Assembly: GCF_947501785.1 (NCBI RefSeq)
Contig: NZ_CANMXB010000001.1
Span: 930,001 to 994,000 of the forward strand
Length of the DNA: 64,000 nucleotides
Source of the DNA: an uncultured Litoreibacter sp.
Lineage (GTDB): Bacteria > Pseudomonadota > Alphaproteobacteria > Rhodobacterales > Rhodobacteraceae
Reading direction: 5' to 3'
Shown here piece by piece: positions 1 through 64,000 of the stretch. Made by a program: the position numbers and the translations under genes. The notes beneath the pieces are model-generated. The model saw only the letters and a list, made by a program, of their open reading frames with translations. It ran no database searches and was not told the DNA's origin. Position 1 is the first letter of the stretch, and each line of letters begins with the position of its first letter.

Positions 1-3000
1 GAGTTCAAATATCTCGTTCCGCTGCGCGTTGCCGATGCCTTTCAGCGAGTAGTCACCCGGCTGGAAGCTCTCGGTCCACGCACCGTTCGACAGCACAACC
101 TCGTGGTTGTCGAACATGAAGTGGATGTAGGTCGTGCCCATCGAGTTGATCGACTGCACACCCTCTGTCGGGTTCACCAGGTGCTTGGCCGAAACCAGAA
201 CCTCGTTCTCCTCGAAGTAGAGCGACACGCGGTCGTTGTTGACCAGCATCCGGTGGTTCGGGCTGACCAGCATATCACGCTCTGGCAGGCCGTTCCCAAG
301 GGAGCCCTTCTGGATCAGGACAGGCTGCAGGTGCGGGTTGTTTTGCAACTCGCGGCCGTCCATGCGCTTGGCGCCGATCCAGCGGATTTCCTGAATGCCG
401 TTGTCACGGGTGATGATCTTGTCACCGACCTGAAGGTCTTCGACCAACATCTCACCACGTGGTGTGGCAATCGAGGTACCCGGTGTGAAGCACGGCACGA
501 TATTCTCGATTTCCGAGAATTCCAGCGTGCCGATCACCGCACCGCCAACACCGTCGAGGAATTCGATGGTACCGGAGGTCGAGTCGCCATCAGCATCAAC
601 CGTCTCACCTACGATCCGCAGCGGGCCAGACCCGGTCAGGTCCAACGTGTCGAAATCGTTGCCGCCGGTACCGCCGTCGATCACATCGCCAATACCCTCA
701 CCAGCGCCAACCAGGAACGTATCCGCGTCGTCGCCGCCAGAGATGTCGTCAGCGCCTTCGCCACCAACCAGGGTATCGTCGCCGGTACCACCGGTGATGG
801 TGTCATCGTCGATACCGCCGTCGATGAAGTCGTCGCCAGCGTCGCCATTCAGCACATCGTCGTCATCGGCACCAAAGATAGTGTCGTTGCCGTCGCCGCC
901 ATTGACCACATCCATACCGTTGTTCGGCACGAGATCGATCGCGTCTGGGATGTCCAGATTGTCAGGCAGGCCCAGATCGGGGTCGATACCGGCATAGATG
1001 GTGTCATCACCAGCACCACCATCGATGATGTCGGAGCCTTCGCCACCAACGATCCGGTCGTCACCTTCGCCACCGTCGATCGTGTCGGCGTCAATGCCGC
1101 CATCGATGGTGTCGTTACCGGTGCCACCAAAGATGGTATCCGCGTCGTCGCCGGTGGTGATGGTGTCATCGCCTGCGCCGCCGTCTACGAAGTCGATGTC
1201 ATCGTTAGGGTCGGTGTCCGCAGGGAACAGGCCTGGATAACCAAGATCAGGCCTTGGGCTGCCGCCGGACGTGTCGATGACGTCGTCGCCGTCGTTGCCT
1301 TGCACCGTGTCGGAACCGTCACCGCCGATGATGATATCCGACGCGTTGCCGCCGCGGATGTCGTCGTCACCTTCGCCACCGTCCAGCAAGTCAGGACCAG
1401 GCCCGCCAAGCAGCAGATCGTCGCCTTCTTCGCCGTACAGCTCGTCGCCGCCTTGACCAGCGTCCAGCGTATCGTTGCCTTCGCCGCCCGACAGAATGTC
1501 AGCGCCTTCGCCGCCCGACAGGTAGTCGTCGCCGGCACCACCATTCAGGGTGTCGTCGCCATCTTCGCCGTAGACCTCATCATCGCCCTCGCCGGCATTG
1601 ACGATGTCATTACCGTTACCGGCAAACACGATGTCGTCCTGTGGCGCTTCGCCCGGCAGGATTGCGTCGCCGCCGTCAATCACATCACCTTCCGGGTCGT
1701 CCAGATAGGTCACGGCCTGGATGACGTCGTCACCATCGGTGCCTTCGACGATACCGTCGCGGACCAAGACCATTACAGTCGCTGTATCAAAACCGCCATT
1801 GCCGTCAGTGATGGTGTACTCAAACGTGATTTCACCATCGACAGTTCCGTCTGGCGTGAAGGTCAGCGTACCGTCACCATTGTCGGTGACCGTTCCGCCC
1901 GCAGCGGGCTGGGTGAATGAGTCCACCGTCAAGGTATCGCCATCCGGATCGGTATCGTTGCCCACAACGTTGATGATAACCGGCGCAACAATCGTACCGT
2001 TCGCAGTGTCATCAACGGCGTCTGGGCCGTCGTTGACGCTGTTCACGGTGATGTTGACAGTGCCTGTATCCGTGCCGCCATTGCCGTCAGAGACGGTGTA
2101 GGTGAAGCTGTCCGGCCCATTGTAGCCAGGGTCTGGCTCATAGGTGTACGTGCCGTCGCCATTGTCGATCAGCGTGCCGTTGGTTGGCTGCGTGTCGATG
2201 CTTTGCACCGTCAGCGTGTCGCCATCTGCATCAGTGTCATTGGCGATCGGGTCGATGATGACGCTGTCATCCTCATCTACCGTCACATCATCATCCACGG
2301 CAACCGGGTCGTCGTTGACCGGCGTCACGGTGATAACGTGGTCAGCCGTGTCGGTCCCGCCGTTGCCGTCGGAGATCTCGTAGCTGATGGTCGCGTCACC
2401 ATTGAAGTTCTCGGCTGGGGTGAAGGTGACAGTGCCGTCGCCATTGTTCACCAGCGTGCCTTGATCCGCAGGAACGGTGGCCGAAATCACAGACAGCGCG
2501 TCGCCATCGGCATCCGTGTCGTTTGCGACAAGATCAACCGTGATCGGCGTATCCTCATCGGTGGTGTCGCTGCCATCATTCGCAACAGGGCCATCGTTTA
2601 TCGCGCCGACCGAGACAACCGCCTCGCCCTCGTCTTCGCCGCCTTGGCCGTCAACCACTGTGTAGGTGATGGTCGCCGGGCCATTGAAGTTTGGCGCAGG
2701 GGTGAAGGTCACAGTGCCGTCGCCATTGTCCACCACGGTGCCTTGGTCCGCAGGAACGGACACAGAGCCGACGCTAAGCGGGTCGCCATCCACGTCGGTG
2801 TCGTTGCTGATCAGGTCGATGGTGATCGCTTGATCCTCATCAGTTGTCTCAACATCGTCCACGGCGACCGGGTCGTCGTTCACAGGGGTCACGGTAACAG
2901 CAACTTCTGCTGTATCAGTGCCGCCGTTCCCGTCGGTGATCGAGTAAGTGATCGTCGCTTCGCCGTTGAAGTTTTCGGCAGGTGTAAACACCAGCTGATT

Positions 3001-5943
3001 GCCGACAACCTCGACGCTGCCTTGTTCACTGGGCACAGAGGCACCTGTGATCGTCAGGGCATCGCCTTCCATGTCGGTGTCGTTGGCTAGCGCGTCAATG
3101 GTAATCGGCGTGTCTTCGTCAGTCGTAACCGCGTCATCAACAGCATCCGGCCCATCATTGACGCCCTCGATGAAGACGTTGACCACTGCGCCGCCCACGT
3201 CCTCGCCACCGTTGCCGTCAACAACCGTATATTCGATTGTTGCAGGACCGGTGTAGTTTGGTGCGGGGGTGAAGGTTACTGTGCCGTCACCATTGTCCAC
3301 CACGGTGCCTTGGTCCGCAGGAACGGACACAGTTCCGATGGTCAGGTCATCGCCATCAACGTCGAAGTCGTTGTCGATCAGATCGATAACAACAGCAGTG
3401 TCTTCTTGGGTGGACGCAATGTCATCAACGGCCACAGGCGCGTCGTTGACAGGTGTCACATTGACCTCGTGGATCGCCGTGTCAGTGCCGCCGTTGCCGT
3501 CCTCGATAGAGTAGCTGATCGTCGCCAGACCGTTGAAGTTCTCAGCAGGTGTGAAGACAACTTGGTTGCCAACGATTTCAACAGTGCCCTGCTCTGCCGG
3601 AACGGTTGCCCCGGTCACAGTCAGTGCATCACCATCAATGTCAGTGTCATTGGCCAGCACGTCGAGGGTGATTGGCGTGTCTTCGTCTGTCGTATCGACG
3701 TCATTCACCGCGTCAGGCGCATCGTTCACCGGTGTCACAGTCACATTGACCGTTGCCATCGAGATGTTGCCGGCCTCGTCTTCGATCTCGTAATCGATCG
3801 TCGTATCGCCGTTGAAGTTTTCGTTTGGCGTGAAGGTGATCGTACCGTCAGCGTTGATGGTGACATCGCCGTCCGGAGATGTCGCTTCGATCACGGTCAG
3901 GTCGTCGCCCTCTGGGTCCGTGTCGTTGCCCAGAACGTCGATGGTGACGCTGTCATCCTCGTCAACAGTTGCCGTGTCGTCATTGGCCGTTGGGCCTTGG
4001 TTGACGCGGTCACCGATGATCTGTTCGATTTCCGTGAATTCCAGCGAGCCGGTGACGTTGCCGCCGCCATCCAGGAATTCAACCGTACCGGAGGTGGAAT
4101 CGCCATCTGCATCCACAGTCTCGTTCACTACACGGAATACACCTTCGCCGGTCAGATCCAGAACGTCGAAGTCATCGCCGCCTGTGCCGCCGTCAACAGT
4201 GTCGCCATCGTTGCCGCCGATGATCGTGTCACGACCATCACCACCAGAGATGGCGTCAGCACCGGCGCCGCCGGTCAGCGTGTCATTGCCGGCTTCCCCG
4301 AAGAGCATGTCGTCGCCGTCTTCACCGTTCAGCGTGTCATCGCCACCCTGACCGTGAACCCAGTCATTGCCATCACCTGCATTTACAGTGTCGGAACCCG
4401 ACCCCATCCAGATTTCGTCGTTGCCCGCGCCGCCTTCGGCAGTGTCGTTGCCCGAACCGCCGATGATCACGTCGTTGCCGTCGCCGCCGTCAAGTGTGTC
4501 GTCGCCAGCTTGGCCTTCCAAACGGTCATCGCCGCCCTCGCCAAAGATGGTGTCGTTGCCGTCACCGCCGCGCAGCGTGTCATTGCCATCTTCGCCGTTA
4601 TCAACAACCGCGACATCAAAGAAGACGTCCGTGATGTTGATGCCGGAGTTGTTGCCGCCGTTCTGCGAGTGATCGATTTCGATCCGGCTTACCGGGCCCG
4701 GAATGGTGACAAGCAGCGAGTACTGGTTTGCCGTATCATTTGCGTAGCCGCCATTGCTGTCTGCCGTGTCGGCACCAGCCACACCGTCCGTGTCGGACAA
4801 TGTCAGATCGTCGCCTGCGCGCAGATTGACGGTGATCGGGTTGCCATGTTCGTCAAATGCGCGAACCGTGACGATCCCGTCGCCATCGATGTCGTTGATG
4901 CGGAACGAGACTGTCTCAACCGATTCAGAGAAGTCCAACGCATATTCGATGTCGTTGCCTTGACCATTTGTGGTCGAGGAGAGCGAGCTGTCGTCATCAA
5001 TGGCTTCGTCACCGGAGTTGATCCCAGTGATCAGCTGATCATTTGACGCAAATTCGGTCTCTGCCGAGCCCTCTTCGCGCTCAACCGAAAACGTAACGTC
5101 TACGGAACCGGTGTTTTGCGTGAAGCCACCAGTGTCGTGCTGGTTTTGAATCCAGTTCAGGCTCTCACGTACAGTGACGCCCTCGCCCGGGCCGCTATAG
5201 TTGCTGTCGCCATAGATGATGTCATCACCGGCGCCGCCGTTCACGGTGTCATTGCCAGAGCCTGCAAAGACCTGATCGTCGGCTTCACCCGCGTTGATAG
5301 TGTCATCGCCACCAAATGCGTCGACAATATCCTCGTCGCCTGACCCGATGCCCGGCACCGCGTCATTGGCATCGATCATGTCGCCGTCTGGATCGCCGGT
5401 GTAAGCTACGTCAATGGTTTCCCCATCATTCGTGCCTTCCACGATACCGTCCACAACGTCGTCTGGTGTGCAGTAGCAAATGCCATCAATCGCACCGGAC
5501 CCAGCCAACTCAACTTCCATACGCGCAACGTTGTCGGTGTTGATGTGGACCGTGCCCTGGCCGTTGTTTCCGGTGATAGGAAGGTTGACCGTGTTGATCA
5601 GGTTACCGTCCTCGTCATACAGACGCACCACACCGCCATGCTCTTCGATGTCCAGCACACGGAAGTTCAGAACCTCGGTCGGCTCGTCAAAGTCAAATAC
5701 GAAGGTGCCGCCGCCAGCGTTATCATCCGGGTCGTGGCTGTCATTATCCTCGGAAATGATCAGCACGTTGCCCATGTTATTGGTCGCAAGGTCGTAATCG
5801 TGGCCGGTTGGGTGGTCAGTGTCGAACACCATCGGTTTATGATCATCGTCCAGCGTGGAGATCGTGACCCCGTCGCTCTGGTACTGGTTACCAACAATAT
5901 CGCCTTTGTGAAGGTCTTCAAACGTGAGCAGTACGTTAGGCAT
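1..5943 (-). CDS. Giant RTX / cadherin-like repeat protein with C-terminal Hint domain (3' end outside window)
   Basis: The frame is open for 1981 codons from an ATG at 5943 and runs off the left edge, so the C-terminus is missing. Order seen: a unique N-terminal region (about residues 1-200); RTX nonapeptide repeats of the GGxGxDxUx type (about 205-245); a unique domain (about 290-440); more RTX repeats (about 445-580); eight tandem repeats of about 95 residues beginning NDxPxAVDD with TDEDTPIT and ANDTD motifs, cadherin-like (about 645-1385); a long RTX block (about 1390-1770); and from about residue 1818 a Hint_2-type domain starting CFTPGTSIATPRG with VEDLQVGDKI and SPNHRMLV motifs. RTX repeats bind calcium and normally mark type I secretion; Hint domains cleave or splice. 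I infer a secreted or surface adhesin. There is no cleavable signal peptide, as expected for type I secretion, and no secretion genes in the window. The SD (AAGGAG) overlaps the stop of the upstream leader ORF. Confidence 0.9.
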   Translation of the reverse strand, partial: MPNVLLTFEDLHKGDIVGNQYQSDGVTISTLDDDHKPMVFDTDHPTGHDYDLATNNMGNVLIISEDNDSHDPDDNAGGGTFVFDFDEPTEVLNFRVLDIEEHGGVVRLYDEDGNLINTVNLPITGNNGQGTVHINTDNVARMEVELAGSGAIDGICYCTPDDVVDGIVEGTNDGETIDVAYTGDPDGDMIDANDAVPGIGSGDEDIVDAFGGDDTINAGEADDQVFAGSGNDTVNGGAGDDIIYGDSNYSGPGEGVTVRESLNWIQNQHDTGGFTQNTGSVDVTFSVEREEGSAETEFASNDQLITGINSGDEAIDDDSSLSSTTNGQGNDIEYALDFSESVETVSFRINDIDGDGIVTVRAFDEHGNPITVNLRAGDDLTLSDTDGVAGADTADSNGGYANDTANQYSLLVTIPGPVSRIEIDHSQNGGNNSGINITDVFFDVAVVDNGEDGNDTLRGGDGNDTIFGEGGDDRLEGQAGDDTLDGGDGNDVIIGGSGNDTAEGGAGNDEIWMGSGSDTVNAGDGNDWVHGQGGDDTLNGEDGDDMLFGEAGNDTLTGGAGADAISGGDGRDTIIGGNDGDTVDGGTGGDDFDVLDLTGEGVFRVVNETVDADGDSTSGTVEFLDGGGNVTGSLEFTEIEQIIGDRVNQGPTANDDTATVDEDDSVTIDVLGNDTDPEGDDLTVIEATSPDGDVTINADGTITFTPNENFNGDTTIDYEIEDEAGNISMATVNVTVTPVNDAPDAVNDVDTTDEDTPITLDVLANDTDIDGDALTVTGATVPAEQGTVEIVGNQVVFTPAENFNGLATISYSIEDGNGGTDTAIHEVNVTPVNDAPVAVDDIASTQEDTAVVIDLIDNDFDVDGDDLTIGTVSVPADQGTVVDNGDGTVTFTPAPNYTGPATIEYTVVDGNGGEDVGGAVVNVFIEGVNDGPDAVDDAVTTDEDTPITIDALANDTDMEGDALTITGASVPSEQGSVEVVGNQLVFTPAENFNGEATITYSITDGNGGTDTAEVAVTVTPVNDDPVAVDDVETTDEDQAITIDLISNDTDVDGDPLSVGSVSVPADQGTVVDNGDGTVTFTPAPNFNGPATITYTVVDGQGGEDEGEAVVSVGAINDGPVANDGSDTTDEDTPITVDLVANDTDADGDALSVISATVPADQGTLVNNGDGTVTFTPAENFNGDATISYEISDGNGGTDTADHVITVTPVNDDPVAVDDDVTVDEDDSVIIDPIANDTDADGDTLTVQSIDTQPTNGTLIDNGDGTYTYEPDPGYNGPDSFTYTVSDGNGGTDTGTVNITVNSVNDGPDAVDDTANGTIVAPVIINVVGNDTDPDGDTLTVDSFTQPAAGGTVTDNGDGTLTFTPDGTVDGEITFEYTITDGNGGFDTATVMVLVRDGIVEGTDGDDVIQAVTYLDDPEGDVIDGGDAILPGEAPQDDIVFAGNGNDIVNAGEGDDEVYGEDGDDTLNGGAGDDYLSGGEGADILSGGEGNDTLDAGQGGDELYGEEGDDLLLGGPGPDLLDGGEGDDDIRGGNASDIIIGGDGSDTVQGNDGDDVIDTSGGSPRPDLGYPGLFPADTDPNDDIDFVDGGAGDDTITTGDDADTIFGGTGNDTIDGGIDADTIDGGEGDDRIVGGEGSDIIDGGAGDDTIYAGIDPDLGLPDNLDIPDAIDLVPNNGMDVVNGGDGNDTIFGADDDDVLNGDAGDDFIDGGIDDDTITGGTGDDTLVGGEGADDISGGDDADTFLVGAGEGIGDVIDGGTGGNDFDTLDLTGSGPLRIVGETVDADGDSTSGTIEFLDGVGGAVIGTLEFSEIENIVPCFTPGTSIATPRGEMLVEDLQVGDKIITRDNGIQEIRWIGAKRMDGRELQNNPHLQPVLIQKGSLGNGLPERDMLVSPNHRMLVNNDRVSLYFEENEVLVSAKHLVNPTEGVQSINSMGTTYIHFMFDNHEVVLSNGAWTESFQPGDYSLKGIGNAQRNEIFEL

Positions 5944-5953
5944 GGTCTTCTCC

Positions 5954-6103
5954 TTACAAATTCTCTGCACCAGGTCGTTGCGCACCCGACCCAGAGAATT
6001 TTTTACTATTACAAATGTACGCGTTCACGGCTGAGGTCTGCCGAAACACCAAAAGGCTGCCCAAGGCAGCCATAACCAGCGTCGCGGTCGCATAAAAAGC
6101 CAT
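5954..6103 (-). CDS. 49-residue leader ORF / small membrane peptide upstream of the giant RTX gene
   Basis: An ATG at 6103 is preceded by a good Shine-Dalgarno (GAGGGG, spacing 7). It opens a 49-codon frame beginning MAFYATATLVMAALGSLLVF, a single hydrophobic segment at residues 3-20, followed by a polar tail with one Cys. The TAA at 5954-5956 sits in the Shine-Dalgarno of the giant RTX gene 10 bp downstream, so translation is probably coupled. Codons 11-18 contain a 7-bp hairpin followed by four U residues, which could act as an attenuator. I do not recognise the family. It may be a real small membrane protein or only a regulatory leader. Confidence 0.5.
   Translation of the reverse strand: MAFYATATLVMAALGSLLVFRQTSAVNAYICNSKKFSGSGAQRPGAENL
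6051..6071 (-). terminator. Terminator-like hairpin inside the leader ORF (possible attenuator)
   Basis: On the minus strand GGCTGCC-TTG-GGCAGCC (6071-6055) forms a perfect 7-bp, 3-nt-loop hairpin followed directly by TTTT (6054-6051). It lies within codons 11-18 of the 49-codon ORF and upstream of the giant gene, where ribosomes reading the leader would disrupt it. The U-run is short, so termination would be partial. Confidence 0.4.
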
Positions 6104-6978
6104 GTGTTTTCCCCTCAAGGCAAATCAGACGTCTCAAACCCGTGATGAGTGAAAACAGCAGCCAGTCGATGCGGTCGCACAAAACGTTGCGGTCGCCATA
6201 TACAGGAGTCCCGGGTGTGGCCCGGAAGACTTGGTCGCTCGGTCGTGTAGTGGCTTGGAACACCCAAACGCGCACACGGTCAGTCGCACAAATCAATTCC
6301 CGCATCCGGCAGAGATGCGTCATTTCATGCGGCCGCCCCCGTGGCCTATGTCTTCACCCCCCAGATGGGTGTGAGCCAGATTTAGCCGGTGGTTTGAGTC
6401 AAAAAAAGCGAAAAATGGCCAAAACTCGTCCATATCCGGTCACATTCTCGAAGGTTCGGCAGCAAATTGAGGCGAAAAATCACGATACCCATCGGATTTT
6501 TTCGTCCGAAACCTTGCCCGGCTGGTTGGAATAGACTGGTAATTCAGCTGACACAATTGAACTTAAGCTCTTGAATTAATTAATCTATTTCAGCGCGCTC
6601 GAGTAGCCAAAAGGAATGATTTTGCAGCAACTCCACCGAAATGGTGCAAAGGTCCAAATTGCGGCATGTCTCTTGCCGCGCGAATTAACCATGCTCGAAA
6701 TGACGTCGGGGCACTTTGCACCGAATGTGTACAATCGCACAGGTAGACGCTGATTGTTCCACAAATGTGCCAACCGGCCTCCGAATCGTGTACGCCGACC
6801 CGCCACCTTCCCCTGGGGAACTGTGACACCTTCATCCCCTATTGACCCAGAAATCAGAAACAACTGACTGATTCTTGTCGGATTGTATTAAAATTCGAAG
6901 TGATGACATGCGAGCGCCTCAATTTGCTCACAATCATCGGAGCGGCGGTCGCAGTGACAGGTTGGTATCGGAGAGTTT
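6104..6978. other. 875-bp intergenic region upstream of the leader/RTX gene
   Basis: I see no convincing gene here. The open frames have poor codon usage, no recognisable domain and no good ribosome site. The stretch around 6540-6600 is AT-rich (TTGAATTAATTAATC) and could hold the promoter of the leader/RTX unit. The octamer CGGTCGCA or close variants recur near 6085, 6172 and 6190, but I assign them no function. Confidence 0.4.
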
Positions 6979-7062
6979 TGGTACCCGAGGCCGGACTTGA
7001 ACCGGCACGCCTCGCGGCAATGGATTTTGAATCCATCGTGTCTACCATTCCACCACTCGGGC
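6979..7062 (-). tRNA. tRNA-Leu (anticodon CAA)
   Basis: Read on the minus strand, the sequence starts GCCCGAGTGGTGGAATGG and ends with CTCGGGT-A-CCA, giving a 7-bp acceptor stem (one G-U pair) with an encoded CCA. The anticodon stem-loop has GATGGA pairing with TCCATT around the loop TTCAAAA, so the anticodon is CAA (reads UUG). The long variable arm (TGCCGCGAGGCGT) is typical of tRNA-Leu, and GGTTCAAGTCC is a canonical T-loop. The length is 84 nt including CCA. Confidence 0.96.
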
Positions 7063-7320
7063 CCCGTTGTCATCATGGCGCGGTAGCCGCCACTCAGGGT
7101 AGCGGCGGTGTAGCCAAGCTGAAAGGCGGCGTCAATTGGTGGCGTCGCTCCTACTCGAGAAAAACAGTCGAAAAATATCTCACTGGCCGGGGTTCGGCGC
7201 CGGCAGATCAGATGTCACACAGAAACTACGATTGGCATAACCTTCTCTGGCCCTGTCCGCGTGCCCCACACGCCCCCCCGCAAACAACCGGGCTTTGATG
7301 TGAGCTGCCCCTATTGTTGG
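7063..7320. other. Intergenic, tRNA-Leu to dctM
   Basis: 258 bp. The tRNA promoter should lie in the part next to 7062. I see no gene and no clear terminator for the TRAP operon that ends at 7321. Confidence 0.3.
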
Positions 7321-8673
7321 CTAAAACATCACCCCGACAAGCCAAAGCGTGATGGACGGGAATGCTACAAGGATAACGACCCGCACCAAGTCCGAAGCCA
7401 CAAATGGCAACACACCGCGATATGTCTGCGAGATAGGAATGTCGCGACCAACCTGATTGATGATGAACAGGTTCATCCCGACTGGCGGAGTGATGAGCCC
7501 AACCTCCACAACGATCAATGTCAGAATGCCGAACCAGATCGCCGTCTGTTCGACCGTCATACCGAAATCCAAAATCTCAATGATCGGAAAGAAGATCGGA
7601 ATAGTCAGCAAGATCATTGACAGGCTGTCCATTACGCAGCCGAAAATCAGATAGCACGCCAGCATGGCTACCAAAATGGTCATCGGTGCATAGCCCTGCA
7701 TCGTCACCCAATCCGCCAATGCCTGCGGTGCTTGAGTGAAGGCTAGAAAGGAATTGAACACCTGGGCGCCGAAGATGATGAAGAAAATCATTGCGGAGGC
7801 CTGCGCCGTCTCCAACACTGAATCCAGAAACCCCTGCCAATTTAGCCCCCCGGTTGCCACGCCGTAGAGCCCGGTCGCAACCGCGCCAACCGCGGCGCCT
7901 TCGGTTGGCGTAAACAGCGCCTGCAACCCCGGCTTGAACCAGTTCCAATCTCCAGCGATGCCGCCCATCACCAGCCCGAAGATTACCACGACTGGCCAGA
8001 TTCGGCCCAATGTCCGGAACCGTTCACCCAGCGGTTTGCGTTCCGCAACAGGACCAGACCCCGGCTTGAGCCGGACATAGATTGCGACGGTAAGCATGTA
8101 ACCCAGCGCTGCCAGGATGCCGGGCACCAGGGCCGCAATGAACATTTTGACAATATTCTGCTCTGTCAGGATGGCGTAGATCACCAAAATGATTGAAGGC
8201 GGGATAAGAATACCCAATGTCCCGCCCGCTGCCAGCACACCGGTGCTCAGCGCGTCCGAATAGCCCCGCTTGCGCATTTCGGGCAAGGCCACCTGCCCCA
8301 TGGTCGACGCCGTTGCCAGTGACGAGCCGCACACTGCACCAAACCCTGCGCAGGCTCCGACCGCGGCCATTGCAACGCCGCCCTTTCGATGCCCCAGCCA
8401 GTCGGACGCTGCATTAAAAAGAGCCGCGCTCATACCCGATTTGGTGGCAAACTGCCCCATCAGCAGAAAGAGCGGCACGATGGTCAGTGAATAGCTGGAG
8501 AACGTGTCATAGGTCAGCGTCTTCATTTGGCTCAGCGTGGCTGACGGCCGCCCAAGCACGATCCAGGTGCCAATGAAACCGGTGGCAAACATTGCCGCGC
8601 CGATCGGGACCCGCAGGAAGATCGCCACCAGCATGACCCCAAATCCGGACAGTGCGAGTTCCAGGCCGCTCAT
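7321..8673 (-). CDS. dctM: TRAP transporter large permease, DctM subunit
   Basis: 450 residues from the ATG at 8673 (MSGLELALSGFGVML), the standard family length. It is the large membrane subunit of a tripartite ATP-independent periplasmic transporter, which couples sodium or proton flux to uptake of the ligand delivered by the binding protein. Many hydrophobic helices are visible, with family motifs such as GxxFGAVCGSSLATASTMG and GGTLGILIPPSIILVIYAI. The start overlaps the dctQ stop by 4 bp (ATGA), so the two are translationally coupled. A longer in-frame start upstream would extend deep into dctQ and was rejected. Last gene of a dctP-monooxygenase-dctQ-dctM unit. Confidence 0.95.
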   Translation of the reverse strand: MSGLELALSGFGVMLVAIFLRVPIGAAMFATGFIGTWIVLGRPSATLSQMKTLTYDTFSSYSLTIVPLFLLMGQFATKSGMSAALFNAASDWLGHRKGGVAMAAVGACAGFGAVCGSSLATASTMGQVALPEMRKRGYSDALSTGVLAAGGTLGILIPPSIILVIYAILTEQNIVKMFIAALVPGILAALGYMLTVAIYVRLKPGSGPVAERKPLGERFRTLGRIWPVVVIFGLVMGGIAGDWNWFKPGLQALFTPTEGAAVGAVATGLYGVATGGLNWQGFLDSVLETAQASAMIFFIIFGAQVFNSFLAFTQAPQALADWVTMQGYAPMTILVAMLACYLIFGCVMDSLSMILLTIPIFFPIIEILDFGMTVEQTAIWFGILTLIVVEVGLITPPVGMNLFIINQVGRDIPISQTYRGVLPFVASDLVRVVILVAFPSITLWLVGVMF

Positions 8674-9254
8674 GGCGTTGCCTCCGCACCGTCCACCAGC
8701 CAATTGAAAGACCGCCAAACGGTGTAGACGCTCACGATGAAGAACAACGTGCCGCCAACCGTGGCCAGCCCGAAGGGAATCCATACCGGCAGTTCCAACT
8801 CGTACGTGGTCTCAGGAAAAAACGGCTTCGCCCCCATTCCCAGTGCAGACCGAAACGCCTCGCCTCCATAGGGAAATTTCTCGCCGAAGCCCAAATACAT
8901 GCGCCACAGAATGAGGCCCGCAATCACCGCGATCACGATATCGCCCATAAACCCGAAGAAGGCCCTTGCGCGGGCCCCTAGGCGGTCAACGGCGATATCT
9001 ACCGTCACATGCCCACGTTTCAATTGGCACCATGGCAAGAATGCGAAAACGGCAATGGCGCAGCCCGCTTCCACCATCTCGAAGTCGCCCCGTATCGGGC
9101 TAAGGCCCAAAGACAACAAAGCCCGTCCGATAATCGACGCGACGGTGACAAGCGCCATGCTGACCAACAACGCTCCACCTGCATAGGCGAGCCAGCGACT
9201 GACATGTTCCAACCCACGCCCGACCCGCGCCTCTGCTGATTTCGCAATTGCCAT
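8670..9254 (-). CDS. dctQ: TRAP transporter small permease, DctQ subunit
   Basis: 194 residues with four predicted membrane segments (about residues 20-45, 58-80, 100-120, 148-172) and the conserved region around AFLPWCQLKRGHVTVDI. It is the small membrane subunit that pairs with DctM in the inner membrane. The start is 11 bp after the stop of the FAD monooxygenase gene, which puts that enzyme firmly in the operon. Confidence 0.92.
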   Translation of the reverse strand: MAIAKSAEARVGRGLEHVSRWLAYAGGALLVSMALVTVASIIGRALLSLGLSPIRGDFEMVEAGCAIAVFAFLPWCQLKRGHVTVDIAVDRLGARARAFFGFMGDIVIAVIAGLILWRMYLGFGEKFPYGGEAFRSALGMGAKPFFPETTYELELPVWIPFGLATVGGTLFFIVSVYTVWRSFNWLVDGAEATP

Positions 9255-9265
9255 GTATGTTGCCC

Positions 9266-10519
9266 CTAGCTTTCCAAAATGGACGGTCGCGCGTTCAGCG
9301 TCTCCACATCCATTCCGGCAATTGCCTTATAGTCTTTCGCCATGCCGTCCAACTCTGCTTGAGTCATGATGTCGTTGATATGCGCAAACCCATCGGGCGC
9401 GCGGGCGGCGGCGATGTCCAATATTTTGTCCGGCCCGTCGCCTCTGTTGGCCAGAACCAAGGCGTTCACCTTCGGACGCCGCTCTGCTTCGTATGCGTGC
9501 AATGCGTCCGGGGTCAGCCCGTGATTGCCAAAAGCCGCCGTCAGATGGCGCGCATCCAATATGCATTGTGACGCACCGTTTGACCCAATTGGGTACATGG
9601 CGTGCGCCGCGTCCCCTAACAATGTCACCCGCCCAAAGGTCCATTGATCCAACGGATCGCGGTCCACCATTGGGAATTCCCAGATACCGTCCGCATTTTC
9701 GATCACCGCCGGTACATCCAGCCAGTCAAAGGACCAGTCTTCAAAGTGTTTGGCGAAATCCGCGCGATCACCCTCCCGATTCCAGTCCTGCTGCCTCCAA
9801 ATGTAGTCCTTTGGCATCGCCATATCGGCAATCCAATTGATGACCGAGCCACCGTCCTGTGTGTCTGCTATCGGGTACGCGGCGAATTTCAGATCCCTGC
9901 GCCCCGTCATGGTAACCGAGCGCCCAGTCAAAAAGCGCGGCCCTTTTGTTACGCCGCGCCACATCATAGTGCCACCCCACTGCGCCGGCCCCTCGTCGGG
10001 ATACAAGCGGGCACGTGCCGTAGAGTTTATGCCTTCAGCAACAATCAGGACGTCGCCGCGGGCCTTGCCGCGTTCGTCACCGCTGCCCCGATCAACCAGT
10101 GAAATCTCAATGCCATCTTGAATATCGTCCCAGTGACCCAACGCCGCCCCCGTCGACACAGTCTCTGCCCCGCACCGACGGACCACTTCTTCAAACAACG
10201 CCATCTGAAATTTGCCACGATGAAGCGAGTACTGAGGCCATTGATACCCTGCCAGTTCGCCACGCGGTTCTGACCAAATCTGTGTGCCCTGCGCTGAAAA
10301 GTAGGCAAGCTCCTCGGTCCGAAGCCCGATTTCGTCCAACGTCTCTTTGAGCCCCAGCTCAAACAGCTCCCTGACGGCATGGGGTTGCAGGTTGATCCCT
10401 ACACCCATTGGACGCAGTTCGCGGACCGCCTCGAATATCCGAAATGGGATACCGCGTTGGTGCAAGCTTAAACCAAGGGTCAGCCCCCCAATCCCCGCTC
10501 CAGAAATAAGAACCGTCAT
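9266..10519 (-). CDS. FAD-dependent aromatic monooxygenase (PhzS / salicylate-hydroxylase-like)
   Basis: 417 residues, group A flavoprotein hydroxylase. The N-terminal Rossmann motif GAGIGGLTLGLSLHQRG (residues 7-23) binds the ADP part of FAD, a middle DG-type motif appears near LIVAEGINSTAR, and GDAAHAMYPIGSNGASQ is the second FAD motif. Enzymes of this kind use NAD(P)H and O2 to hydroxylate aromatic or heteroaromatic acids in the cytoplasm. GAGGGGG before the ATG is a strong ribosome site. It lies between the binding-protein gene and the two permease genes of a TRAP system, so I infer that the imported compound is its substrate. The exact substrate cannot be read from the sequence. Confidence 0.88.
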   Translation of the reverse strand: MTVLISGAGIGGLTLGLSLHQRGIPFRIFEAVRELRPMGVGINLQPHAVRELFELGLKETLDEIGLRTEELAYFSAQGTQIWSEPRGELAGYQWPQYSLHRGKFQMALFEEVVRRCGAETVSTGAALGHWDDIQDGIEISLVDRGSGDERGKARGDVLIVAEGINSTARARLYPDEGPAQWGGTMMWRGVTKGPRFLTGRSVTMTGRRDLKFAAYPIADTQDGGSVINWIADMAMPKDYIWRQQDWNREGDRADFAKHFEDWSFDWLDVPAVIENADGIWEFPMVDRDPLDQWTFGRVTLLGDAAHAMYPIGSNGASQCILDARHLTAAFGNHGLTPDALHAYEAERRPKVNALVLANRGDGPDKILDIAAARAPDGFAHINDIMTQAELDGMAKDYKAIAGMDVETLNARPSILES

Positions 10520-10539
10520 CTTGCCCCCTCAATTGAATA

Positions 10540-10564
10540 GGGCCCTGACATCCGTTCAGGGCCC
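10540..10564 (-). terminator. Intra-operon hairpin between dctP and the monooxygenase gene
   Basis: GGGCCCTGA and TCAGGGCCC form a perfect 9-bp stem with a 7-nt loop in the 68-bp gap. No U-run follows on the minus strand, so it more likely stabilises the 3' end of the dctP message, or attenuates, than fully terminates. Such hairpins commonly allow a binding protein to be made in excess over its permease. Confidence 0.6.
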
Positions 10565-10587
10565 CATCCGCATCCGTCAGGTCCAGA

Positions 10588-11622
10588 TCAGTTGGAGTAC
10601 TTGGCGACCAGCGCCTGCGCATCCGCAACCATCGCTGCGCCGTCCAGTCCGGCGGCGGTCATCTCTTCGATCCACTTGTTGGTGAGCTCGGCACCAATTG
10701 CGCGCAGTTGCTCCATGCTTGCGTCGTCAAATGTGACGACCGTGTTGTCGGTGGCTTTGACCACGTCAACACCTGTCGCATCGCCTTTGTCCATTGCAGC
10801 GCCGGCAAGGCCGGAGACTTCCAACCCGGAATTGTTGTCGATGATTGCTTTCAGGTCGTCCGGTAGGCTGTCGTATTTGGCCTTGTTCATGCCCCAGACG
10901 AAAAACGTATTGTACAGCGCACGGTCGCCGCTGATCTGGGTATGGCTGTCGGCAAGCTCATGCACTTTCAAAGGCGGAACGATCTCCCATGGGATGACCC
11001 CGCCATCAACAACACCTTTCGAAAGCGCCTCTGGGAATGCAGGAACCGGCATACCAACGGTGGTGGCGCCCAAGGCCTCCAGCAACGCATTGGCCTGGCG
11101 CGACGGTCCGCGCAGCTTCAACCCCGCCAGATCGCCTGGCTTGTTCACCGTCGACCCTTTGGTATGGATGACCCCCGGCCCATGCACATGCGTCGCCAAG
11201 AGATGAATATCCCCCATCCGTTCAGTCAGGTATTTCTGCGAGTACTCCCACAGGGCTTTCGACGTCGCCTCAGCGCTCATCGATCCCATGAAGGGCAGTT
11301 CAAACGCTTCTGTTTCCGGGAATCGGCCCGGCGTATAGCCGGGAAGCGCCCAGCCACAGTCAATTACGCCGTCACGAATCTGATCGTAGAGCGCCGGTGG
11401 CTTGCCACCCAACTGCATGCCTGGATACAGCTCTACCTTAATGCGGCCTTCGCTTTCGGCCATGATCTTGTCCGCCCAAGGCTGCATGAAGAATTGCGGC
11501 ACAGACGCTTTTGGAGACAAGAAATGCTGGCAGCGCAGTGTAACCTCTTGCGCAAAAGAAAATGACGCACTGATGCTGACGGCAACGGCCCCTGCAAGCG
11601 CTGATGTGACGAATGTTTTCAT
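10588..11622 (-). CDS. dctP: TRAP transporter periplasmic substrate-binding protein, DctP family
   Basis: 344 residues. There is a clear Sec signal peptide (MKTFVTSALAGAVAVSISASFSFAQ, about residues 1-25), then a DctP fold with LSPKASVPQFFMQPWADKI, KLRGPSRQANALLEALG and PVPAFPEALSKGVVDG, the usual family blocks. It captures the ligand in the periplasm for DctQM. A strong SD (GGGAGG) precedes the ATG. It is the first gene of the operon. Confidence 0.94.
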   Translation of the reverse strand: MKTFVTSALAGAVAVSISASFSFAQEVTLRCQHFLSPKASVPQFFMQPWADKIMAESEGRIKVELYPGMQLGGKPPALYDQIRDGVIDCGWALPGYTPGRFPETEAFELPFMGSMSAEATSKALWEYSQKYLTERMGDIHLLATHVHGPGVIHTKGSTVNKPGDLAGLKLRGPSRQANALLEALGATTVGMPVPAFPEALSKGVVDGGVIPWEIVPPLKVHELADSHTQISGDRALYNTFFVWGMNKAKYDSLPDDLKAIIDNNSGLEVSGLAGAAMDKGDATGVDVVKATDNTVVTFDDASMEQLRAIGAELTNKWIEEMTAAGLDGAAMVADAQALVAKYSN

Positions 11623-11670
11623 TTAGATTTCCTCCCAGAAACAATTTGGAGCCGCGGCCCCCCTCAATTA

Positions 11671-11692
11671 GGTCTCGAACTTGGTCTCAAAC
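11671..11692. promoter_or_regulatory. Direct repeat upstream of dctP (candidate operator)
   Basis: GGTCTCGAAC and GGTCTCAAAC are repeated 12 bp apart, 50-70 bp upstream of the dctP start. The position and the near-helical-turn spacing suggest a regulator site. No regulator gene is adjacent. Confidence 0.3.
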
Positions 11693-11727
11693 CATTTTGT
11701 AACCGTCAACAGCGCCCGGGCAAAGTT

Positions 11728-12588
11728 TCACAGCTGTTGGGCACTGAACGTATCGCAGGCCTGAATCGTTGGATTTTCGTAACCGTTGGCAAACCACCTT
11801 TGCCTTTGCGCAGAGGTCCCATGTGTAAAGGTGTGAGGATTTGGCCTGCGCCCGGCATTGCGCTGCAGCGTGTCGTCACCGATCTGTCTGGCCGCATTCA
11901 CTGCCTCGCTCAAATCCCCGCGTTCCAGCGAATTGAACCGCGCCTGCGCATAGCGCGCCCAGATGCCAGAAAAGCAATCCGCCTGCAGCTCGATGCGCAC
12001 AGAAATCTGGTTGCTCCGCTCCTGCGAGCTTTGCTGTCGAATTCGGTTGGCCTGTACCAAAATACCCAGCTCGTTCTGGACATGGTGCGCAATTTCATGC
12101 GCAACCACATATGCAGCGGCAAAATCACCACCGGCACCAAGTCGCTTTTCCAAGGTCACGAAGAAATCCGTATCCAGATAGGCCTTCTTGTCCGCAGGGC
12201 AGTAAAACGGCCCCGAGGCACCTGACGCCCCGCCGCATGGGCTCTGCGTCGCCCCTTTGAACAAGACTAAAGTAGCGGGGGTGTAGGTCTCACCAACTTG
12301 GTCGCGGAATATTTCTGCCCAGACCTCTTCAGTGTCTGCCAAGACGACCGATACAAATTCGCCGGCTTGCCGATCGGCCTGGGTAATTTCCTGGCTAACC
12401 GCCTGCTCTTGCGACTCGGTCAAACCACCGCCTTGCAGCAGCGGCGTGACATCAATCCCGAGAAAGTACCCGATCACAAGGACAGCGACCAAGCCAAGCC
12501 CGCCAATGCCGCTCGCGGCCTTGCCTGTAGAGCGCCGCCCGCGACGATCCTCGATATTTCGGCTCCCACGCCGTCCCCGCCACTGCAT
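11728..12588 (-). CDS. ypfJ: YpfJ-family neutral zinc metallopeptidase
   Basis: 286 residues. A basic N-terminus is followed by one membrane anchor (about residues 27-45) and a zinc-peptidase domain with VVAHEIAHHVQ, in which H164-E165-x-x-H168 form the HExxH site. CPADKKAYLDTDFF before it and LQADCFSGIWARYAQ after it are family blocks; the second supplies the third metal ligand region. The C-terminus carries FTHGTSAQRQRWFANGY. It is membrane-bound, probably facing the periplasm; the substrate is unknown. AGGAG at -8 supports the start. Confidence 0.93.
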   Translation of the reverse strand: MQWRGRRGSRNIEDRRGRRSTGKAASGIGGLGLVAVLVIGYFLGIDVTPLLQGGGLTESQEQAVSQEITQADRQAGEFVSVVLADTEEVWAEIFRDQVGETYTPATLVLFKGATQSPCGGASGASGPFYCPADKKAYLDTDFFVTLEKRLGAGGDFAAAYVVAHEIAHHVQNELGILVQANRIRQQSSQERSNQISVRIELQADCFSGIWARYAQARFNSLERGDLSEAVNAARQIGDDTLQRNAGRRPNPHTFTHGTSAQRQRWFANGYENPTIQACDTFSAQQL

Positions 12589-12662
12589 ATCGCACTCCTA
12601 ACACTTGACCCCGTTGGGGTGACCATGAGCATATACCCTAAAAAGAAAAACCGGGCAGGCCA

Positions 12663-13241
12663 ATGATGAAGCGTCTCTATGACTGGACGATGTCGCTCTC
12701 CGCGCATCCAAATGCGCTATGGGCGCTTGCCTTCGTGGCCTTTATCGAAAGCTCGGTCTTCCCAATCCCTCCTGATTTGCTGATGATCCCGATGATCATC
12801 GCGGCCCCGCACCGCGCCTTTCTGATTGCCACGGTATGCCTGTCGGCCTCTGTGCTGGGCGGACTTCTAGGCTACGCGATCGGCGCATTGGCATTTGACT
12901 GGCTTGGCCAACCGATACTGGAAGCGCTTGGAAAGGCCGACCGCATTGCCGAATTCAACCAACGTTTCAACGATCTTGGCTTCTGGGCGGTTCTGGTCGC
13001 GGGCATCACGCCGTTCCCCTACAAGGTCATCACCATTATGTCGGGTTGGACCGGCATGCCGCTGGGCACATTCATCATCACCTCCATCATCGCGCGCGGC
13101 CTTCGCTTTTTCGTCATCGCCGGGCTGCTCTGGAAGTTTGGTGAACCCATACGCGACTTCATAGAACGTCGATTAGGCCTTGTTTTCACGGTCTTTCTGG
13201 CATTGCTAATCGGCGGTTTCCTTCTGGTGAGATACATATGA
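12663..13241 (+). CDS. YqaA-family (DedA/SNARE-associated) membrane protein
   Basis: 192 residues with about five hydrophobic segments. It carries the family pattern FIESSVFPIPPDLLMIPMIIA near the N-terminus and GITPFPYKVITIMSGW in the middle, as in VTT/DedA-superfamily proteins linked to lipid scrambling and envelope integrity. ATG codons occur at both 12663 and 12666. Its end overlaps the start of dsbB by 4 bp, implying co-expression of two membrane proteins. Confidence 0.88.
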   Translation: MMKRLYDWTMSLSAHPNALWALAFVAFIESSVFPIPPDLLMIPMIIAAPHRAFLIATVCLSASVLGGLLGYAIGALAFDWLGQPILEALGKADRIAEFNQRFNDLGFWAVLVAGITPFPYKVITIMSGWTGMPLGTFIITSIIARGLRFFVIAGLLWKFGEPIRDFIERRLGLVFTVFLALLIGGFLLVRYI

Positions 13242-13696
13242 CCACGACCCGCCTCGCCCTGATTGCAGCTGCAGGCTCAGCCCTCCTTCTCGGCGGTGCT
13301 TTCCTGTTCCAACTCGCAGGCTACCCGCCCTGCAAAATGTGCCTCTGGCAACGCTGGCCGCATGCCGCGGCAATCCTCATCGGTTTGCTCTTCATAGCGC
13401 TCAAGACCCGCGCCCTGCTCTGGCTGGGCGCAATTGCCGCACTCGCAACCTCTGCCGTAGGGTTGTTTCACGCAGGTGTCGAACAGCAATGGTGGGAAGG
13501 CCCCTCCACCTGCACCTCCGGCTCGACCGAAGGGCTGACGCCTGATGAGCTGCTGGAACGCATCCTCAACGCCCCCCTCGTGCGCTGCGACGAGATCGCA
13601 TGGCAATTCGCAGGCCTTTCTATGGCCGGTTGGAATGCGGTTTTCTCCCTAATCCTAGCCCTGATCTGGATCGCCGCGGCCCGCAGGTCTAACTAG
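13238..13696 (+). CDS. dsbB: Disulfide bond formation protein B
   Basis: 152 residues, four membrane helices. The first periplasmic loop carries PPCKMCLWQRWPH with the CxxC pair that passes electrons to quinone. The second loop has the paired cysteines in CTSGSTEG and PLVRCDEIAW. Both redox pairs of DsbB are therefore present. It reoxidises a periplasmic DsbA-type oxidase, which is not in this window. The ATG overlaps the upstream YqaA-like gene. Confidence 0.92.
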   Translation: MTTTRLALIAAAGSALLLGGAFLFQLAGYPPCKMCLWQRWPHAAAILIGLLFIALKTRALLWLGAIAALATSAVGLFHAGVEQQWWEGPSTCTSGSTEGLTPDELLERILNAPLVRCDEIAWQFAGLSMAGWNAVFSLILALIWIAAARRSN

Positions 13697-13890
13697 CTTC
13701 TTTCTGCCGGAAATATGCTCAAGGGGGATGCCCGCGTGGCGGGGGAGTGAAACTCCCCCAAAAACGCACAACATCACGCGCGCGGAACGCGCACATTTGC
13801 GAAACGGCACGCCCCATTGCACCCCATATGCTGTATGCGCTATATATCAAGACAACAAAATAACGGCCAAAGACAAAGAACGGACTCAAC

Positions 13891-16620
13891 GTGAACGACA
13901 CGCCGGAAACCCCTGAAAACGAAGAAGAAAACCTGCCTGAACGCATGGAGCATGACGGCCCACAGGTAAACATCTCTGACGAGATGAAAACCTCCTTCAT
14001 CGAATACGCCATGAGCGTCATCATTTCGCGCGCCATTCCCGACCTGCGCGACGGGCTGAAACCGGTACACCGGCGCATCCTCTACGCGATGCATGAGACC
14101 GGAAATACCCACGACAAATCCTACCGCAAATCCGCCCGTCCCGTGGGCGATGTGATGGGCCAGTACCACCCGCATGGCGATAGCGCGATCTACGACGCGC
14201 TGGTGCGCATGGCGCAGGATTTCTCCATGTCGCTGCCGCTGCTCGATGGTCAGGGCAATTTCGGCTCGATGGACGGCGATAACCCCGCCGCCATGCGTTA
14301 TACCGAAGTGCGGATGGACAAACCCGCCGCCTTCCTGCTGAACGATATCGGCAAGGACACGGTCGATTTCCAGGACAATTACGACGGCAAGCAGCAAGAA
14401 CCCACGGTTTTACCCGCCCGCTTCCCCAACATGCTGGTCAATGGCGCCGGCGGCATCGCGGTTGGCATGGCGACCAACATCCCGCCCCACAATCTGGGGG
14501 AGGTGATCGACGCGACGCTGGCATTGATCGAAAGTCCTGACCTGAGCTCGGAAGACCTGATCGAATACGTCCCCGCCCCTGACTTTCCCACGGGCGGCAT
14601 CATCCTGGGCCGCACCGGCGCGCGAAAAGCCTATACCGAAGGCCGAGGCTCCGTCATCGTGCGCGCCAAAACCCATACAGAGGAAATCCGCAAAGACCGC
14701 TGGGCGATCATCATTGACGAGATTCCCTATCAGGTGAACAAGGCCACAATGATCGAACGCATCGCGGAAGCCGCACGCGACAAAAAGATCGAAGGCATTT
14801 CCCATGTGCAGGACGAATCCGACCGCGTCGGCGTCCGTGTCGTGGTCGAACTTAAACGCGATGCGACCGCCGAAGTCGTCCTGAACCAGCTATTCCGCTT
14901 CACCCCCATGCAGACCTATTTCTCCTGCAACATGCTGGCGCTGAACGGCGGCAAGCCTGAGCAGCTTACCCTGCGCACCTTCCTGACCAACTTCATCGCT
15001 TTCCGCGAAGACGTGGTCGCCCGCCGCACTGCATATGAGCTGCGCAAGGCCCGCGAACGGTCCCACATTCTATGTGGCCTCGCCGTCGCGGTCACCAATA
15101 TTGACGAAGTTGTCGCCACCATCCGCAACTCCGCCGATGCAGCCGAGGCGCGCGAAAAGCTAATGACCCGCGCCTGGCCCGCTGCCGAGATCGCGCAATA
15201 TATCAAGCTGATCGACGACCCGTCCCACACGGTCAACGAGGACGGCACCTATCATCTGTCCGAAATTCAGGCTCGCGCCATTCTGGAGCTGCGCCTGCAA
15301 CGTCTGACCCAAATTGGCGTCAAGGAAGTCACGGATGAGCTGGAAGAGCTCGCTGCCAAGATCAAGGAATATCTCGATATTCTACGCTCCCGCGAAAGGA
15401 TCATGGAGATCATTTCGAACGAGCTGAAGGAAGTCCGCGAACAATTCGCCGTCGATCGCCGCTCGGAAATTGTCGACTGGTCCGGCGATATGGAAGACGA
15501 AGATCTGATCGAGAAAGAAGACGTGGTGGTCACCATCACGCAGTCCGGCTGGATCAAACGCACGCCTCTCGCCGACTTCCGTGCGCAGCGTCGTGGCGGC
15601 AAGGGCCTGTCAGGCATGGCGACCAAAGAAGACGACGTCGTCACCACGCTCTTCGTGGCCAACACCCATACGCAGCTGCTGTTCTTCACCACAGACGGCA
15701 TGGCCTACAAGCTGAAAACATGGCGCCTGCCCCAAGGCGGCCGCACCGCCAAAGGCAAGGCCATCGTCAACATCCTGCCGATCCCCACAGGCGTCTCCAT
15801 CGCCGCAATCATGCCCGTGGACCGGGACGAAGAAGATTGGGGTGATTTGCAAATCGTCTTCGCCACAACCGCAGGCGATGTACGCCGCAATGCGCTCAGT
15901 GACTTCACCAACGTCATGCGCAACGGCAAGATCGCAATGAAGCTGCCCGAGGGCGTCGAATTGGTGAACGCCCGCATCGCGGATGAAAATGACGACGTCA
16001 TGCTCATCACCAACGCGGGCCGCGCCATCCGCTTCCCGTCCACAGACGTGCGGGTGTTTAGCTCCCGCGCCTCCACCGGTGTGCGCGGCGTGAAGCTGAA
16101 AGACGACCAGAAGGTCGTTTCCATGTCCGTCATCCGCCACTTCGTGGCCACGCCAGAAGAACGTACCGCCTATCTTAAGATGCGCCGCGCCATGGCGGGC
16201 CTCACAGATGAGGATGCAGATGACGAGGCACCAGCCGATCCGAACTTCTCCACCGAACGCTACGCTGAAATGTCCGCCGCCGAGGACCTGATCCTGACTA
16301 TCACCGCCCAAGGTGCTGGCAAAATCAGCTCCAGCCACGACTACCCGGTGCGGGGTCGCGGCGGCATGGGCGTGCAAGCCATGTCCATGAAAGCGGGCGA
16401 CATCGTCGCTTCCTTCCCCGTTGAGATGGACGACCAGATCATGCTGGCCACGTCCAAGGGCCAATCCATCCGCTGCCCGGTTGACGGTATCTCCTTCCGC
16501 TCCCGCTCCGCTGGCGGCGTGAAGGTGTTTGACACAGGCAAAGGCGAAACCGTCTCTTCTGTTGCGCGCATCGCGGATCAGGGTGAAGAAGAAGACGGCG
16601 AAGAGGCCACCGAAGAATGA
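13891..16620 (+). CDS. gyrA: DNA gyrase subunit A
   Basis: 909 residues from a GTG at 13891. It is the breakage-rejoining subunit of the type IIA topoisomerase that introduces negative supercoils. Visible elements: the N-terminal [28 protein letters not shown] block; HGDSAIYD at 95-102 with Ser98 and Asp102 at the quinolone-sensitive positions (wild-type pattern); active-site Tyr137 in AAMRYTEV; and QRRGGKG, the GyrA box that wraps DNA, in the C-terminal beta-pinwheel. The acidic C-terminus ([12 protein letters not shown]) is typical. It overlaps the next gene by 4 bp. Confidence 0.98.
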
Positions 16621-16982
16621 CCGACGGGCTGGCCTTCGCGGGCCGGTTCCTTCTGGCCATTCTGTTGATCCTGGGGGCCTTCCAAAAGCTTGGTGACGCA
16701 AGCGGCGCAATGGGGCTGCTCGCCAATTGGGGCCTGCCCGCATTCCTCGTCTACCCCGCCCTAGCCTTCAACGCCGTCGCCGGTGCCGCACTGCTGGCCG
16801 GATGGCAAACTCGCCCCATCGCACTGTTGGCCGCCGCCTATTGCGCAGTCACATCCATCTTTCACTATATCCCCGAGGACCCTTGGCAAATGTCCATCTT
16901 CGTCAAGAACTGGTCCATCGCGGGTGGCTTTCTGATGCTCGCCGCCTACGGCCCCGGCAGGTATTCCATCGACGCCCACTAA
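16617..16982 (+). CDS. DoxX-family membrane protein
   Basis: 121 residues, four hydrophobic helices. The N-terminal [20 protein letters not shown] and [18 protein letters not shown] match the DoxX pattern. The start overlaps the gyrA stop (ATGA). Family members are membrane proteins linked to quinone or thiol redox partners; no specific function can be assigned. Confidence 0.8.
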
Positions 16983-17045
16983 CCGCTTCGTTTTGGCAAA
17001 AATACTCAATTCCCAAACCTTCCAATCCGAGCCCCGGCCCGCTAC

Positions 17046-18410
17046 ATGCACGACATGATCAAAACACTGAACATCATCGGCGGCGGCATGGCCGGGTCAG
17101 AGGCCGCGTGGCAAGCCGCCAATATGGGCGTGCAAGTCATCATCCATGAAATGCGCCCCAAGGTTGAAACCTTCGCGCACCGCACCGGCAATCTGGGAGA
17201 AATGGTCTGTTCCAACTCCTTCCGCTCCGACGATGACGAGCAGAACGCAGTGGGCCTGCTCCACTGGGAAATGCGCCAAGCTGGCGGGCTGATCATGGCC
17301 TCCGCCGACAAACATGCGCTGCCCGCAGGTGGCGCGCTCGCTGTCGACCGTGATCCTTTCGCAGAAACCGTCACGGCGCAGATCAAAGCCCACCCGAACA
17401 TCACTGTCAGCTATGACGAAATTGCCGACCTACCTGAGGATGGCAACTGGATCGTCGCAACCGGCCCCCTGACCTCCGGCAATCTGGCAGAGGCAATCGC
17501 TGCTGAAACTGGCCAAGACGCGCTAGCGTTCTTCGACGCCATTGCACCGATCATGTATTTCGACACCATCAATATGGACAAAGCATGGTTCCAGTCCCGC
17601 TACGACAAGGGCGAGACCGAGGAAGACCGCACCGCCTACCTCAACTGCCCGATGGATAAGGACACCTACGAGGCCTTCATCGACGCGCTGCTCGCCGCTG
17701 AAAAAACGGAGTTCAAGGACGGCGAAACAGCCAAATACTTCGACGGCTGCCTGCCCATCGAAGTCATGGCCGAACGCGGCCGCGAAACGCTGCGCTACGG
17801 GCCCATGAAGCCCGTGGGCCTGACCAACCCACACCAGCCTGACGTCAAGGCCCATGCCATCGTGCAGCTGCGCCGCGACAATGCGCTGGGGACGCTGTTC
17901 AACATCGTAGGCTTCCAGACCAAGATGAAATACGGCGCGCAAAAGGAAGTGTTGCGCATGATCCCGGGGCTGGAAGAGGCCGAATTCGCACGGCTCGGCG
18001 GCATTCACCGCAATACGTTCATCAACTCCCCCACGCTGCTGGACAACCAGATGCGCCTCAAATCCAAGCCGCATCTGCGCTTTGCAGGCCAAATCACCGG
18101 CGTCGAAGGCTACGTTGAATCCGCGGCCATGGGCCTGCTTGCAGGCCGCTTCGCGGCGGCGGAAATCTTGGGCCAAAGCATCGAAAGCCCGGCACCGGAA
18201 ACCGCTATGGGTGCGCTCGTCACCCACATCACCGGCGGCGCTGAGGCCAAGACCTTTCAGCCCATGAACGTCAATTTCGGCCTTTTTCCGCCCGTGGTGG
18301 ACGCCAAGACCGGCCGCAAAAACCGTGCCACGCGCTACAAGATGTACACAGATCGCGCCAAAGCAGCCTGGTCACAGTGGCTTGACCAAGCGCGACTGGA
18401 CGCAGCCTAA
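17046..18410 (+). CDS. trmFO: Folate-dependent tRNA (uracil-54-C5)-methyltransferase TrmFO
   Basis: 454 residues. The FAD-binding motif [13 protein letters not shown] lies near the N-terminus, followed by the GidA/TrmFO signature [19 protein letters not shown]. The later blocks [21 protein letters not shown] and [20 protein letters not shown] are characteristic. The enzyme makes ribothymidine at tRNA position 54 using methylenetetrahydrofolate and FADH2. The start could also be the ATG at 17055, since no clear SD decides between them. It heads a run of tRNA-related genes. Confidence 0.95.
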
Positions 18411-18432
18411 TTCCTGCGCCACTCTGCCGCCT

Positions 18433-19044
18433 ATGAGCAAAGGTTTTCTTAAGAACACATACGGGCTCGATAGCGTCGAGAAGACGATGGAGCATTACAG
18501 CCAATGGTCCGCGTCCTACGATGCCGAAGTGTCCGAAAACGGCTACGCCCTACCCGGCCGCATAGCCAATGCCGTCGCCAGCGTCACAGAAGACAAAGGT
18601 GCCCCGGTGCTCGACTTTGGCTGCGGCACGGGCTTGTCTGGTACGGCGCTCAAGCTGATTGGGTTCGAGGTCATCGACGGCATGGATGTCTCGGCCGACA
18701 TGCTGGCACAAGCGCGGCTTAAAAACGCCTACCGTACGTTGACCCACGCCGACGCAACGCAGCCGCCTCCTTTCCATATCGGCGAATACGGGCTGGTCAC
18801 AGCCTGCGGCGTCATTGGATCGGGAGCCGCACCGATCAAGGTGCTGGATGATCTGACCACAAAACTGGCATCGGGCAATAGGCTCGCCTTTTCGTTCAAT
18901 GACAATACATTGGCGGATCCGACGTACCCGGCGCGGGTTCAGCATTATCGTCAAAACGGGTTTGCGTTGATCTTTGAAGAATATGGGGAGCACCTCCCCG
19001 GCATTGACTTGAAGTCCACCGTCTATATCATTGAGAAAACGTGA
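18433..19044 (+). CDS. Class I SAM-dependent methyltransferase
   Basis: 203 residues from the ATG at 18433, 22 bp after the trmFO stop. A longer in-frame start inside trmFO was rejected. SAM-binding motif I is seen as VLDFGCGTGLSGTAL, with GMDVSADMLAQARLKN as motif II. The N-terminus (GLDSVEKTMEHYSQWSASYD) resembles small-molecule methyltransferases of the Williams-Beuren type. The substrate is unknown. It overlaps gluQRS by 4 bp, so it is likely co-translated with it. Confidence 0.85.
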   Translation: MSKGFLKNTYGLDSVEKTMEHYSQWSASYDAEVSENGYALPGRIANAVASVTEDKGAPVLDFGCGTGLSGTALKLIGFEVIDGMDVSADMLAQARLKNAYRTLTHADATQPPPFHIGEYGLVTACGVIGSGAAPIKVLDDLTTKLASGNRLAFSFNDNTLADPTYPARVQHYRQNGFALIFEEYGEHLPGIDLKSTVYIIEKT

Positions 19045-19928
19045 CTTTCACCACTCGCTTCGCGCCTTCTCCTACAGGTCCGCTACACCTTGGTCACGCA
19101 TACTCAGCGATGCTCGCCCATGACATGGCCAAGGAAAGCGGAGGCGCGTTCCTCTTGCGTATCGAAGACATCGACGGATCACGCGCTCGCCCTGATTGGG
19201 AGCAGCAGATTTACGATGATCTGGAATGGCTTGGCCTCGACTGGTCCCTTCCGGTCATGCGTCAATCCGACAGGCTGGCGACATATCGTGAGACGATCAA
19301 TCAACTGTGGTGGGATAAGTTCCTCTACCGCTGCGATTGTAACCGTCGTGACATAGCGCAGGCGGCGTCGGCGCCACAGGAAGGCGCTCCGCTGCTCGGG
19401 CCCGACGGCGTGATCTACCCCGGAACCTGTCGAAACGCGGTGCTGGAGCGCGACCATTACCCTATTCCCGCCCCCGATTCCGCGGCGCTAAGGTTGGATA
19501 TGAGTTCCGTGCCGAACGGCGTCGCCCATGAAGGCATATTCAGCTTCACCGAGACCGGCTTGGGCCCAGACGAAGAAACAGGAAAAATCGAATTCGATAT
19601 GTCCGAAGTGTCCCGCGAAATAGGTGACATCGTCCTCGCCCGCAAAGACATGGGTACGTCCTACCACCTCTCGGTGGTTCTCGACGACGCGGCGCAAGGC
19701 ATCACGCATGTCATCCGCGGCCAGGATCTGTTCGAGGCCACCAAAATCCACGTCATCCTGCAGCGCCTTTTGGGCCTGCCGACGCCTACCTATCATCACC
19801 ACGAACTCATCCGCGACGAGCAGGGCAAACGACTTGCCAAGCGCGACGACGCGCGCGCGATCGCAAAATACCGCGCGGACGGCTTCTCACCTTCAGATAT
19901 CCGCAAAATGGTCGGCCTGCCCGGCTAA
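19041..19928 (+). CDS. gluQ: Glutamyl-Q tRNA(Asp) synthetase
   Basis: 295 residues from a GTG that overlaps the upstream stop (GTGA). It is a short paralogue of glutamyl-tRNA synthetase lacking the anticodon-binding domain. TTRFAPSPTGPLHLGHAYSA holds the HIGH-type motif and RLAKRDDAR the KMSKS-equivalent. The Cys residues of YRCDCNRR and the later PGTCR fit the zinc site of this family. It attaches glutamate to the queuosine base of tRNA-Asp. Confidence 0.95.
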   Translation: MTFTTRFAPSPTGPLHLGHAYSAMLAHDMAKESGGAFLLRIEDIDGSRARPDWEQQIYDDLEWLGLDWSLPVMRQSDRLATYRETINQLWWDKFLYRCDCNRRDIAQAASAPQEGAPLLGPDGVIYPGTCRNAVLERDHYPIPAPDSAALRLDMSSVPNGVAHEGIFSFTETGLGPDEETGKIEFDMSEVSREIGDIVLARKDMGTSYHLSVVLDDAAQGITHVIRGQDLFEATKIHVILQRLLGLPTPTYHHHELIRDEQGKRLAKRDDARAIAKYRADGFSPSDIRKMVGLPG

Positions 19929-19971
19929 GCGCCCGGCCCCATCGCTATGTGATCAAAATAGTCTGACTCCG

Positions 19972-20334
19972 TCAGTCCGCCAAAGGCGCCATCAGTTCCA
20001 CCTCGTCGCCGGACATGACAGAGGTGTAAAAACACACCCGTCGGTTGGTGTGGCACGCGGCCCCTGTCTGGCGCACTATCGCCAACAGGCAATCCCGGTC
20101 GCAATCCAACCGCAAATCCACCAATTCCTGCGTGTGGCCTGATGTCTCCCCCTTGATCCAAAACGCCTGCCGGGAACGCGACCAATAGGTCACCCGCCCG
20201 GTCTCTAGCGTCTTCGTCACGGCATCCGCGTTCATCCACGCCATCATCAGCACTTCACCGGTGCCTTCAGCTTGCGCGATGCACGGCACCAACCCCGCCT
20301 CGTTGTATTTCAGTGTCGCAGGGTCAAAGCGCAT
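19972..20334 (-). CDS. hisI: Phosphoribosyl-AMP cyclohydrolase
   Basis: 120 residues, third step of histidine synthesis. EVLMMAWMNADAVTKT and TGRVTYWSRSRQAFWIKGETSG are signature blocks. The metal-ligand Cys and Asp residues are seen in DLRLDCDRDCLLAIV and AACHTNRRVCFY. It stands alone as a monofunctional HisI, divergent from the NifU-like gene. Confidence 0.96.
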   Translation of the reverse strand: MRFDPATLKYNEAGLVPCIAQAEGTGEVLMMAWMNADAVTKTLETGRVTYWSRSRQAFWIKGETSGHTQELVDLRLDCDRDCLLAIVRQTGAACHTNRRVCFYTSVMSGDEVELMAPLAD

Positions 20335-20402
20335 GACGTTTCCTTTTGCATCTGCCGTGTGCCGCCTTATCTATGTCCCATGACCCTGCAAGGACAAGCG
20401 GC

Positions 20403-20834
20403 ATGAGCACTGACGGCGACCTTATCAAACTCTATTCTGGCCAGATCCTTGCACTGGCGGCAGATATCCCGCATCTCGACCGGCTCGACGCGCCCGATGC
20501 AACGGTCAAGAAACGATCGCCGCTCTGTGGGTCTACCGTGACCGTCGACATCACGATGAAGGACGGCAAGATCGACAGCTTCGGCCAGGACGTCAAAGCC
20601 TGCGCGCTTGGTCAGGCGGCGGCATCTGTCGTCGGCGCCCAAGCTGTTGGGCGCACACCCCAGGAAATTGAAACCGCCCGAGATCAGTTGAAAGCCATGC
20701 TGAAGCAGGGCGGTCCGGAACCCGATGCACCTTTTGACGGGCTCAAAGTCCTATTGCCCGCGCGCGATTACAAAAACCGACACGCCTCTATCATGCTGAC
20801 GCTCGACGCCCTGGTCGAGGCCACCTCCGCATAA
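20403..20834 (+). CDS. NifU-like iron-sulfur cluster scaffold protein
   Basis: 143 residues from the ATG at 20403. Conserved cysteines in SPLCGSTVTVDITM and QDVKACALGQAAASV match the IscU/NifU N-terminal fold that builds Fe-S clusters. A third Cys, usual in IscU near the C-terminus, is not seen, so this belongs to the divergent scaffold group often annotated next to hisI in alphaproteobacteria. A slightly longer upstream start was rejected because it overlaps the promoter region shared with hisI. Confidence 0.82.
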   Translation: MSTDGDLIKLYSGQILALAADIPHLDRLDAPDATVKKRSPLCGSTVTVDITMKDGKIDSFGQDVKACALGQAAASVVGAQAVGRTPQEIETARDQLKAMLKQGGPEPDAPFDGLKVLLPARDYKNRHASIMLTLDALVEATSA

Positions 20835-20868
20835 AAAAACCGCCGCGCTCCGGGACAGGAGGCGGCGG
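20833..20868 (-). terminator. Rho-independent terminator for the small SOS-box gene transcript
   Basis: On the minus strand a 7-bp GC stem (GCGGCGG/CCGCCGC at 20868-20862 and 20846-20840) is extended by a 4-bp CTCC/GGAG stem across a one-base bulge. It is followed by seven U residues (20839-20833). The orientation serves the minus-strand gene at 21032-21154. Confidence 0.85.
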
Positions 20869-20890
20869 CAGTCGGCTTGTCTGGAATGGT

Positions 20891-20960
20891 CTGATACGCT
20901 GGAGACCGGCGGGAAAGAGGCAAAACCGGTCCGTACAAGTTGGGGACAAGGGCGTATCAG
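20891..20960 (-). other. Structured RNA element in the 3' region of the small SOS-box gene (possible sRNA)
   Basis: CTGATACGC (20891-20899) and GCGTATCAG (20952-20960) are a perfect 9-bp inverted repeat. Nested inside is a 6-bp pair GACCGG/CCGGTC (20904-20909 and 20926-20931). With the terminator 23 nt further on, the minus-strand RNA looks like a two-stem structure plus terminator, as in small RNAs. It may be a 3' UTR or a separate sRNA; I see no clear promoter of its own. Confidence 0.35.
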
Positions 20961-21031
20961 GTGGTTGATCCATCACGGGACAGAGACGGACAACCCTTCC
21001 AAGGGCATCAGACAGCAGGCAGTTATCCGAG

Positions 21032-21154
21032 TTACATTAATTGCGGCAGATACAAGGTCACGGTCATCATCACGCCGATCGCAGCAATTCCAGCGGCATC
21101 CTGCATCAGCGTGGCGCGCGAGTTGGACAGTATCTTTTTCACATCTGCGATCAT
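21032..21154 (-). CDS. 40-residue putative membrane peptide with a LexA-box promoter
   Basis: The ATG at 21154 follows a near-perfect ribosome site (GAGGAGGT, spacing 7). The 40-codon frame starts MIADVKKILSNSRATL, a basic amphipathic stretch, and residues about 20-38 form one hydrophobic helix ending in LYLPQLM. An alphaproteobacterial LexA box (GAAC-N7-GAAC) lies about 70 bp upstream at 21225-21239, and a strong terminator follows at 20833-20868. It is downstream of ligA-recG on the same strand. In Caulobacter the SOS-induced division inhibitor SidA is a similarly tiny one-helix inner-membrane protein behind the same kind of box. A parallel role here is inference; I see no sequence match to SidA. 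Confidence 0.72.
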   Translation of the reverse strand: MIADVKKILSNSRATLMQDAAGIAAIGVMMTVTLYLPQLM

Positions 21155-21224
21155 GGGCGGTGACCTCCTCAAGTCTTGTTCTTTTTGTTGTCACTTTGTT
21201 CTCATTTTCGTTAACCGAAGTAAA

Positions 21225-21239
21225 GAACTTTTTGAGAAC
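21225..21239 (-). promoter_or_regulatory. LexA (SOS) box, GAAC-N7-GAAC
   Basis: GAAC at 21225-21228 and 21236-21239 are separated by exactly 7 nt (GTTC-N7-GTTC on the minus strand), the established LexA site of Rhodobacter and Caulobacter. Further GAAC/GTTC half-sites cluster at 21246 and 21255, and a weaker GTTG-N7-GTTC lies at 21187-21201. The site is 40 bp past recG and upstream of the 40-codon gene. Confidence 0.7.
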
Positions 21240-21278
21240 ATTTGCGAACAAAATGTTCCTCTGGCGACGAAAGCATCG

Positions 21279-23369
21279 CTAACCAACTGAAATCAAACGG
21301 ATCGCCCGCTCTTGCTCCATCAGCCAAAGAAGAACGCGCGCCGCCTGCCCGCGCGGACTGGTTAACGAAGGGTCAGTCGTCAATAGCGCCCGCGCATCAC
21401 TTTGCGCCACAGCCATCAACGCGGTTTGCGTCTCCAGATTGGCAATACGAAAGCGTGGCAGTCCTGATTGCGCGGTCCCGATCAAATCCCCTGCCCCGCG
21501 CATTTCCAGATCTTCCTCCGAGATACGGAACCCGTCCTCCGTCTCGCGCAAAATGTTCAGCCGCCGCTTCGCGGTCTCGCTCAACGGGTCCTGGAACATC
21601 AGCAAACAGGTCGAGGCGCCATCACCCCGTCCAACACGCCCCCGCAATTGGTGCAGCTGTGCCAGGCCGAACCCCTCAGCGCGTTCGATCACCATGATCG
21701 TGGCGTTGGGCACGTTTACCCCCACCTCGATCACAGTGGTGGCCACCAGCACTTTGGTCTCTCCCGAGACGAACTTTGCCATGGCGGCGTCCTTGTCGGC
21801 GGGCGGCATTTGCCCATGCACCAAACCAACCACACCGTCGCCCAATGCCGCGCGCAGGCGTTTGAACCGTTCCTCTGCTGCCGTCTTGTCGGATACCTCG
21901 CTTTCCTCAACCAGCGGGCAAACCCAATAGGCCTGCCTTCTCTCGTCGATGGCATTGCGGAGCTTGCCCACCACTTCGTCCATGCGATTGGTGGAGACCG
22001 TAGCCGTCGTCACCGGCTTCCGTCCGGGCGGTTTTTCATCCAACACCGACACATCCATGTCGCCATATTGTGCCAAAGCCAGCGAGCGTGGGATTGGCGT
22101 TGCTGTCATCACCAATACGTCGACCGACGTCCCCTTGGCGCCAAGCTCCATGCGCTGCGACACGCCAAAGCGGTGCTGTTCATCCACGACGGCCAGCCGC
22201 AAATCCTTGAAAAACACGTCCTTCTGGAACACCGCGTGGGTGCCCACCAGCACATGGATGTCGCCTGCGGCCAAGGCCTCCAGCTTCGCGCGCCGTTCCG
22301 CCCCTTTGTCCCGGCCCGTCAACAACGCAATCACGATGCCCGCGTCTTCGGCCAATGGCTCAAGGCTCTCCATATGCTGGCGCGCCAAAATCTCGGTTGG
22401 GGCCATCAGCACGCCCTGCCCGCCGGCCTCCACCACCGTCAGCAGCGCCATCAAGGCCACCAAGGTTTTGCCCGAGCCGACATCGCCTTGCAGCAGCCGG
22501 TTCATCCTTGTCTTCGTGCCCAAATCATCCGCAATCTCGGCAATCGCCCGTGTCTGCGCGCCGGTCGGTGTGTAGGGAAATGCCGCCAAGACCTTCGATT
22601 GCAATTTCCCGGTGGCCACGCTGGCAATGCCCGGCTTCGCCCGCACCGAGGCCCGCGCCAATGACAGCGTCAGTTGATGGGCAAACATCTCGTCATAGGC
22701 CAGCCTTTCCCGCACCGGAGCCGTCGGAGCCATGTCTTTCAAGCTGGTCGGCGCATGCGCCCCATGAATGGCGTCCCGAAACGCGGGCCACTTCGCCTGT
22801 TTGATTTGCGAGGGATCAATCCATTCGTCAAATTCCGGCACCATCGCCAGAGCCGCCCGCGCCGCACGGTACATCACCTTCTGCGAGATGCCTTGGGTCA
22901 ACGGATACACCGGCTCAAATTCCGGAATGCTGTCCCCGTCGCTCACGGGCACCATATGATCTGGATGCACCATCTGCGCCATGTTGTCGAACATTTCAAC
23001 TTTGCCTGAGATCACCCGCCGTTGCCCCGTAGGCAATTGTTTTTGCAGGTAATCCCCGCGGGCGTGAAAGAACACCAACCGAAATTCGGTCTGGGCGTCA
23101 CGCACATGCACATGGTAGGGCCGACCCTTTTGGCGGGCGGGCACATGCATTCCGATCTCAACCTCGACCGTCACTGTACCAGGCAAGATCGCGTCCCTGA
23201 TTGATGCTTTGCGTGCCCGGTCAATCCCCGAGCCCGGCAACGTCAACAACAGGTCCTTGGGTTTTTCGATATGCAGCTGCTCGAACAGCGTTGCGGTCTT
23301 GGGGCCCACACCATCCAGCTTAGTCAAATCCGCAAAAAGCGGGAATAGGATTTCGGGGCGGCCGGACAC
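21279..23369 (-). CDS. recG: ATP-dependent DNA helicase RecG
   Basis: 696 residues from a GTG at 23369 placed directly after the ligA stop. It reverses stalled forks and branch-migrates Holliday junctions. The N-terminal wedge domain (about 1-250) precedes helicase motif I LLQGDVGSGKT, motif II as DEQHRFGVSQR, motif III MTATPIPRSLAL, and VIEVGVNVPNATIMVIERAE with QLRGRVGRG in the second RecA lobe. Length and motif order are those of full RecG. The zero-gap junction with ligA implies one transcript. Confidence 0.97.
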   Translation of the reverse strand: MSGRPEILFPLFADLTKLDGVGPKTATLFEQLHIEKPKDLLLTLPGSGIDRARKASIRDAILPGTVTVEVEIGMHVPARQKGRPYHVHVRDAQTEFRLVFFHARGDYLQKQLPTGQRRVISGKVEMFDNMAQMVHPDHMVPVSDGDSIPEFEPVYPLTQGISQKVMYRAARAALAMVPEFDEWIDPSQIKQAKWPAFRDAIHGAHAPTSLKDMAPTAPVRERLAYDEMFAHQLTLSLARASVRAKPGIASVATGKLQSKVLAAFPYTPTGAQTRAIAEIADDLGTKTRMNRLLQGDVGSGKTLVALMALLTVVEAGGQGVLMAPTEILARQHMESLEPLAEDAGIVIALLTGRDKGAERRAKLEALAAGDIHVLVGTHAVFQKDVFFKDLRLAVVDEQHRFGVSQRMELGAKGTSVDVLVMTATPIPRSLALAQYGDMDVSVLDEKPPGRKPVTTATVSTNRMDEVVGKLRNAIDERRQAYWVCPLVEESEVSDKTAAEERFKRLRAALGDGVVGLVHGQMPPADKDAAMAKFVSGETKVLVATTVIEVGVNVPNATIMVIERAEGFGLAQLHQLRGRVGRGDGASTCLLMFQDPLSETAKRRLNILRETEDGFRISEEDLEMRGAGDLIGTAQSGLPRFRIANLETQTALMAVAQSDARALLTTDPSLTSPRGQAARVLLWLMEQERAIRLISVG

Positions 23370-25720
<2,351 letters not shown>

Positions 25721-26440
25721 TTACGCGCCGATGGCCAACCGCGCGTCGCCAGTGTCTTCTGCCGGTTGAGGATCGCGCAGCACGTAGCCCCGCCCCCATA
25801 CCGTTTCGATGTGGCTTTCTCCGTCGTTGGCATTGGCCAGCTTCTTGCGCAGTTTGCAGATGAAGACGTCAATGATCTTCAACTCCGGTTCATCCATGCC
25901 GCCATAAAGATGGTTCAGGAACATCTCCTTGGTCAGCGTCGTGCCCTTGCGCAGCGACAGCAACTCGAGCATCTGGTACTCTTTTCCCGTCAGGTGCACA
26001 GCCTTGTTGTCCACGTCGACAGTTTTAGCGTCCAGGTTCACAGCAATGCTGCCCGTTTTGATAATCGATTGCGAATGCCCTTTGGACCGGCGGATGATCG
26101 CATGGATGCGCGCCACCAGCTCTTCGCGGTGAAATGGCTTGGTAAGGTAGTCGTCGGCCCCAAAGCCAAAGCCCTTCAGCTTGCTTTCGGTGTCATCCGC
26201 GCCAGTCAGAATCAGAATCGGGGTTTCGATCCGGCTCAGCCGCAATTGCCGCAGCACTTCATGCCCCGTCATGTCAGGTAAATTCAGGTCGAGCAGGATC
26301 AGGTCGTAATCATACAGCTTCGCGAGATCGATCCCTTCTTCACCAAGGTCGGTCGTGTACACGTTTAAATTCGCGTGGGTTAGCATCATCGAAATGGATT
26401 TTGCTGTCGTTGGATCGTCTTCGACTAGAAGAACGCGCAT
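25721..26440 (-). CDS. ctrA: Cell-cycle response regulator CtrA
   Basis: 239 residues from the ATG at 26440 ([20 protein letters not shown]). A receiver domain with acidic pocket E7-D8-D9, phospho-acceptor Asp51 in LLDLNLP and Lys101 in DDYLTKPF is followed by a winged-helix OmpR-type DNA-binding domain ([37 protein letters not shown]). It is the essential or developmental master regulator of alphaproteobacteria; in Rhodobacterales it controls motility, gene transfer and the cell cycle. The C-terminus ends LAIGA rather than the Ala-Ala degron of Caulobacter. A longer start with 12 more residues was rejected. A CtrA-like box lies at 26499-26513. Confidence 0.96.
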
Positions 26441-26498
26441 TGGACTATCTCCGATAGGTCCCCTCAAAACACTCAATCTTAATAATCATCTATAAAGG

Positions 26499-26513
26499 TT
26501 AATCTAAGGTTAC
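26499..26513. promoter_or_regulatory. Candidate CtrA box upstream of ctrA
   Basis: TTAA-N7-TTAC matches the CtrA consensus TTAA-N7-TTAA at seven of eight fixed positions. It is about 60 bp upstream of the ctrA ATG and touches the sciP stop codon. This suggests autoregulation from a promoter internal to the sciP-ctrA pair. Confidence 0.45.
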
Positions 26514-26818
26514 TAACAATTTTGGCCGCTAAGTTTTTGATCTGAGTGACGAAATTTCTGAAGAGCTGTCGTTTTCAATGCGCCTTCGCCAAATTCAGCG
26601 ACTGCGCTGCGCCAGCTGTCCAGTTCTTCCTCAGACAATCCATAGGTAGCGCAGGCCTCTGACTTTTCCAACAGGCCAGCGTCCACCGCCTTCACCACTG
26701 CGGCCTTTCGGCTGGCAACCCAGCGGGTCGTATTGGCGTTTGGCAGATCCGCGCGCGTCATGGTGGATCCATCCGCTAGCGTCACCAATCGCGGGCCGTG
26801 TGGGCGTTTAATATACAT
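26513..26818 (-). CDS. sciP: DUF1153 protein, SciP-type CtrA inhibitor
   Basis: 101 residues. MYIKRPHGPRLVTLADGSTM and TRADLPNANTTRWVASRKAA are diagnostic of DUF1153. The helix-turn-helix LEKSEACATYGLSEEELDSW follows. SciP in Caulobacter binds CtrA and blocks its recruitment of RNA polymerase. Here the gene lies 72 bp upstream of ctrA in the same direction, so regulator and antagonist are linked. The family call is secure; the inhibitor role is transferred from Caulobacter. Confidence 0.9.
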   Translation of the reverse strand: MYIKRPHGPRLVTLADGSTMTRADLPNANTTRWVASRKAAVVKAVDAGLLEKSEACATYGLSEEELDSWRSAVAEFGEGALKTTALQKFRHSDQKLSGQNC

Positions 26819-26960
26819 TTCAGGGCTTTCATCTTACCTCGTGCGGCCCCACATGCCATCAAGACCCTTAAAGACCGGTGAAGCCTGCGCTTGAAGACCT
26901 GTAAGAATTTCCTATATTTCGCGCGACTTTCCACGACACAACCAATGCAAGGCGCAGATC

Positions 26961-28109
26961 ATGGCCCTCGACTGGACCGACGGACAACTCAATTCGCTGG
27001 GCTTTGCCAAGCCCCCGGCAGATACCCGCGTGGTCGTGGCCATGTCTGGCGGCGTTGACAGCTCGGTCGTGGCGGCGATGCTGGCCGAGGAAGGCTATGA
27101 TGTGGTCGGTGTCACATTGCAGCTTTATGACCACGGCGCCGCCTTGGCCAAGAAGGGCGCATGTTGCGCCGGTCGCGACATCCATGACGCGCGTCGGGTG
27201 GCCGAAGAAATGGGCTTCCCGCATTACGTGCTGGATTATGAGAACGTCTTCAAGGACGCTGTAATCGACGAATTCGCGGACAGCTACCTGGCCGGTGCAA
27301 CACCCGTCCCCTGTATCCGCTGCAATGAGCGGGTGAAGTTCAAGGACCTGCTGGAAACCGCCAAGGACCTTGACGCCGATTGCATGGCGACGGGCCATTA
27401 CATCCAACGCAAGATGGGCGACAGCAAAGCCGAGCTTCATTCGGCGGCCGACGCAAACCGTGATCAAAGCTATTTTTTGTTCTCGACCACGCCCGCGCAA
27501 CTGGACTACCTGCGATTCCCGCTGGGCCACCTGCCGTCCAAGGCCGAGACCCGCGCGCTTGCGGCAAAATATGGGCTCAGCGTGGCGGACAAGCCCGACA
27601 GTCAGGACATCTGCTTTGTGCCCAACGGCAACTACGCCTCGGTCATTGAAAAGCTGCGCCCGGACGCCGCGGACCCGGGCGATATCGTCGACATGGACGG
27701 TAACGTGATGGCGCAGCATGCCGGCGTCATCCACTACACGATCGGCCAAAGGCGCGGCCTTGGCATCGGCGGGCTGGAAACGCCGCTTTACGTGGTCAAG
27801 CTGGATGTGGACAAGAAACACGTCATCGTCGGCCCGAAAGAGGCATTGGCGACCCGCACGGTGCCAGTGCGCGAAATCAACTGGTTGGGGGACGCCCCCT
27901 TTGACAGCCAAGCAGAGTGGCACGTCAATGTGCGCGTCCGGTCCACCAAGCCGCCCATGCCTGCTGTCATCCGCCCGCTTTCAGCGACGGAAGCAACGGT
28001 CGAACTGCTGACACCTGAGGAAGGCGTCTCCCCCGGGCAGGCTTGCGTGTTCTATGAAGACGGCACCACCCGCATTCTCGGCGGCGGCTGGATCTGGCGC
28101 GGCGCGTAG
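26961..28109 (+). CDS. mnmA: tRNA-specific 2-thiouridylase MnmA
   Basis: 382 residues. The PP-loop [18 protein letters not shown] activates ATP. Catalytic cysteines lie in [13 protein letters not shown] and in [20 protein letters not shown] is the family block of the central domain. It thiolates U34 of Lys, Glu and Gln tRNAs. Divergent from sciP. Confidence 0.97.
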
Positions 28110-28112
28110 CTG

Positions 28113-28961
28113 TTAGCCAAGCACGCGGCGTATCCCATCGACCAGCTGTTCGCTGACCACCTTCACTTTGGATGTGTGCGCCATATCGGCAGCGCTTGCG
28201 ACCCAGATCGGGACGCTGATTTCTGCGACGTCGGGTTTGCGCGAAAGGCCTGGATTACTGTCAGCGAGAAACGTGGGAAGAAACCCCTGCCCGGCGCCTG
28301 CGGCGATCAACCCAATCTGCACCATAAAGCTATCAGAGCCCACGCCGAACTGAGACTTGCGCAAGGCATGTCGCATCCACTCGGCCGGCTTCGAACGCGA
28401 CAATGGGCCCTCAAGCGTCAGCCACTTTTCATCCGCCCGCCCGGCGGCCGTTGGACCATACAGCGCAAATGTCAGAACGCCCGCTTTGATGCCGATCAGC
28501 GTGTCCTCCAACTGCTCTGCGGGCCTGACCGTGATATCCGCCGCGAGGCGGTTGAAGTCGAGATGCCGGTTTGCGCTATGAAGTGTCAGCCGCAAATCCG
28601 GGTAGGCCGCAGATATGTCCTGGACAATTCCCGGCAACACGCTTTGGCAAAGGCTGTCTGTTGACGTGATGCGGACAGGCCCTTTCAGCGCGGCCGTGCT
28701 GCCCGTCAGCAGGCGGTCCACTGCCATCACCGCATTCTCAACCTCCTGAGCCGCCTCTAAGACAGCCAGCTTGTCGGGCAACACGGAATAACCGCGCGCG
28801 CTGCGTAAAAATACGGGCTCGCCATGGCGTTCCTCGAACGCCGCGACCCGGCGCAACACGGTGGCATGGGTGACAGATAGGGCGCGGGCCGCCTCGCTCA
28901 CCGACCCGGTCTCGGCGACCGCAAGCACAAAACGCAAATCATCCCAGTTTTGTCTGTGCAT
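28113..28961 (-). CDS. LysR-family transcriptional regulator
   Basis: 282 residues from the ATG at 28961. The N-terminal winged helix reads WDDLRFVLAVAETGSVSEAARALSV, followed by THATVLRRVAAFEERHG and a substrate-binding domain from about residue 90. A TTG three codons upstream was not preferred. It diverges from the cytochrome c' gene, the most likely target by position. The ligand is unknown. Confidence 0.88.
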   Translation of the reverse strand: MHRQNWDDLRFVLAVAETGSVSEAARALSVTHATVLRRVAAFEERHGEPVFLRSARGYSVLPDKLAVLEAAQEVENAVMAVDRLLTGSTAALKGPVRITSTDSLCQSVLPGIVQDISAAYPDLRLTLHSANRHLDFNRLAADITVRPAEQLEDTLIGIKAGVLTFALYGPTAAGRADEKWLTLEGPLSRSKPAEWMRHALRKSQFGVGSDSFMVQIGLIAAGAGQGFLPTFLADSNPGLSRKPDVAEISVPIWVASAADMAHTSKVKVVSEQLVDGIRRVLG

Positions 28962-29008
28962 TAATCGCAATCCAATTCACAATAATGGAGAGTTCATTTT
29001 AAATAATG

Positions 29009-29023
29009 TTAGCGTACAGTTAA
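29009..29023. promoter_or_regulatory. CtrA-box-like site upstream of cytochrome c'
   Basis: TTAG-N7-TTAA followed by C differs from the CtrA consensus at one fixed position. It lies 33 bp before the cytochrome c' ATG. One mismatch in a short motif can occur by chance, so this is only a candidate. Confidence 0.22.
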
Positions 29024-29056
29024 CGTCATTACACCAGCTTTTTGGAGGACACCCAG

Positions 29057-29521
29057 ATGAAAAAATCGACGATCCTTGCAATGTCTCTTGCGCTCGCAAC
29101 CGGTACTGTCGCTATCGCAGGCGGCCATGGAGGCAACCCGGCGGTAATAGCACGCAACGCCCATATGGGCCTATATGGATACAACCTTGGCATTCTGGGC
29201 GATATGGCCAAAGGCACGACAGAATACAACGCCGACGCGGCAAAGACCGCGGCCACCAATCTGGCGACGCTCGCCGCGATGGATCAATCCAGCTACTGGC
29301 CCGAAGGCACGGCCCAGGGTGAGGTCGAAGGATCGCGCGCCAAGGCTGAGATCTGGACCGACGGTGGCGGCATCATGAAACACGTCGTCGAGTTGCAAAC
29401 CGCGTCAGCTGCATTGGCCGACGTTGCCGGCAACGGGTTGGAAGCTCTTCAAGGTGGAATTGGCGGCGCGGGCAAGGTCTGCGGCGACTGCCACAAGGCC
29501 TATCGAGGGCCGCGCAACTAA
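29057..29521 (+). CDS. Cytochrome c' (class II c-type cytochrome)
   Basis: 154 residues. Signal peptide MKKSTILAMSLALATGTVAIA (about 1-21), a four-helix-bundle body, and the haem site CGDCHK only 10 residues from the C-terminus, which is diagnostic of class II. It is periplasmic; family members bind NO or serve in electron transfer. GGAGGA precedes the ATG at 29057. It is followed 6 bp later by a dihaem cytochrome, so the two are probably one unit. Confidence 0.9.
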   Translation: MKKSTILAMSLALATGTVAIAGGHGGNPAVIARNAHMGLYGYNLGILGDMAKGTTEYNADAAKTAATNLATLAAMDQSSYWPEGTAQGEVEGSRAKAEIWTDGGGIMKHVVELQTASAALADVAGNGLEALQGGIGGAGKVCGDCHKAYRGPRN

Positions 29522-29527
29522 GCGCCT

Positions 29528-30412
29528 ATGTTGGGGCGTCTGTTCCGTTGGGGGGTGTTTCTGGGTCTGGTCGGGCTTGGCGCCTTCTGGTTTGTGACGA
29601 TGCCGCAATCGGTCTCCGACGGGGAATTGACGGGGCTGACTGCGGATGCGGCGGCGGGCCAGCAGGTCTTCACCGCCGCCGGCTGCGCGTCCTGCCACGC
29701 GGCCCCAAAGACCGAGGCGGGAGACAAGCTTGTCCTCACGGGCGGGCAGACATTCCCGTCGCCCTTTGGCACTTTCACTGCGCCCAACATAAGCCAGGAC
29801 CCCGATCACGGCATTGGCGGCTGGTCCGCGTCGGACCTGGCAAGCGCCGTCATTAAAGGCACCTCCCCCGACGGGCAGCACTATTTCCCCGCCTTCCCCT
29901 ATGCCAGCTACGCCAAGATGACGCCTCAGGACGCGGTTAACCTGCACGCCTACATGCAAACGCTGCCTGCGGATGCCACGCCGTCTCAGCCGCATGACAT
30001 AGGCTTCCCCTTCAACATCCGCCGCACGCTGGGCGGTTGGAAGATGCTGTTTGTCTCGGAAAGCTGGGTGCTGGATACAGACGATCCGCAATTGCAGCGC
30101 GGCCGCTATCTGGTGGAGGCGCTGGGCCATTGCGCTGAATGCCACACGCCGCGGAATGCGCTTGGCGGGCTGCAAAAGGACAATTGGATGCAAGGCGCGC
30201 CTGACCCCTCCGGCAAAGGCCGTATCCCGGGTGTCACCCCCGCCATTCTGGGCTGGTCGCAGGCCGACATCGCCGAATACCTGAACTCCGGCTTCACGCC
30301 GGAATTCGATACCGCAGGCGGCCACATGGTGGAGGTGGTGGAAAACACCGCTCAGCTGACGCAGGAAGACCGTGAGGCAATCGCCGCCTACCTTATGGCC
30401 CTGCCTAACTGA
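29528..30412 (+). CDS. Dihaem cytochrome c (alcohol-dehydrogenase-type cytochrome subunit)
   Basis: 294 residues. One N-terminal membrane anchor (about residues 5-25), then two class I haem-binding sites, CASCH and CAECH, each with a distal Met candidate further on (YAKMTPQD and GGHMVEVVE). APNISQDPDHGIGGWSASDL is typical of the dihaem c-type subunits of quinoprotein dehydrogenases. No dehydrogenase gene is adjacent, so the electron donor is unknown. Confidence 0.88.
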   Translation: MLGRLFRWGVFLGLVGLGAFWFVTMPQSVSDGELTGLTADAAAGQQVFTAAGCASCHAAPKTEAGDKLVLTGGQTFPSPFGTFTAPNISQDPDHGIGGWSASDLASAVIKGTSPDGQHYFPAFPYASYAKMTPQDAVNLHAYMQTLPADATPSQPHDIGFPFNIRRTLGGWKMLFVSESWVLDTDDPQLQRGRYLVEALGHCAECHTPRNALGGLQKDNWMQGAPDPSGKGRIPGVTPAILGWSQADIAEYLNSGFTPEFDTAGGHMVEVVENTAQLTQEDREAIAAYLMALPN

Positions 30413-30856
30413 CTAGCCGTACAAGTCATGCGCCCGCGCCTCAAAGGCGCGCACAACGCGCTGCATGGCCTCATTGAAAAACAGCCCCGCCGCCCCCTGC
30501 AGCAACCGCGATTTGAATTCGAAATCCACCTCAAAGGCCACCTCGCAGCCGCCCTCCACATCCACAAACTGCCACACGGACTCCAAATGCTTGATCGGCC
30601 CGTCCAGATATTCGGTGTCAATGCGCCGCGCCTCTCGGGCCAGCGTCACTTTCGATGTAAACCGCTCTCGGAACACTTTGAAACTGATCACCAAATCGGC
30701 AATCACTATTTCCACGCCGCCCTGATCCTCCCGCGACTTGATCCGCGCGGCGGCTGTCCAGGGCAGAAACTCGGGATACGAGGCCACATCCGCCACAAGT
30801 TCATACATCTGGTCAGCCGTAAACGGCAGGGTGCGGGTCTCGGAATGGCTGGGCAT
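30413..30856 (-). CDS. Coq10/RatA-like START-domain protein
   Basis: 147 residues from the ATG at 30856. MPSHSETRTLPFTADQMYEL and VADVASYPEFLPW define the polyketide-cyclase/START family. In mitochondria Coq10 binds coenzyme Q and supports respiration; bacterial members are often annotated as RatA toxins, which is less likely here. It ends base-to-base with the dihaem cytochrome gene (convergent). Confidence 0.9.
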   Translation of the reverse strand: MPSHSETRTLPFTADQMYELVADVASYPEFLPWTAAARIKSREDQGGVEIVIADLVISFKVFRERFTSKVTLAREARRIDTEYLDGPIKHLESVWQFVDVEGGCEVAFEVDFEFKSRLLQGAAGLFFNEAMQRVVRAFEARAHDLYG

Positions 30857-30927
30857 GTGTCGAAGATAAACCTTAGTGACGTCGCAACGGTTTTCGGTGC
30901 ATAAAGCCCCAAGTTCAAGGGGGTAAC

Positions 30928-31464
30928 ATGTCTCATCCACCATACGAGATCGACCAGATGATCTCGGCCAAGTCCATCGCCGCCCGGATCGAGGACCTTG
31001 CCACCGAAATTCACGACCATTTCGAGGGCACCGACAAGCTGGTCATCGTCGGGCTTTTGCGCGGCTCCTTTGTCTTCATCGCCGATCTGGTGCGCGAGCT
31101 GGACCTGCCGGTTGAGGTCGATTTTCTTGAGGCATCCAGCTACGGCGACAGCACCGAGTCCTCGCGTGAAGTGCGTATTCTCAAAGACTTACGCGGCGAA
31201 ATTCATGGTCGTGACGTGTTGGTGGTCGAAGACATCGTCGACACCGGCTTCACACTGTCCCATGTGGTCAAGCTGCTGGCCAACCGCGAACCCGCCCGCA
31301 TGGAAACCGTGGCCCTTCTCGACAAACCGTCGCGGCGCGAGGTCGACGTCAAAGCCACCTGGACCGGTTTCGAAATCCCCGATGAATTTGTCGTGGGATA
31401 CGGCATCGACTACGCCCAGAGGAACCGCAACCTGCCCTTTATTGGGAAGGTGCGGTTTACGTAA
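30928..31464 (+). CDS. hpt: Hypoxanthine phosphoribosyltransferase
   Basis: 178 residues. The PRPP-binding loop [18 protein letters not shown] and the N-terminal [21 protein letters not shown] are signatures. [15 protein letters not shown] is the flexible active-site loop. It salvages hypoxanthine and guanine to IMP and GMP. The start lies 71 bp from the divergent START-domain gene. Confidence 0.95.
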
Positions 31465-31500
31465 TCGCCTGAAATCCGGCGTAGACGCCAATGTCCCGAC

Positions 31501-31611
31501 CAGCACGTTGGATGAGCGTCCGCAAAGCCCCTCAATCTAAACACCCCAAGGCGGGCGGTTCAGCGCGTTGAATGAATGTCTGTTTTGAACCCTGAGTTAC
31601 GTGAACACCCC
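31501..31611. repeat. Degenerate tandem repeat of about 60 bp
   Basis: The 22-mer beginning CAGCACGTTGGATGA at 31501 recurs exactly 60 bp later as CAGCGCGTTGAATGA (17 of 22 identical). AACACCCC recurs at 31540 and 31604. It looks like an old duplication in the intergenic DNA after hpt. Confidence 0.35.
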
Positions 31612-31634
31612 TCATCGGAAAACAATGGTGCTGG

Positions 31635-31705
31635 CAATTTCTCGAGGAGAAATTGATCGCAAATCCTCTTTGAGGATTTGGCAGCAGACTTTTTTTAAAA
31701 GTCTG
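31635..31705. repeat. Three regularly spaced 9-bp hairpins (25-nt period)
   Basis: Three perfect hairpins, each with a 9-bp stem and 3-nt loop, occupy 31635-31655 (CAATTTCTC/GAGAAATTG, loop GAG), 31660-31680 (CAAATCCTC/GAGGATTTG, loop TTT) and 31685-31705 (CAGACTTTT/AAAAGTCTG, loop TTT). The spacers are exactly 4 nt (ATCG and GCAG), so the period is 25 nt. The stem sequences differ but each begins CA and ends TG. The element is not part of any ORF. Confidence 0.85.
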
Positions 31706-31792
31706 GTTAGTCCCGACACGCCCCAAGCCAAAACTTGACCTGACGCCAGAAACCGCAAATACCAGCTCAGTCAAAACCAAAAGGCCAACCCC

Positions 31793-31969
31793 ATGAACCT
31801 CCACTGGCTCATACGCGCCAAACGATGGGCGCAGAACCCGCCCTCTGCGGCGCGGGTCAAGCTGGTCTTCACCATCATTGCCGCCTGCATCGCCATCGGC
31901 CTGATCGAGCATTATGTGGGTTGGCCCGAGTGGGCCACGGCGGAGCGTATTCCGCGAGTGCCCAAGTAA
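31793..31969 (+). CDS. 58-residue single-helix membrane protein
   Basis: The ATG at 31793 opens a 58-codon frame (MNLHWLIRAKRWAQNPPSAA). A basic N-terminal region is followed by one membrane helix, about residues 22-38 (VKLVFTIIAACIAIGLIEHY), and a short C-terminal tail. The positive-inside pattern places the N-terminus in the cytoplasm. I recall similar short proteins from other Roseobacters, all uncharacterised. It precedes a membrane-anchored Clp-fold protein by 38 bp. Confidence 0.7.
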   Translation: MNLHWLIRAKRWAQNPPSAARVKLVFTIIAACIAIGLIEHYVGWPEWATAERIPRVPK

Positions 31970-32007
31970 GTATTCGCGATTTTGCGAGACTGGGGTAGCC
32001 TCGCCCC

Positions 32008-32796
32008 ATGCAGACCCATTCTGTAGAGACCAAACCGACCCACGCGCTGTCTGCGCTGATCCTTGGCCGCGCTGCGATGTTGGGCGTTTGGGCAATGCTG
32101 CCCCCCTCGCCCGCGCCAGTTGTGTTGTGGGGCTGCTTGCTGCTCGACACAATCATTCTACTTTGGCAAATCAGTCTTATCCGCGCGACTATCCGCAGCA
32201 CCGGCCCCTCACTATGGTCCTATGTCCTGAGCATTGCGGGCCTCATCGCCATTGCGATTGTTGGCACCACCGGTCTGAACCAGCTGTCAAAGGCATGGCT
32301 CTTGCCGCCGCCTGCGATCAAATCGGCCCAGCCGTTGAAGGTGGACGGCCAGATTGCCTACCTCACCGGCCCAATTGATTTTGACACCTATGAGGCTATG
32401 AAGAAAACGCTGACCCTCTCCCCGCCTCCAACGGTCCTGCAGCTCAACAGCAGCGGCGGTCGTATCGGCGCCGCGCGCGGTGTGGCCCGCCTTGTGCGGG
32501 AGGCCGGGCTGGCCACGCATGTTGACGGCACCTGTGCCTCCGCCTGCACCCTAATCTTCGCCGCAGGCCCCCGTCGCACGATGTCAGGCAATGCTCGTAT
32601 CGGGTTTCATGGCTACCGCTTGAACAGCAATGTGGCGACGCTCAATGCCAGCGAAGAACAAGACCGCGACAAAGCCGCGTTCATCGCCCAAGGCGTCGAC
32701 GCCACTTTCCTCGACCGCGCCCTAGCGATTGCCCATGATGACATGTGGTTCCCCAGCACCGCAGAGCTGAAAAACGCAGGCGTGTTGACGAACTAA
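32008..32796 (+). CDS. Membrane-anchored ClpP/crotonase-fold protein (COG3904-like)
   Basis: 262 residues. Three hydrophobic segments lie in the first 100 residues, then a domain beginning about residue 112. VLQLNSSGGRIGAARGVARLV and DGTCASACTLIFAAGPRR match the oxyanion-hole glycines and the catalytic-serine region of ClpP-like periplasmic proteins; the Ser of CASACT is the expected nucleophile. HGYRLNS supplies a His as in the catalytic pair. It is probably a periplasmic serine hydrolase or protease of unknown substrate. Confidence 0.75.
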   Translation: MQTHSVETKPTHALSALILGRAAMLGVWAMLPPSPAPVVLWGCLLLDTIILLWQISLIRATIRSTGPSLWSYVLSIAGLIAIAIVGTTGLNQLSKAWLLPPPAIKSAQPLKVDGQIAYLTGPIDFDTYEAMKKTLTLSPPPTVLQLNSSGGRIGAARGVARLVREAGLATHVDGTCASACTLIFAAGPRRTMSGNARIGFHGYRLNSNVATLNASEEQDRDKAAFIAQGVDATFLDRALAIAHDDMWFPSTAELKNAGVLTN

Positions 32797-32861
32797 AAAT
32801 CCGTCAATTTCATGATCGATACTTTGTTACAGAGGTTTAGCGTTTCCCCCGCACGCGCGGA

Positions 32862-33818
32862 TCAGCCGCCCAGCTTCTTCAGTCGCGCCTCTCTCAGCCG
32901 GGCAAAGTCGTCGCCGGCATGATAGCTAGACCGCGTCAAAGGCGTGGCCGAGACCATCAGGAACCCTTTCCCGTAGGCCGCCTTTTCATAGGCCGCGAAT
33001 TCCTCCGGTGTCACGAAGCGGTCCACACGGTGATGCTTCGGCGTGGGCTGAAGGTACTGCCCGATGGTCAGGAAATCGATATCCGCGGCCCGCATATCTT
33101 CCATAACCTGCACCACGGACTGCCGGTCTTCACCAAGGCCTACCATGATACCGGATTTGGTGAACATCGACGGGTCCAATTCCTTCACCCGCTGCAGCAG
33201 CCGCAACGAATGGAAGTACCGCGCCCCGGGCCGCACCTCAGGGTAAAGCCCCGGCACAGTTTCAAGGTTGTGGTTGAACACGTCAGGCCGCGCCTCGACC
33301 ACCTGTTCCAGAACCTCCGGCGCGCAGCGGATGAAATCGGGCGTCAGGATCTCGATCGTGGTCGACGGCGAGCGTTTCCGGATCGCCCGGATGGTCTGCG
33401 CAAAATGCTCTGCCCCGCCGTCTTCGATGTCGTCACGGTCGACTGAGGTGATCACAACGTGGTTCAGGCCCAGTTTTTCGACCGCCGCAGCCACGCGGCC
33501 CGGTTCAAACACGTCCAGCGCCTCCGGCGGTTTGCCCGTCGCGATGTTGCAGAAGGTACAGGCCCGCGTGCAGACTTCGCCCATTATCATCATCGTTGCG
33601 TGGCCTTGCGACCAGCATTCGCCGACGTTAGGACAGCCCGCTTCTTCGCAAACGGTCACCAGCTTGTTGTCGCGCATGATCTTGGCGGTCGCTTTGTAAC
33701 CTTCCCCCACCGGCGCTTTCACCCTGATCCACTTTGGTTTCTTGGGTTGGGCGTTGTCCGGCTTATGCGCCTTCTCAGGATGACGTTGATCGGGAATTTT
33801 CAAATCACGGGTGGCCAT
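32862..33818 (-). CDS. lipA: Lipoyl synthase
   Basis: 318 residues, radical-SAM enzyme that inserts two sulfurs into octanoyl-lipoyl domains. The auxiliary cluster ligands are C57, C62 and C68 in [13 protein letters not shown]. The radical-SAM cluster is C83-x3-C87-x2-C90 in CTRACTFC. Family-typical blocks [17 protein letters not shown] and VGLGE are present. No lipB is adjacent. Confidence 0.98.
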
Positions 33819-33848
33819 TTGGCTTGTCCTTTTGCGTTCAAGGACAAT

Positions 33849-34793
33849 CTAGGGCGCGCCGCTCGCCGGGGCAAGGAAGCTGCGCGCATATCCGGTTTGC
33901 GCGTCGCATGCGGCGGTCAAATGAGTGCACAATTCATCCACCCACGCGGCATCCAGAGAGCTTGTCCTTCTGACAAGCGCCAATTTGCGGGCAGGTTCCG
34001 GATCGGCGAAGCGAGCAAGCGACAAATTTGGCGCCAAGCCCTCTGATTTGACCGCCAATTCCGGCAACAAAGTAAGTCCAAAACCTTCGGACACCAGACC
34101 GCAAAGCGTCGAAAGAGATGAGGCCCCCAGGTCGATTTGCCGGCGATCCGCCAATCCGCAGACGTCCAGGGCCTGATCTGCGAGACAATGCCCTTCATCC
34201 AAAAGCAACAGCTGCTCTGGGTCGATCTGTTTGGGCCGCAGTCGATCCGTTTGCCCCTGCAGGGACGCTATGCGGTCCGCGGGCCCGGCTAGCACAAATC
34301 TGTCGCTGCAGATCAGATGAGCCGTCAGTCGCTTGTCCTTCACCGGCAGCGCCATCACCGCTGCATCTAAATGACCCGACAACACGCCATCCAGAAGCCG
34401 CTCTGTCTGAGCTTCGCGAACCCGGATGTCCAATCCCGGTTCAGCGGCGCGAAGCGCTCTTAAGAGGTCAGGCAAGACATAGGGCGCGACCGTTGGGATG
34501 ATGCCGAGCTTCAGATCGCCCGTCAGCCCGTCGCGCAGCCGCGCCGCCTGTTCAAGATCTTCAGCTTGCGCAAGAATTGGTAAAGCACGCGCCAGCACGT
34601 CTTCACCGGCGCGCGTCAGTTGTAAATCGCGGGGCATTCTCTCAACGAGTTGAACATCAAGATTGCCCTCTAATTCTTTGATTTGTTGTGACAAAGCAGA
34701 CTGAGATATATTGCATCGTGCCGCTGCCGACCCGAAAGACCGGGCATCGGCAAGGGCAGCGAAGTAGGACAATTGGCGCAGGGTGATTTTCAT
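33849..34793 (-). CDS. oxyR: Hydrogen-peroxide-inducible regulator OxyR
   Basis: 314 residues, LysR family. The N-terminal HTH reads LRQLSYFAALADARSFGSAA. The sensing region LLLDEGHCLADQALDVCG has Cys203 and Cys212, spaced as the redox pair of OxyR (199/208 in E. coli). On oxidation it activates catalase and peroxidase genes; none are adjacent. Same strand as lipA, 30 bp upstream of it. Confidence 0.92.
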   Translation of the reverse strand: MKITLRQLSYFAALADARSFGSAAARCNISQSALSQQIKELEGNLDVQLVERMPRDLQLTRAGEDVLARALPILAQAEDLEQAARLRDGLTGDLKLGIIPTVAPYVLPDLLRALRAAEPGLDIRVREAQTERLLDGVLSGHLDAAVMALPVKDKRLTAHLICSDRFVLAGPADRIASLQGQTDRLRPKQIDPEQLLLLDEGHCLADQALDVCGLADRRQIDLGASSLSTLCGLVSEGFGLTLLPELAVKSEGLAPNLSLARFADPEPARKLALVRRTSSLDAAWVDELCTHLTAACDAQTGYARSFLAPASGAP

Positions 34794-34868
34794 AAGACTA
34801 TCTTATGAAAGATCACCCACACATCAAGTTTTTCCGCCCCATTCCGGCCCCATACAGGGACCGGTGCC

Positions 34869-36137
34869 TCAGTCCCCGATTAACGCGCTAACCGACCCAT
34901 GCCGCTCGACATAGTGCCGGCGCAACCGTTGCAACGCGATGCGGAGCACAACTTTACCGGAACGCGCAGACCAGCCCATCCGTTTCTCGGCAGCCTCAAG
35001 ACCTTCGAGGAAACAGCAGCACCGCATGATGATGTCGCCCAAGCCTGGGCCCAGTTCGTTCAGCGCTGTCAAAATGCGCGCCCTTGCGGCCCGGGGGCCC
35101 TCACCGATACCGGCTCCCGACCCAAATGCGCCGCGATCGCCCGTTGTCATGAACCGATCCCAGTTCTGCGCCACCCTTGGTCCCATATGCGCCAATTCAA
35201 AATCTTCGCGAAACCGTTCACCGGCTTGCACCAGGTCCGTGTCCAGGAATGGTTTCCCGTCGCGATCCTTACGCCTGCCCAGCATGGTGAGCGGGCTTTC
35301 TGCAACATTGCACCTGACTGTAAGAGTTTGTTCCGGCTTGTTTGGGTCGGTGATGGATTTCTCTTCCCAAACCATGTGCTGGTCCTGAAAAGGGTCACCC
35401 TGCTCACGCGCCTTTCTGCTGTTCATGTCTTCGGCCAGATAGCGTTTCAGGGCTGCCCGCCCCGCCGTGGTGATGCTATAGCGGGCAACCCGCCCCGCTC
35501 CTGCGCAACTGATCCAGTCTTTCAGCGCAAAAGCCTGCGCAATGTCCCGATCCACCACCGCCGTGCGCACCGGTTCTGCGTCCGGTCGTGACCGCAACAC
35601 GGCCGCCTTTCCCATCTCAGGTGCCAAGGCGAGGACCGCTCCGCTTTCGCACAGCCGTCGCAATATGCGGCGCGCCTCACGGGCCAATGTCTCTTCATCG
35701 GGCAACGCTTGCGGGCGGGCAAAGGCATTCATGTTCTGTTTTCCTTTCTTAATTTCTGAGCAGGTCGGCCGACGCATCAAGGCGCCAAGACCGTCCAGGG
35801 CTTCATCAATGAGAGGGTCGTCCCTTCGGTTTTCAAACCGGCGTACCTGGCGCAAAACGGTCGAGGGATGGCATCCTTCGACACGAGCGACATCACGAAG
35901 CGACAATCCATGCTCCACATGCTTCAAATACCTCTGCACTGGGGTGGGCACCCAGCCAGGAAAACCGCTTACTAATTGATTTTGATTAATAATATGCACG
36001 TTACGTCTACCCCCGTCGTCGAATGCAACACTGGCAGAATTGGGCGATCTTTCTTTAATCTTAGTTAACAAAGCCAGCATCGGCCCAAAATTGTTTCCAA
36101 ATAATGAACAAACGAAAATGAACCGTTCGGCGGTCAA
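34869..36137 (-). CDS. DUF6456 helix-turn-helix protein
   Basis: The longest frame has 422 codons, but the first 45 or so residues look non-coding, so the true start is probably internal (for example the GTG at 35999). The HTH region reads YLKHVEHGLSLRDVARVEGC followed by HPSTVLRQVRRFENRR. The conserved C-terminal DUF6456 block includes RFREDFELAHMGPRVAQNWD and ends with LRIALQRLRRHYVERHG. A DNA-binding role is inferred from the HTH. It diverges from a DUF6477 gene. Confidence 0.8.
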   Translation of the reverse strand: MTAERFIFVCSLFGNNFGPMLALLTKIKERSPNSASVAFDDGGRRNVHIINQNQLVSGFPGWVPTPVQRYLKHVEHGLSLRDVARVEGCHPSTVLRQVRRFENRRDDPLIDEALDGLGALMRRPTCSEIKKGKQNMNAFARPQALPDEETLAREARRILRRLCESGAVLALAPEMGKAAVLRSRPDAEPVRTAVVDRDIAQAFALKDWISCAGAGRVARYSITTAGRAALKRYLAEDMNSRKAREQGDPFQDQHMVWEEKSITDPNKPEQTLTVRCNVAESPLTMLGRRKDRDGKPFLDTDLVQAGERFREDFELAHMGPRVAQNWDRFMTTGDRGAFGSGAGIGEGPRAARARILTALNELGPGLGDIIMRCCCFLEGLEAAEKRMGWSARSGKVVLRIALQRLRRHYVERHGSVSALIGD

Positions 36138-36215
36138 TCAATGGCGCAACGGGTCGGTTTGGCGGCCTATTTCTGGGTCCGAGATTCGACCAACTAAAGA
36201 TTTAGGAAATTAACA

Positions 36216-36506
36216 ATGCCGAACGTCCACGACATTCTGACCACATTGCGCCGGCCACGCCTTTTGGTACGTGCGGCCCGCCATGGCCTCCACGACTACA
36301 ACCGCAGACGAGACCTAAACCGCCTGACCGGGCAAAACGCACGGGCAAGCACCAGATCGATCGTCGAAAATCTGGTCGAGCAGGAAGAGCAGCTCGAAGA
36401 AACGCGCAAGGCAGGCGACGCGGCGTATCGCGCCTCCCACCACATTGAGCTGTTGGTCGCGTTGATGGCGGAATGCCAATTGCTTCCGCGCGCCACTCAG
36501 AGTTGA
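36216..36506 (+). CDS. DUF6477 family protein
   Basis: 96 residues with many Arg (LRRPRLLVRAARHGLHDYNR at about 11-30), a helical middle rich in Glu, and a C-terminal hydrophobic helix (HIELLVALMAECQLL). It matches the small Rhodobacterales DUF6477 family as I recall it. Function unknown. The divergent arrangement with the DUF6456 gene suggests a shared control region. Confidence 0.7.
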   Translation: MPNVHDILTTLRRPRLLVRAARHGLHDYNRRRDLNRLTGQNARASTRSIVENLVEQEEQLEETRKAGDAAYRASHHIELLVALMAECQLLPRATQS

Positions 36507-36509
36507 CGA

Positions 36510-38051
36510 TCAGACGAAGGCGTCCGGCATAGATTCCTTTTTCTGCCGGATATAGTCCTTCAACGCCTCGTCTATCGCAGGATCAAGGTGCGGCTGCTGG
36601 TAGTCATTTAGCAGTTTTTCAACCCGCGCTGAGGCCAAAGCCTGCGTATCGCGCGCGCCCTCGTCCTGCCAGGTTTCAAAGGGCTTGTAATCCAACAAAT
36701 CAGACCGCCAGAATGCTTCCTTGAAATTGGCCTGCGTATGGGCACAGCCAAGATAGTGGCCGCCGGGTCCAACTTCCTCGATCGCGCCCATGGCTTGGGC
36801 GTTTTCATCGACAGAAACGCCCTTTGCAAGCCCGTGGAGGGTCCCAAGCTGATCAGCATCCATAACGAATTTTTCGAAGGAAGAGACCAGCCCACCTTCC
36901 AGCCAACCGCACCCGTGCAACATGAAGTTTACGCCCGCGAGAAGTCCCACATTCAGAGAATTCGATGTCTCGTAAGCCGCCTGCGCGTCGGGCAGTTTTG
37001 AACCGCAAAACGAACCGGCGGACCGGTATGGCAGCCCTAGCCGCCGCGCCAGCTGGCCAGCACCATAGGTGATATGCGCCGCCTCAGGCGTTCCAAATGT
37101 TGGCGCACCCGAGTTCATGTCGATGGAGGTCACAAAAGCGCCCATAATGACAGGTGCGCCGGGTCTTATCAGCTGGCTGTAGGCAACGCCCGCCAGCACC
37201 TCTGCCAGAACTTGGGTCAATGTGCCTGCCACAGAAACGGGCGCCATGGCGCCGCCCACAATGAAGGGCGAGACGATGCAGGCCTGGTTCGCCTTTGCGT
37301 ACACCTCCAGCGCCCCCATCATGATCGAATCGAATGTCATGGGCGAGTTGATGTTGATCAACGAGGTCATCACCGTGCGGTCATTTAGCCCACCGAACAG
37401 GATGTCAGCCATTTCTACCGAATCCTGCGCGCGCTCCGGCTCTGTCACCGAGCCCATGAACGGCTTGTCGCTATAGGCCATGTGGGCGTACAGCATGTCC
37501 AGGTGGCGTTTGTTGACCGGGATGTCCGTGGGCTCGCACACCGTGCCGCCCGAATGGTGCAGCCATTTCGACATGTAGCCCAGCTTCACGAATTTCTCGA
37601 AATCCGCGATCGTCGCATAGCGCCGCCCGCCTTCGGCGTCGCGCACGAAAGGTGGCCCATAGACCGGGGCAATCACCAGGTTGCGGCCACCGATTTCGAC
37701 GGAGCGTTCGGGATTGCGGGCGTGTTGCGTGATCATCGACGGCGCGGTCGAACACAGTTTGCGTGCCAGACCGCGTGGAATGCGAACCCGTTCACCTTCG
37801 ACCTCGGCCCCCGCGTTACGCCAGCGGTCCAATGCTTGCGGGTTATCGACGAAATTGACGCCGATCTCGGCCAGCACCGTTTCGGCATTGGCCTCGATGA
37901 TTTGCAAGGCCTCCTCGTCGAGGACTTCGAAATTCGGGATATTGCGCTCGATATATTTGGCGGTTTCGATGCTGACGGCGGTGCGTTCGGCACGGCGCGC
38001 TGCGCCTCCGCCGCCTCTGGTGCGGCGTCTGGGTGCGGCTGTCTCGGTCAT
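36510..38051 (-). CDS. MttB-family (trimethylamine methyltransferase-like) protein without pyrrolysine
   Basis: 513 residues from the ATG at 38051; a longer upstream frame was rejected. The protein follows the MttB fold from about residue 45 to the end, with [40 protein letters not shown] and [20 protein letters not shown]. No in-frame amber codon is present, so it is a non-Pyl homologue, like the glycine-betaine:corrinoid methyltransferase MtgB. The N-terminus is Arg-rich ([16 protein letters not shown]). No corrinoid protein or activase gene is nearby. The substrate is probably a quaternary amine or related methylated compound, by inference. Confidence 0.85.
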
Positions 38052-38223
38052 AGGACGTGTTCCCCTGCAGAAATGTTGCTGTTCTCTTAGCGGCCCGCCC
38101 CTGCCTCGCGTTGGTGGAAACCGCCCCTTGGGACCAGAAAGCGACATTGGCCAAGCAATTTTCTTCGTCGAAGAAAATTCGCCCTGCTTGCACCCGCTGC
38201 GCGTTCGACCTAAGCCCATGCCC

Positions 38224-39798
38224 ATGACAGAACAAAGCCACGAACGCCTGCTCATCATCGACTTCGGTTCTCAGGTCACGCAGCTGATTGCGCGCCGCCT
38301 GCGGGAGCTGAATGTCTATTGCGAAATCTACCCGTTCAACTTGGTCGACGACGCGTTCCTCGCAGAGTTCGCCCCCAAGGCGGTGATCTTCTCAGGCGGT
38401 CCCGCCTCGGTTGTACATGCGGGCTCTCCCCGCCCACCCGAGTCGGTCTTCGACCTGGACGTGCCGATCTTGGGTATTTGCTATGGCCAGCAGGTCATGA
38501 TGGAGATGCTGGGCGGCAAAGTAGAGGGCGGCAAAATATCCGGCGGCGGCGGGACGGCCGAATTTGGCCGCGCCTTCGTCGTTCCCAACGGGGAGTTGGC
38601 GTTGCTGGATGGCTGGTTTGAGGCTGAAAAAGAACAGGTCTGGATGAGCCATGGCGACCACGTCGCCAAACTGGCCCCGGGATTTGAGGTCTACGGCACC
38701 TCCCCCAACGCGCCATATGCCATCACCGCCGATCTGTCCCGTAACTTCTATGCGGTGCAATTCCACCCCGAAGTGCACCACACGCCCAACGGCGCGAAAT
38801 TGTATGAAAACTTCGTTAAGATGGCGGGTTTCACCGGCGACTGGACCATGGGGGCCTACCGCGAACAGGCTATTGCCGCGATTCGCGAGCAGGTCGGCGA
38901 CAGCCACGTGATCTGCGGCCTGTCTGGCGGCGTCGACAGCTCCGTCGCGGCTGTGCTGCTGCACGAGGCAATTGGCGACCAGCTGACATGCGTGTTCGTA
39001 GACCACGGCTTGTTGCGCAAGGACGAGGCCGCAGAGGTCGTCACCATGTTCCGCGACAACTACAACATGAAGCTGATCCACGCCGACGAGCAGGACCTGT
39101 TTCTTGGCGAGCTGGAAGGCCAGTCCGACCCTGAGACCAAGCGCAAGATCATCGGCAAGCTGTTTATCGACGTGTTCCAGAAATATGCCAACGAGATCGA
39201 GGGCGCGGAATTCCTCGCCCAAGGCACGCTGTATCCGGATGTGATCGAAAGCGTCAGCTTCTCCGGTGGGCCATCGGTCACAATCAAATCTCACCACAAT
39301 GTCGGCGGCTTGCCCGAGAAGATGGGCCTGAAACTGGTTGAACCGCTACGCGAGCTGTTCAAGGACGAGGTGCGCGCCTTGGGGATGGAACTGGGGCTTC
39401 CAAAATCCTTTATAGGCCGCCACCCCTTTCCCGGACCGGGCCTTGCAATTCGTTGCCCGGGCGAGATCACCCGCGCCAAGCTGGACATTCTGCGCGAAGC
39501 GGACGCCGTCTATATCGACCAAATTCGCAAACATGGGCTGTATGACGAGATCTGGCAGGCCTTCGTGGCAATCCTGCCGGTCAAAACCGTGGGCGTCATG
39601 GGCGACGGGCGGACGTATGACTACGCCTGCGCGCTGCGGGCGGTCACATCGGTCGACGGCATGACGGCGGATTACTACCCGTTCGAGCATGATTTCTTGG
39701 GCGAAACCGCCACCCGCATCATCAACGAGGTGCCTGGGATCAACCGCGTGACCTATGACATAACCTCGAAACCCCCCGGCACGATTGAGTGGGAATAA
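38224..39798 (+). CDS. guaA: GMP synthase (glutamine-hydrolysing)
   Basis: 524 residues from the ATG at 38224 (an ATG two codons earlier is possible). The glutaminase domain has nucleophile Cys86 in ILGICYGQQ and the His/Glu pair in [11 protein letters not shown]. The ATP pyrophosphatase domain has the PP-loop [12 protein letters not shown]. The dimerisation domain contains [13 protein letters not shown]. It converts XMP to GMP. A very long in-frame upstream extension is antisense to the MttB-like gene and was rejected. Confidence 0.98.
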
Positions 39799-39801
39799 CC
39801 C

Positions 39802-40482
39802 TTGCTTCGCAGGCTAAGGACGCTTGCCGCATTAGTCTTAATGGCGGTTGCCGTGTCGGCACTCGGCATCATCGGTGTGGCGCTGTTCAACCCCGCATTT
39901 GATGCCGAAAACGCCCCTCCCACGGAGATGATCGTCGTGCTCGGCGCAGGGATGGACCCTGATGGCACGCTGCACCGGTCTTCCAGGCTGCGGGTCGAAA
40001 CCGGCGTGAAGCTGTGGCACGCCAAGGCCGCTACGCGCATCCATTTCGCTGGTGGCAGGGCCATTGAAAACGGCCCCTCGGCGGGGGAGCAGATGGCCGC
40101 ATTGGCGCGATCAATGGGCGTTCCTGCAGACGCCATATCACATGAAGATCGGTCCCTATCTACCCTGCAGAACGCATATTTTTCGCATCCTTTTGTCGCA
40201 GAGGCCCGCAGCATCCGACTGGTGTCAGAAGGGTTTCATCTGCTGCGCGGATCGTTTTCGTTCAGATGGTCCGCATGGCATCACGGCACCGCACAGCCAA
40301 AAATTCGTCTCAGCCATTCCGAACGGTTTCGCGCCACGTCACCCGGCTCCCGTTTTCCCGCGATCACCATGGTCTTGCGGGAGGTTGCCGCGTTTTGGTT
40401 TAATGGAATACGCGTGATAGGCTTCGAGTTGGGCGGCGTCGCCGGCATCACTTTGGAGACACGGGAACCATGGCTCGACTGA
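39802..40482 (+). CDS. YdcF/SanA-family (DUF218) membrane-anchored protein
   Basis: 226 residues from a TTG 3 bp after guaA. An N-terminal membrane helix (about residues 7-28) leads into a DUF218 domain with EMIVVLGAGMDPDGTLHRSS, RIHFAGGRAIENGPSAGEQM, and SLSTLQNAYFS. Members are linked to envelope barrier function and cell-wall metabolism. Continuous with guaA and overlapping the next gene by 13 bp. Confidence 0.82.
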   Translation: MLRRLRTLAALVLMAVAVSALGIIGVALFNPAFDAENAPPTEMIVVLGAGMDPDGTLHRSSRLRVETGVKLWHAKAATRIHFAGGRAIENGPSAGEQMAALARSMGVPADAISHEDRSLSTLQNAYFSHPFVAEARSIRLVSEGFHLLRGSFSFRWSAWHHGTAQPKIRLSHSERFRATSPGSRFPAITMVLREVAAFWFNGIRVIGFELGGVAGITLETREPWLD

Positions 40483-40838
40483 CGTTATTCGCATTTGCAC
40501 TCGCGGCATGGCCCGCGTTGGCACAGGACAACCTGCCGCCCCTCGCGTGCGAAGGCGACACGCCGGACTGGCAGCTGGGGCTCTACGAGGAGACCGCGCA
40601 ATTCAACTATAACGGCAAAGCGTTGGACATGACTGTCCCGCAGATCACGCATGCCGAGAGCGCGGACTTCCCCAAGGCGCTGACCCTATTGGCCGCGCGG
40701 GACACCGCGATTGTGATCTTGAACAAGCGCCGATGCGACAGCGACTTCGTCACCGCCTTCCCCTTCGAGGTCAACATCCTGACCCAAAAGGGTGAAACGC
40801 CCGTCATTTTGACCGGCTGCTGCACCGTCGCAGAATAG
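40470..40838 (+). CDS. Exported hypothetical protein
   Basis: 122 residues. Signal peptide MARLTLFAFALAAWPALAQ (cleavage about residue 19) and a small mature domain with cysteines in LACEGDTPDW, NKRRCDSDF and TGCCTVAE, suggesting disulfides. It resembles the small periplasmic COG3650-type domain, but I am not certain. Overlaps the YdcF-like gene and converges on a metallopeptidase-like gene. Confidence 0.65.
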   Translation: MARLTLFAFALAAWPALAQDNLPPLACEGDTPDWQLGLYEETAQFNYNGKALDMTVPQITHAESADFPKALTLLAARDTAIVILNKRRCDSDFVTAFPFEVNILTQKGETPVILTGCCTVAE

Positions 40839-41465
40839 TCAGCGCAGCGCGTCGATCAACAGCTCCGCGCCGAATTCGCCCACCGCGCAGGCCGATAGGT
40901 AGCCTTTCTGGCCGATATCGAACCATTCCGCCCGCGCCTCTAACCCGATGGAGACTTTGGGACCAACAGACAGAGGGTCCCTGCCCCAATGGCTGTCGGT
41001 CATTGGCTCGGCATCGAAAAGCGCGCGCAGATCCAGCTGCGGTGCGCCCGCTTCAGCCAGAATGAACCCGGCAATACATTCCACCTGCCGCGTGACCCAG
41101 CCGCGCAGCTTGTCTTCATCGTCGCGCCGTTTTCGAATTTCGAGCAACGCGACATCCGCAACCCCGTGGCGCACCTGAACTGCGTGCCCGTAGACATGGG
41201 CGAGCTCATACATTTCTTCCAGGCCAAAATGGGCATTGAGGCGATAGAGAAGCACGTTTCTAGTCGTGCAAAACGCCACCTGAGGGTTCACGCTCGCATC
41301 CGCTCCGCACTCCCCTTCCATGCGAACCACAGGTTCCAACGACGGCAGGTTGCTGAAGAGCTTTTGCGCTACATCCTCTATGTCGCTTGGTGTCTTAATG
41401 ATGGCTTGGCCAGCTGCCGAAGAGGCAGCGAGCGCAAGGCCCACGGCTAAGAAGATATGGCGCAT
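40839..41465 (-). CDS. Exported metallopeptidase-like protein with degenerate active site
   Basis: 208 residues from the ATG at 41465. Signal peptide about residues 1-19 (ends AASSAAGQ). The middle reads YELAHVYGHAVQVRHG: the layout is that of the neutral zinc peptidase HExxH helix (compare AHEIAHHVQ in the protein at 11728-12588), but H90-V-Y-G-H94 lacks the catalytic Glu. The preceding CTTRNVLLYRL resembles the CP..YLD strand of that family. It is probably a catalytically dead relative, perhaps still metal- or peptide-binding. Confidence 0.6.
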   Translation of the reverse strand: MRHIFLAVGLALAASSAAGQAIIKTPSDIEDVAQKLFSNLPSLEPVVRMEGECGADASVNPQVAFCTTRNVLLYRLNAHFGLEEMYELAHVYGHAVQVRHGVADVALLEIRKRRDDEDKLRGWVTRQVECIAGFILAEAGAPQLDLRALFDAEPMTDSHWGRDPLSVGPKVSIGLEARAEWFDIGQKGYLSACAVGEFGAELLIDALR

Positions 41466-41527
41466 TGCATTTTCCCCGAACTGGGCACAAGAGTAGCGCC
41501 AACATCCATTCATCGCCAGAGCAACCC

Positions 41528-42418
41528 GTGCCCTCAGCTACCGACGCCTCGAACCCAGTCAGGGCCGCCACTTGGATGATCGGCGCAATTGCCTCGTTTA
41601 GCGCCATGGCTGTCGCTGGTCGTGCGGTGTCGGCAGAGCTCGATACATTCGAGTTGATGATGTACCGGTCCTTCATCGGCATTGCGCTTGTCGTTGGCAT
41701 TTCGGGCGCGTTGGGCAAGTTGAACGACATATCGACGCAAAATATGCCTTTGCATCTGGCCCGAAACATTTCGCATTTTGCCGGACAGAACTTCTGGTTC
41801 GCCGCGATCACCATGATCCCGTTGGCGCAAGTCATCGCACTGGAATTCACCTCCCCAATCTGGATCGCGCTGCTGGCCCCGATCTTTCTGGCCGAAAAAT
41901 TGACCCGTTTGCGCCTACTTGTGGCGGCGCTGGGGTTTGCTGGGGCAATGATCGTCGCACGACCGGATTTTTCGAATGTGGAGCCAGGTGTCATCTTCGC
42001 TGCGGCTGCGGCGATCGGTTTTGCCGGGTCAGCTATATTCACCAAGATATTGACCCGCACCGAACCCATTATCTCGATCCTGTTCTGGCTCACCGTCATG
42101 CAGGCTGTGTTTGGCGTAATCTGTTCCGCAATTGACGGCGATGTCGCCATCCCATCAGTGGCAATAATGCCGTGGGTTGGGGTGGTCGCGATCACGGGAC
42201 TGGCTGCCCATTTCTGCCTGACAACCGCGCTGTCCTATGCGCCGGCAACAATCGTGATGCCTTTCGATTTCGCCAGGCTTCCGGTGATCGCATTGATCGG
42301 GGTTTGGTTGTACTCCGAGCCATTGGAATGGCCCGTATTGTTGGGGGCATGCATCATTTTCGGCGCAAATTACCTAAACATTTCAGCGGAAAGTCGGCGC
42401 AACAGGGCGCTCAGGTAA
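41528..42418 (+). CDS. EamA-family (DMT superfamily) transporter
   Basis: 296 residues from a GTG at 41528, with about ten membrane helices in two EamA repeats. SFSAMAVAGRAVSAELDTFELMMYR opens the first repeat and AAAAAIGFAGSAIFTKIL the second. VIALEFTSPIWIALLAPIFLAEKL is the usual TM4-TM5 block. It is a drug/metabolite-type exporter; substrate unknown. A TTG 21 codons upstream overlaps the divergent gene and is less likely. Confidence 0.85.
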   Translation: MPSATDASNPVRAATWMIGAIASFSAMAVAGRAVSAELDTFELMMYRSFIGIALVVGISGALGKLNDISTQNMPLHLARNISHFAGQNFWFAAITMIPLAQVIALEFTSPIWIALLAPIFLAEKLTRLRLLVAALGFAGAMIVARPDFSNVEPGVIFAAAAAIGFAGSAIFTKILTRTEPIISILFWLTVMQAVFGVICSAIDGDVAIPSVAIMPWVGVVAITGLAAHFCLTTALSYAPATIVMPFDFARLPVIALIGVWLYSEPLEWPVLLGACIIFGANYLNISAESRRNRALR

Positions 42419-42512
42419 CCGTTCCCTTAGGTCACCTGTGCGATTTAGGACACGCTTTGGGCACCTTGGAAGGATTTCAAGGGGGGTGCGCGGTCTGACG
42501 CAGGGTCACAAA

Positions 42513-42542
42513 TTGACGCAGTTTCAAAACCGCCGCTATTTT
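42513..42542 (+). promoter_or_regulatory. Candidate sigma-70 promoter of the FadL-like gene
   Basis: TTGACG (42513-42518) and TATTTT (42537-42542), spacer 18 bp, about 40 bp before the start codon. Confidence 0.4.
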
Positions 42543-42583
42543 GGTCACAAGGAAATTACAAACGTCTTCCGGGAGGGACACCC

Positions 42584-43609
42584 ATGAAACGCATCACCAC
42601 AGCCGCAGTTGTTTTGGCCGCAACAACCTCGATGGCATCTGCAGGCGGTATCGACCGCTCAGGTCAATCGCTCCGCGCTCTTTTCGAAGACGGCGGCGAA
42701 ACGGGCAACTATGCCGAGCTCTCCTATTCTTTCGCCGACCCTACCGCCAACGGCAGCTTGGGCAGCGATGACGGCCTCGACGCCTATTCGCAGTTTGGTC
42801 TGGCATACAAAACGAACCTCACGGATCAGCTTAGCTTCGCTCTGATCCTGGACACGCCTTTTGCGGCGAACGTGACCTACGGCGCTGGCCCCTTCGCTGG
42901 CGGTACCGCGCAAATCGACAGCACCGCGTTCACAGGTGTCTTGCGCTACAAGTTCAATAACGGCTTCAGCGTACATGGCGGCCTACGTCTGCAAGAACTG
43001 GGTGGCACAATTGTGTCTATCGGTTTGCTGCAAGCCGAATCCGACCTTGAGCTTGGTTACGTCGCCGGTGTTGCTTACGAACGCCCCGACATCGCCCTTC
43101 GCGTAGCGCTGACATATAACAGCGAAATTGACCACGGGCTGACCGGCACCGAAAATGTGGTCAACCCAACAGCATTCACGGTGACAACGCCGGCCAGCTG
43201 GAACCTCGACTTCCAAACCGGCATCGCTGAAAACACGTTGTTGTTCGGTTCGGTTCGCTACGTGGAATGGGCTGGCTTTAACCTGACCACACCCGGTCTG
43301 GGCACCTATGCAAACTTCACTGCAAATACGACATCCTACACATTGGGCGTTGGACGCAAATTCAACGAAAATTGGTCTGGCGCGGTGACCATTGGTTACG
43401 AATCCCCAACAACACGTCCGACGACAACGCCTTTGGCGCCAACCGCCGGTTTCCGCAGCATCGGCCTCGGCGCGACCTACACGCAAGGCAACACCAAGAT
43501 TTCTGGCGGTGTTACCTACGGCAAGCTGGGCGATCAGAGCTTCGGGCCAGTGACTTGGACGGATAACGACGTCTTCGGTGCAGGCGTTCGCGTCGGGTTC
43601 AACTTCTAA
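42584..43609 (+). CDS. FadL-family outer-membrane transport protein
   Basis: 341 residues. Signal peptide MKRITTAAVVLAATTSMASA, then GGIDRSGQSLRALFEDGGET, the N-terminal plug start typical of FadL-like proteins, followed by alternating amphipathic beta strands and a final GVRVGFNF ending in Phe, as outer-membrane barrels do. It moves hydrophobic compounds across the outer membrane. It is somewhat short for FadL. A strong terminator follows, so it is monocistronic. Confidence 0.85.
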   Translation: MKRITTAAVVLAATTSMASAGGIDRSGQSLRALFEDGGETGNYAELSYSFADPTANGSLGSDDGLDAYSQFGLAYKTNLTDQLSFALILDTPFAANVTYGAGPFAGGTAQIDSTAFTGVLRYKFNNGFSVHGGLRLQELGGTIVSIGLLQAESDLELGYVAGVAYERPDIALRVALTYNSEIDHGLTGTENVVNPTAFTVTTPASWNLDFQTGIAENTLLFGSVRYVEWAGFNLTTPGLGTYANFTANTTSYTLGVGRKFNENWSGAVTIGYESPTTRPTTTPLAPTAGFRSIGLGATYTQGNTKISGGVTYGKLGDQSFGPVTWTDNDVFGAGVRVGFNF

Positions 43610-43635
43610 ACCGACCCCAAAAAAACAAATTTCTG

Positions 43636-43668
43636 AAACGCCCTGTCGGAAACGGCAGGGCGTTTTCA
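43636..43668 (+). terminator. Rho-independent terminator of the FadL-like gene
   Basis: AAACGCCCTG pairs with CAGGGCGTTT, and the stem continues inward by three pairs to a GAAA tetraloop; TTTT ends the arm. 13-bp stem in total, 27 bp after the stop codon. Confidence 0.88.
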
Positions 43669-43735
43669 GTTTCAAAACAGGGTTTCAGGCAAGTTTCGGG
43701 TCGCGGGCAGAGCTACTTCCGCGTTAGCTGCGCAC

Positions 43736-44647
43736 ATGAACGCACAAATATCCCTGTCCTCCCGCGCTTGGTTCGAGCTGGCGCTGCTCTCGGCCATATG
43801 GGGCGCTTCTTTCCTGTCAATCCGGGTCGCGCTGGACGAAATACCGGTGATGACGGCCGTGGCGCATCGCGTCTTCTGGGCAGCGTTGATCTTGTGGCTT
43901 TACGTGCTGTTGCGCCGCCTGCCCGTGCCCGGCACAGCGCGGATATGGGGGGCCTGTCTGGTCATGGGGCTGTTGAACAACGCCATTCCGTTCACGCTGA
44001 TGGCATGGGGCCAGCTGTATATCGAAACCGGGCTGACCTCGATCTTCAACGCTGCAACCGCGATCTTTGGCGTGCTTGTGGCAGCGATCGTCTTCACGGA
44101 TGAGCGGCTGACGCCCAACCGCATCATCGGGGTCTTGATCGGCTTCGCGGGCGTCACGGTCGCCATTGGGATTGAAAACCTGACGCAGTTTGATATCCGA
44201 TCCATGGCGCAATTGGCGGTCTTGCTGGGCACAGTGTCCTACGCATTGGCCGGCTCGTGGGCGCGCGCGACGATGAGCGGGCTGGCCCCGCAGGTCGCCG
44301 CCGCCGGGATGTTGACCGGCTCCACACTCATCATGGTGCCGCTGGCTTTCTTCATCGACGGCGCGCCGCAGCTGGCGCTGCAAACCGACACCATTCTGGC
44401 CGTGGGCTACTACGCCATCATCGCCACGGCCGGGGCCTACCTGCTCTATTACCGGGTGCTGGCCATGGCTGGCTCGGGCAACCTGATGCTGTGCACATTG
44501 CTGATTGTGCCGGTTGCGATCACGCTGGGCGTATTGGTGCGCGGCGAGACACTCAGCCCACAGGCCTTGGCCGGGTTCGCGCTGCTGGCGCTGGGACTGC
44601 TGATACTCGATGGCCGCATCTTGCGGCTTTTGCGCAAATCCCCCTAG
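43736..44647 (+). CDS. EamA-family (DMT superfamily) transporter
   Basis: 303 residues, ten membrane helices in two repeats. ELALLSAIWGASFLSIRVAL begins the first and YALAGSWARATMSGLAPQVA the second. ALMAWGQLYIETGLTSIF matches the typical helix-3 region. Different subgroup from the transporter at 41528-42418. Substrate unknown. Confidence 0.87.
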   Translation: MNAQISLSSRAWFELALLSAIWGASFLSIRVALDEIPVMTAVAHRVFWAALILWLYVLLRRLPVPGTARIWGACLVMGLLNNAIPFTLMAWGQLYIETGLTSIFNAATAIFGVLVAAIVFTDERLTPNRIIGVLIGFAGVTVAIGIENLTQFDIRSMAQLAVLLGTVSYALAGSWARATMSGLAPQVAAAGMLTGSTLIMVPLAFFIDGAPQLALQTDTILAVGYYAIIATAGAYLLYYRVLAMAGSGNLMLCTLLIVPVAITLGVLVRGETLSPQALAGFALLALGLLILDGRILRLLRKSP

Positions 44648-44699
44648 CGGCGTCGCGGCAGCGGCGCTAACACAGGTGCCGGGGAAATGGAGACGCGTG

Positions 44700-45560
44700 A
44701 TGAGATACAATTCAGGCAAAGACTGGCTGAACGCCAAATCCAAACGCGTGCTGTTCTTCGGCATGTCCGGCCTTGGAAAAACGCATGTTTCCAACATGTT
44801 GCGCGCCTCAGGCCAATGGTTTCATTACTCCGCGGACTACCGCATCGGTACGCGTTACATGGGCGAATACATCACCGACAATTTCAAACGCCGCGCCATG
44901 CAGGACCCGTTTCTGGCGGAGCTTCTACGCTCAGACAGCATCTACATTGCGTCGAACCTGACCTTTGACGACCTGTCGCCTCTGTCCACCTATCTGGGCA
45001 AACCCGGCGATCCGGCAAAGGGCGGTTTGAGCTTCGACGAATACCAGAAGCGTCAGGCGCAACATCACCGCGCGGAGGTGGCAGCCTTGTATGACACCGC
45101 GCATTTCATTGACCGCGCCAAGGATCTGTATGGCTACGATAACTTCGTGTGCGACAGCGGCGGCTCCACCTGCGAGGTAGTCGACCCGTTCGACAAAGAC
45201 GACGCGTTGTTGTCAGCCCTCGCCGAAGACCATCTGATGGTCTGGATCGAAGGTTCGAAAGAACATGAGGCTGAACTGGTGCGCCGCTTCAAACGCGCGC
45301 CAAAGCCGATGTGTTACCGGCCCGAGTTTCTGAGCAATATCTGGGACGAATATCTCAACAAAAACAAAGTGAAAGAGGGCGACGTTGACCCTAACGACTT
45401 TGTCACTTTCACTTACGCCCGCGCCATTTCGCAGCGTGAGCCACGCTACCGCGCCATGTTTGAAAACTTCGGGGTGAAGGTCTCCCATACCGACTTGGCG
45501 AAATGCACCACGCCGGATGGTCTCGATCAGTTGATCGCCCACACACTTGGCAACGACTAG
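44700..45560 (+). CDS. P-loop ATPase of unknown role
   Basis: 286 residues from the ATG at 44700; the longer frame reaching back into the transporter gene was rejected. The Walker A motif is GMSGLGKT (residues 21-28), preceded by a short beta strand (KRVLFF). A later acidic segment NFVCDSGGSTCEVVDP could hold Walker B. The architecture resembles small adenylate-kinase-like P-loop proteins. It is common in Roseobacters under the plain name ATPase; no role is known to me. Confidence 0.7.
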   Translation: MRYNSGKDWLNAKSKRVLFFGMSGLGKTHVSNMLRASGQWFHYSADYRIGTRYMGEYITDNFKRRAMQDPFLAELLRSDSIYIASNLTFDDLSPLSTYLGKPGDPAKGGLSFDEYQKRQAQHHRAEVAALYDTAHFIDRAKDLYGYDNFVCDSGGSTCEVVDPFDKDDALLSALAEDHLMVWIEGSKEHEAELVRRFKRAPKPMCYRPEFLSNIWDEYLNKNKVKEGDVDPNDFVTFTYARAISQREPRYRAMFENFGVKVSHTDLAKCTTPDGLDQLIAHTLGND

Positions 45561-45603
45561 TTCGCGGCCTACCTAGTCAGTCCACACCGAAGGAACGCCT
45601 GCC

Positions 45604-46524
45604 ATGCCTATTCGCCTGCCCTCCACCCTGCCCGCCTTCAAGGTGTTGAAGGATGAGGGCGTGATGGTGATGGGCCTGGCCGAGGCTGACCGGCAGGACA
45701 TCCGCCCGCTGCGCATCGCGCTGTTGAACCTGATGCCAAAGAAAATCCAGACGGAGAACCAATTTGGCCGGCTGATCGGGTCCACCCCGCTGCAGATCGA
45801 CCTGACCCTGATCCGCATGTCGGAGCACCAGACCAAGAACACCGCCGCCGCGCATATGGAAGAGTTCTATCGCCCGTTCCAAGAGGTGAAGGGTGAGAAA
45901 TTCGACGGGCTGATCATCACCGGCGCGCCGATAGAGCATTTGCCCTTTGAAGACGTCACCTATTGGGACGAGCTCCTGGAGGTGATGGCCTGGACACAAA
46001 CCAACGTGCACGCAACCTTCGGCATTTGCTGGGGCGCCATGGCGATGCTGAAGCATTTCCATGGGGTCGACAAACATATGCTCGATGCCAAGGCGTTTGG
46101 GTGTTTCAAGCAGTCCAATTTGGATGAAACCTCACCCTACCTAAACGGGTTCTCCGATGAATGCGTGATTCCGGTCTCCCGCTGGACGGAAGTGAAGCAG
46201 GCGGAAGTTGACGCCGCAGGCAGCGGATTGAAAACACTGCTGGGTAGCCAGGACACCGGCCCCTGCCTGATCGAGGACCCGGCGCACCGGGCGCTCTATA
46301 TCTTCAATCACTTCGAGTATGACAATGACACGCTTAAGCAGGAATATGACCGCGACGTTGCCGCTGGCACGCCGATCAACGTACCGATGAATTACTACCC
46401 GGATGATGATCCGGCAAAAAAACCGTTCAACCGTTGGCGCAGCCATGCGCATCTGCTCTATGGCAACTGGATCAATCAAATCTATCAGACGACACCGTTT
46501 GACGTGGATAAGATCGGTGCGTAA
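45604..46524 (+). CDS. metA: Homoserine O-acyltransferase MetA
   Basis: 306 residues. Catalytic Cys142 in [11 protein letters not shown], with [19 protein letters not shown] and [20 protein letters not shown] as MetA signatures, and the His/Glu pair near [11 protein letters not shown]. It acylates homoserine (succinyl or acetyl) in methionine synthesis; the acyl donor cannot be told from motifs alone. The 43-bp upstream gap is too short for a SAM riboswitch. It overlaps the next gene by 8 bp. Confidence 0.96.
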
Positions 46525-47488
46525 GGCCTTGAAAATAATCGCAATCGGTGCGGTGACGGTGCTGGCATCCTGCGCGGCTTATGTGGAAGGGTCCAACATG
46601 AAGATTGACCGGGCCGCGTTAGCGGAGACGCCGCCCTCGGGGCAGTTTATCGACGTGGACGGCACCAAGGTACATTACCAGATCGAAGGGTCAGGCCCTG
46701 ATCTGGTGATGATCCACGGCGCGGGCGGCAGCTTGCGGGATTACACGTTCTCCATCGTCGACGCGCTCAAATCTGACTTCCGCGTTATCCTGTTCGACCG
46801 CCCCGGCCACGGCTACACCGAACGGATCGCAGACCGCGCAAATTTGGGAGAAACCCCGCAGGAACAGGCCGCCCTGTTGTCAAAGGCCGCTGACCAGATC
46901 GGCGTAAAAAATGCTGTGGTGGTCGGGCATTCCTACGGCGGCGCGGTCTCGCTGGCTTGGGTCTTGAACCATTCAGAGCAGGTGCGCGGGCTGGTCATGC
47001 TGGCGGGAGTGTCCAACGAGTGGCCCGGTGATCTGGGCAGCTGGTACACCATCACCAATTCTTGGCTGGGGCGGAACTTGTTGATTCCCACCGCATCAGC
47101 CCTTGCCTCGCGCAAACGCATTGAGGACACGACAGCAGGCATCTTTGAACCCAACGCGGTGCCTGAGGGCTATCTCGACCATATGGGCGTCGCGCTGTCC
47201 AAGAACAAAACCATCCTGCATGCCACCACGCAGCAGGTGAACGGGTTGAAGCCGGAGATCATCAAGATGGAGGCGCGCTATCCGTCGATCTCAATGCCCG
47301 TCGAAATTGTGCATGGCGACCGCGATACCACCGTGCCGCTGGACGTGCATGGGCGGGTGCTGGTCACGCAGGTGCCCGGCGCAAACCTCACGGTACTGGA
47401 AGGGGTCGGCCACATGCCGCAGCATATCGCCGAGGCTCAGGTCATAGCCGCCATCAAACGCGCCGCGAAACGGGCTGGCCTGCGCTAG
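46517..47488 (+). CDS. Alpha/beta hydrolase, probable lipoprotein
   Basis: 323 residues from a GTG at 46517. The N-terminus is a lipoprotein signal with lipobox LASC ([19 protein letters not shown]). In the hydrolase domain the nucleophile elbow is GHSYGG, the oxyanion loop HGAGGS, and [13 protein letters not shown] gives the catalytic His; [11 protein letters not shown] fits the acid region. It is probably anchored in the envelope; substrate unknown. Overlaps metA. Confidence 0.85.
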
Positions 47489-47529
47489 GCATCCACGCCA
47501 TACTGCGCGCTGACTTAACGGAGCCCACT

Positions 47530-48402
47530 ATGCCTTTGCCATTCGACGGCGCGATCAGCCGCTTTTTCGAGGACGAGACGCCGAAACAGGTCCGCGACGC
47601 GATCCAAAACGCGGGCAAAAAGGACGTCCTGTCTGACAGCTACCCCTATGCGGAGCGGATGGACCGCAAGGAATACGACCGCACCATGGCCGCGCTGCAG
47701 ATTGAGCTGGTCAAGATGCAGGCGCATATCAAGGCCACCGGCACCCGCATGGCCGTGGTGTTTGAGGGTCGCGACGCCGCCGGCAAAGGCGGCACAATCA
47801 AACGCATCCGCGAGAATATGAACCCACGTGTGACCCGCACCGTAGCCCTTTCCAAGCCGTCTGATCGCGAGCAGGGAGAATGGTATTTCCAGCGCTATGT
47901 GCGCCACCTGCCGACCGAGGGCGAAATGGTCCTGTTTGATCGCAGCTGGTACAATCGCGGCGTGGTGGAAAAGGTGTTCGAATTCTGCACTGACGAGCAG
48001 CGTGCCAAGTTCTTTGGGCAGGTTCCGCAGTTTGAACAAATGCTGAAAGACGAAGGCATCATCCTTGTGAAGCTCTGGCTCAATGTAGGCCGCGCCGAAC
48101 AGTTGCGACGCTTCATGTCACGCGAAAAGGACCCGTTGAAGCAATGGAAACTTAGCTGGATCGACGTGGAAGGCCTCAAGCGTTGGGACGCCTACTCTGC
48201 TGCTATCAAAGAAACCTTTGACAAAACCGACACAAAGCAAAGCCGCTGGACCGTCATCCGCTCTGACGACAAACGCCGGGCGCGGATTGCCGCGATCAAA
48301 ACCGTTTTGCGTGAGGTCGAATATGAGGGCCGTGACATCAAGCTATTGACCCGCCCCGACACCGATATCTGCGGCGGCCCCAGCATCTGGCAAGATGCCT
48401 AA
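47530..48402 (+). CDS. ppk2: Polyphosphate kinase 2
   Basis: 290 residues, class I PPK2. Walker [15 protein letters not shown], Walker B as [15 protein letters not shown] with the lid Arg residues, and [15 protein letters not shown] near the end. It uses polyphosphate to phosphorylate nucleoside diphosphates, or runs in reverse. It overlaps the TetR gene by 8 bp. Confidence 0.95.
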
Positions 48403-49012
48403 GCGCGGCTACCACCATGGCAACCTGAAACAGGCTTTGGTTGAGGCGGCACTGACGCTGATCGAAACCAAAGGCCCGTCAGGCTTCACTGTGGCCGAGG
48501 CCGCGAAAGCCGCAGGCGTTACACCAGCCGCCGTCTATCGCCATTTCAATGGCCGCGAGAGCCTGATTGCGGAATGCGCCTTGCAAGGGCACCGCATCTT
48601 CGGCGACCTGATGGAACATGCCTATGCCGGCGGCCACCCCACGGCCTTGGCAGCGTTTGAGGCCACGGGCCGCGCCTATCTGGCCTTTGCACGCAAGTTT
48701 CCCGGCCATTACGTGGCGATGTTTGAAAGCGGGTTGTCGATGCAGGCCAACCCTGACCTCGCCCTTGCCGCAAGCCGCTCGCGCGGCGTGTTGGAAACCG
48801 CGGCCGCCGAGCTGTCCAAACACATTCCCGAGGAAAAGCGGCCACCGGCGTCCATGTTCTCCGCTCATATCTGGGCGTTAAGCCACGGGGTCGTGGAGCT
48901 GTATGCGCGGGGAACCCCCGGCGCAAAAGCCCCCTTCCCGCCGGAGGACTTGTTAGAGACAGGTATCGGAATTTATCTCAGGGGTTTGGGCTTGATCCGC
49001 CCCGATAGCTAA
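48395..49012 (+). CDS. TetR/AcrR-family transcriptional regulator
   Basis: 205 residues. The N-terminal HTH reads [19 protein letters not shown] then [20 protein letters not shown]. The C-terminal part matches the WHG-type TetR ligand domain. It overlaps ppk2 at its start and converges by 4 bp on the ABC ATPase gene. Its target is not evident. Confidence 0.9.
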
Positions 49013-50097
49013 GCCGCAAAAATAACCAACGAGCCTTCATCCCAAGTGACGCAGGTCCGCGTGCCACGTTCCAGTACCGGGCGTGTCGCAAGGTTTTTCA
49101 TCGAAATGGAGACCGGTTGGGCGGTGCCGTCCAGTTTGACTTCGTAGTAGGTCATGTCGCCGTAATAGCTGAGATCAACGACTTCGCCTTCAACAATGCG
49201 CTGTCCGCGCAATTTGGGGTCCTCATAGACGATCGATAGCGCTTCTGGCCGCAACCCCACCACGGGCGCAAAGGCGCGGGCATTTGCGGGCAGCTGGTCT
49301 GGTGTGATCTCCGCCTCGCCCAGGCCTTCGATGGAAAAGCGAACCGCCTGACCATCCAGATCAATCTGGCGGGCCTCAAGGAAATTCATTACCCCGATAA
49401 ACTCACCTACCCTGCGGGTATTTGGCCGGCGGTACAATTCCTGCGGCGAGGCGACCTGCGCTATCTCGCCCTCGAACATGACGGCAATTCGGTCCGACAT
49501 GATCAACGCCTCTTCCTGATCATGCGTGACCAGAATGAAGGTGATGCCAACCTGGCGTTGCAAGCGCCTCAGCTCCGACTGCATTTGTTCCCGCATCTTT
49601 TTGTCGAGCGCTGAGAGCGGCTCATCCAACAACAACACCTTCGGCTTGAGGATCAACGCGCGCGCCAAAGCGACACGCTGCCGTTGCCCGCCGGACAAGG
49701 CATGCGCGGCCCGTTCTCCGAACCCTGTCAGCCCGACCATCGACAAAGCGTCAGCAACAGCAGCATCAAGCTCAGGTTTTGGTAGCTTCGCCTTTCGCAA
49801 TCCGTAGCCCACGTTCTGTGCCACGCTGAGATGCGGAAAAATGGCGTAGCTTTGGAACACCATGTTGGTCGGGCGCTTATTGGCTGGCACCCCGGCCATG
49901 TTTTGTCCGCCCAGCAGAACCGTCCCACCTGAAACCTCTTCAAATCCAGCTATCACCCGCAACAACGTGGTCTTGCCACAGCCCGAGGGCCCAAGAAGAG
50001 AGAAAAATTCCCCTTCCGCTATTTCGCAGTCAATGCCCTTGAGCGCGTGATAGTCGCCATAGTGCTTTTCGATGCCTTGAAGGGAAATGATGCTCAC
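49009..50097 (-). CDS. potA: ABC transporter ATP-binding protein, spermidine/putrescine type
   Basis: 362 residues. Walker A LLGPSGCGKTTLLRVIAGFE, signature HALSGGQRQRVALARAL, Walker B LLLDEPLSALDKK, and a C-terminal TOBE domain from about residue 260. It powers the PotB/PotC-like permease pair encoded just upstream. Substrate class is inferred from family resemblance only. Confidence 0.92.
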   Translation of the reverse strand: MSIISLQGIEKHYGDYHALKGIDCEIAEGEFFSLLGPSGCGKTTLLRVIAGFEEVSGGTVLLGGQNMAGVPANKRPTNMVFQSYAIFPHLSVAQNVGYGLRKAKLPKPELDAAVADALSMVGLTGFGERAAHALSGGQRQRVALARALILKPKVLLLDEPLSALDKKMREQMQSELRRLQRQVGITFILVTHDQEEALIMSDRIAVMFEGEIAQVASPQELYRRPNTRRVGEFIGVMNFLEARQIDLDGQAVRFSIEGLGEAEITPDQLPANARAFAPVVGLRPEALSIVYEDPKLRGQRIVEGEVVDLSYYGDMTYYEVKLDGTAQPVSISMKNLATRPVLERGTRTCVTWDEGSLVIFAA

Positions 50098-50903
50098 AAG
50101 AAGCCCCCGCTGTCTTTGCCGCCAACCCGCGCCACGCCGCGACGCCGGTAAAACTCTGCCACGCTCAGGATGATGAGCGAGGCCAGAAGCATCAGCGTAC
50201 CCAACGCCATAACGGCCGGAATTTTGGTCGGGAAGCGCAGTTGCGACCAGATGTAGACCGGCAAGGTCGGCTCCGCCCCGGTTAGGAAGAAGGCGATGAT
50301 GAACTCGTCAAGCGAGATGGTGAAACAGATCAAAAACGACGCCACAATGCCGGGAGAGACGAGCGGTAGAATTACGTTTTTGAAGGCCTCCCAACGCGTT
50401 TCACCCAGATCTACAGCGGCCTCTTCCAGAGATTGATCCAGCCCCTGGAAGGCCGAGGTGAGGATTGCAATCGCGAATGGTGTGCAGATCAGAGTGTGGC
50501 CCGCAATCACCGTCCACGCCGACAATGGCAGTCCGAACACCTGCACCACCACCACCAGCAAGGACACAGCAACTATGATTTCGGGCAGCACCAGCGGCAC
50601 CATAATGGCCCCCATGATCGGCGCCTTGAACGGGAACTTGAACCGGGTGGAGGCCCGCGCCGCGCAAATGCCCAAAACCACGGACAATGTCGCCGTGGTC
50701 AGCGCAATGACGATCGAATTGAGCAACGCGCCGTGTAGCGCCTCAATCCCTGTCAGCTGCACGAACCACTGCGTGGTGAAGCCCTTCAGCGGGAACGCCA
50801 TTACGGTGCCGGAGTTGAACGCAAACATCGGCAGCAAGATCACCGGCAGGTACAAAAAGATCAGGTAAGTGATCGCGTATATGCGCAGCCAGCCGCCCTT
50901 CAT
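50094..50903 (-). CDS. potC: ABC transporter permease, PotC type
   Basis: 269 residues from the ATG at 50903, six membrane helices. The EAA motif region reads EEAAVDLGETRWEAFKNVIL with PLVSPGIVASF. It overlaps potB upstream and potA downstream by 4 bp each. The longer upstream start was rejected because it extends into potB. Confidence 0.9.
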   Translation of the reverse strand: MKGGWLRIYAITYLIFLYLPVILLPMFAFNSGTVMAFPLKGFTTQWFVQLTGIEALHGALLNSIVIALTTATLSVVLGICAARASTRFKFPFKAPIMGAIMVPLVLPEIIVAVSLLVVVVQVFGLPLSAWTVIAGHTLICTPFAIAILTSAFQGLDQSLEEAAVDLGETRWEAFKNVILPLVSPGIVASFLICFTISLDEFIIAFFLTGAEPTLPVYIWSQLRFPTKIPAVMALGTLMLLASLIILSVAEFYRRRGVARVGGKDSGGFL

Positions 50904-51721
50904 CGCAGGTACTTTCGGTTTAAGAAGACGAAGATCAGCGAAATGGCCGTGACCGCGCACATGGCCAACACCGCCAGCGTCGCCCCCATGGGCGCGTTGT
51001 TGAGCTTCAGGAACTGGGTCTGGATCATGTTTGCGATCATCAAACCATTGGGCCCGCCGACCAGGCGCGGCGTCACGTAATCCCCGATGATCGGGATGAA
51101 GACGATCAAGGTTGCGGCGATAACACCGGGCATAGCCAATGGCAGGGTCACCCGAAAAAACGTCCTCATCCGGCTTTCGCCCAGATCGCGCGACGCCTCT
51201 AACAGCGAGCGGTCGATCTTCTCGAGCGCGACGTAGATCGGCAAGATGGTAAAGGGCGCAAACGCATGGGCCGCCGTGATGACTACGGCATTGGCGTTAT
51301 AAAGCAGAAAGGTAATCGGCTCGTCGATCAGCCCAAGCGACAGAAGCCCAGAGTTAAGGACCCCATTGAACCCCAAAATCACCTTCCACAGAAACACCCG
51401 CAGCAAGTAGCTGGTCCAGAACGGAATGGTGATCAGGAAAATCCATAGCGCCTTGCGTGACGGATCGACATAAAAAGAGACGAAATAGGCCAGCGGGAAA
51501 GCGAGCAAGACCGTTACGACCGTCACGACGCCCGAGATGATGAGCGAGCGCACCATCAGCGTGCGGTATATTGGGTCGGTGAACGCCTCGCGGTAGTTGT
51601 TCAACGTCAGGGTGCGGTCGATGGTTAGAAAGTCTTGTGTCCAAAAGCTGAAGGTCAGCACCGCCGCCAAAGGTGCGGCTAACAGCAACAGCACATAGAC
51701 CGCCGTGGGCGAGATCAGCAA
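50900..51721 (-). CDS. potB: ABC transporter permease, PotB type (start uncertain)
   Basis: 273 residues from a TTG at 51721. Six membrane helices, with the EAA motif LLEASRDLGESRMRTFFRVT. The open frame continues upstream for about 15 codons (reading ATSLDTEAKRGL) with no ATG; an ATA stands where a start would be expected. The start may be this TTG, or the original start may be mutated. It is the first gene of the unit, and no periplasmic binding protein gene precedes it. Confidence 0.85.
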   Translation of the reverse strand: MLISPTAVYVLLLLAAPLAAVLTFSFWTQDFLTIDRTLTLNNYREAFTDPIYRTLMVRSLIISGVVTVVTVLLAFPLAYFVSFYVDPSRKALWIFLITIPFWTSYLLRVFLWKVILGFNGVLNSGLLSLGLIDEPITFLLYNANAVVITAAHAFAPFTILPIYVALEKIDRSLLEASRDLGESRMRTFFRVTLPLAMPGVIAATLIVFIPIIGDYVTPRLVGGPNGLMIANMIQTQFLKLNNAPMGATLAVLAMCAVTAISLIFVFLNRKYLR

Positions 51722-51765
51722 AAGCCCTCGTTTGGCTTCGGTATCAAGTGAGGTGGCTATGACGA

Positions 51766-51794
51766 AAAATCCCCGGGCATCGTACCCGGGGATC
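51766..51794 (-). terminator. Rho-independent terminator between ssb and potB
   Basis: ATCCCCGGG and CCCGGGGAT form a 9-bp stem with a 7-nt loop, followed on the minus strand by five U residues counting the last stem base. It lies 45 bp after the ssb stop and 45 bp before the potB frame. Confidence 0.8.
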
Positions 51795-51838
51795 AGTTTG
51801 AAACGATTAGCTTTTCAGAGCAAGCCCCGGTCGTGAGC

Positions 51839-52342
51839 CTAGAACGGGATCTCGTCGTCCAAATCACTGCTGGATCCGCCGCTTTGTTGGCCGCCGCCGT
51901 AGCTGCCACCCCCGCCGCCCATCGGGTCGTCGCTGTAGCCGCCGCTTTGGCCGCCACCACCGTAGCTGCCGCCGCCTCCGCCGCTGTCACCACGCCCGTC
52001 CAGCATGGTCAAGGTCGAGGTATAGGGCCGCAGCACAACCTCGGTCGAATACCGGTCCGCGCCGCTTTGGTCCTGCCATTTGCGGGTTTCCAGCTGGCCT
52101 TCCAGATACACTTTCGAGCCCTTCTTGAGGTATTGCTCGGCCACACGCGCCAGCGGCTCAGAGAAAATGGCGACTGAGTGCCATTCTGTGCGCTCACGGC
52201 GTTCGCCAGAATTTTTGTCTTTCCAGGTCTCCGATGTCGCGATGCGCAGGTTGCACACTTTGCCACCGTTCTGGAACGTGCGCACCTCGGGGTCGCGCCC
52301 CAGATTGCCGATAAGAATTACTTTGTTGACCGAACCAGCCAT
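51839..52342 (-). CDS. ssb: Single-stranded DNA-binding protein
   Basis: 167 residues. OB-fold N-terminus ([35 protein letters not shown]), a Gly/Ser-rich linker (about 115-158), and the acidic tip DLDDEIPF that recruits repair and replication partners. No LexA box is seen upstream. Confidence 0.98.
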
Positions 52343-52497
52343 GGCAGGCGTTCTCCCCGATTCTGAATTTCCAGCGACCCTACCTCACCTACAGATGGTT
52401 AATAAACAGCGAATTCCCGCCCAAGACACACAAGGTCTGGTCCATCGGCCAAAATCGGCTATAGTCCCGCGCAAGGATAAACGGGTGGTTGAGCAGT

Positions 52498-53100
52498 ATG
52501 CGGTTATTACTAAGTGTCGTGCTGGCATTGGGGCTGATAGGCCCTCAAGCAGGCTTCGCCGACGGCGTGTCCGTGACCGGCTCCAGCTCCTCTCGTGAGC
52601 GCATCTTCAAATCGCAAGCCCGCCTGCTCGATGGGCGCCTGTCCAAGCAATATAAAGGCTCAGTCAGATATCAGCCGGGCAAGCCAAAACTTGCGTCGGT
52701 CCGCGCCACAACGATCCCGACATACCGCGGCAAATATCGTGGGCAATACCTGAATGCAGCCAAAGCCGCCGCACGCAAGCACGGCATCCCCGAAAACCTG
52801 TTCTTGCGGCTCGTGCAGCAAGAAAGCGGGTTCAACCCCAATGCACGGTCCCACAAGGGGGCTATCGGTCTGGCTCAGCTCATGCCCGGCACAGCTCGCG
52901 TGCTGCGCGTCAACCCGCATGACCCGAAACAAAATCTTGAAGGCGGCGCGCGCTACCTGCGGCAGATGTACAAAAAATTCGGCAGCTGGCGGCTGGCCCT
53001 TGCGGCCTATAATGCGGGCCCCGGTGCGGTTGAAAAATACAACGGCATCCCGCCCTACCGCGAGACAAAGAACTACGTCCGAAAAATTCTCGGCAGCTAA
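52498..53100 (+). CDS. Lytic transglycosylase (SLT domain)
   Basis: 200 residues from the ATG at 52498. Signal peptide about residues 1-20 ([19 protein letters not shown]). The SLT domain begins near residue 90; catalytic Glu is in [13 protein letters not shown], followed by [14 protein letters not shown] and [13 protein letters not shown]. It cleaves peptidoglycan in the periplasm. A TTG three codons earlier is possible. Confidence 0.94.
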
Positions 53101-53145
53101 GCCTCCATCATTGCTCCAAAAATACTCAAAGCCCCGCAGGGCCGT

Positions 53146-53931
53146 CTAGCTGTCCCAATTCGGCGGGCGCTTCTCCAGAAATGCGGCAATCCCTTCCTCC
53201 GTATCGGCCACGCCCATATTCTCGACCATCACGTCGCCTGTGAAGGCATAGGCTTCTGACAACCCCATCTCCAACTGCTGATAAAACGCGCGCTTGCCGA
53301 TCCGAACCGCCGCTCCCAGCTTGGAAGCCACGAGGTTTGCCAGCTCCGCCGTCTCCGCCTCCAGATCATGCGCCACGCGGTTGATCAGCCCCAGCTCGCG
53401 GGCGCGTGAGGCCTCGACAAATTCGCCGGTGACCAACATCTCAAACGCCTGCTTCGCCGCGATGTTGCGCGACAACGCCACCATTGGCGTGGAGCAGAAC
53501 AGCCCTATGTTGACCCCGTTCACCCCAAAGCGCGTGCCCTCTTCGGCCACGGCAAGATCGCAGGACGCCACCAGTTGGCAGCCCGCCGCCGTGGCAATTC
53601 CATGGACCGAGGCCACCACAGGTTGCGGCATCCGCTTGATCGTCATCATCATCGCCGCGCATCGGTCGAACAGGTCTTTGAACGCAGCGGTGCCGCCATC
53701 CTCCGACTGGCGCGCGGCGGTCATCTGCTTCAGGTCATGGCCCGCGCAAAACGCCTTGCCTGCGCCGCGCAACACAACGGCCTTCACCGCGCCATCTTCC
53801 GCAATCGCGTCAAACGCGCCTTGCAAAGCGGCCAACATCTCGTCCGACAAGGCGTTCAGCTTCGACGGGTTGTTCATCGTCAACCATGCAACCGCGCCTC
53901 GATCTTCGCGCAACAGTAAGTCGTCACTCAT
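53146..53931 (-). CDS. Enoyl-CoA hydratase/isomerase family protein
   Basis: 261 residues, crotonase fold. KAFCAGHDLKQM gives the first oxyanion-hole block and VHGIATAAGCQLVASCDLAV the second. Asp in CDLAVAEE is present, but the usual catalytic Glu of GGG[xx]E is replaced (FGVNGVNIGLFCSTPM), so hydratase activity is uncertain. Closest by memory to the ECHDC3-like group. Confidence 0.88.
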   Translation of the reverse strand: MSDDLLLREDRGAVAWLTMNNPSKLNALSDEMLAALQGAFDAIAEDGAVKAVVLRGAGKAFCAGHDLKQMTAARQSEDGGTAAFKDLFDRCAAMMMTIKRMPQPVVASVHGIATAAGCQLVASCDLAVAEEGTRFGVNGVNIGLFCSTPMVALSRNIAAKQAFEMLVTGEFVEASRARELGLINRVAHDLEAETAELANLVASKLGAAVRIGKRAFYQQLEMGLSEAYAFTGDVMVENMGVADTEEGIAAFLEKRPPNWDS

Positions 53932-53989
53932 CTTGCATCATCCCATTCCTTTGCGCCAAGCTAACCCCACAAAGTGACCAGAGGGAAGC

Positions 53990-54409
53990 ATGGACCTTAA
54001 AATGACTGCAGAGGACCTCGCAGAGTTCCTCAAACGCGACTTCACGCAGGTCGCCGATGATTTCGAGTTTGTCGAGGTCACTCCCACCCATGTCACCATG
54101 GCGCTTGCAGCCGAGGACAAGCACCTGCGCCCCGGCGGCACTGTGTCCGGCCCGGCCATGTTCGCACTGGCCGATGTCTGCGCCTATTTTTGTATCCTGT
54201 CCAAACTTGGCCCCGTGGCTTTGGCGGTGACCACCAATTGCTCCATCGACTTCATGCGCAAACCGCCCCCCGGCCGCTTGCTTTGCAAAATGGAGCTATT
54301 GAAACTCGGCCGCGTGCTGGCCGTCACCGAAGGGCGGCTTTATTCCGAAGCTGCACCCGACAAACCCGTCGCTCGCGCCTCGTTGACCTATTCCATTCCG
54401 CCGTCGTGA
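53990..54409 (+). CDS. PaaI-family hotdog thioesterase
   Basis: 139 residues. The hotdog signature HLRPGGTVSGPAMFALADV includes the conserved Gly and Asp of the PaaI/YigI active site; TTNCSIDFMRKPPPG is the central strand. It probably hydrolyses an acyl-CoA. Divergent from the crotonase-fold gene, so the two may act on related acyl-CoAs. Ends with a GTGA overlap. Confidence 0.88.
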   Translation: MDLKMTAEDLAEFLKRDFTQVADDFEFVEVTPTHVTMALAAEDKHLRPGGTVSGPAMFALADVCAYFCILSKLGPVALAVTTNCSIDFMRKPPPGRLLCKMELLKLGRVLAVTEGRLYSEAAPDKPVARASLTYSIPPS

Positions 54410-54723
54410 CACGCCCAACACCCATAGAGACGCTAATCCTGATTTCCCCGATTGTCTGGGGGCTAGCCTTCGTGGGCGCAGTGAAACTGGGCCAGGAGCT
54501 GTTTCTCGCAGGCATGGCGGACCCATTGGTCGCAGTGCTGATGGAGATTTTCACATTCTTTGTCGGGATGCTGCTGGCACTCGGACAATTCGGGATGGTG
54601 GTGCGCTATCTGGTTAGGAAACGTTGGCTAATCGCATTGGCGTCGCTGGCCATCCCACCTGCGTGGTTCGCGCTGATCGCGTGGGGTATCTCTATGGGCG
54701 CTGCCATCGTCTATTCCACATAA
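54406..54723 (+). CDS. Small multi-pass membrane protein
   Basis: 105 residues from a GTG overlapping the thioesterase stop. Three hydrophobic segments (about 10-28, 38-60, 73-100) separated by short charged loops such as VRYLVRKRW. I do not recognise the family. Translational coupling suggests a link to the thioesterase. Confidence 0.6.
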   Translation: MTRPTPIETLILISPIVWGLAFVGAVKLGQELFLAGMADPLVAVLMEIFTFFVGMLLALGQFGMVVRYLVRKRWLIALASLAIPPAWFALIAWGISMGAAIVYST

Positions 54724-54728
54724 ACCGC

Positions 54729-54755
54729 AAAAAAGGCCGGGCCCTTGAGCCCGGC
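54729..54755 (-). terminator. Rho-independent terminator of the DUF1127 gene
   Basis: GCCGGGC and GCCCGGC (7-bp stem, 6-nt loop) are followed on the minus strand by CC and six U residues. It lies about 50 bp past the DUF1127 stop. Confidence 0.82.
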
Positions 54756-54804
54756 AAGTTGTGGGTCGCGCCAACGGGGAAGAAAGCGAGACCCTCAGGA
54801 AGCA

Positions 54805-55038
54805 CTATGAGAACCAGAATCCGCGCTTGGCCTCGGTCAACGCTTGGGCGCGCGTCAGGCCCACGTCATGCAGCTGGTCGGGGGTTAGCTGCTTCAACGT
54901 CTGTCGGCTGCGGTAGGCCTCGTCCCAAGTCGTCAACACAACGGCCACCTTGACGGCCACGCGGGCTGCTGGCGCCAAAACGGGGCGGGCAGACAATGCG
55001 GTCAGGTCAACGGAGAGCGGTTGAGTGATCAATGACAT
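54805..55038 (-). CDS. DUF1127 domain protein
   Basis: 77 residues from the ATG at 55038; a longer frame reaching across the MocR promoter was rejected. The C-terminal half carries the DUF1127 pattern TLKQLTPDQLHDVGLTRAQA followed by LTEAKRGFWF. DUF1127 proteins are small, Arg-rich or amphipathic, and tied to stress, RNA turnover and phosphate or nutrient responses in alphaproteobacteria. It diverges from a MocR regulator across an operator-like region. Confidence 0.85.
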   Translation of the reverse strand: MSLITQPLSVDLTALSARPVLAPAARVAVKVAVVLTTWDEAYRSRQTLKQLTPDQLHDVGLTRAQALTEAKRGFWFS

Positions 55039-55059
55039 GGGACAATCCTCCAAATTTGT

Positions 55060-55146
55060 ATTGATACAATGTAGCATGATTGCTACAGATGCATTGATAC
55101 AAAGTGAAATTGTGTGAGTCGAGCGATACATTGTTATGAATACAAT
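55060..55146. promoter_or_regulatory. Repeated ATTGATACAA boxes between DUF1127 and MocR genes
   Basis: ATTGATACAA occurs identically at 55060-55069 and 55093-55102, 33 bp apart (about three helical turns). GATACA recurs at 55125 and ATACAAT at 55140, overlapping the MocR start. TTGTAT-TG-ATACAA at 55056-55069 is also palindromic, and GTAGC/GCTAC at 55071-55086 forms another inverted repeat. MocR regulators usually bind such spaced direct repeats. Confidence 0.6.
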
Positions 55147-56557
55147 ATGGTTTCCCGATCTGGCCGCCGCGACCGGCCCCAAATACCAAACCCTGACCGA
55201 TGCAATCCGCAACGCGGTGCTGAAAGGCGATCTGCGCAAGGGCGAAAAGCTGCCGCCCGTGCGCGAGGTCGCATATCAGTTGTCCGTCACACCGGGAACC
55301 GTCGCGCGCGCCTATTCACTACTTGTCGATGCCGGAACCTTGGAGGCCGTGGTGGGACGTGGCACTTTCGTTGCCGATGGTTCCGCAGACAGCCAAGATG
55401 CGCCACTGACGGGAAACGCCATTGAAGTCGATGTTATCCCTCACAATTCCGACTCAAACAGCTACGCAGTCAATATGCTGTCCCCGCACCTTCCAAGCCG
55501 CGGACAGTCACGCCTCATTAGATCGCTTTTTGCCGAGATCGCGCAGGATCCGCCATCGGGCATGATGCATTATCCGAGCCGCGCAGGGTCCTTGCCCGCG
55601 CGCGAGGCGACGGCAACATGGCTCTCACAAGCGCCGATTGGTCCCGTCAGCGCACAAGATGTGGTGCTTGCAAATGGCGGCCAAAACGCAATCCTGCTGG
55701 TGTTCCAAGCGCTTTTGCGCGGTCGCAAGCCTACCATATTGGTCGAAGAGCTGGCCTATCCCGGCTTCCGGCGCGCGGCTGAGCTGCTTCGGGCGGACAT
55801 TGTACCAATCAAAATGGACGAGGACGGGCTGATCCCAGAAGCCCTGGAAACCGCCGCCCGCAATCATGGCGCTCAAATTCTCTGCACGTCGCCGGAGGTC
55901 CACAATCCGACCTGCGCCTTTACCCCTGAAGAACGTCGTGACCAGATCGTGCGGGTCTGCCGCAAGCTCGATATCGAAATTCTCGAAGACGACTGCTACC
56001 GGATGAGCGCGGCGCAGTCGCCCTCCTACCGGATGTTGGCACCTGAACGCACATGGTTCGTCTCCTCCATCTCCAAAACGCTGACCCCAGCTCTTCGCTT
56101 GGGATTTGTTGCGACCCCGCCCGACAAGGCCTCCTACCTTCGCCGCGCGGCGGAGCATTCCTTCTTCGGCGTCGCCACCCCTTTGACGGACCTATGCGCT
56201 AAGTTGTTGACCCACCCGCAATTGCCCGAGATCACCGAACACGTCCGCGAAACCACAAACAGCTACGTGCAAGCGGCGGTGAACATCCTTGGCGGCTATG
56301 ACCTGAAGTGGCGCCATGACGTGTTGTTCATGTGGCTCACCCTGCCCGAGGGCTGGCGCGCAAGTGCGTTCTGTCAGGCGGCGGAGGCGAAAGAAGTGCA
56401 AATTCGATCTGCTGAGGATTATCAAGCCCGCTCAGCCCCCGCCTGCCACGCAGTGCGGTTCGCGGTGAATGCAGGGGTCAGCCTGGAAAGCTACGAGAAC
56501 GCCATTGCCCGGCTGCGCGACCTGTTGGACAATCCGCCCGAGCAAATTGGCGTCTAA
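55136..56557 (+). CDS. MocR/GntR-family regulator with aminotransferase domain
   Basis: 473 residues. N-terminal GntR winged helix (LTDAIRNAVLKGDLRKGEKL, PPVREVAYQLSVTPGTVARA), linker, then a fold-type I aminotransferase domain from about residue 130. The PLP Lys is expected in SSISKTLTPALRLGF. ILEDDCYRMS holds the Asp that pairs with the PLP nitrogen. Such proteins sense an amine or PLP state to switch transcription. The first codons lie in the operator repeats, so it may repress itself. Confidence 0.93.
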   Translation: MNTIWFPDLAAATGPKYQTLTDAIRNAVLKGDLRKGEKLPPVREVAYQLSVTPGTVARAYSLLVDAGTLEAVVGRGTFVADGSADSQDAPLTGNAIEVDVIPHNSDSNSYAVNMLSPHLPSRGQSRLIRSLFAEIAQDPPSGMMHYPSRAGSLPAREATATWLSQAPIGPVSAQDVVLANGGQNAILLVFQALLRGRKPTILVEELAYPGFRRAAELLRADIVPIKMDEDGLIPEALETAARNHGAQILCTSPEVHNPTCAFTPEERRDQIVRVCRKLDIEILEDDCYRMSAAQSPSYRMLAPERTWFVSSISKTLTPALRLGFVATPPDKASYLRRAAEHSFFGVATPLTDLCAKLLTHPQLPEITEHVRETTNSYVQAAVNILGGYDLKWRHDVLFMWLTLPEGWRASAFCQAAEAKEVQIRSAEDYQARSAPACHAVRFAVNAGVSLESYENAIARLRDLLDNPPEQIGV

Positions 56558-56625
56558 ATATGGGGTAACTAAATACCTTATTTACAAGCCATTGTTTTGC
56601 AAAGCATAAAACGCGAAAACATGCG

Positions 56626-56653
56626 TTGACTACGCCACCAATTCCCTTAGAAC
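56626..56653 (+). promoter_or_regulatory. Candidate promoter of the rplM-rpsI operon
   Basis: TTGACT (56626-56631) and TAGAAC (56648-56653), spacer 16 bp. The 5' leader then contains GGGGCA-CC-TGCCCC (56669-56682), a compact hairpin that might serve translational control by a ribosomal protein. Confidence 0.4.
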
Positions 56654-56706
56654 ACCCCAATCCCAAGGGGCACCTGCCCCATGGCACAAGTTTCTGAGGA
56701 AGAACC

Positions 56707-57168
56707 ATGAAAACCTTTACCGCTACACCTAGCGATATCGACAAGAAATGGATCCTGATCGACGCTGAAGGCGTTGTTCTGGGCCGCCTCGCGTCGATCG
56801 TGGCTATGCGCCTGCGTGGCAAGCATAAGCCCTCCTTCACGCCGCACATGGACATGGGCGACAACGTGATCATCATCAACGCTGACAAAATCCAGATGAC
56901 CGGCAAGAAGCGCGAAGAAAACTTCTACTGGCACACCGGCCACCCCGGCGGGATCAAGTCGCGCACCAAGCAGCAAATTCTGGAAGGCAAACACCCAGAG
57001 CGCGTTGTTGTGAACGCAGTCAAACGCATGCTGCCCGGCGGCGTGCTGTCGCGTCAGCAAATGACCAACCTGCGTGTCTACGCATCGGCTGATCACCCGC
57101 ATGAAGCACAATCTCCTGAGGTTCTGGACGTTAAAGCCATGAACCCGAAAAACACGCGGAGCGCATAG
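56707..57168 (+). CDS. rplM: 50S ribosomal protein L13
   Basis: 153 residues. [20 protein letters not shown] and [19 protein letters not shown] are L13 signatures. GAGGAAG precedes the ATG. It is followed 2 bp later by rpsI, the universal bacterial pair. Confidence 0.99.
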
Positions 57169-57170
57169 AC

Positions 57171-57680
57171 ATGGCTGACGAAGTAAAAACACTCGACGAC
57201 CTGAATGAGGTTGTGGACGCCGGTGCACTGGCTGAAAACACTGCCGCTGAAGCCGTGTCCGCCGCCATCACGCGCGAGCCTGTCCGTGACGAGCTGGGCC
57301 GCTCCTATGCGACCGGCAAGCGTAAAGACGCGGTCGCCCGCGTTTGGATCAAGCCGGGCTCCGGCAAGGTCACCGTGAATGGCAAAGAGCAGAACACCTA
57401 TTTTGCCCGCCCCGTGCTGCAAATGATCCTGCGCCAGCCTTTCACCGTGTCCGGCACCGAAGATCAGTTCGACGTGCAAGCGACCGTCAAAGGCGGCGGC
57501 CTGTCCGGTCAAGCGGGCGCGGTCAAGCACGGCATCTCGAAAGCGCTGCAGCTTTATGATCCCTCCCTGCGCGGCGCTTTGAAAGCCGCAGGCTTCCTGA
57601 CCCGCGACAGCCGTGTGGTTGAGCGGAAGAAATACGGTAAAGCCAAAGCGCGTAAGAGCTTCCAGTTCTCGAAGCGTTAA
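57171..57680 (+). CDS. rpsI: 30S ribosomal protein S9
   Basis: 169 residues. The core starts [20 protein letters not shown] and ends in the conserved RKSFQFSKR tail that reaches the P-site tRNA. An acidic N-terminal extension of about 40 residues precedes the core, as is usual in alphaproteobacteria. Confidence 0.99.
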
Positions 57681-57704
57681 GCTGCACAAAACGACATTGC
57701 GAGA

Positions 57705-57729
57705 GGCCGCCCTTTGGGGCGGCCTTTTT
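57705..57729 (+). terminator. Rho-independent terminator of rplM-rpsI
   Basis: GGCCGCCC-TTTG-GGGCGGCC followed by TTTTT; 8-bp GC stem 24 bp after the rpsI stop. Confidence 0.92.
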
Positions 57730-57801
57730 CGTGGCCTCCCCAAAAGTGGCAGTCTGTGTTACCCTGCCCGCATTTAAGAGATGTATTTATGGGAGTCTGA
57801 C

Positions 57802-58299
57802 ATGCCCGCCCCACAACGCCCCCTGTGGCAACAGCTGCTGCGCGCCGCCGCCAAAACAGTGCTGGACGCACATGAGGAAGCACAGGCCAAGAAGAAAGCC
57901 GAAGAAGCCGCTGCCCGCGCGCAAGCTGCCGAGCCTCCTGCCCCGAGCGGTCCGAAGGTGAAGCTCGGCGCGCTTGGCCATCTGGCCACCTCCAAGCCGA
58001 CTGAGCCTTCCATCGCAAAACGCTTTTCGCTCAATGACGACCCTGAATATCGCCGCGCGGAAGATATACGCCAGCTTGAACACAAGCTGGCGATGCAGCG
58101 CATCGAAAATCAAAGGCGCGCCGACCGAAACAAGATCGCCAAGATGCGGATGGGGTATTTCGACGACGACCGTGAGGGCGGCGACGACACCGTACCCTGC
58201 CATGTCTGCGACGGGCGCGGCAGCTATCATGGCAGGCGCGGGCACACGGAATGCGGCCATTGCTACGGCAAGGGTTACATCAAGAAACGCCGTTACTAG
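57802..58299 (+). CDS. Coiled-coil protein with C-terminal CxxCxGxG zinc-binding motif
   Basis: 165 residues from the ATG at 57802, supported by GGGAG at -8. The middle is charged and Ala-rich with coiled-coil character (AHEEAQAKKKAEEAAARAQA). The C-terminus holds CHVCDGRGSYHGRRGHTECG followed by HCYGKGY, two half-sites like the zinc repeats of DnaJ. It may bind zinc and unfolded protein or RNA. No family recognised. Confidence 0.65.
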   Translation: MPAPQRPLWQQLLRAAAKTVLDAHEEAQAKKKAEEAAARAQAAEPPAPSGPKVKLGALGHLATSKPTEPSIAKRFSLNDDPEYRRAEDIRQLEHKLAMQRIENQRRADRNKIAKMRMGYFDDDREGGDDTVPCHVCDGRGSYHGRRGHTECGHCYGKGYIKKRRY

Positions 58300-58305
58300 T
58301 CTGAC

Positions 58306-58336
58306 AAAAAAGAAAAAGCCGCGCCAGATGTGGCGC
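58306..58336 (-). terminator. Rho-independent terminator of the second RTX gene
   Basis: GCGCCA-CATC-TGGCGC on the minus strand, then CGGC and a U-rich tract (TTTTTCTTTTTT). It is 34 bp past the RTX stop codon. Confidence 0.8.
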
Positions 58337-58369
58337 AGCCTCTTCAGTTAATCAGTCGCAGATTGGACG

Positions 58370-60058
58370 CTACAGAACCGGCATTGGCTCCGGTGCAGGG
58401 TCTACCGCTATAGGTGGCAACGGATCGGCTACAACAGGCAGATCGCCTTCGATCACAACATCATCCGTTGTCAGCGCGCCCGCCGCTGGCCCGTTCACGA
58501 TAATCGCGTAACGCAAATCAATGTTGCCCGGGTTCACGATGATCTGAGCTTGCGTGTCGGACAGAGGCTCAACCACCACGTCGCGTACCAGCCCGTCAAA
58601 GCGGACGACAATCATCTCGCCGGCTTCAAAATCGGCGATTTCCACGCCGCTTGCACCATCTTCAATAATGAATGTGTCGGTGCCCTCGCCGCCTATGAGT
58701 GTCGCATCAACGCTCAGCGCCTCAGCCAGCAACGTGTCATTGCCCATTTCGCCCATCAGCAGGTCGTTCTCACCCGCGCCGGAGTTCAGCAGGTCGTCAC
58801 CGTCGCCGCCATTGATCTGGTCGGTGTTGCCGCCGCCCAGCAGGTTGTCGTCCCCGTCATTGCCGTTGACCACATCATTTCCAGCCCCGCCGGATACCCG
58901 GTCGTCACCTTCATTGCCGTTCAGCATATCTGCGCCCGGTCCGCCAAAGATGTTATCGTCGCCAGTAAGCGCATTCACGATGTCATCTCCAGCACCCGCT
59001 TGGATGTCGTCACCGACTTCGGTGCCGTCAATCTCTTCGCCAATATCTGTGCCCTCAATCAGGTTCAAAGGCACTTCAAGCAGCGAGTAGCCCGCCAGAA
59101 TTTCTTCGGCGGTGTTGCCCGTCTCGGAAATGTCGCGGAACAGGATGTCTTCAGGCAACAGGTCGGCCACATCGCCAGAGATGGTCGCATGCACCGCGCC
59201 GTCGATGACCAATTCAGCTGTGCCGTCAGACACTTGCACGATTTCGACGTCGTCAATATCTACCGGCGTGGCAGTGTTGATCACAATCTGGTCCGGCGCA
59301 TCCAGGTCGGTAATAGTGTTGCCCGGATTGCCCAGATCCAGCACGAACAGGTCCGCACCGGCCTTGCCGCCGGTCAGCGTGTCCTCGCCGTCGCCCGCGA
59401 TCAGCACATCGTCGCCGCGGTCGCCCTGCAGCACGTCATTGCCCTCGCCACCGATCAGAATGTCGTCGCCCCGGCCGCCTGTGACGCTGTCGTCACCCGC
59501 GCCCAAATCAACCACATCATCGCCGCGACCGGCGAAGACCATATCGTCGCCTTCGCCCGCGTTGATCGTGTCATCGCCGAAGTTGCCGTCAATGGCATCG
59601 TCGCCGGCGCCGCCATCGACCGTATCGTTGCCACGACCCGCCGCAATGGAGTCGTTCCCATTGCCGCCATAGACCGTGTCATTGCCCTGGCGCGACTTGA
59701 TGATGTCGTCCCCATCCTCGCCGAACACGATGTCGTCGCCGCGACCTGCGGTGATAAAGTCATCGCCCGCGCCGCCCGCGATCTCGTCATCGCCGCGACC
59801 GCCGAACAGGCTGTCATTGCCGTCACCCCCTGAAATCAGGTCATCGCCAAAGCTGCCGTCAATTTCATCGTTGCCGGCACCGCCCGACAGGACATCGGCC
59901 CCAAGGCCGCCGAAGATGCTGTCATCACCGTCGCCACCGTTAAACCCTTCATCAGCATCAGTGCCTTCCAGGCGGTCATCCTCATCGGTGCCTTCAAACA
60001 CCGTCAAGCCAGCAGCAAATGAGCCAGATATGGCAAGTAGCAAAGCAGCAGAAATCAT
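58370..60058 (-). CDS. RTX (hemolysin-type) calcium-binding repeat protein
   Basis: 562 residues. A short hydrophobic N-terminus (ISAALLLAISGSFAAG) is followed by two arrays of GGxGxDxUx repeats (about residues 25-235 and 345-440), each ended by a non-repeat module such as LFVLDLGNPGNTITDLDAPD. The C-terminus is Pro-rich and acidic. Hydrophobic N-terminus plus RTX suggests a membrane-anchored or Sec-exported surface protein rather than a free type I substrate. GGGGT precedes the ATG. A strong terminator follows. Confidence 0.88.
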   Translation of the reverse strand: MISAALLLAISGSFAAGLTVFEGTDEDDRLEGTDADEGFNGGDGDDSIFGGLGADVLSGGAGNDEIDGSFGDDLISGGDGNDSLFGGRGDDEIAGGAGDDFITAGRGDDIVFGEDGDDIIKSRQGNDTVYGGNGNDSIAAGRGNDTVDGGAGDDAIDGNFGDDTINAGEGDDMVFAGRGDDVVDLGAGDDSVTGGRGDDILIGGEGNDVLQGDRGDDVLIAGDGEDTLTGGKAGADLFVLDLGNPGNTITDLDAPDQIVINTATPVDIDDVEIVQVSDGTAELVIDGAVHATISGDVADLLPEDILFRDISETGNTAEEILAGYSLLEVPLNLIEGTDIGEEIDGTEVGDDIQAGAGDDIVNALTGDDNIFGGPGADMLNGNEGDDRVSGGAGNDVVNGNDGDDNLLGGGNTDQINGGDGDDLLNSGAGENDLLMGEMGNDTLLAEALSVDATLIGGEGTDTFIIEDGASGVEIADFEAGEMIVVRFDGLVRDVVVEPLSDTQAQIIVNPGNIDLRYAIIVNGPAAGALTTDDVVIEGDLPVVADPLPPIAVDPAPEPMPVL

Positions 60059-60160
60059 GTCGTTACCCCAGACGTGTACAATGAACCCTCTGCGAGAAGG
60101 TCTGCCATTGCCTCCTCGGTGTCAAATTGTTGCCTCATTTTCGACATGAACACAGCGTTT

Positions 60161-60176
60161 CCAATTTGGAAATTGG
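60161..60176. promoter_or_regulatory. 16-bp palindrome upstream of the RTX gene
   Basis: CCAATTTGGAAATTGG is a perfect inverted repeat about 100 bp upstream of the RTX start. It is a plausible dimer-binding operator; the regulator is unknown. A 30-codon frame between it and the RTX gene ends in an ATGA overlap with the RTX start but has a weak ribosome site. Confidence 0.3.
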
Positions 60177-60276
60177 TTAACGCCAACGGTTTCCTGCTAC
60201 CCCAAAACCCTTGGAAACAGGGCAATTGCGGTCCGGAGCGACCGTCCGGCATGCTTACTGGATAAGAAAGGGCACC

Positions 60277-61383
60277 CTAAGCGCTGTCGGCAAGGACATC
60301 CCGAACGACTTGCAGATCAACATCTGAAGTCACAAAGGCCTCGCCGATTCCACGTGCCATGATGAAATTCAGCGTCCCCGCCACGACCTTCTTGTCTTGG
60401 CCCATCAGCTCCACCAGCTTGTCTGGCCCCGGCAAGTCGCCAGCGATATCGCGCAAGTCGCGCTTAAGTCCCATCTGCGCGAGATGCGCGCGAACCCGGC
60501 TAGGATCTTCCTGACTGCAAAGCCCCATCCGGGCCGACACCTCAAATGCAAGCGCACAGCCCACAGCGACGCCTTCGCCATGCAGTAGCCGGTCGGAATA
60601 TCCGGTCGCATTTTCAAGCGCATGGCAGAAGGTGTGGCCAAGATTCAGCAAAGCCCGTTCGCCTTGCTCCGTCTCGTCGCGGGCAACGATCGCTGCTTTC
60701 ATCTCGCAAGACCGTTTGACCGCATAGATACGCTTGGCCACGTCGCCCGCGGCCATATCGGGCGCGTTGGATTCCAACCAGTCGAAGAAACTGGCGTCTC
60801 CGAGCAGCCCATACTTCATCACCTCTCCGTAGCCCGCCAGAAAGTCGCGATCCGACAAAGTGCCCAAAGCGGTGACATCAGCCAAAACCAAAGCAGGTTG
60901 GTGGAAAGCGCCAATGAGGTTCTTACCATGCGCAGAATTGATTGCCGTCTTACCACCGACAGAGCTGTCCACCTGAGCCAGCAAAGACGTCGGTATCTGA
61001 ACGTAGCGCACCCCACGTCGCAGCACGGCAGCCGCAAATCCAGCAAGATCGCCAATGACGCCGCCGCCGAGCGCAACCACGACATCGCCGCGTTCGACAC
61101 GTTGTTCCAACAGCCAATCCACTGCACGGGAGAAATGCGGCCAGCTTTTGGTGGCCTCGCCGGCAGGTAATGCCAGCGACACCATCTCAATACCGGCTGC
61201 TGACAAGCCGTGCCGCAAAGTCTCAAGATGCAGCGCCGCGACGTTTTCATCCGTTAGAACAGCCACCCTGCCCCGAATAGCAAGATTGGACATCAGCTGG
61301 CCGGCTTGCCCCAACAATCCCTCACCGATCAGAATGTCGTAGGACCGCTCACCCAGCTCAACCCGCAGCTTTTCCATGCTCAT
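60277..61383 (-). CDS. aroB: 3-dehydroquinate synthase
   Basis: 368 residues. NAD-binding GDVVVALGGGVIGDLAGFAA and zinc ligands in the block LNLGHTFCHALENATGYSDR and LLHGEGVAVG. PTSLLAQVDSSVGGKTAIN is a signature. Second step of the shikimate pathway. It overlaps aroK by 4 bp. Confidence 0.98.
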   Translation of the reverse strand: MSMEKLRVELGERSYDILIGEGLLGQAGQLMSNLAIRGRVAVLTDENVAALHLETLRHGLSAAGIEMVSLALPAGEATKSWPHFSRAVDWLLEQRVERGDVVVALGGGVIGDLAGFAAAVLRRGVRYVQIPTSLLAQVDSSVGGKTAINSAHGKNLIGAFHQPALVLADVTALGTLSDRDFLAGYGEVMKYGLLGDASFFDWLESNAPDMAAGDVAKRIYAVKRSCEMKAAIVARDETEQGERALLNLGHTFCHALENATGYSDRLLHGEGVAVGCALAFEVSARMGLCSQEDPSRVRAHLAQMGLKRDLRDIAGDLPGPDKLVELMGQDKKVVAGTLNFIMARGIGEAFVTSDVDLQVVRDVLADSA

Positions 61384-61928
61384 TGCCCTACAATTCCTGC
61401 CTCTTGCAGCGCGGCCATTACCGCGCGCGCCATATCCTCGATTGAATAGTCGTCCCGTGCGTTAACGGCCAGGTCTGCCAAAGCGTAGATCGGGGTGCGC
61501 GTCTCAAAAATCTCTCCCAAAGTGCGGCGCGGATTGTCGGTGCGCAGCAATGGGCGGGTGGTTTTGTGCTTTACGCGGTTCCACAACAGCTCCAGATCCG
61601 CTTTCAACCAGACCGTGACAGCCTTCTCGGCGATCAATATGCGATTGCGCTCGGCCATGAATGCGCCGCCGCCCGTTGACACGATGGCTGGCTTTCCGGT
61701 CAGCAGCCGATCAATCACTTCCGTTTCGCGGGCACGGAAGAAGTCTTCACCGTCGCGTTCAAAAATCTCGGCGATGCTCATATTCGCCGCTTCCACCATC
61801 GCGTCATCTGAATCAAGGAAGTCCACGCCGAGCAATTGGGCCAGGGCCAGTCCTACAGCGCTTTTGCCCGCGCCCATCATCCCCACTAGCACGACGGGTT
61901 TGCGTAATTTTGGCGCGTCAGGTGGCAT
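61380..61928 (-). CDS. aroK: Shikimate kinase
   Basis: 182 residues from the ATG at 61928 (a TTG four codons earlier is possible). Walker A VGMMGAGKSAVG, shikimate-binding DSDDAMVEAANMSIAEIF, and VSTGGGAFM. Coupled to aroB by an ATGA overlap. Confidence 0.97.
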   Translation of the reverse strand: MPPDAPKLRKPVVLVGMMGAGKSAVGLALAQLLGVDFLDSDDAMVEAANMSIAEIFERDGEDFFRARETEVIDRLLTGKPAIVSTGGGAFMAERNRILIAEKAVTVWLKADLELLWNRVKHKTTRPLLRTDNPRRTLGEIFETRTPIYALADLAVNARDDYSIEDMARAVMAALQEAGIVGQ

Positions 61929-62065
61929 TCTCTCGCTCAAAAATTATTTCTTACGCCTGAATGGCGTGATCTTGCTGCAAATGCCATATATAAATCCAAC
62001 GAAAGGGGCGGCGTAACAATGAATGACCACCCCAATGAGGCAGAGCAAAGTTAAGGCAGAGGCAT

Positions 62066-62200
62066 ATGGGGCGGCTTTTAAAGCTATTGGTTTTCCTGAT
62101 CGTGATGGGCATTGTCGCAATTATCGGCTATGCGTATTTTGGCGACCTGTCGCCAAATCGGGTCGAGGTGAATCAACCGGTTGTGCTGGATGCGAATTAA
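62066..62200 (+). CDS. 44-residue single-helix membrane protein
   Basis: ATG at 62066 with an upstream AAGGCAGAGG. The frame starts MGRLLKLLVFLIVMGIVAII, one N-terminal membrane helix, then a polar acidic tail. It overlaps the next gene by 11 bp and diverges from aroK. The conserved placement beside aroK in related genomes, as I recall it, supports a real gene; function unknown. Confidence 0.72.
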   Translation: MGRLLKLLVFLIVMGIVAIIGYAYFGDLSPNRVEVNQPVVLDAN

Positions 62201-63743
62201 CGGACCTGGACTAATCCTGACCCTCAGCCTGGCGGCTGCGCCCATCCACTTGGCCGCGCAAACCGATTCTGAGCCGCTTTCGGCGATCGACTGGCTGTCC
62301 GACGTGGTGCGTGAAGTGCCTAAGCCCATCACCAACCAACCCGCGCCCTCTAGCCAAGATGTGACAGAGTCCGCATCAGTGATCGAGGTGACCACGACCC
62401 CATTAGGCCAAATAAAATTGGACGCAGTTGGGTTGCTGCCCCGCTCGACCACCGGCTTACCTGCTGATTTCTGGACCCGATCGTCGGCGAAGGCGCTGGG
62501 GATGCAGCTGAGTGATCTGCGCGCCGATCTCCCCCCGCCGCTGTCGCAATTCCTGACAACCTTGCTGCTGGCCGAACTGCCAGCCCCGGCCGATAGCGCG
62601 GATGGGGCAGAGATGTTTCTGGCCCGTGTGGACAAGTTTTTGGAAATTGGCGCGCTCGACCAGGCGCAAGCACTGGTGCAACGCGCCGGCCCCACACGGC
62701 CAGTGCTATTTGGGAGGTGGTTTGACGTCAGCCTGCTGACCGGGCGCGAAGACGCCGCATGCACTTCGATGCTGCAAACACCGTCCATCGCCCCCACCTA
62801 CCCCGCACGCATTTTCTGTCTGGCGCGCGCAGGCGATTGGGATGCAGCCGCACTGACCCTTGGAACCGGCGAAACGCTTGGCGTCATCACCAAAAAGGAA
62901 GTCGACCTGCTGTCGCGCTTCCTTGACCCCGAACTGTTTGAGGGCGAGCCTCTGCTGCCAATCCCCGACCGCATCACACCGCTGACCTTCCGAATGCACG
63001 AAGCCATTGGCGAGCCGCTTAGCCTTGGCGGGCTGCCGCATGCGTTTGCCTATGCAAACCTGTCTGACAAGAATGGCTGGAAATCCCGTATTTCGGCCGC
63101 TGAACGGCTGACACGGACCGGTGCCATTCCACCTTCGCAGCTCTTCGCGTTGTACAACGAACGCACGCCCGCTGCCTCTGGCGGTGTTTGGGATCGGGTG
63201 GAGGCGATCCAGGCGTTTGAGACGTCACTAAAGGCCGGAGACCCTGGAGGCATATCAACCCATCTGCCCCGTGCCATGCGGGCGATGCGTAGTGCCGGAT
63301 TGGAACATGCATTTGCACAAAGTTACGGTCCGCAGTTGGGGAAATTCCCCCTCACCTCGGAAGCGCAATCAGATGCGATACGCGCGGGATTGATGTCGAA
63401 GGACTATGAACTGGCCGCTAATTCCGACCTGCCATCCGGTACGCCTGAGCTGTGGAAGCGCGTCGCGACCGGTCAATTGGGTGGCGCGCGCAGCGATGAC
63501 GCGCTGGAAGCCGCCGTCATCGCCGCATTCAACGCCGAAACGCCGCCGGAAATCTTCGCAAGCCTCCTAAGCGAGCGCCGGCTGGGGGAAGCCGTGATCC
63601 AGGCAATGGGGCTTATGGCTGATGGGCCACGCAGTGACCCCGCAGATATCGAGCGTGGGCTCACGCTGCTCAACCAACTCGGCCTCGCCGACGTCGCGCG
63701 GCAAACCGCGTTGCACATGCTGCTGACGCGGCCCCGGGCATGA
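62190..63743 (+). CDS. Exported protein of unknown function (517 residues)
   Basis: ATG at 62190, inside the upstream 44-codon frame. A signal peptide (about residues 1-23, LILTLSLAAAPIHLAAQ) is followed by helical, Ala/Leu-rich sequence with TPR- or Sel1-like irregular helices but no clear motif. Two Cys lie near DAACTSML and ARIFCLARA. It sits between the small membrane protein and xerD, overlapping xerD by 4 bp. Confidence 0.7.
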   Translation: MRINGPGLILTLSLAAAPIHLAAQTDSEPLSAIDWLSDVVREVPKPITNQPAPSSQDVTESASVIEVTTTPLGQIKLDAVGLLPRSTTGLPADFWTRSSAKALGMQLSDLRADLPPPLSQFLTTLLLAELPAPADSADGAEMFLARVDKFLEIGALDQAQALVQRAGPTRPVLFGRWFDVSLLTGREDAACTSMLQTPSIAPTYPARIFCLARAGDWDAAALTLGTGETLGVITKKEVDLLSRFLDPELFEGEPLLPIPDRITPLTFRMHEAIGEPLSLGGLPHAFAYANLSDKNGWKSRISAAERLTRTGAIPPSQLFALYNERTPAASGGVWDRVEAIQAFETSLKAGDPGGISTHLPRAMRAMRSAGLEHAFAQSYGPQLGKFPLTSEAQSDAIRAGLMSKDYELAANSDLPSGTPELWKRVATGQLGGARSDDALEAAVIAAFNAETPPEIFASLLSERRLGEAVIQAMGLMADGPRSDPADIERGLTLLNQLGLADVARQTALHMLLTRPRA

Positions 63744-64000
63744 GCGAGATATCGCAGGCCTCGTCCCGTTGGATCTCTGCCTTTCTTGACGCGCAAGCGG
63801 CAGAGCTGGACGCATCCGAGAACACCCGCCTTGCTTATGGGCGCGACCTGATGGACTACGCCGCGTGGCTGGAACGCAAGGGGCTGACATTTGAGGTCGC
63901 AGGCCGGATAGACGTCGAAAATTACCTGATCGATTGTGACGCTGCGGGCCTTGCTCAATCCACCCGCGCAAGGCGGCTGTCTTCGATCAAACAGCTATAC
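63740..64000 (+). CDS. xerD: Tyrosine recombinase XerD (5' part; continues past window)
   Basis: The first 87 codons are present. The core-binding SAM-like domain is recognisable: WISAFLDAQAAELDASENTR then LAYGRDLMDYAAWL and QSTRARRLSSIKQLY. The catalytic domain lies outside. XerD resolves chromosome dimers at dif with XerC. The placement next to aroK-aroB is common in alphaproteobacteria. Confidence 0.85.
   Translation, partial: MSEISQASSRWISAFLDAQAAELDASENTRLAYGRDLMDYAAWLERKGLTFEVAGRIDVENYLIDCDAAGLAQSTRARRLSSIKQLY

Follow-up and report, generated by a model that had tools for sequence, protein, structure and literature searches.

The LexA regulon of alphaproteobacteria is marked by the operator GTTC-N7-GTTC in the promoter region. 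In Caulobacter, SidA, an SOS-induced peptide of 29 amino acids, binds FtsW (PMC4211646), and deletion of lexA causes filamentation because sidA is then constitutively expressed (PMC12700426); a SidA-like peptide can thus be the main SOS division brake. In Klebsiella, DinR is derived from the 3' end of the LexA-controlled dinI mRNA and represses ftsZ; through its 3' end, the message of a small LexA-controlled protein can thus silence ftsZ (PMC10907235). Small SOS peptides of another kind are described as well: TisB depolarizes the inner membrane (PMC8145889), and DinQ is a toxic peptide with a single membrane helix among the SOS-regulated genes of E. coli (PMC3567139).

How the Rhodobacteraceae (Ruegeria, Phaeobacter, Leisingera, Sulfitobacter; Paracoccus is placed by NCBI in the Paracoccaceae) stop dividing after DNA damage seems not to have been described. 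Among the top-ranked open-licence papers we found no account of such an arrest in this family and, going by titles and the beginnings of abstracts, neither the gene nor the RNA analyzed here. A study predicting the LexA regulon of alphaproteobacteria, Rhodobacter sphaeroides and Paracoccus denitrificans among them, reports recG as LexA-regulated in some species (PMC3323433); the available portions of its text, of the D. shibae study (PMC6473078) and of the Caulobacter HigX study (PMC13384398) do not mention the present open reading frame (ORF). The family is large and comprises marine and soil bacteria, in which the peptide and the RNA described below may together pause division during DNA repair, and the locus offers a single, syntenic and testable candidate in cultured model organisms.

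The unit lies behind recG on the minus strand of the window, i.e. the whole 64-kb stretch of DNA that was analyzed (Table 1). The original prediction had placed there a LexA box, a near-perfect ribosome site, a 40-codon ORF with one membrane helix and a strong terminator, and each of these is present at the coordinates given. Its description as one complete small transcription unit overlooked a conserved RNA at the 3' end, which starts 9 nt past the stop codon of the peptide and ends at the terminator. The peptide gene has ligA, recG, an Fe-S scaffold gene and hisI as neighbors (names as given in a Paracoccus record). A simple consensus scan did not list the terminator, whose hairpin the fold shows, nor any sigma-70-like promoter on the minus strand. 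By eye, almost every one of 28 orthologues inspected has a purine-rich site ahead of its start codon. The anatomy of the unit (gene, box, membrane segment, RNA fold and co-linearity) is well supported by the sequence comparisons that follow, and the unit very probably represents a genuine SOS locus. From the co-linearity we infer that peptide and RNA would be carried on one LexA-controlled transcript.

Table 1. Features of the recG-linked unit, in window coordinates.
Feature	Position	Strand	Basis
LexA box GTTCTCAAAAAGTTC (exact GTTC-N7-GTTC)	21225..21239	-	Read in sequence; kept in 133/134 distinct loci and 79/80 named loci
Third GTTC half-site, lying 6 nt 5' of the box (putative tandem operator)	21246..21249	-	GTTC at N6 in 120/134 loci
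Leader block ATGAGAACAAA followed by CAAC (GAAC-N7-CAAC)	21187..21205	-	Kept across loci
Shine-Dalgarno sequence GAGGAGGT	21163..21170	-	Read in sequence
40-codon ORF, predicted single-pass inner-membrane peptide MIADVKKILSNSRATLMQDAAGIAAIGVMMTVTLYLPQLM (40 aa)	21032..21154	-	Orthologues family-wide
Structured RNA element, divergent member of the family-wide element	20870..21022	-	Folds; model R2 match of 18.2 bits
Intrinsic terminator, hairpin and T-run	20833..20868	-	Visible in fold
recG, upstream neighbor; stop codon ~125 nt before the peptide start	21279..23369	-	

A search with the single peptide matched 32 of 61 relatives at E≤1, and the 30 loci returned from it comprised 28 recG-linked orthologues and two chance matches (L029 and L030). 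With a profile of 26 orthologues, 239 of the 246 family genomes were matched at the loose limit of E≤1, 189 of them at E≤1e-6. The class-wide profile search gave matches at E≤0.01 in 8 of 389 genomes: six belong to the family, the window's own among them, and the remaining two are partial matches within long frames in other families. No convincing relative of the peptide was thus found by profile in the 389 class genomes outside the family, and the 27 recG loci examined outside it, where a single unrelated-looking hydrophobic ORF was seen, gave none either; a gene shared with other alphaproteobacterial families was set aside on these grounds.

The loci compared below were taken from the single-peptide and profile searches together with 80 further family hits that were fetched. 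After removal of four chance loci (L029, L030, L065, L066) 142 remained, 134 of them distinct; being largely better-scoring hits, they are not a random sample. A set of 80 named loci was found with a narrower alignment, and these are not independent since most come from Ruegeria and its relatives. Absence of the ORF from relatives had been named beforehand as a possible refutation of the original prediction; orthologues were found across the family, and the expected synteny was borne out, recG lying upstream in the same orientation at 141 of 142 loci and at all 80 named ones. Every one of the 134 distinct loci starts with ATG, and the encoded peptides have 39 (11 loci), 40 (115), 41 (1) or 42 (7) residues. 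This comparison establishes the 40-residue ORF as a real gene that has orthologues throughout the Rhodobacteraceae-type family, directly after recG, and the unit appears, as far as sampled, in one family only.

Across 17 sequences of the window's genus, changes at codon positions 1, 2 and 3 number 1402, 771 and 2868 in the ORF versus 1694, 1722 and 1509 in the leader, and pN/pS is 0.33. An ORF evolving free of selection is rejected by the codon-position bias and this ratio, which indicate that the peptide is under purifying selection. One strong hydrophobic segment is predicted in 142 of 142 loci; the first 18 residues carry a mean net charge of +1.15, and a K, R, D or E beyond position 22 occurs at 1 of the 142. 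Among the 115 peptides of 40 residues, D19, G22 and L34 do not vary, and 113 retain P37. Charge and conserved residues would be in keeping with a single-pass peptide, oriented N-in, that has a specific partner. Searches of Pfam, PHROG and PDB assigned the peptide to no family (for PDB, no hit at E≤5): the matches obtained were weak, to Pfam in 2 of 26 members, to PHROG in 1 of 26 and two to NCBIfam, far below cut-off.

An exact LexA box taken by itself is not significant in 64 kb, where two were found against 2.36 expected by chance, and it is conservation across loci that sets the box at 21225-21239 apart. Upstream of the orthologues, where the original prediction had expected it, an exact box lies within 180 nt of the ORF in 133 of 134 distinct loci (141 of 142 before collapsing), versus 0.28 expected from the other exact boxes within the same loci, and in 0 of 27 recG loci outside the family; a chance box is rejected by these counts. 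The distance from box start to ATG is 66-110 nt (median 80; 133 distinct loci). The exceptions are L135 among the distinct loci and L304 among the named ones. The other exact LexA-type box of the window, GAACCCGACGCGAAC at 43586-43600, has a GC-rich center, unlike the boxes conserved elsewhere, and is probably a chance occurrence.

In the whole genome, the strict form GTTCNYAWNAAGTTC occurs twice, here and in or beside an ORF reading like gyrB. AT-centered boxes of looser patterns stand ahead of uvrA-, tag- and imuA-like genes of this genome and of a gene for a radical-SAM-like protein; these names, like gyrB, were taken from reading the translations and not by searching families. Overall, the looser patterns show no enrichment over their reversed controls (28 vs 41 and 21 vs 19). 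Two sites are recorded here as separate observations. A strong AT-centered box (L195, G000:C1:1069035-1069049) stands 27 nt ahead of a radical-SAM-like ORF, a candidate SOS gene. The lexA gene (L308, G000:C1:675673-675687) has one exact box with a GC-rich center, ~54 nt from the matched domain, which is possibly an autoregulatory site or a chance match.

Downstream of the box, the leader carries GAGAACAA in 124 of 134 loci and GAAC-N7-SAAC in 119 of 134, and most of ATGAGAACAAA reaches 1.6-1.9 bits per position, so that this block is nearly as conserved as the LexA box. A second imperfect operator or a promoter/start region would explain it. The tandem arrangement of half-sites suggests tight repression, as would suit a product that is harmful if leaky.

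Blocks of conservation run through the ~150 nt from the peptide stop to the terminator. Without the terminator, the 188 distinct elements have a median fold z-score of -1.96 (88 below -2, 32 below -3 and 10 above 0); among the genus elements listed, 12 of 17 have a z-score weaker than -2. RNAalifold on three raw MAFFT alignments returned only the terminator and a short stem, nothing, or one inner arm; a structure drawn by hand on 12 sequences (model R1) and covariance models were therefore used. R1 matched 58 of 100 loci, all by coordinates just 3' of the peptide on the same strand and none elsewhere in 284 kb; a few of these 58 are sequences of the model. In the resulting alignment, both sides have changed in each of the 31 pairs (335 cells vs 84.5 in shuffles) and 90.9% of cells are paired vs 68.8% in shuffles, counts that lean towards structure because the alignment was fitted to the model. 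On the R2 alignment, which is also model-fitted, RNAalifold itself predicted 20 pairs, each showing double changes.

Model R2, built from the 58 sequences matched by R1, recovered 78 of those 100 loci, including 20 that R1 had not matched. At 70 loci outside the model it found 29 matches (21 among 31 that had a peptide hit, 8 among 39 located via recG alone), all downstream of the peptide or of recG. A search of 80 whole genomes under strict filters, with at most 41 candidates scored per genome, matched 26 once each and missed 54, including the window's own. Of these 26 genomes, 19 had supplied sequences to the model and 7 had not; 25 of the matches adjoin the listed place of the peptide, and the place of G116 is absent from the listing. 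With no more than one match per genome under these settings, a multi-copy or mobile element is not supported. Outside the family, 26 of 27 recG loci were without an R2 match at E≤1.

Each element contains on average 4.77 YUGYC motifs, terminator included, vs 1.53 in mononucleotide shuffles (119 elements). Individual motifs vary more, with an exact UGCCUC in 53 of the 119 elements and YUGCCUGU in 63. Rfam gave no match at E≤1 in window positions 20300-21700. At nine related loci it gave five sub-threshold matches, none at the gathering score and none on the element (Ysr141 four times, ~1.2 kb from the peptide on the other strand, and twister-sister once), and 6S or another Rfam RNA was rejected. 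By these alignments, the element is a covarying multi-hairpin RNA with repeated YUGYC motifs, and it seems to represent a new structured RNA, conserved and controlled by LexA.

The window's own copy consists of a closing stem, a hairpin with a CUGUCCC loop and a long arm with the unpaired motifs UUGUCCCC and UUGCCUC. Its fold has a z-score of -3.96 with the terminator and -2.5 without it. In the multi-locus searches with R1 and R2 the window stayed below the reporting limit (E≤0.05 not reached); R2 run on the window alone placed its match correctly, scoring 18.2 bits (E=0.00058 in 601 nt). In 16 sequences of the genus the inner arm covaries, with double changes in 6 of 7 pairs, and the closing stem says little there because it is almost invariant; the two together have 92.8% of cells paired vs 86.3% in shuffles. 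Most of 17 genus sequences favor the CUGUCCC hairpin, with a mean z of -1.91 relative to mononucleotide-shuffled flanks and a single positive value. Given the R2 match on the window alone, the covarying inner arm and the favored hairpin, we read the window RNA as a divergent member of the family with the same unpaired motifs.

The more distant cases were approached through recG. The divergent set holds 44 family genomes without a profile hit or with a best hit weaker than ~1e-4; 13 genomes at 1e-6 to 1e-4 lie outside it. recG was located in 39 of the 44 (18/22 and 21/22). Downstream of these 39 genes, an exact box followed by a short hydrophobic ORF was seen in 26 cases and a hydrophobic membrane ORF in 33. 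The diverged relatives thus appear to retain position, box and membrane segment, and the unit is not universal, since 6 of the 39 recG loci are without a membrane ORF and 13 without an exact box. In Paracoccus ferrooxidans and P. denitrificans (L346 from 2796, L347 from 2823) there are two overlapping exact LexA boxes each, and a 31-residue ORF, MTRESLSDLLGTVAISVTAIILFSLPSILAA in both records, keeps D-x-x-G and L-P and is close in size to SidA. It is unannotated in the P. ferrooxidans record, whose gene table is incomplete, and the P. denitrificans stretch carries no annotation at all. R2 found no RNA match at E≤1 at the two Paracoccus loci. At another locus, L177, the box downstream of recG is degenerate (GTTCGCATAATGATC) and the membrane ORF and RNA element are kept; loss of LexA control is possible there.

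Our best explanation, to which we give an even chance, is a LexA-repressed two-part SOS transcript whose peptide delays division and whose 3' RNA is probably regulatory. The SOS gene, set between recG and a terminator and equipped with a control region of its own, would be repressed by LexA, and DNA damage, through LexA cleavage, would release one short transcript. Its 5' part would yield the ~40-residue peptide, inserted in the inner membrane with the short net-positive N-terminus presumably inside. D19-x-x-G22 at the membrane entry and L34-x-x-P37 at the outer end would most likely dock on a late divisome membrane protein, perhaps of the FtsW, FtsI or FtsN type, and constriction would be delayed until repair. 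The 3' part would fold into an RNA that displays several YUGYC motifs and probably serves, released or retained, as a regulatory RNA. We infer damage induction, topology, target, division delay and RNA function, and for the unit as a division checkpoint the odds are about even. In favor are the conservation of the box, the tandem half-site, boxes of this kind ahead of the uvrA-, tag- and imuA-like genes, purifying selection, the membrane segment, the narrow length range and constant ATG start, the diverged relatives and the two Paracoccus records, RNA covariation and the precedents of SidA and DinR; the lack of a listed promoter, the divergent RNA of the window, the unit's not being universal and family searches without a relative count against it.

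The size of the peptide, the LexA box and the single membrane helix would equally suit a membrane-damaging peptide of the TisB/DinQ type, leading through depolarization to dormancy or persistence rather than to a division block. We consider this unlikely: the fixed chromosomal place and the invariant D19, G22 and L34 of 115 peptides point to a specific partner, and complementarity between leader and 3' element is no stronger within a locus than between loci (own -31.7 vs crossed -32.6 kcal/mol, p=0.94, 119 loci), so that hok-like fold-back control is not supported by this comparison. In another reading, the peptide would be a small subunit that regulates, under DNA damage, some other process of the inner membrane (envelope, protease, DNA uptake or gene transfer agents); a conserved interface would suit any membrane partner. 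Predicted LexA sites at gene transfer agent, pilus and recombination genes of D. shibae, in the portion of that study available (PMC6473078), are in line with it, but ligA, recG, the Fe-S scaffold gene and hisI as neighbors point to no such process, and we hold this reading to be just as unlikely.

The strong covariation and synteny of the RNA raise the converse view that a LexA-controlled sRNA is the main product and the peptide a minor or leader product. This we regard as improbable, because the peptide is under purifying selection and the two Paracoccus loci keep peptide and boxes without an R2 match at E≤1. It is somewhat doubtful, though compatible with the preferred account of the peptide, that the RNA is only a stabilizing 3' UTR with no targets in trans. 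Its position, from just behind the stop codon to the terminator in the window, accords with such a role, for which the repeated YUGYC motifs would not be needed. The RNA would act in trans or stabilize the message, and by analogy with Klebsiella DinR it is likely a 3'-derived regulator; it sits 3'-terminal on the LexA-boxed unit, as in the DinR type if co-linearity here means co-transcription.

Of the known systems, TisB and DinQ of E. coli resemble the present gene as SOS-controlled small membrane peptides and differ in their toxin-antitoxin settings with antisense RNAs, whereas the present gene is fixed beside recG and, on the scope of one consensus promoter scan, is not known to have an antisense RNA gene. 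DidA of Caulobacter crescentus is likewise a small single-helix membrane division inhibitor induced by DNA damage, but it has 71 residues, is SOS-independent and driven by DriD (PMC4211646), whereas the present gene carries a LexA box.

SidA of C. crescentus is a very small inner-membrane peptide under SOS/LexA control, as the present product, by its box and predicted helix, would be. It has 29 residues vs 40 here, and the excerpt available to us mentions no 3' RNA for it (PMC4211646). Profile A1 found no convincing match outside the family in 389 class genomes, a search in which short peptides limit sensitivity and Caulobacter's inclusion is uncertain. The original prediction of a Rhodobacterales counterpart of SidA therefore holds in part: a LexA-boxed single-pass membrane peptide does occur family-wide at a fixed place after recG, and action like that of SidA is our leading interpretation, but SidA was compared by description, and we do not file the gene as SidA.

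DinR of Klebsiella pneumoniae comes from a LexA-controlled short mRNA that encodes a small protein and has a regulatory 3' RNA part (PMC10907235), the arrangement proposed for the unit. DinI modulates RecA filaments, whereas the protein here is a membrane peptide, and the RNA here is, in contrast, conserved and multi-branched across the whole family. More tentatively, at rather less than an even chance, we propose a family-wide two-armed SOS checkpoint on one tiny transcript, in which the peptide would stall the divisome and the YUGYC RNA would silence mRNAs in trans or sponge a regulator. If true, this would be a counterpart of SulA and DinR packed into one short transcript behind recG.
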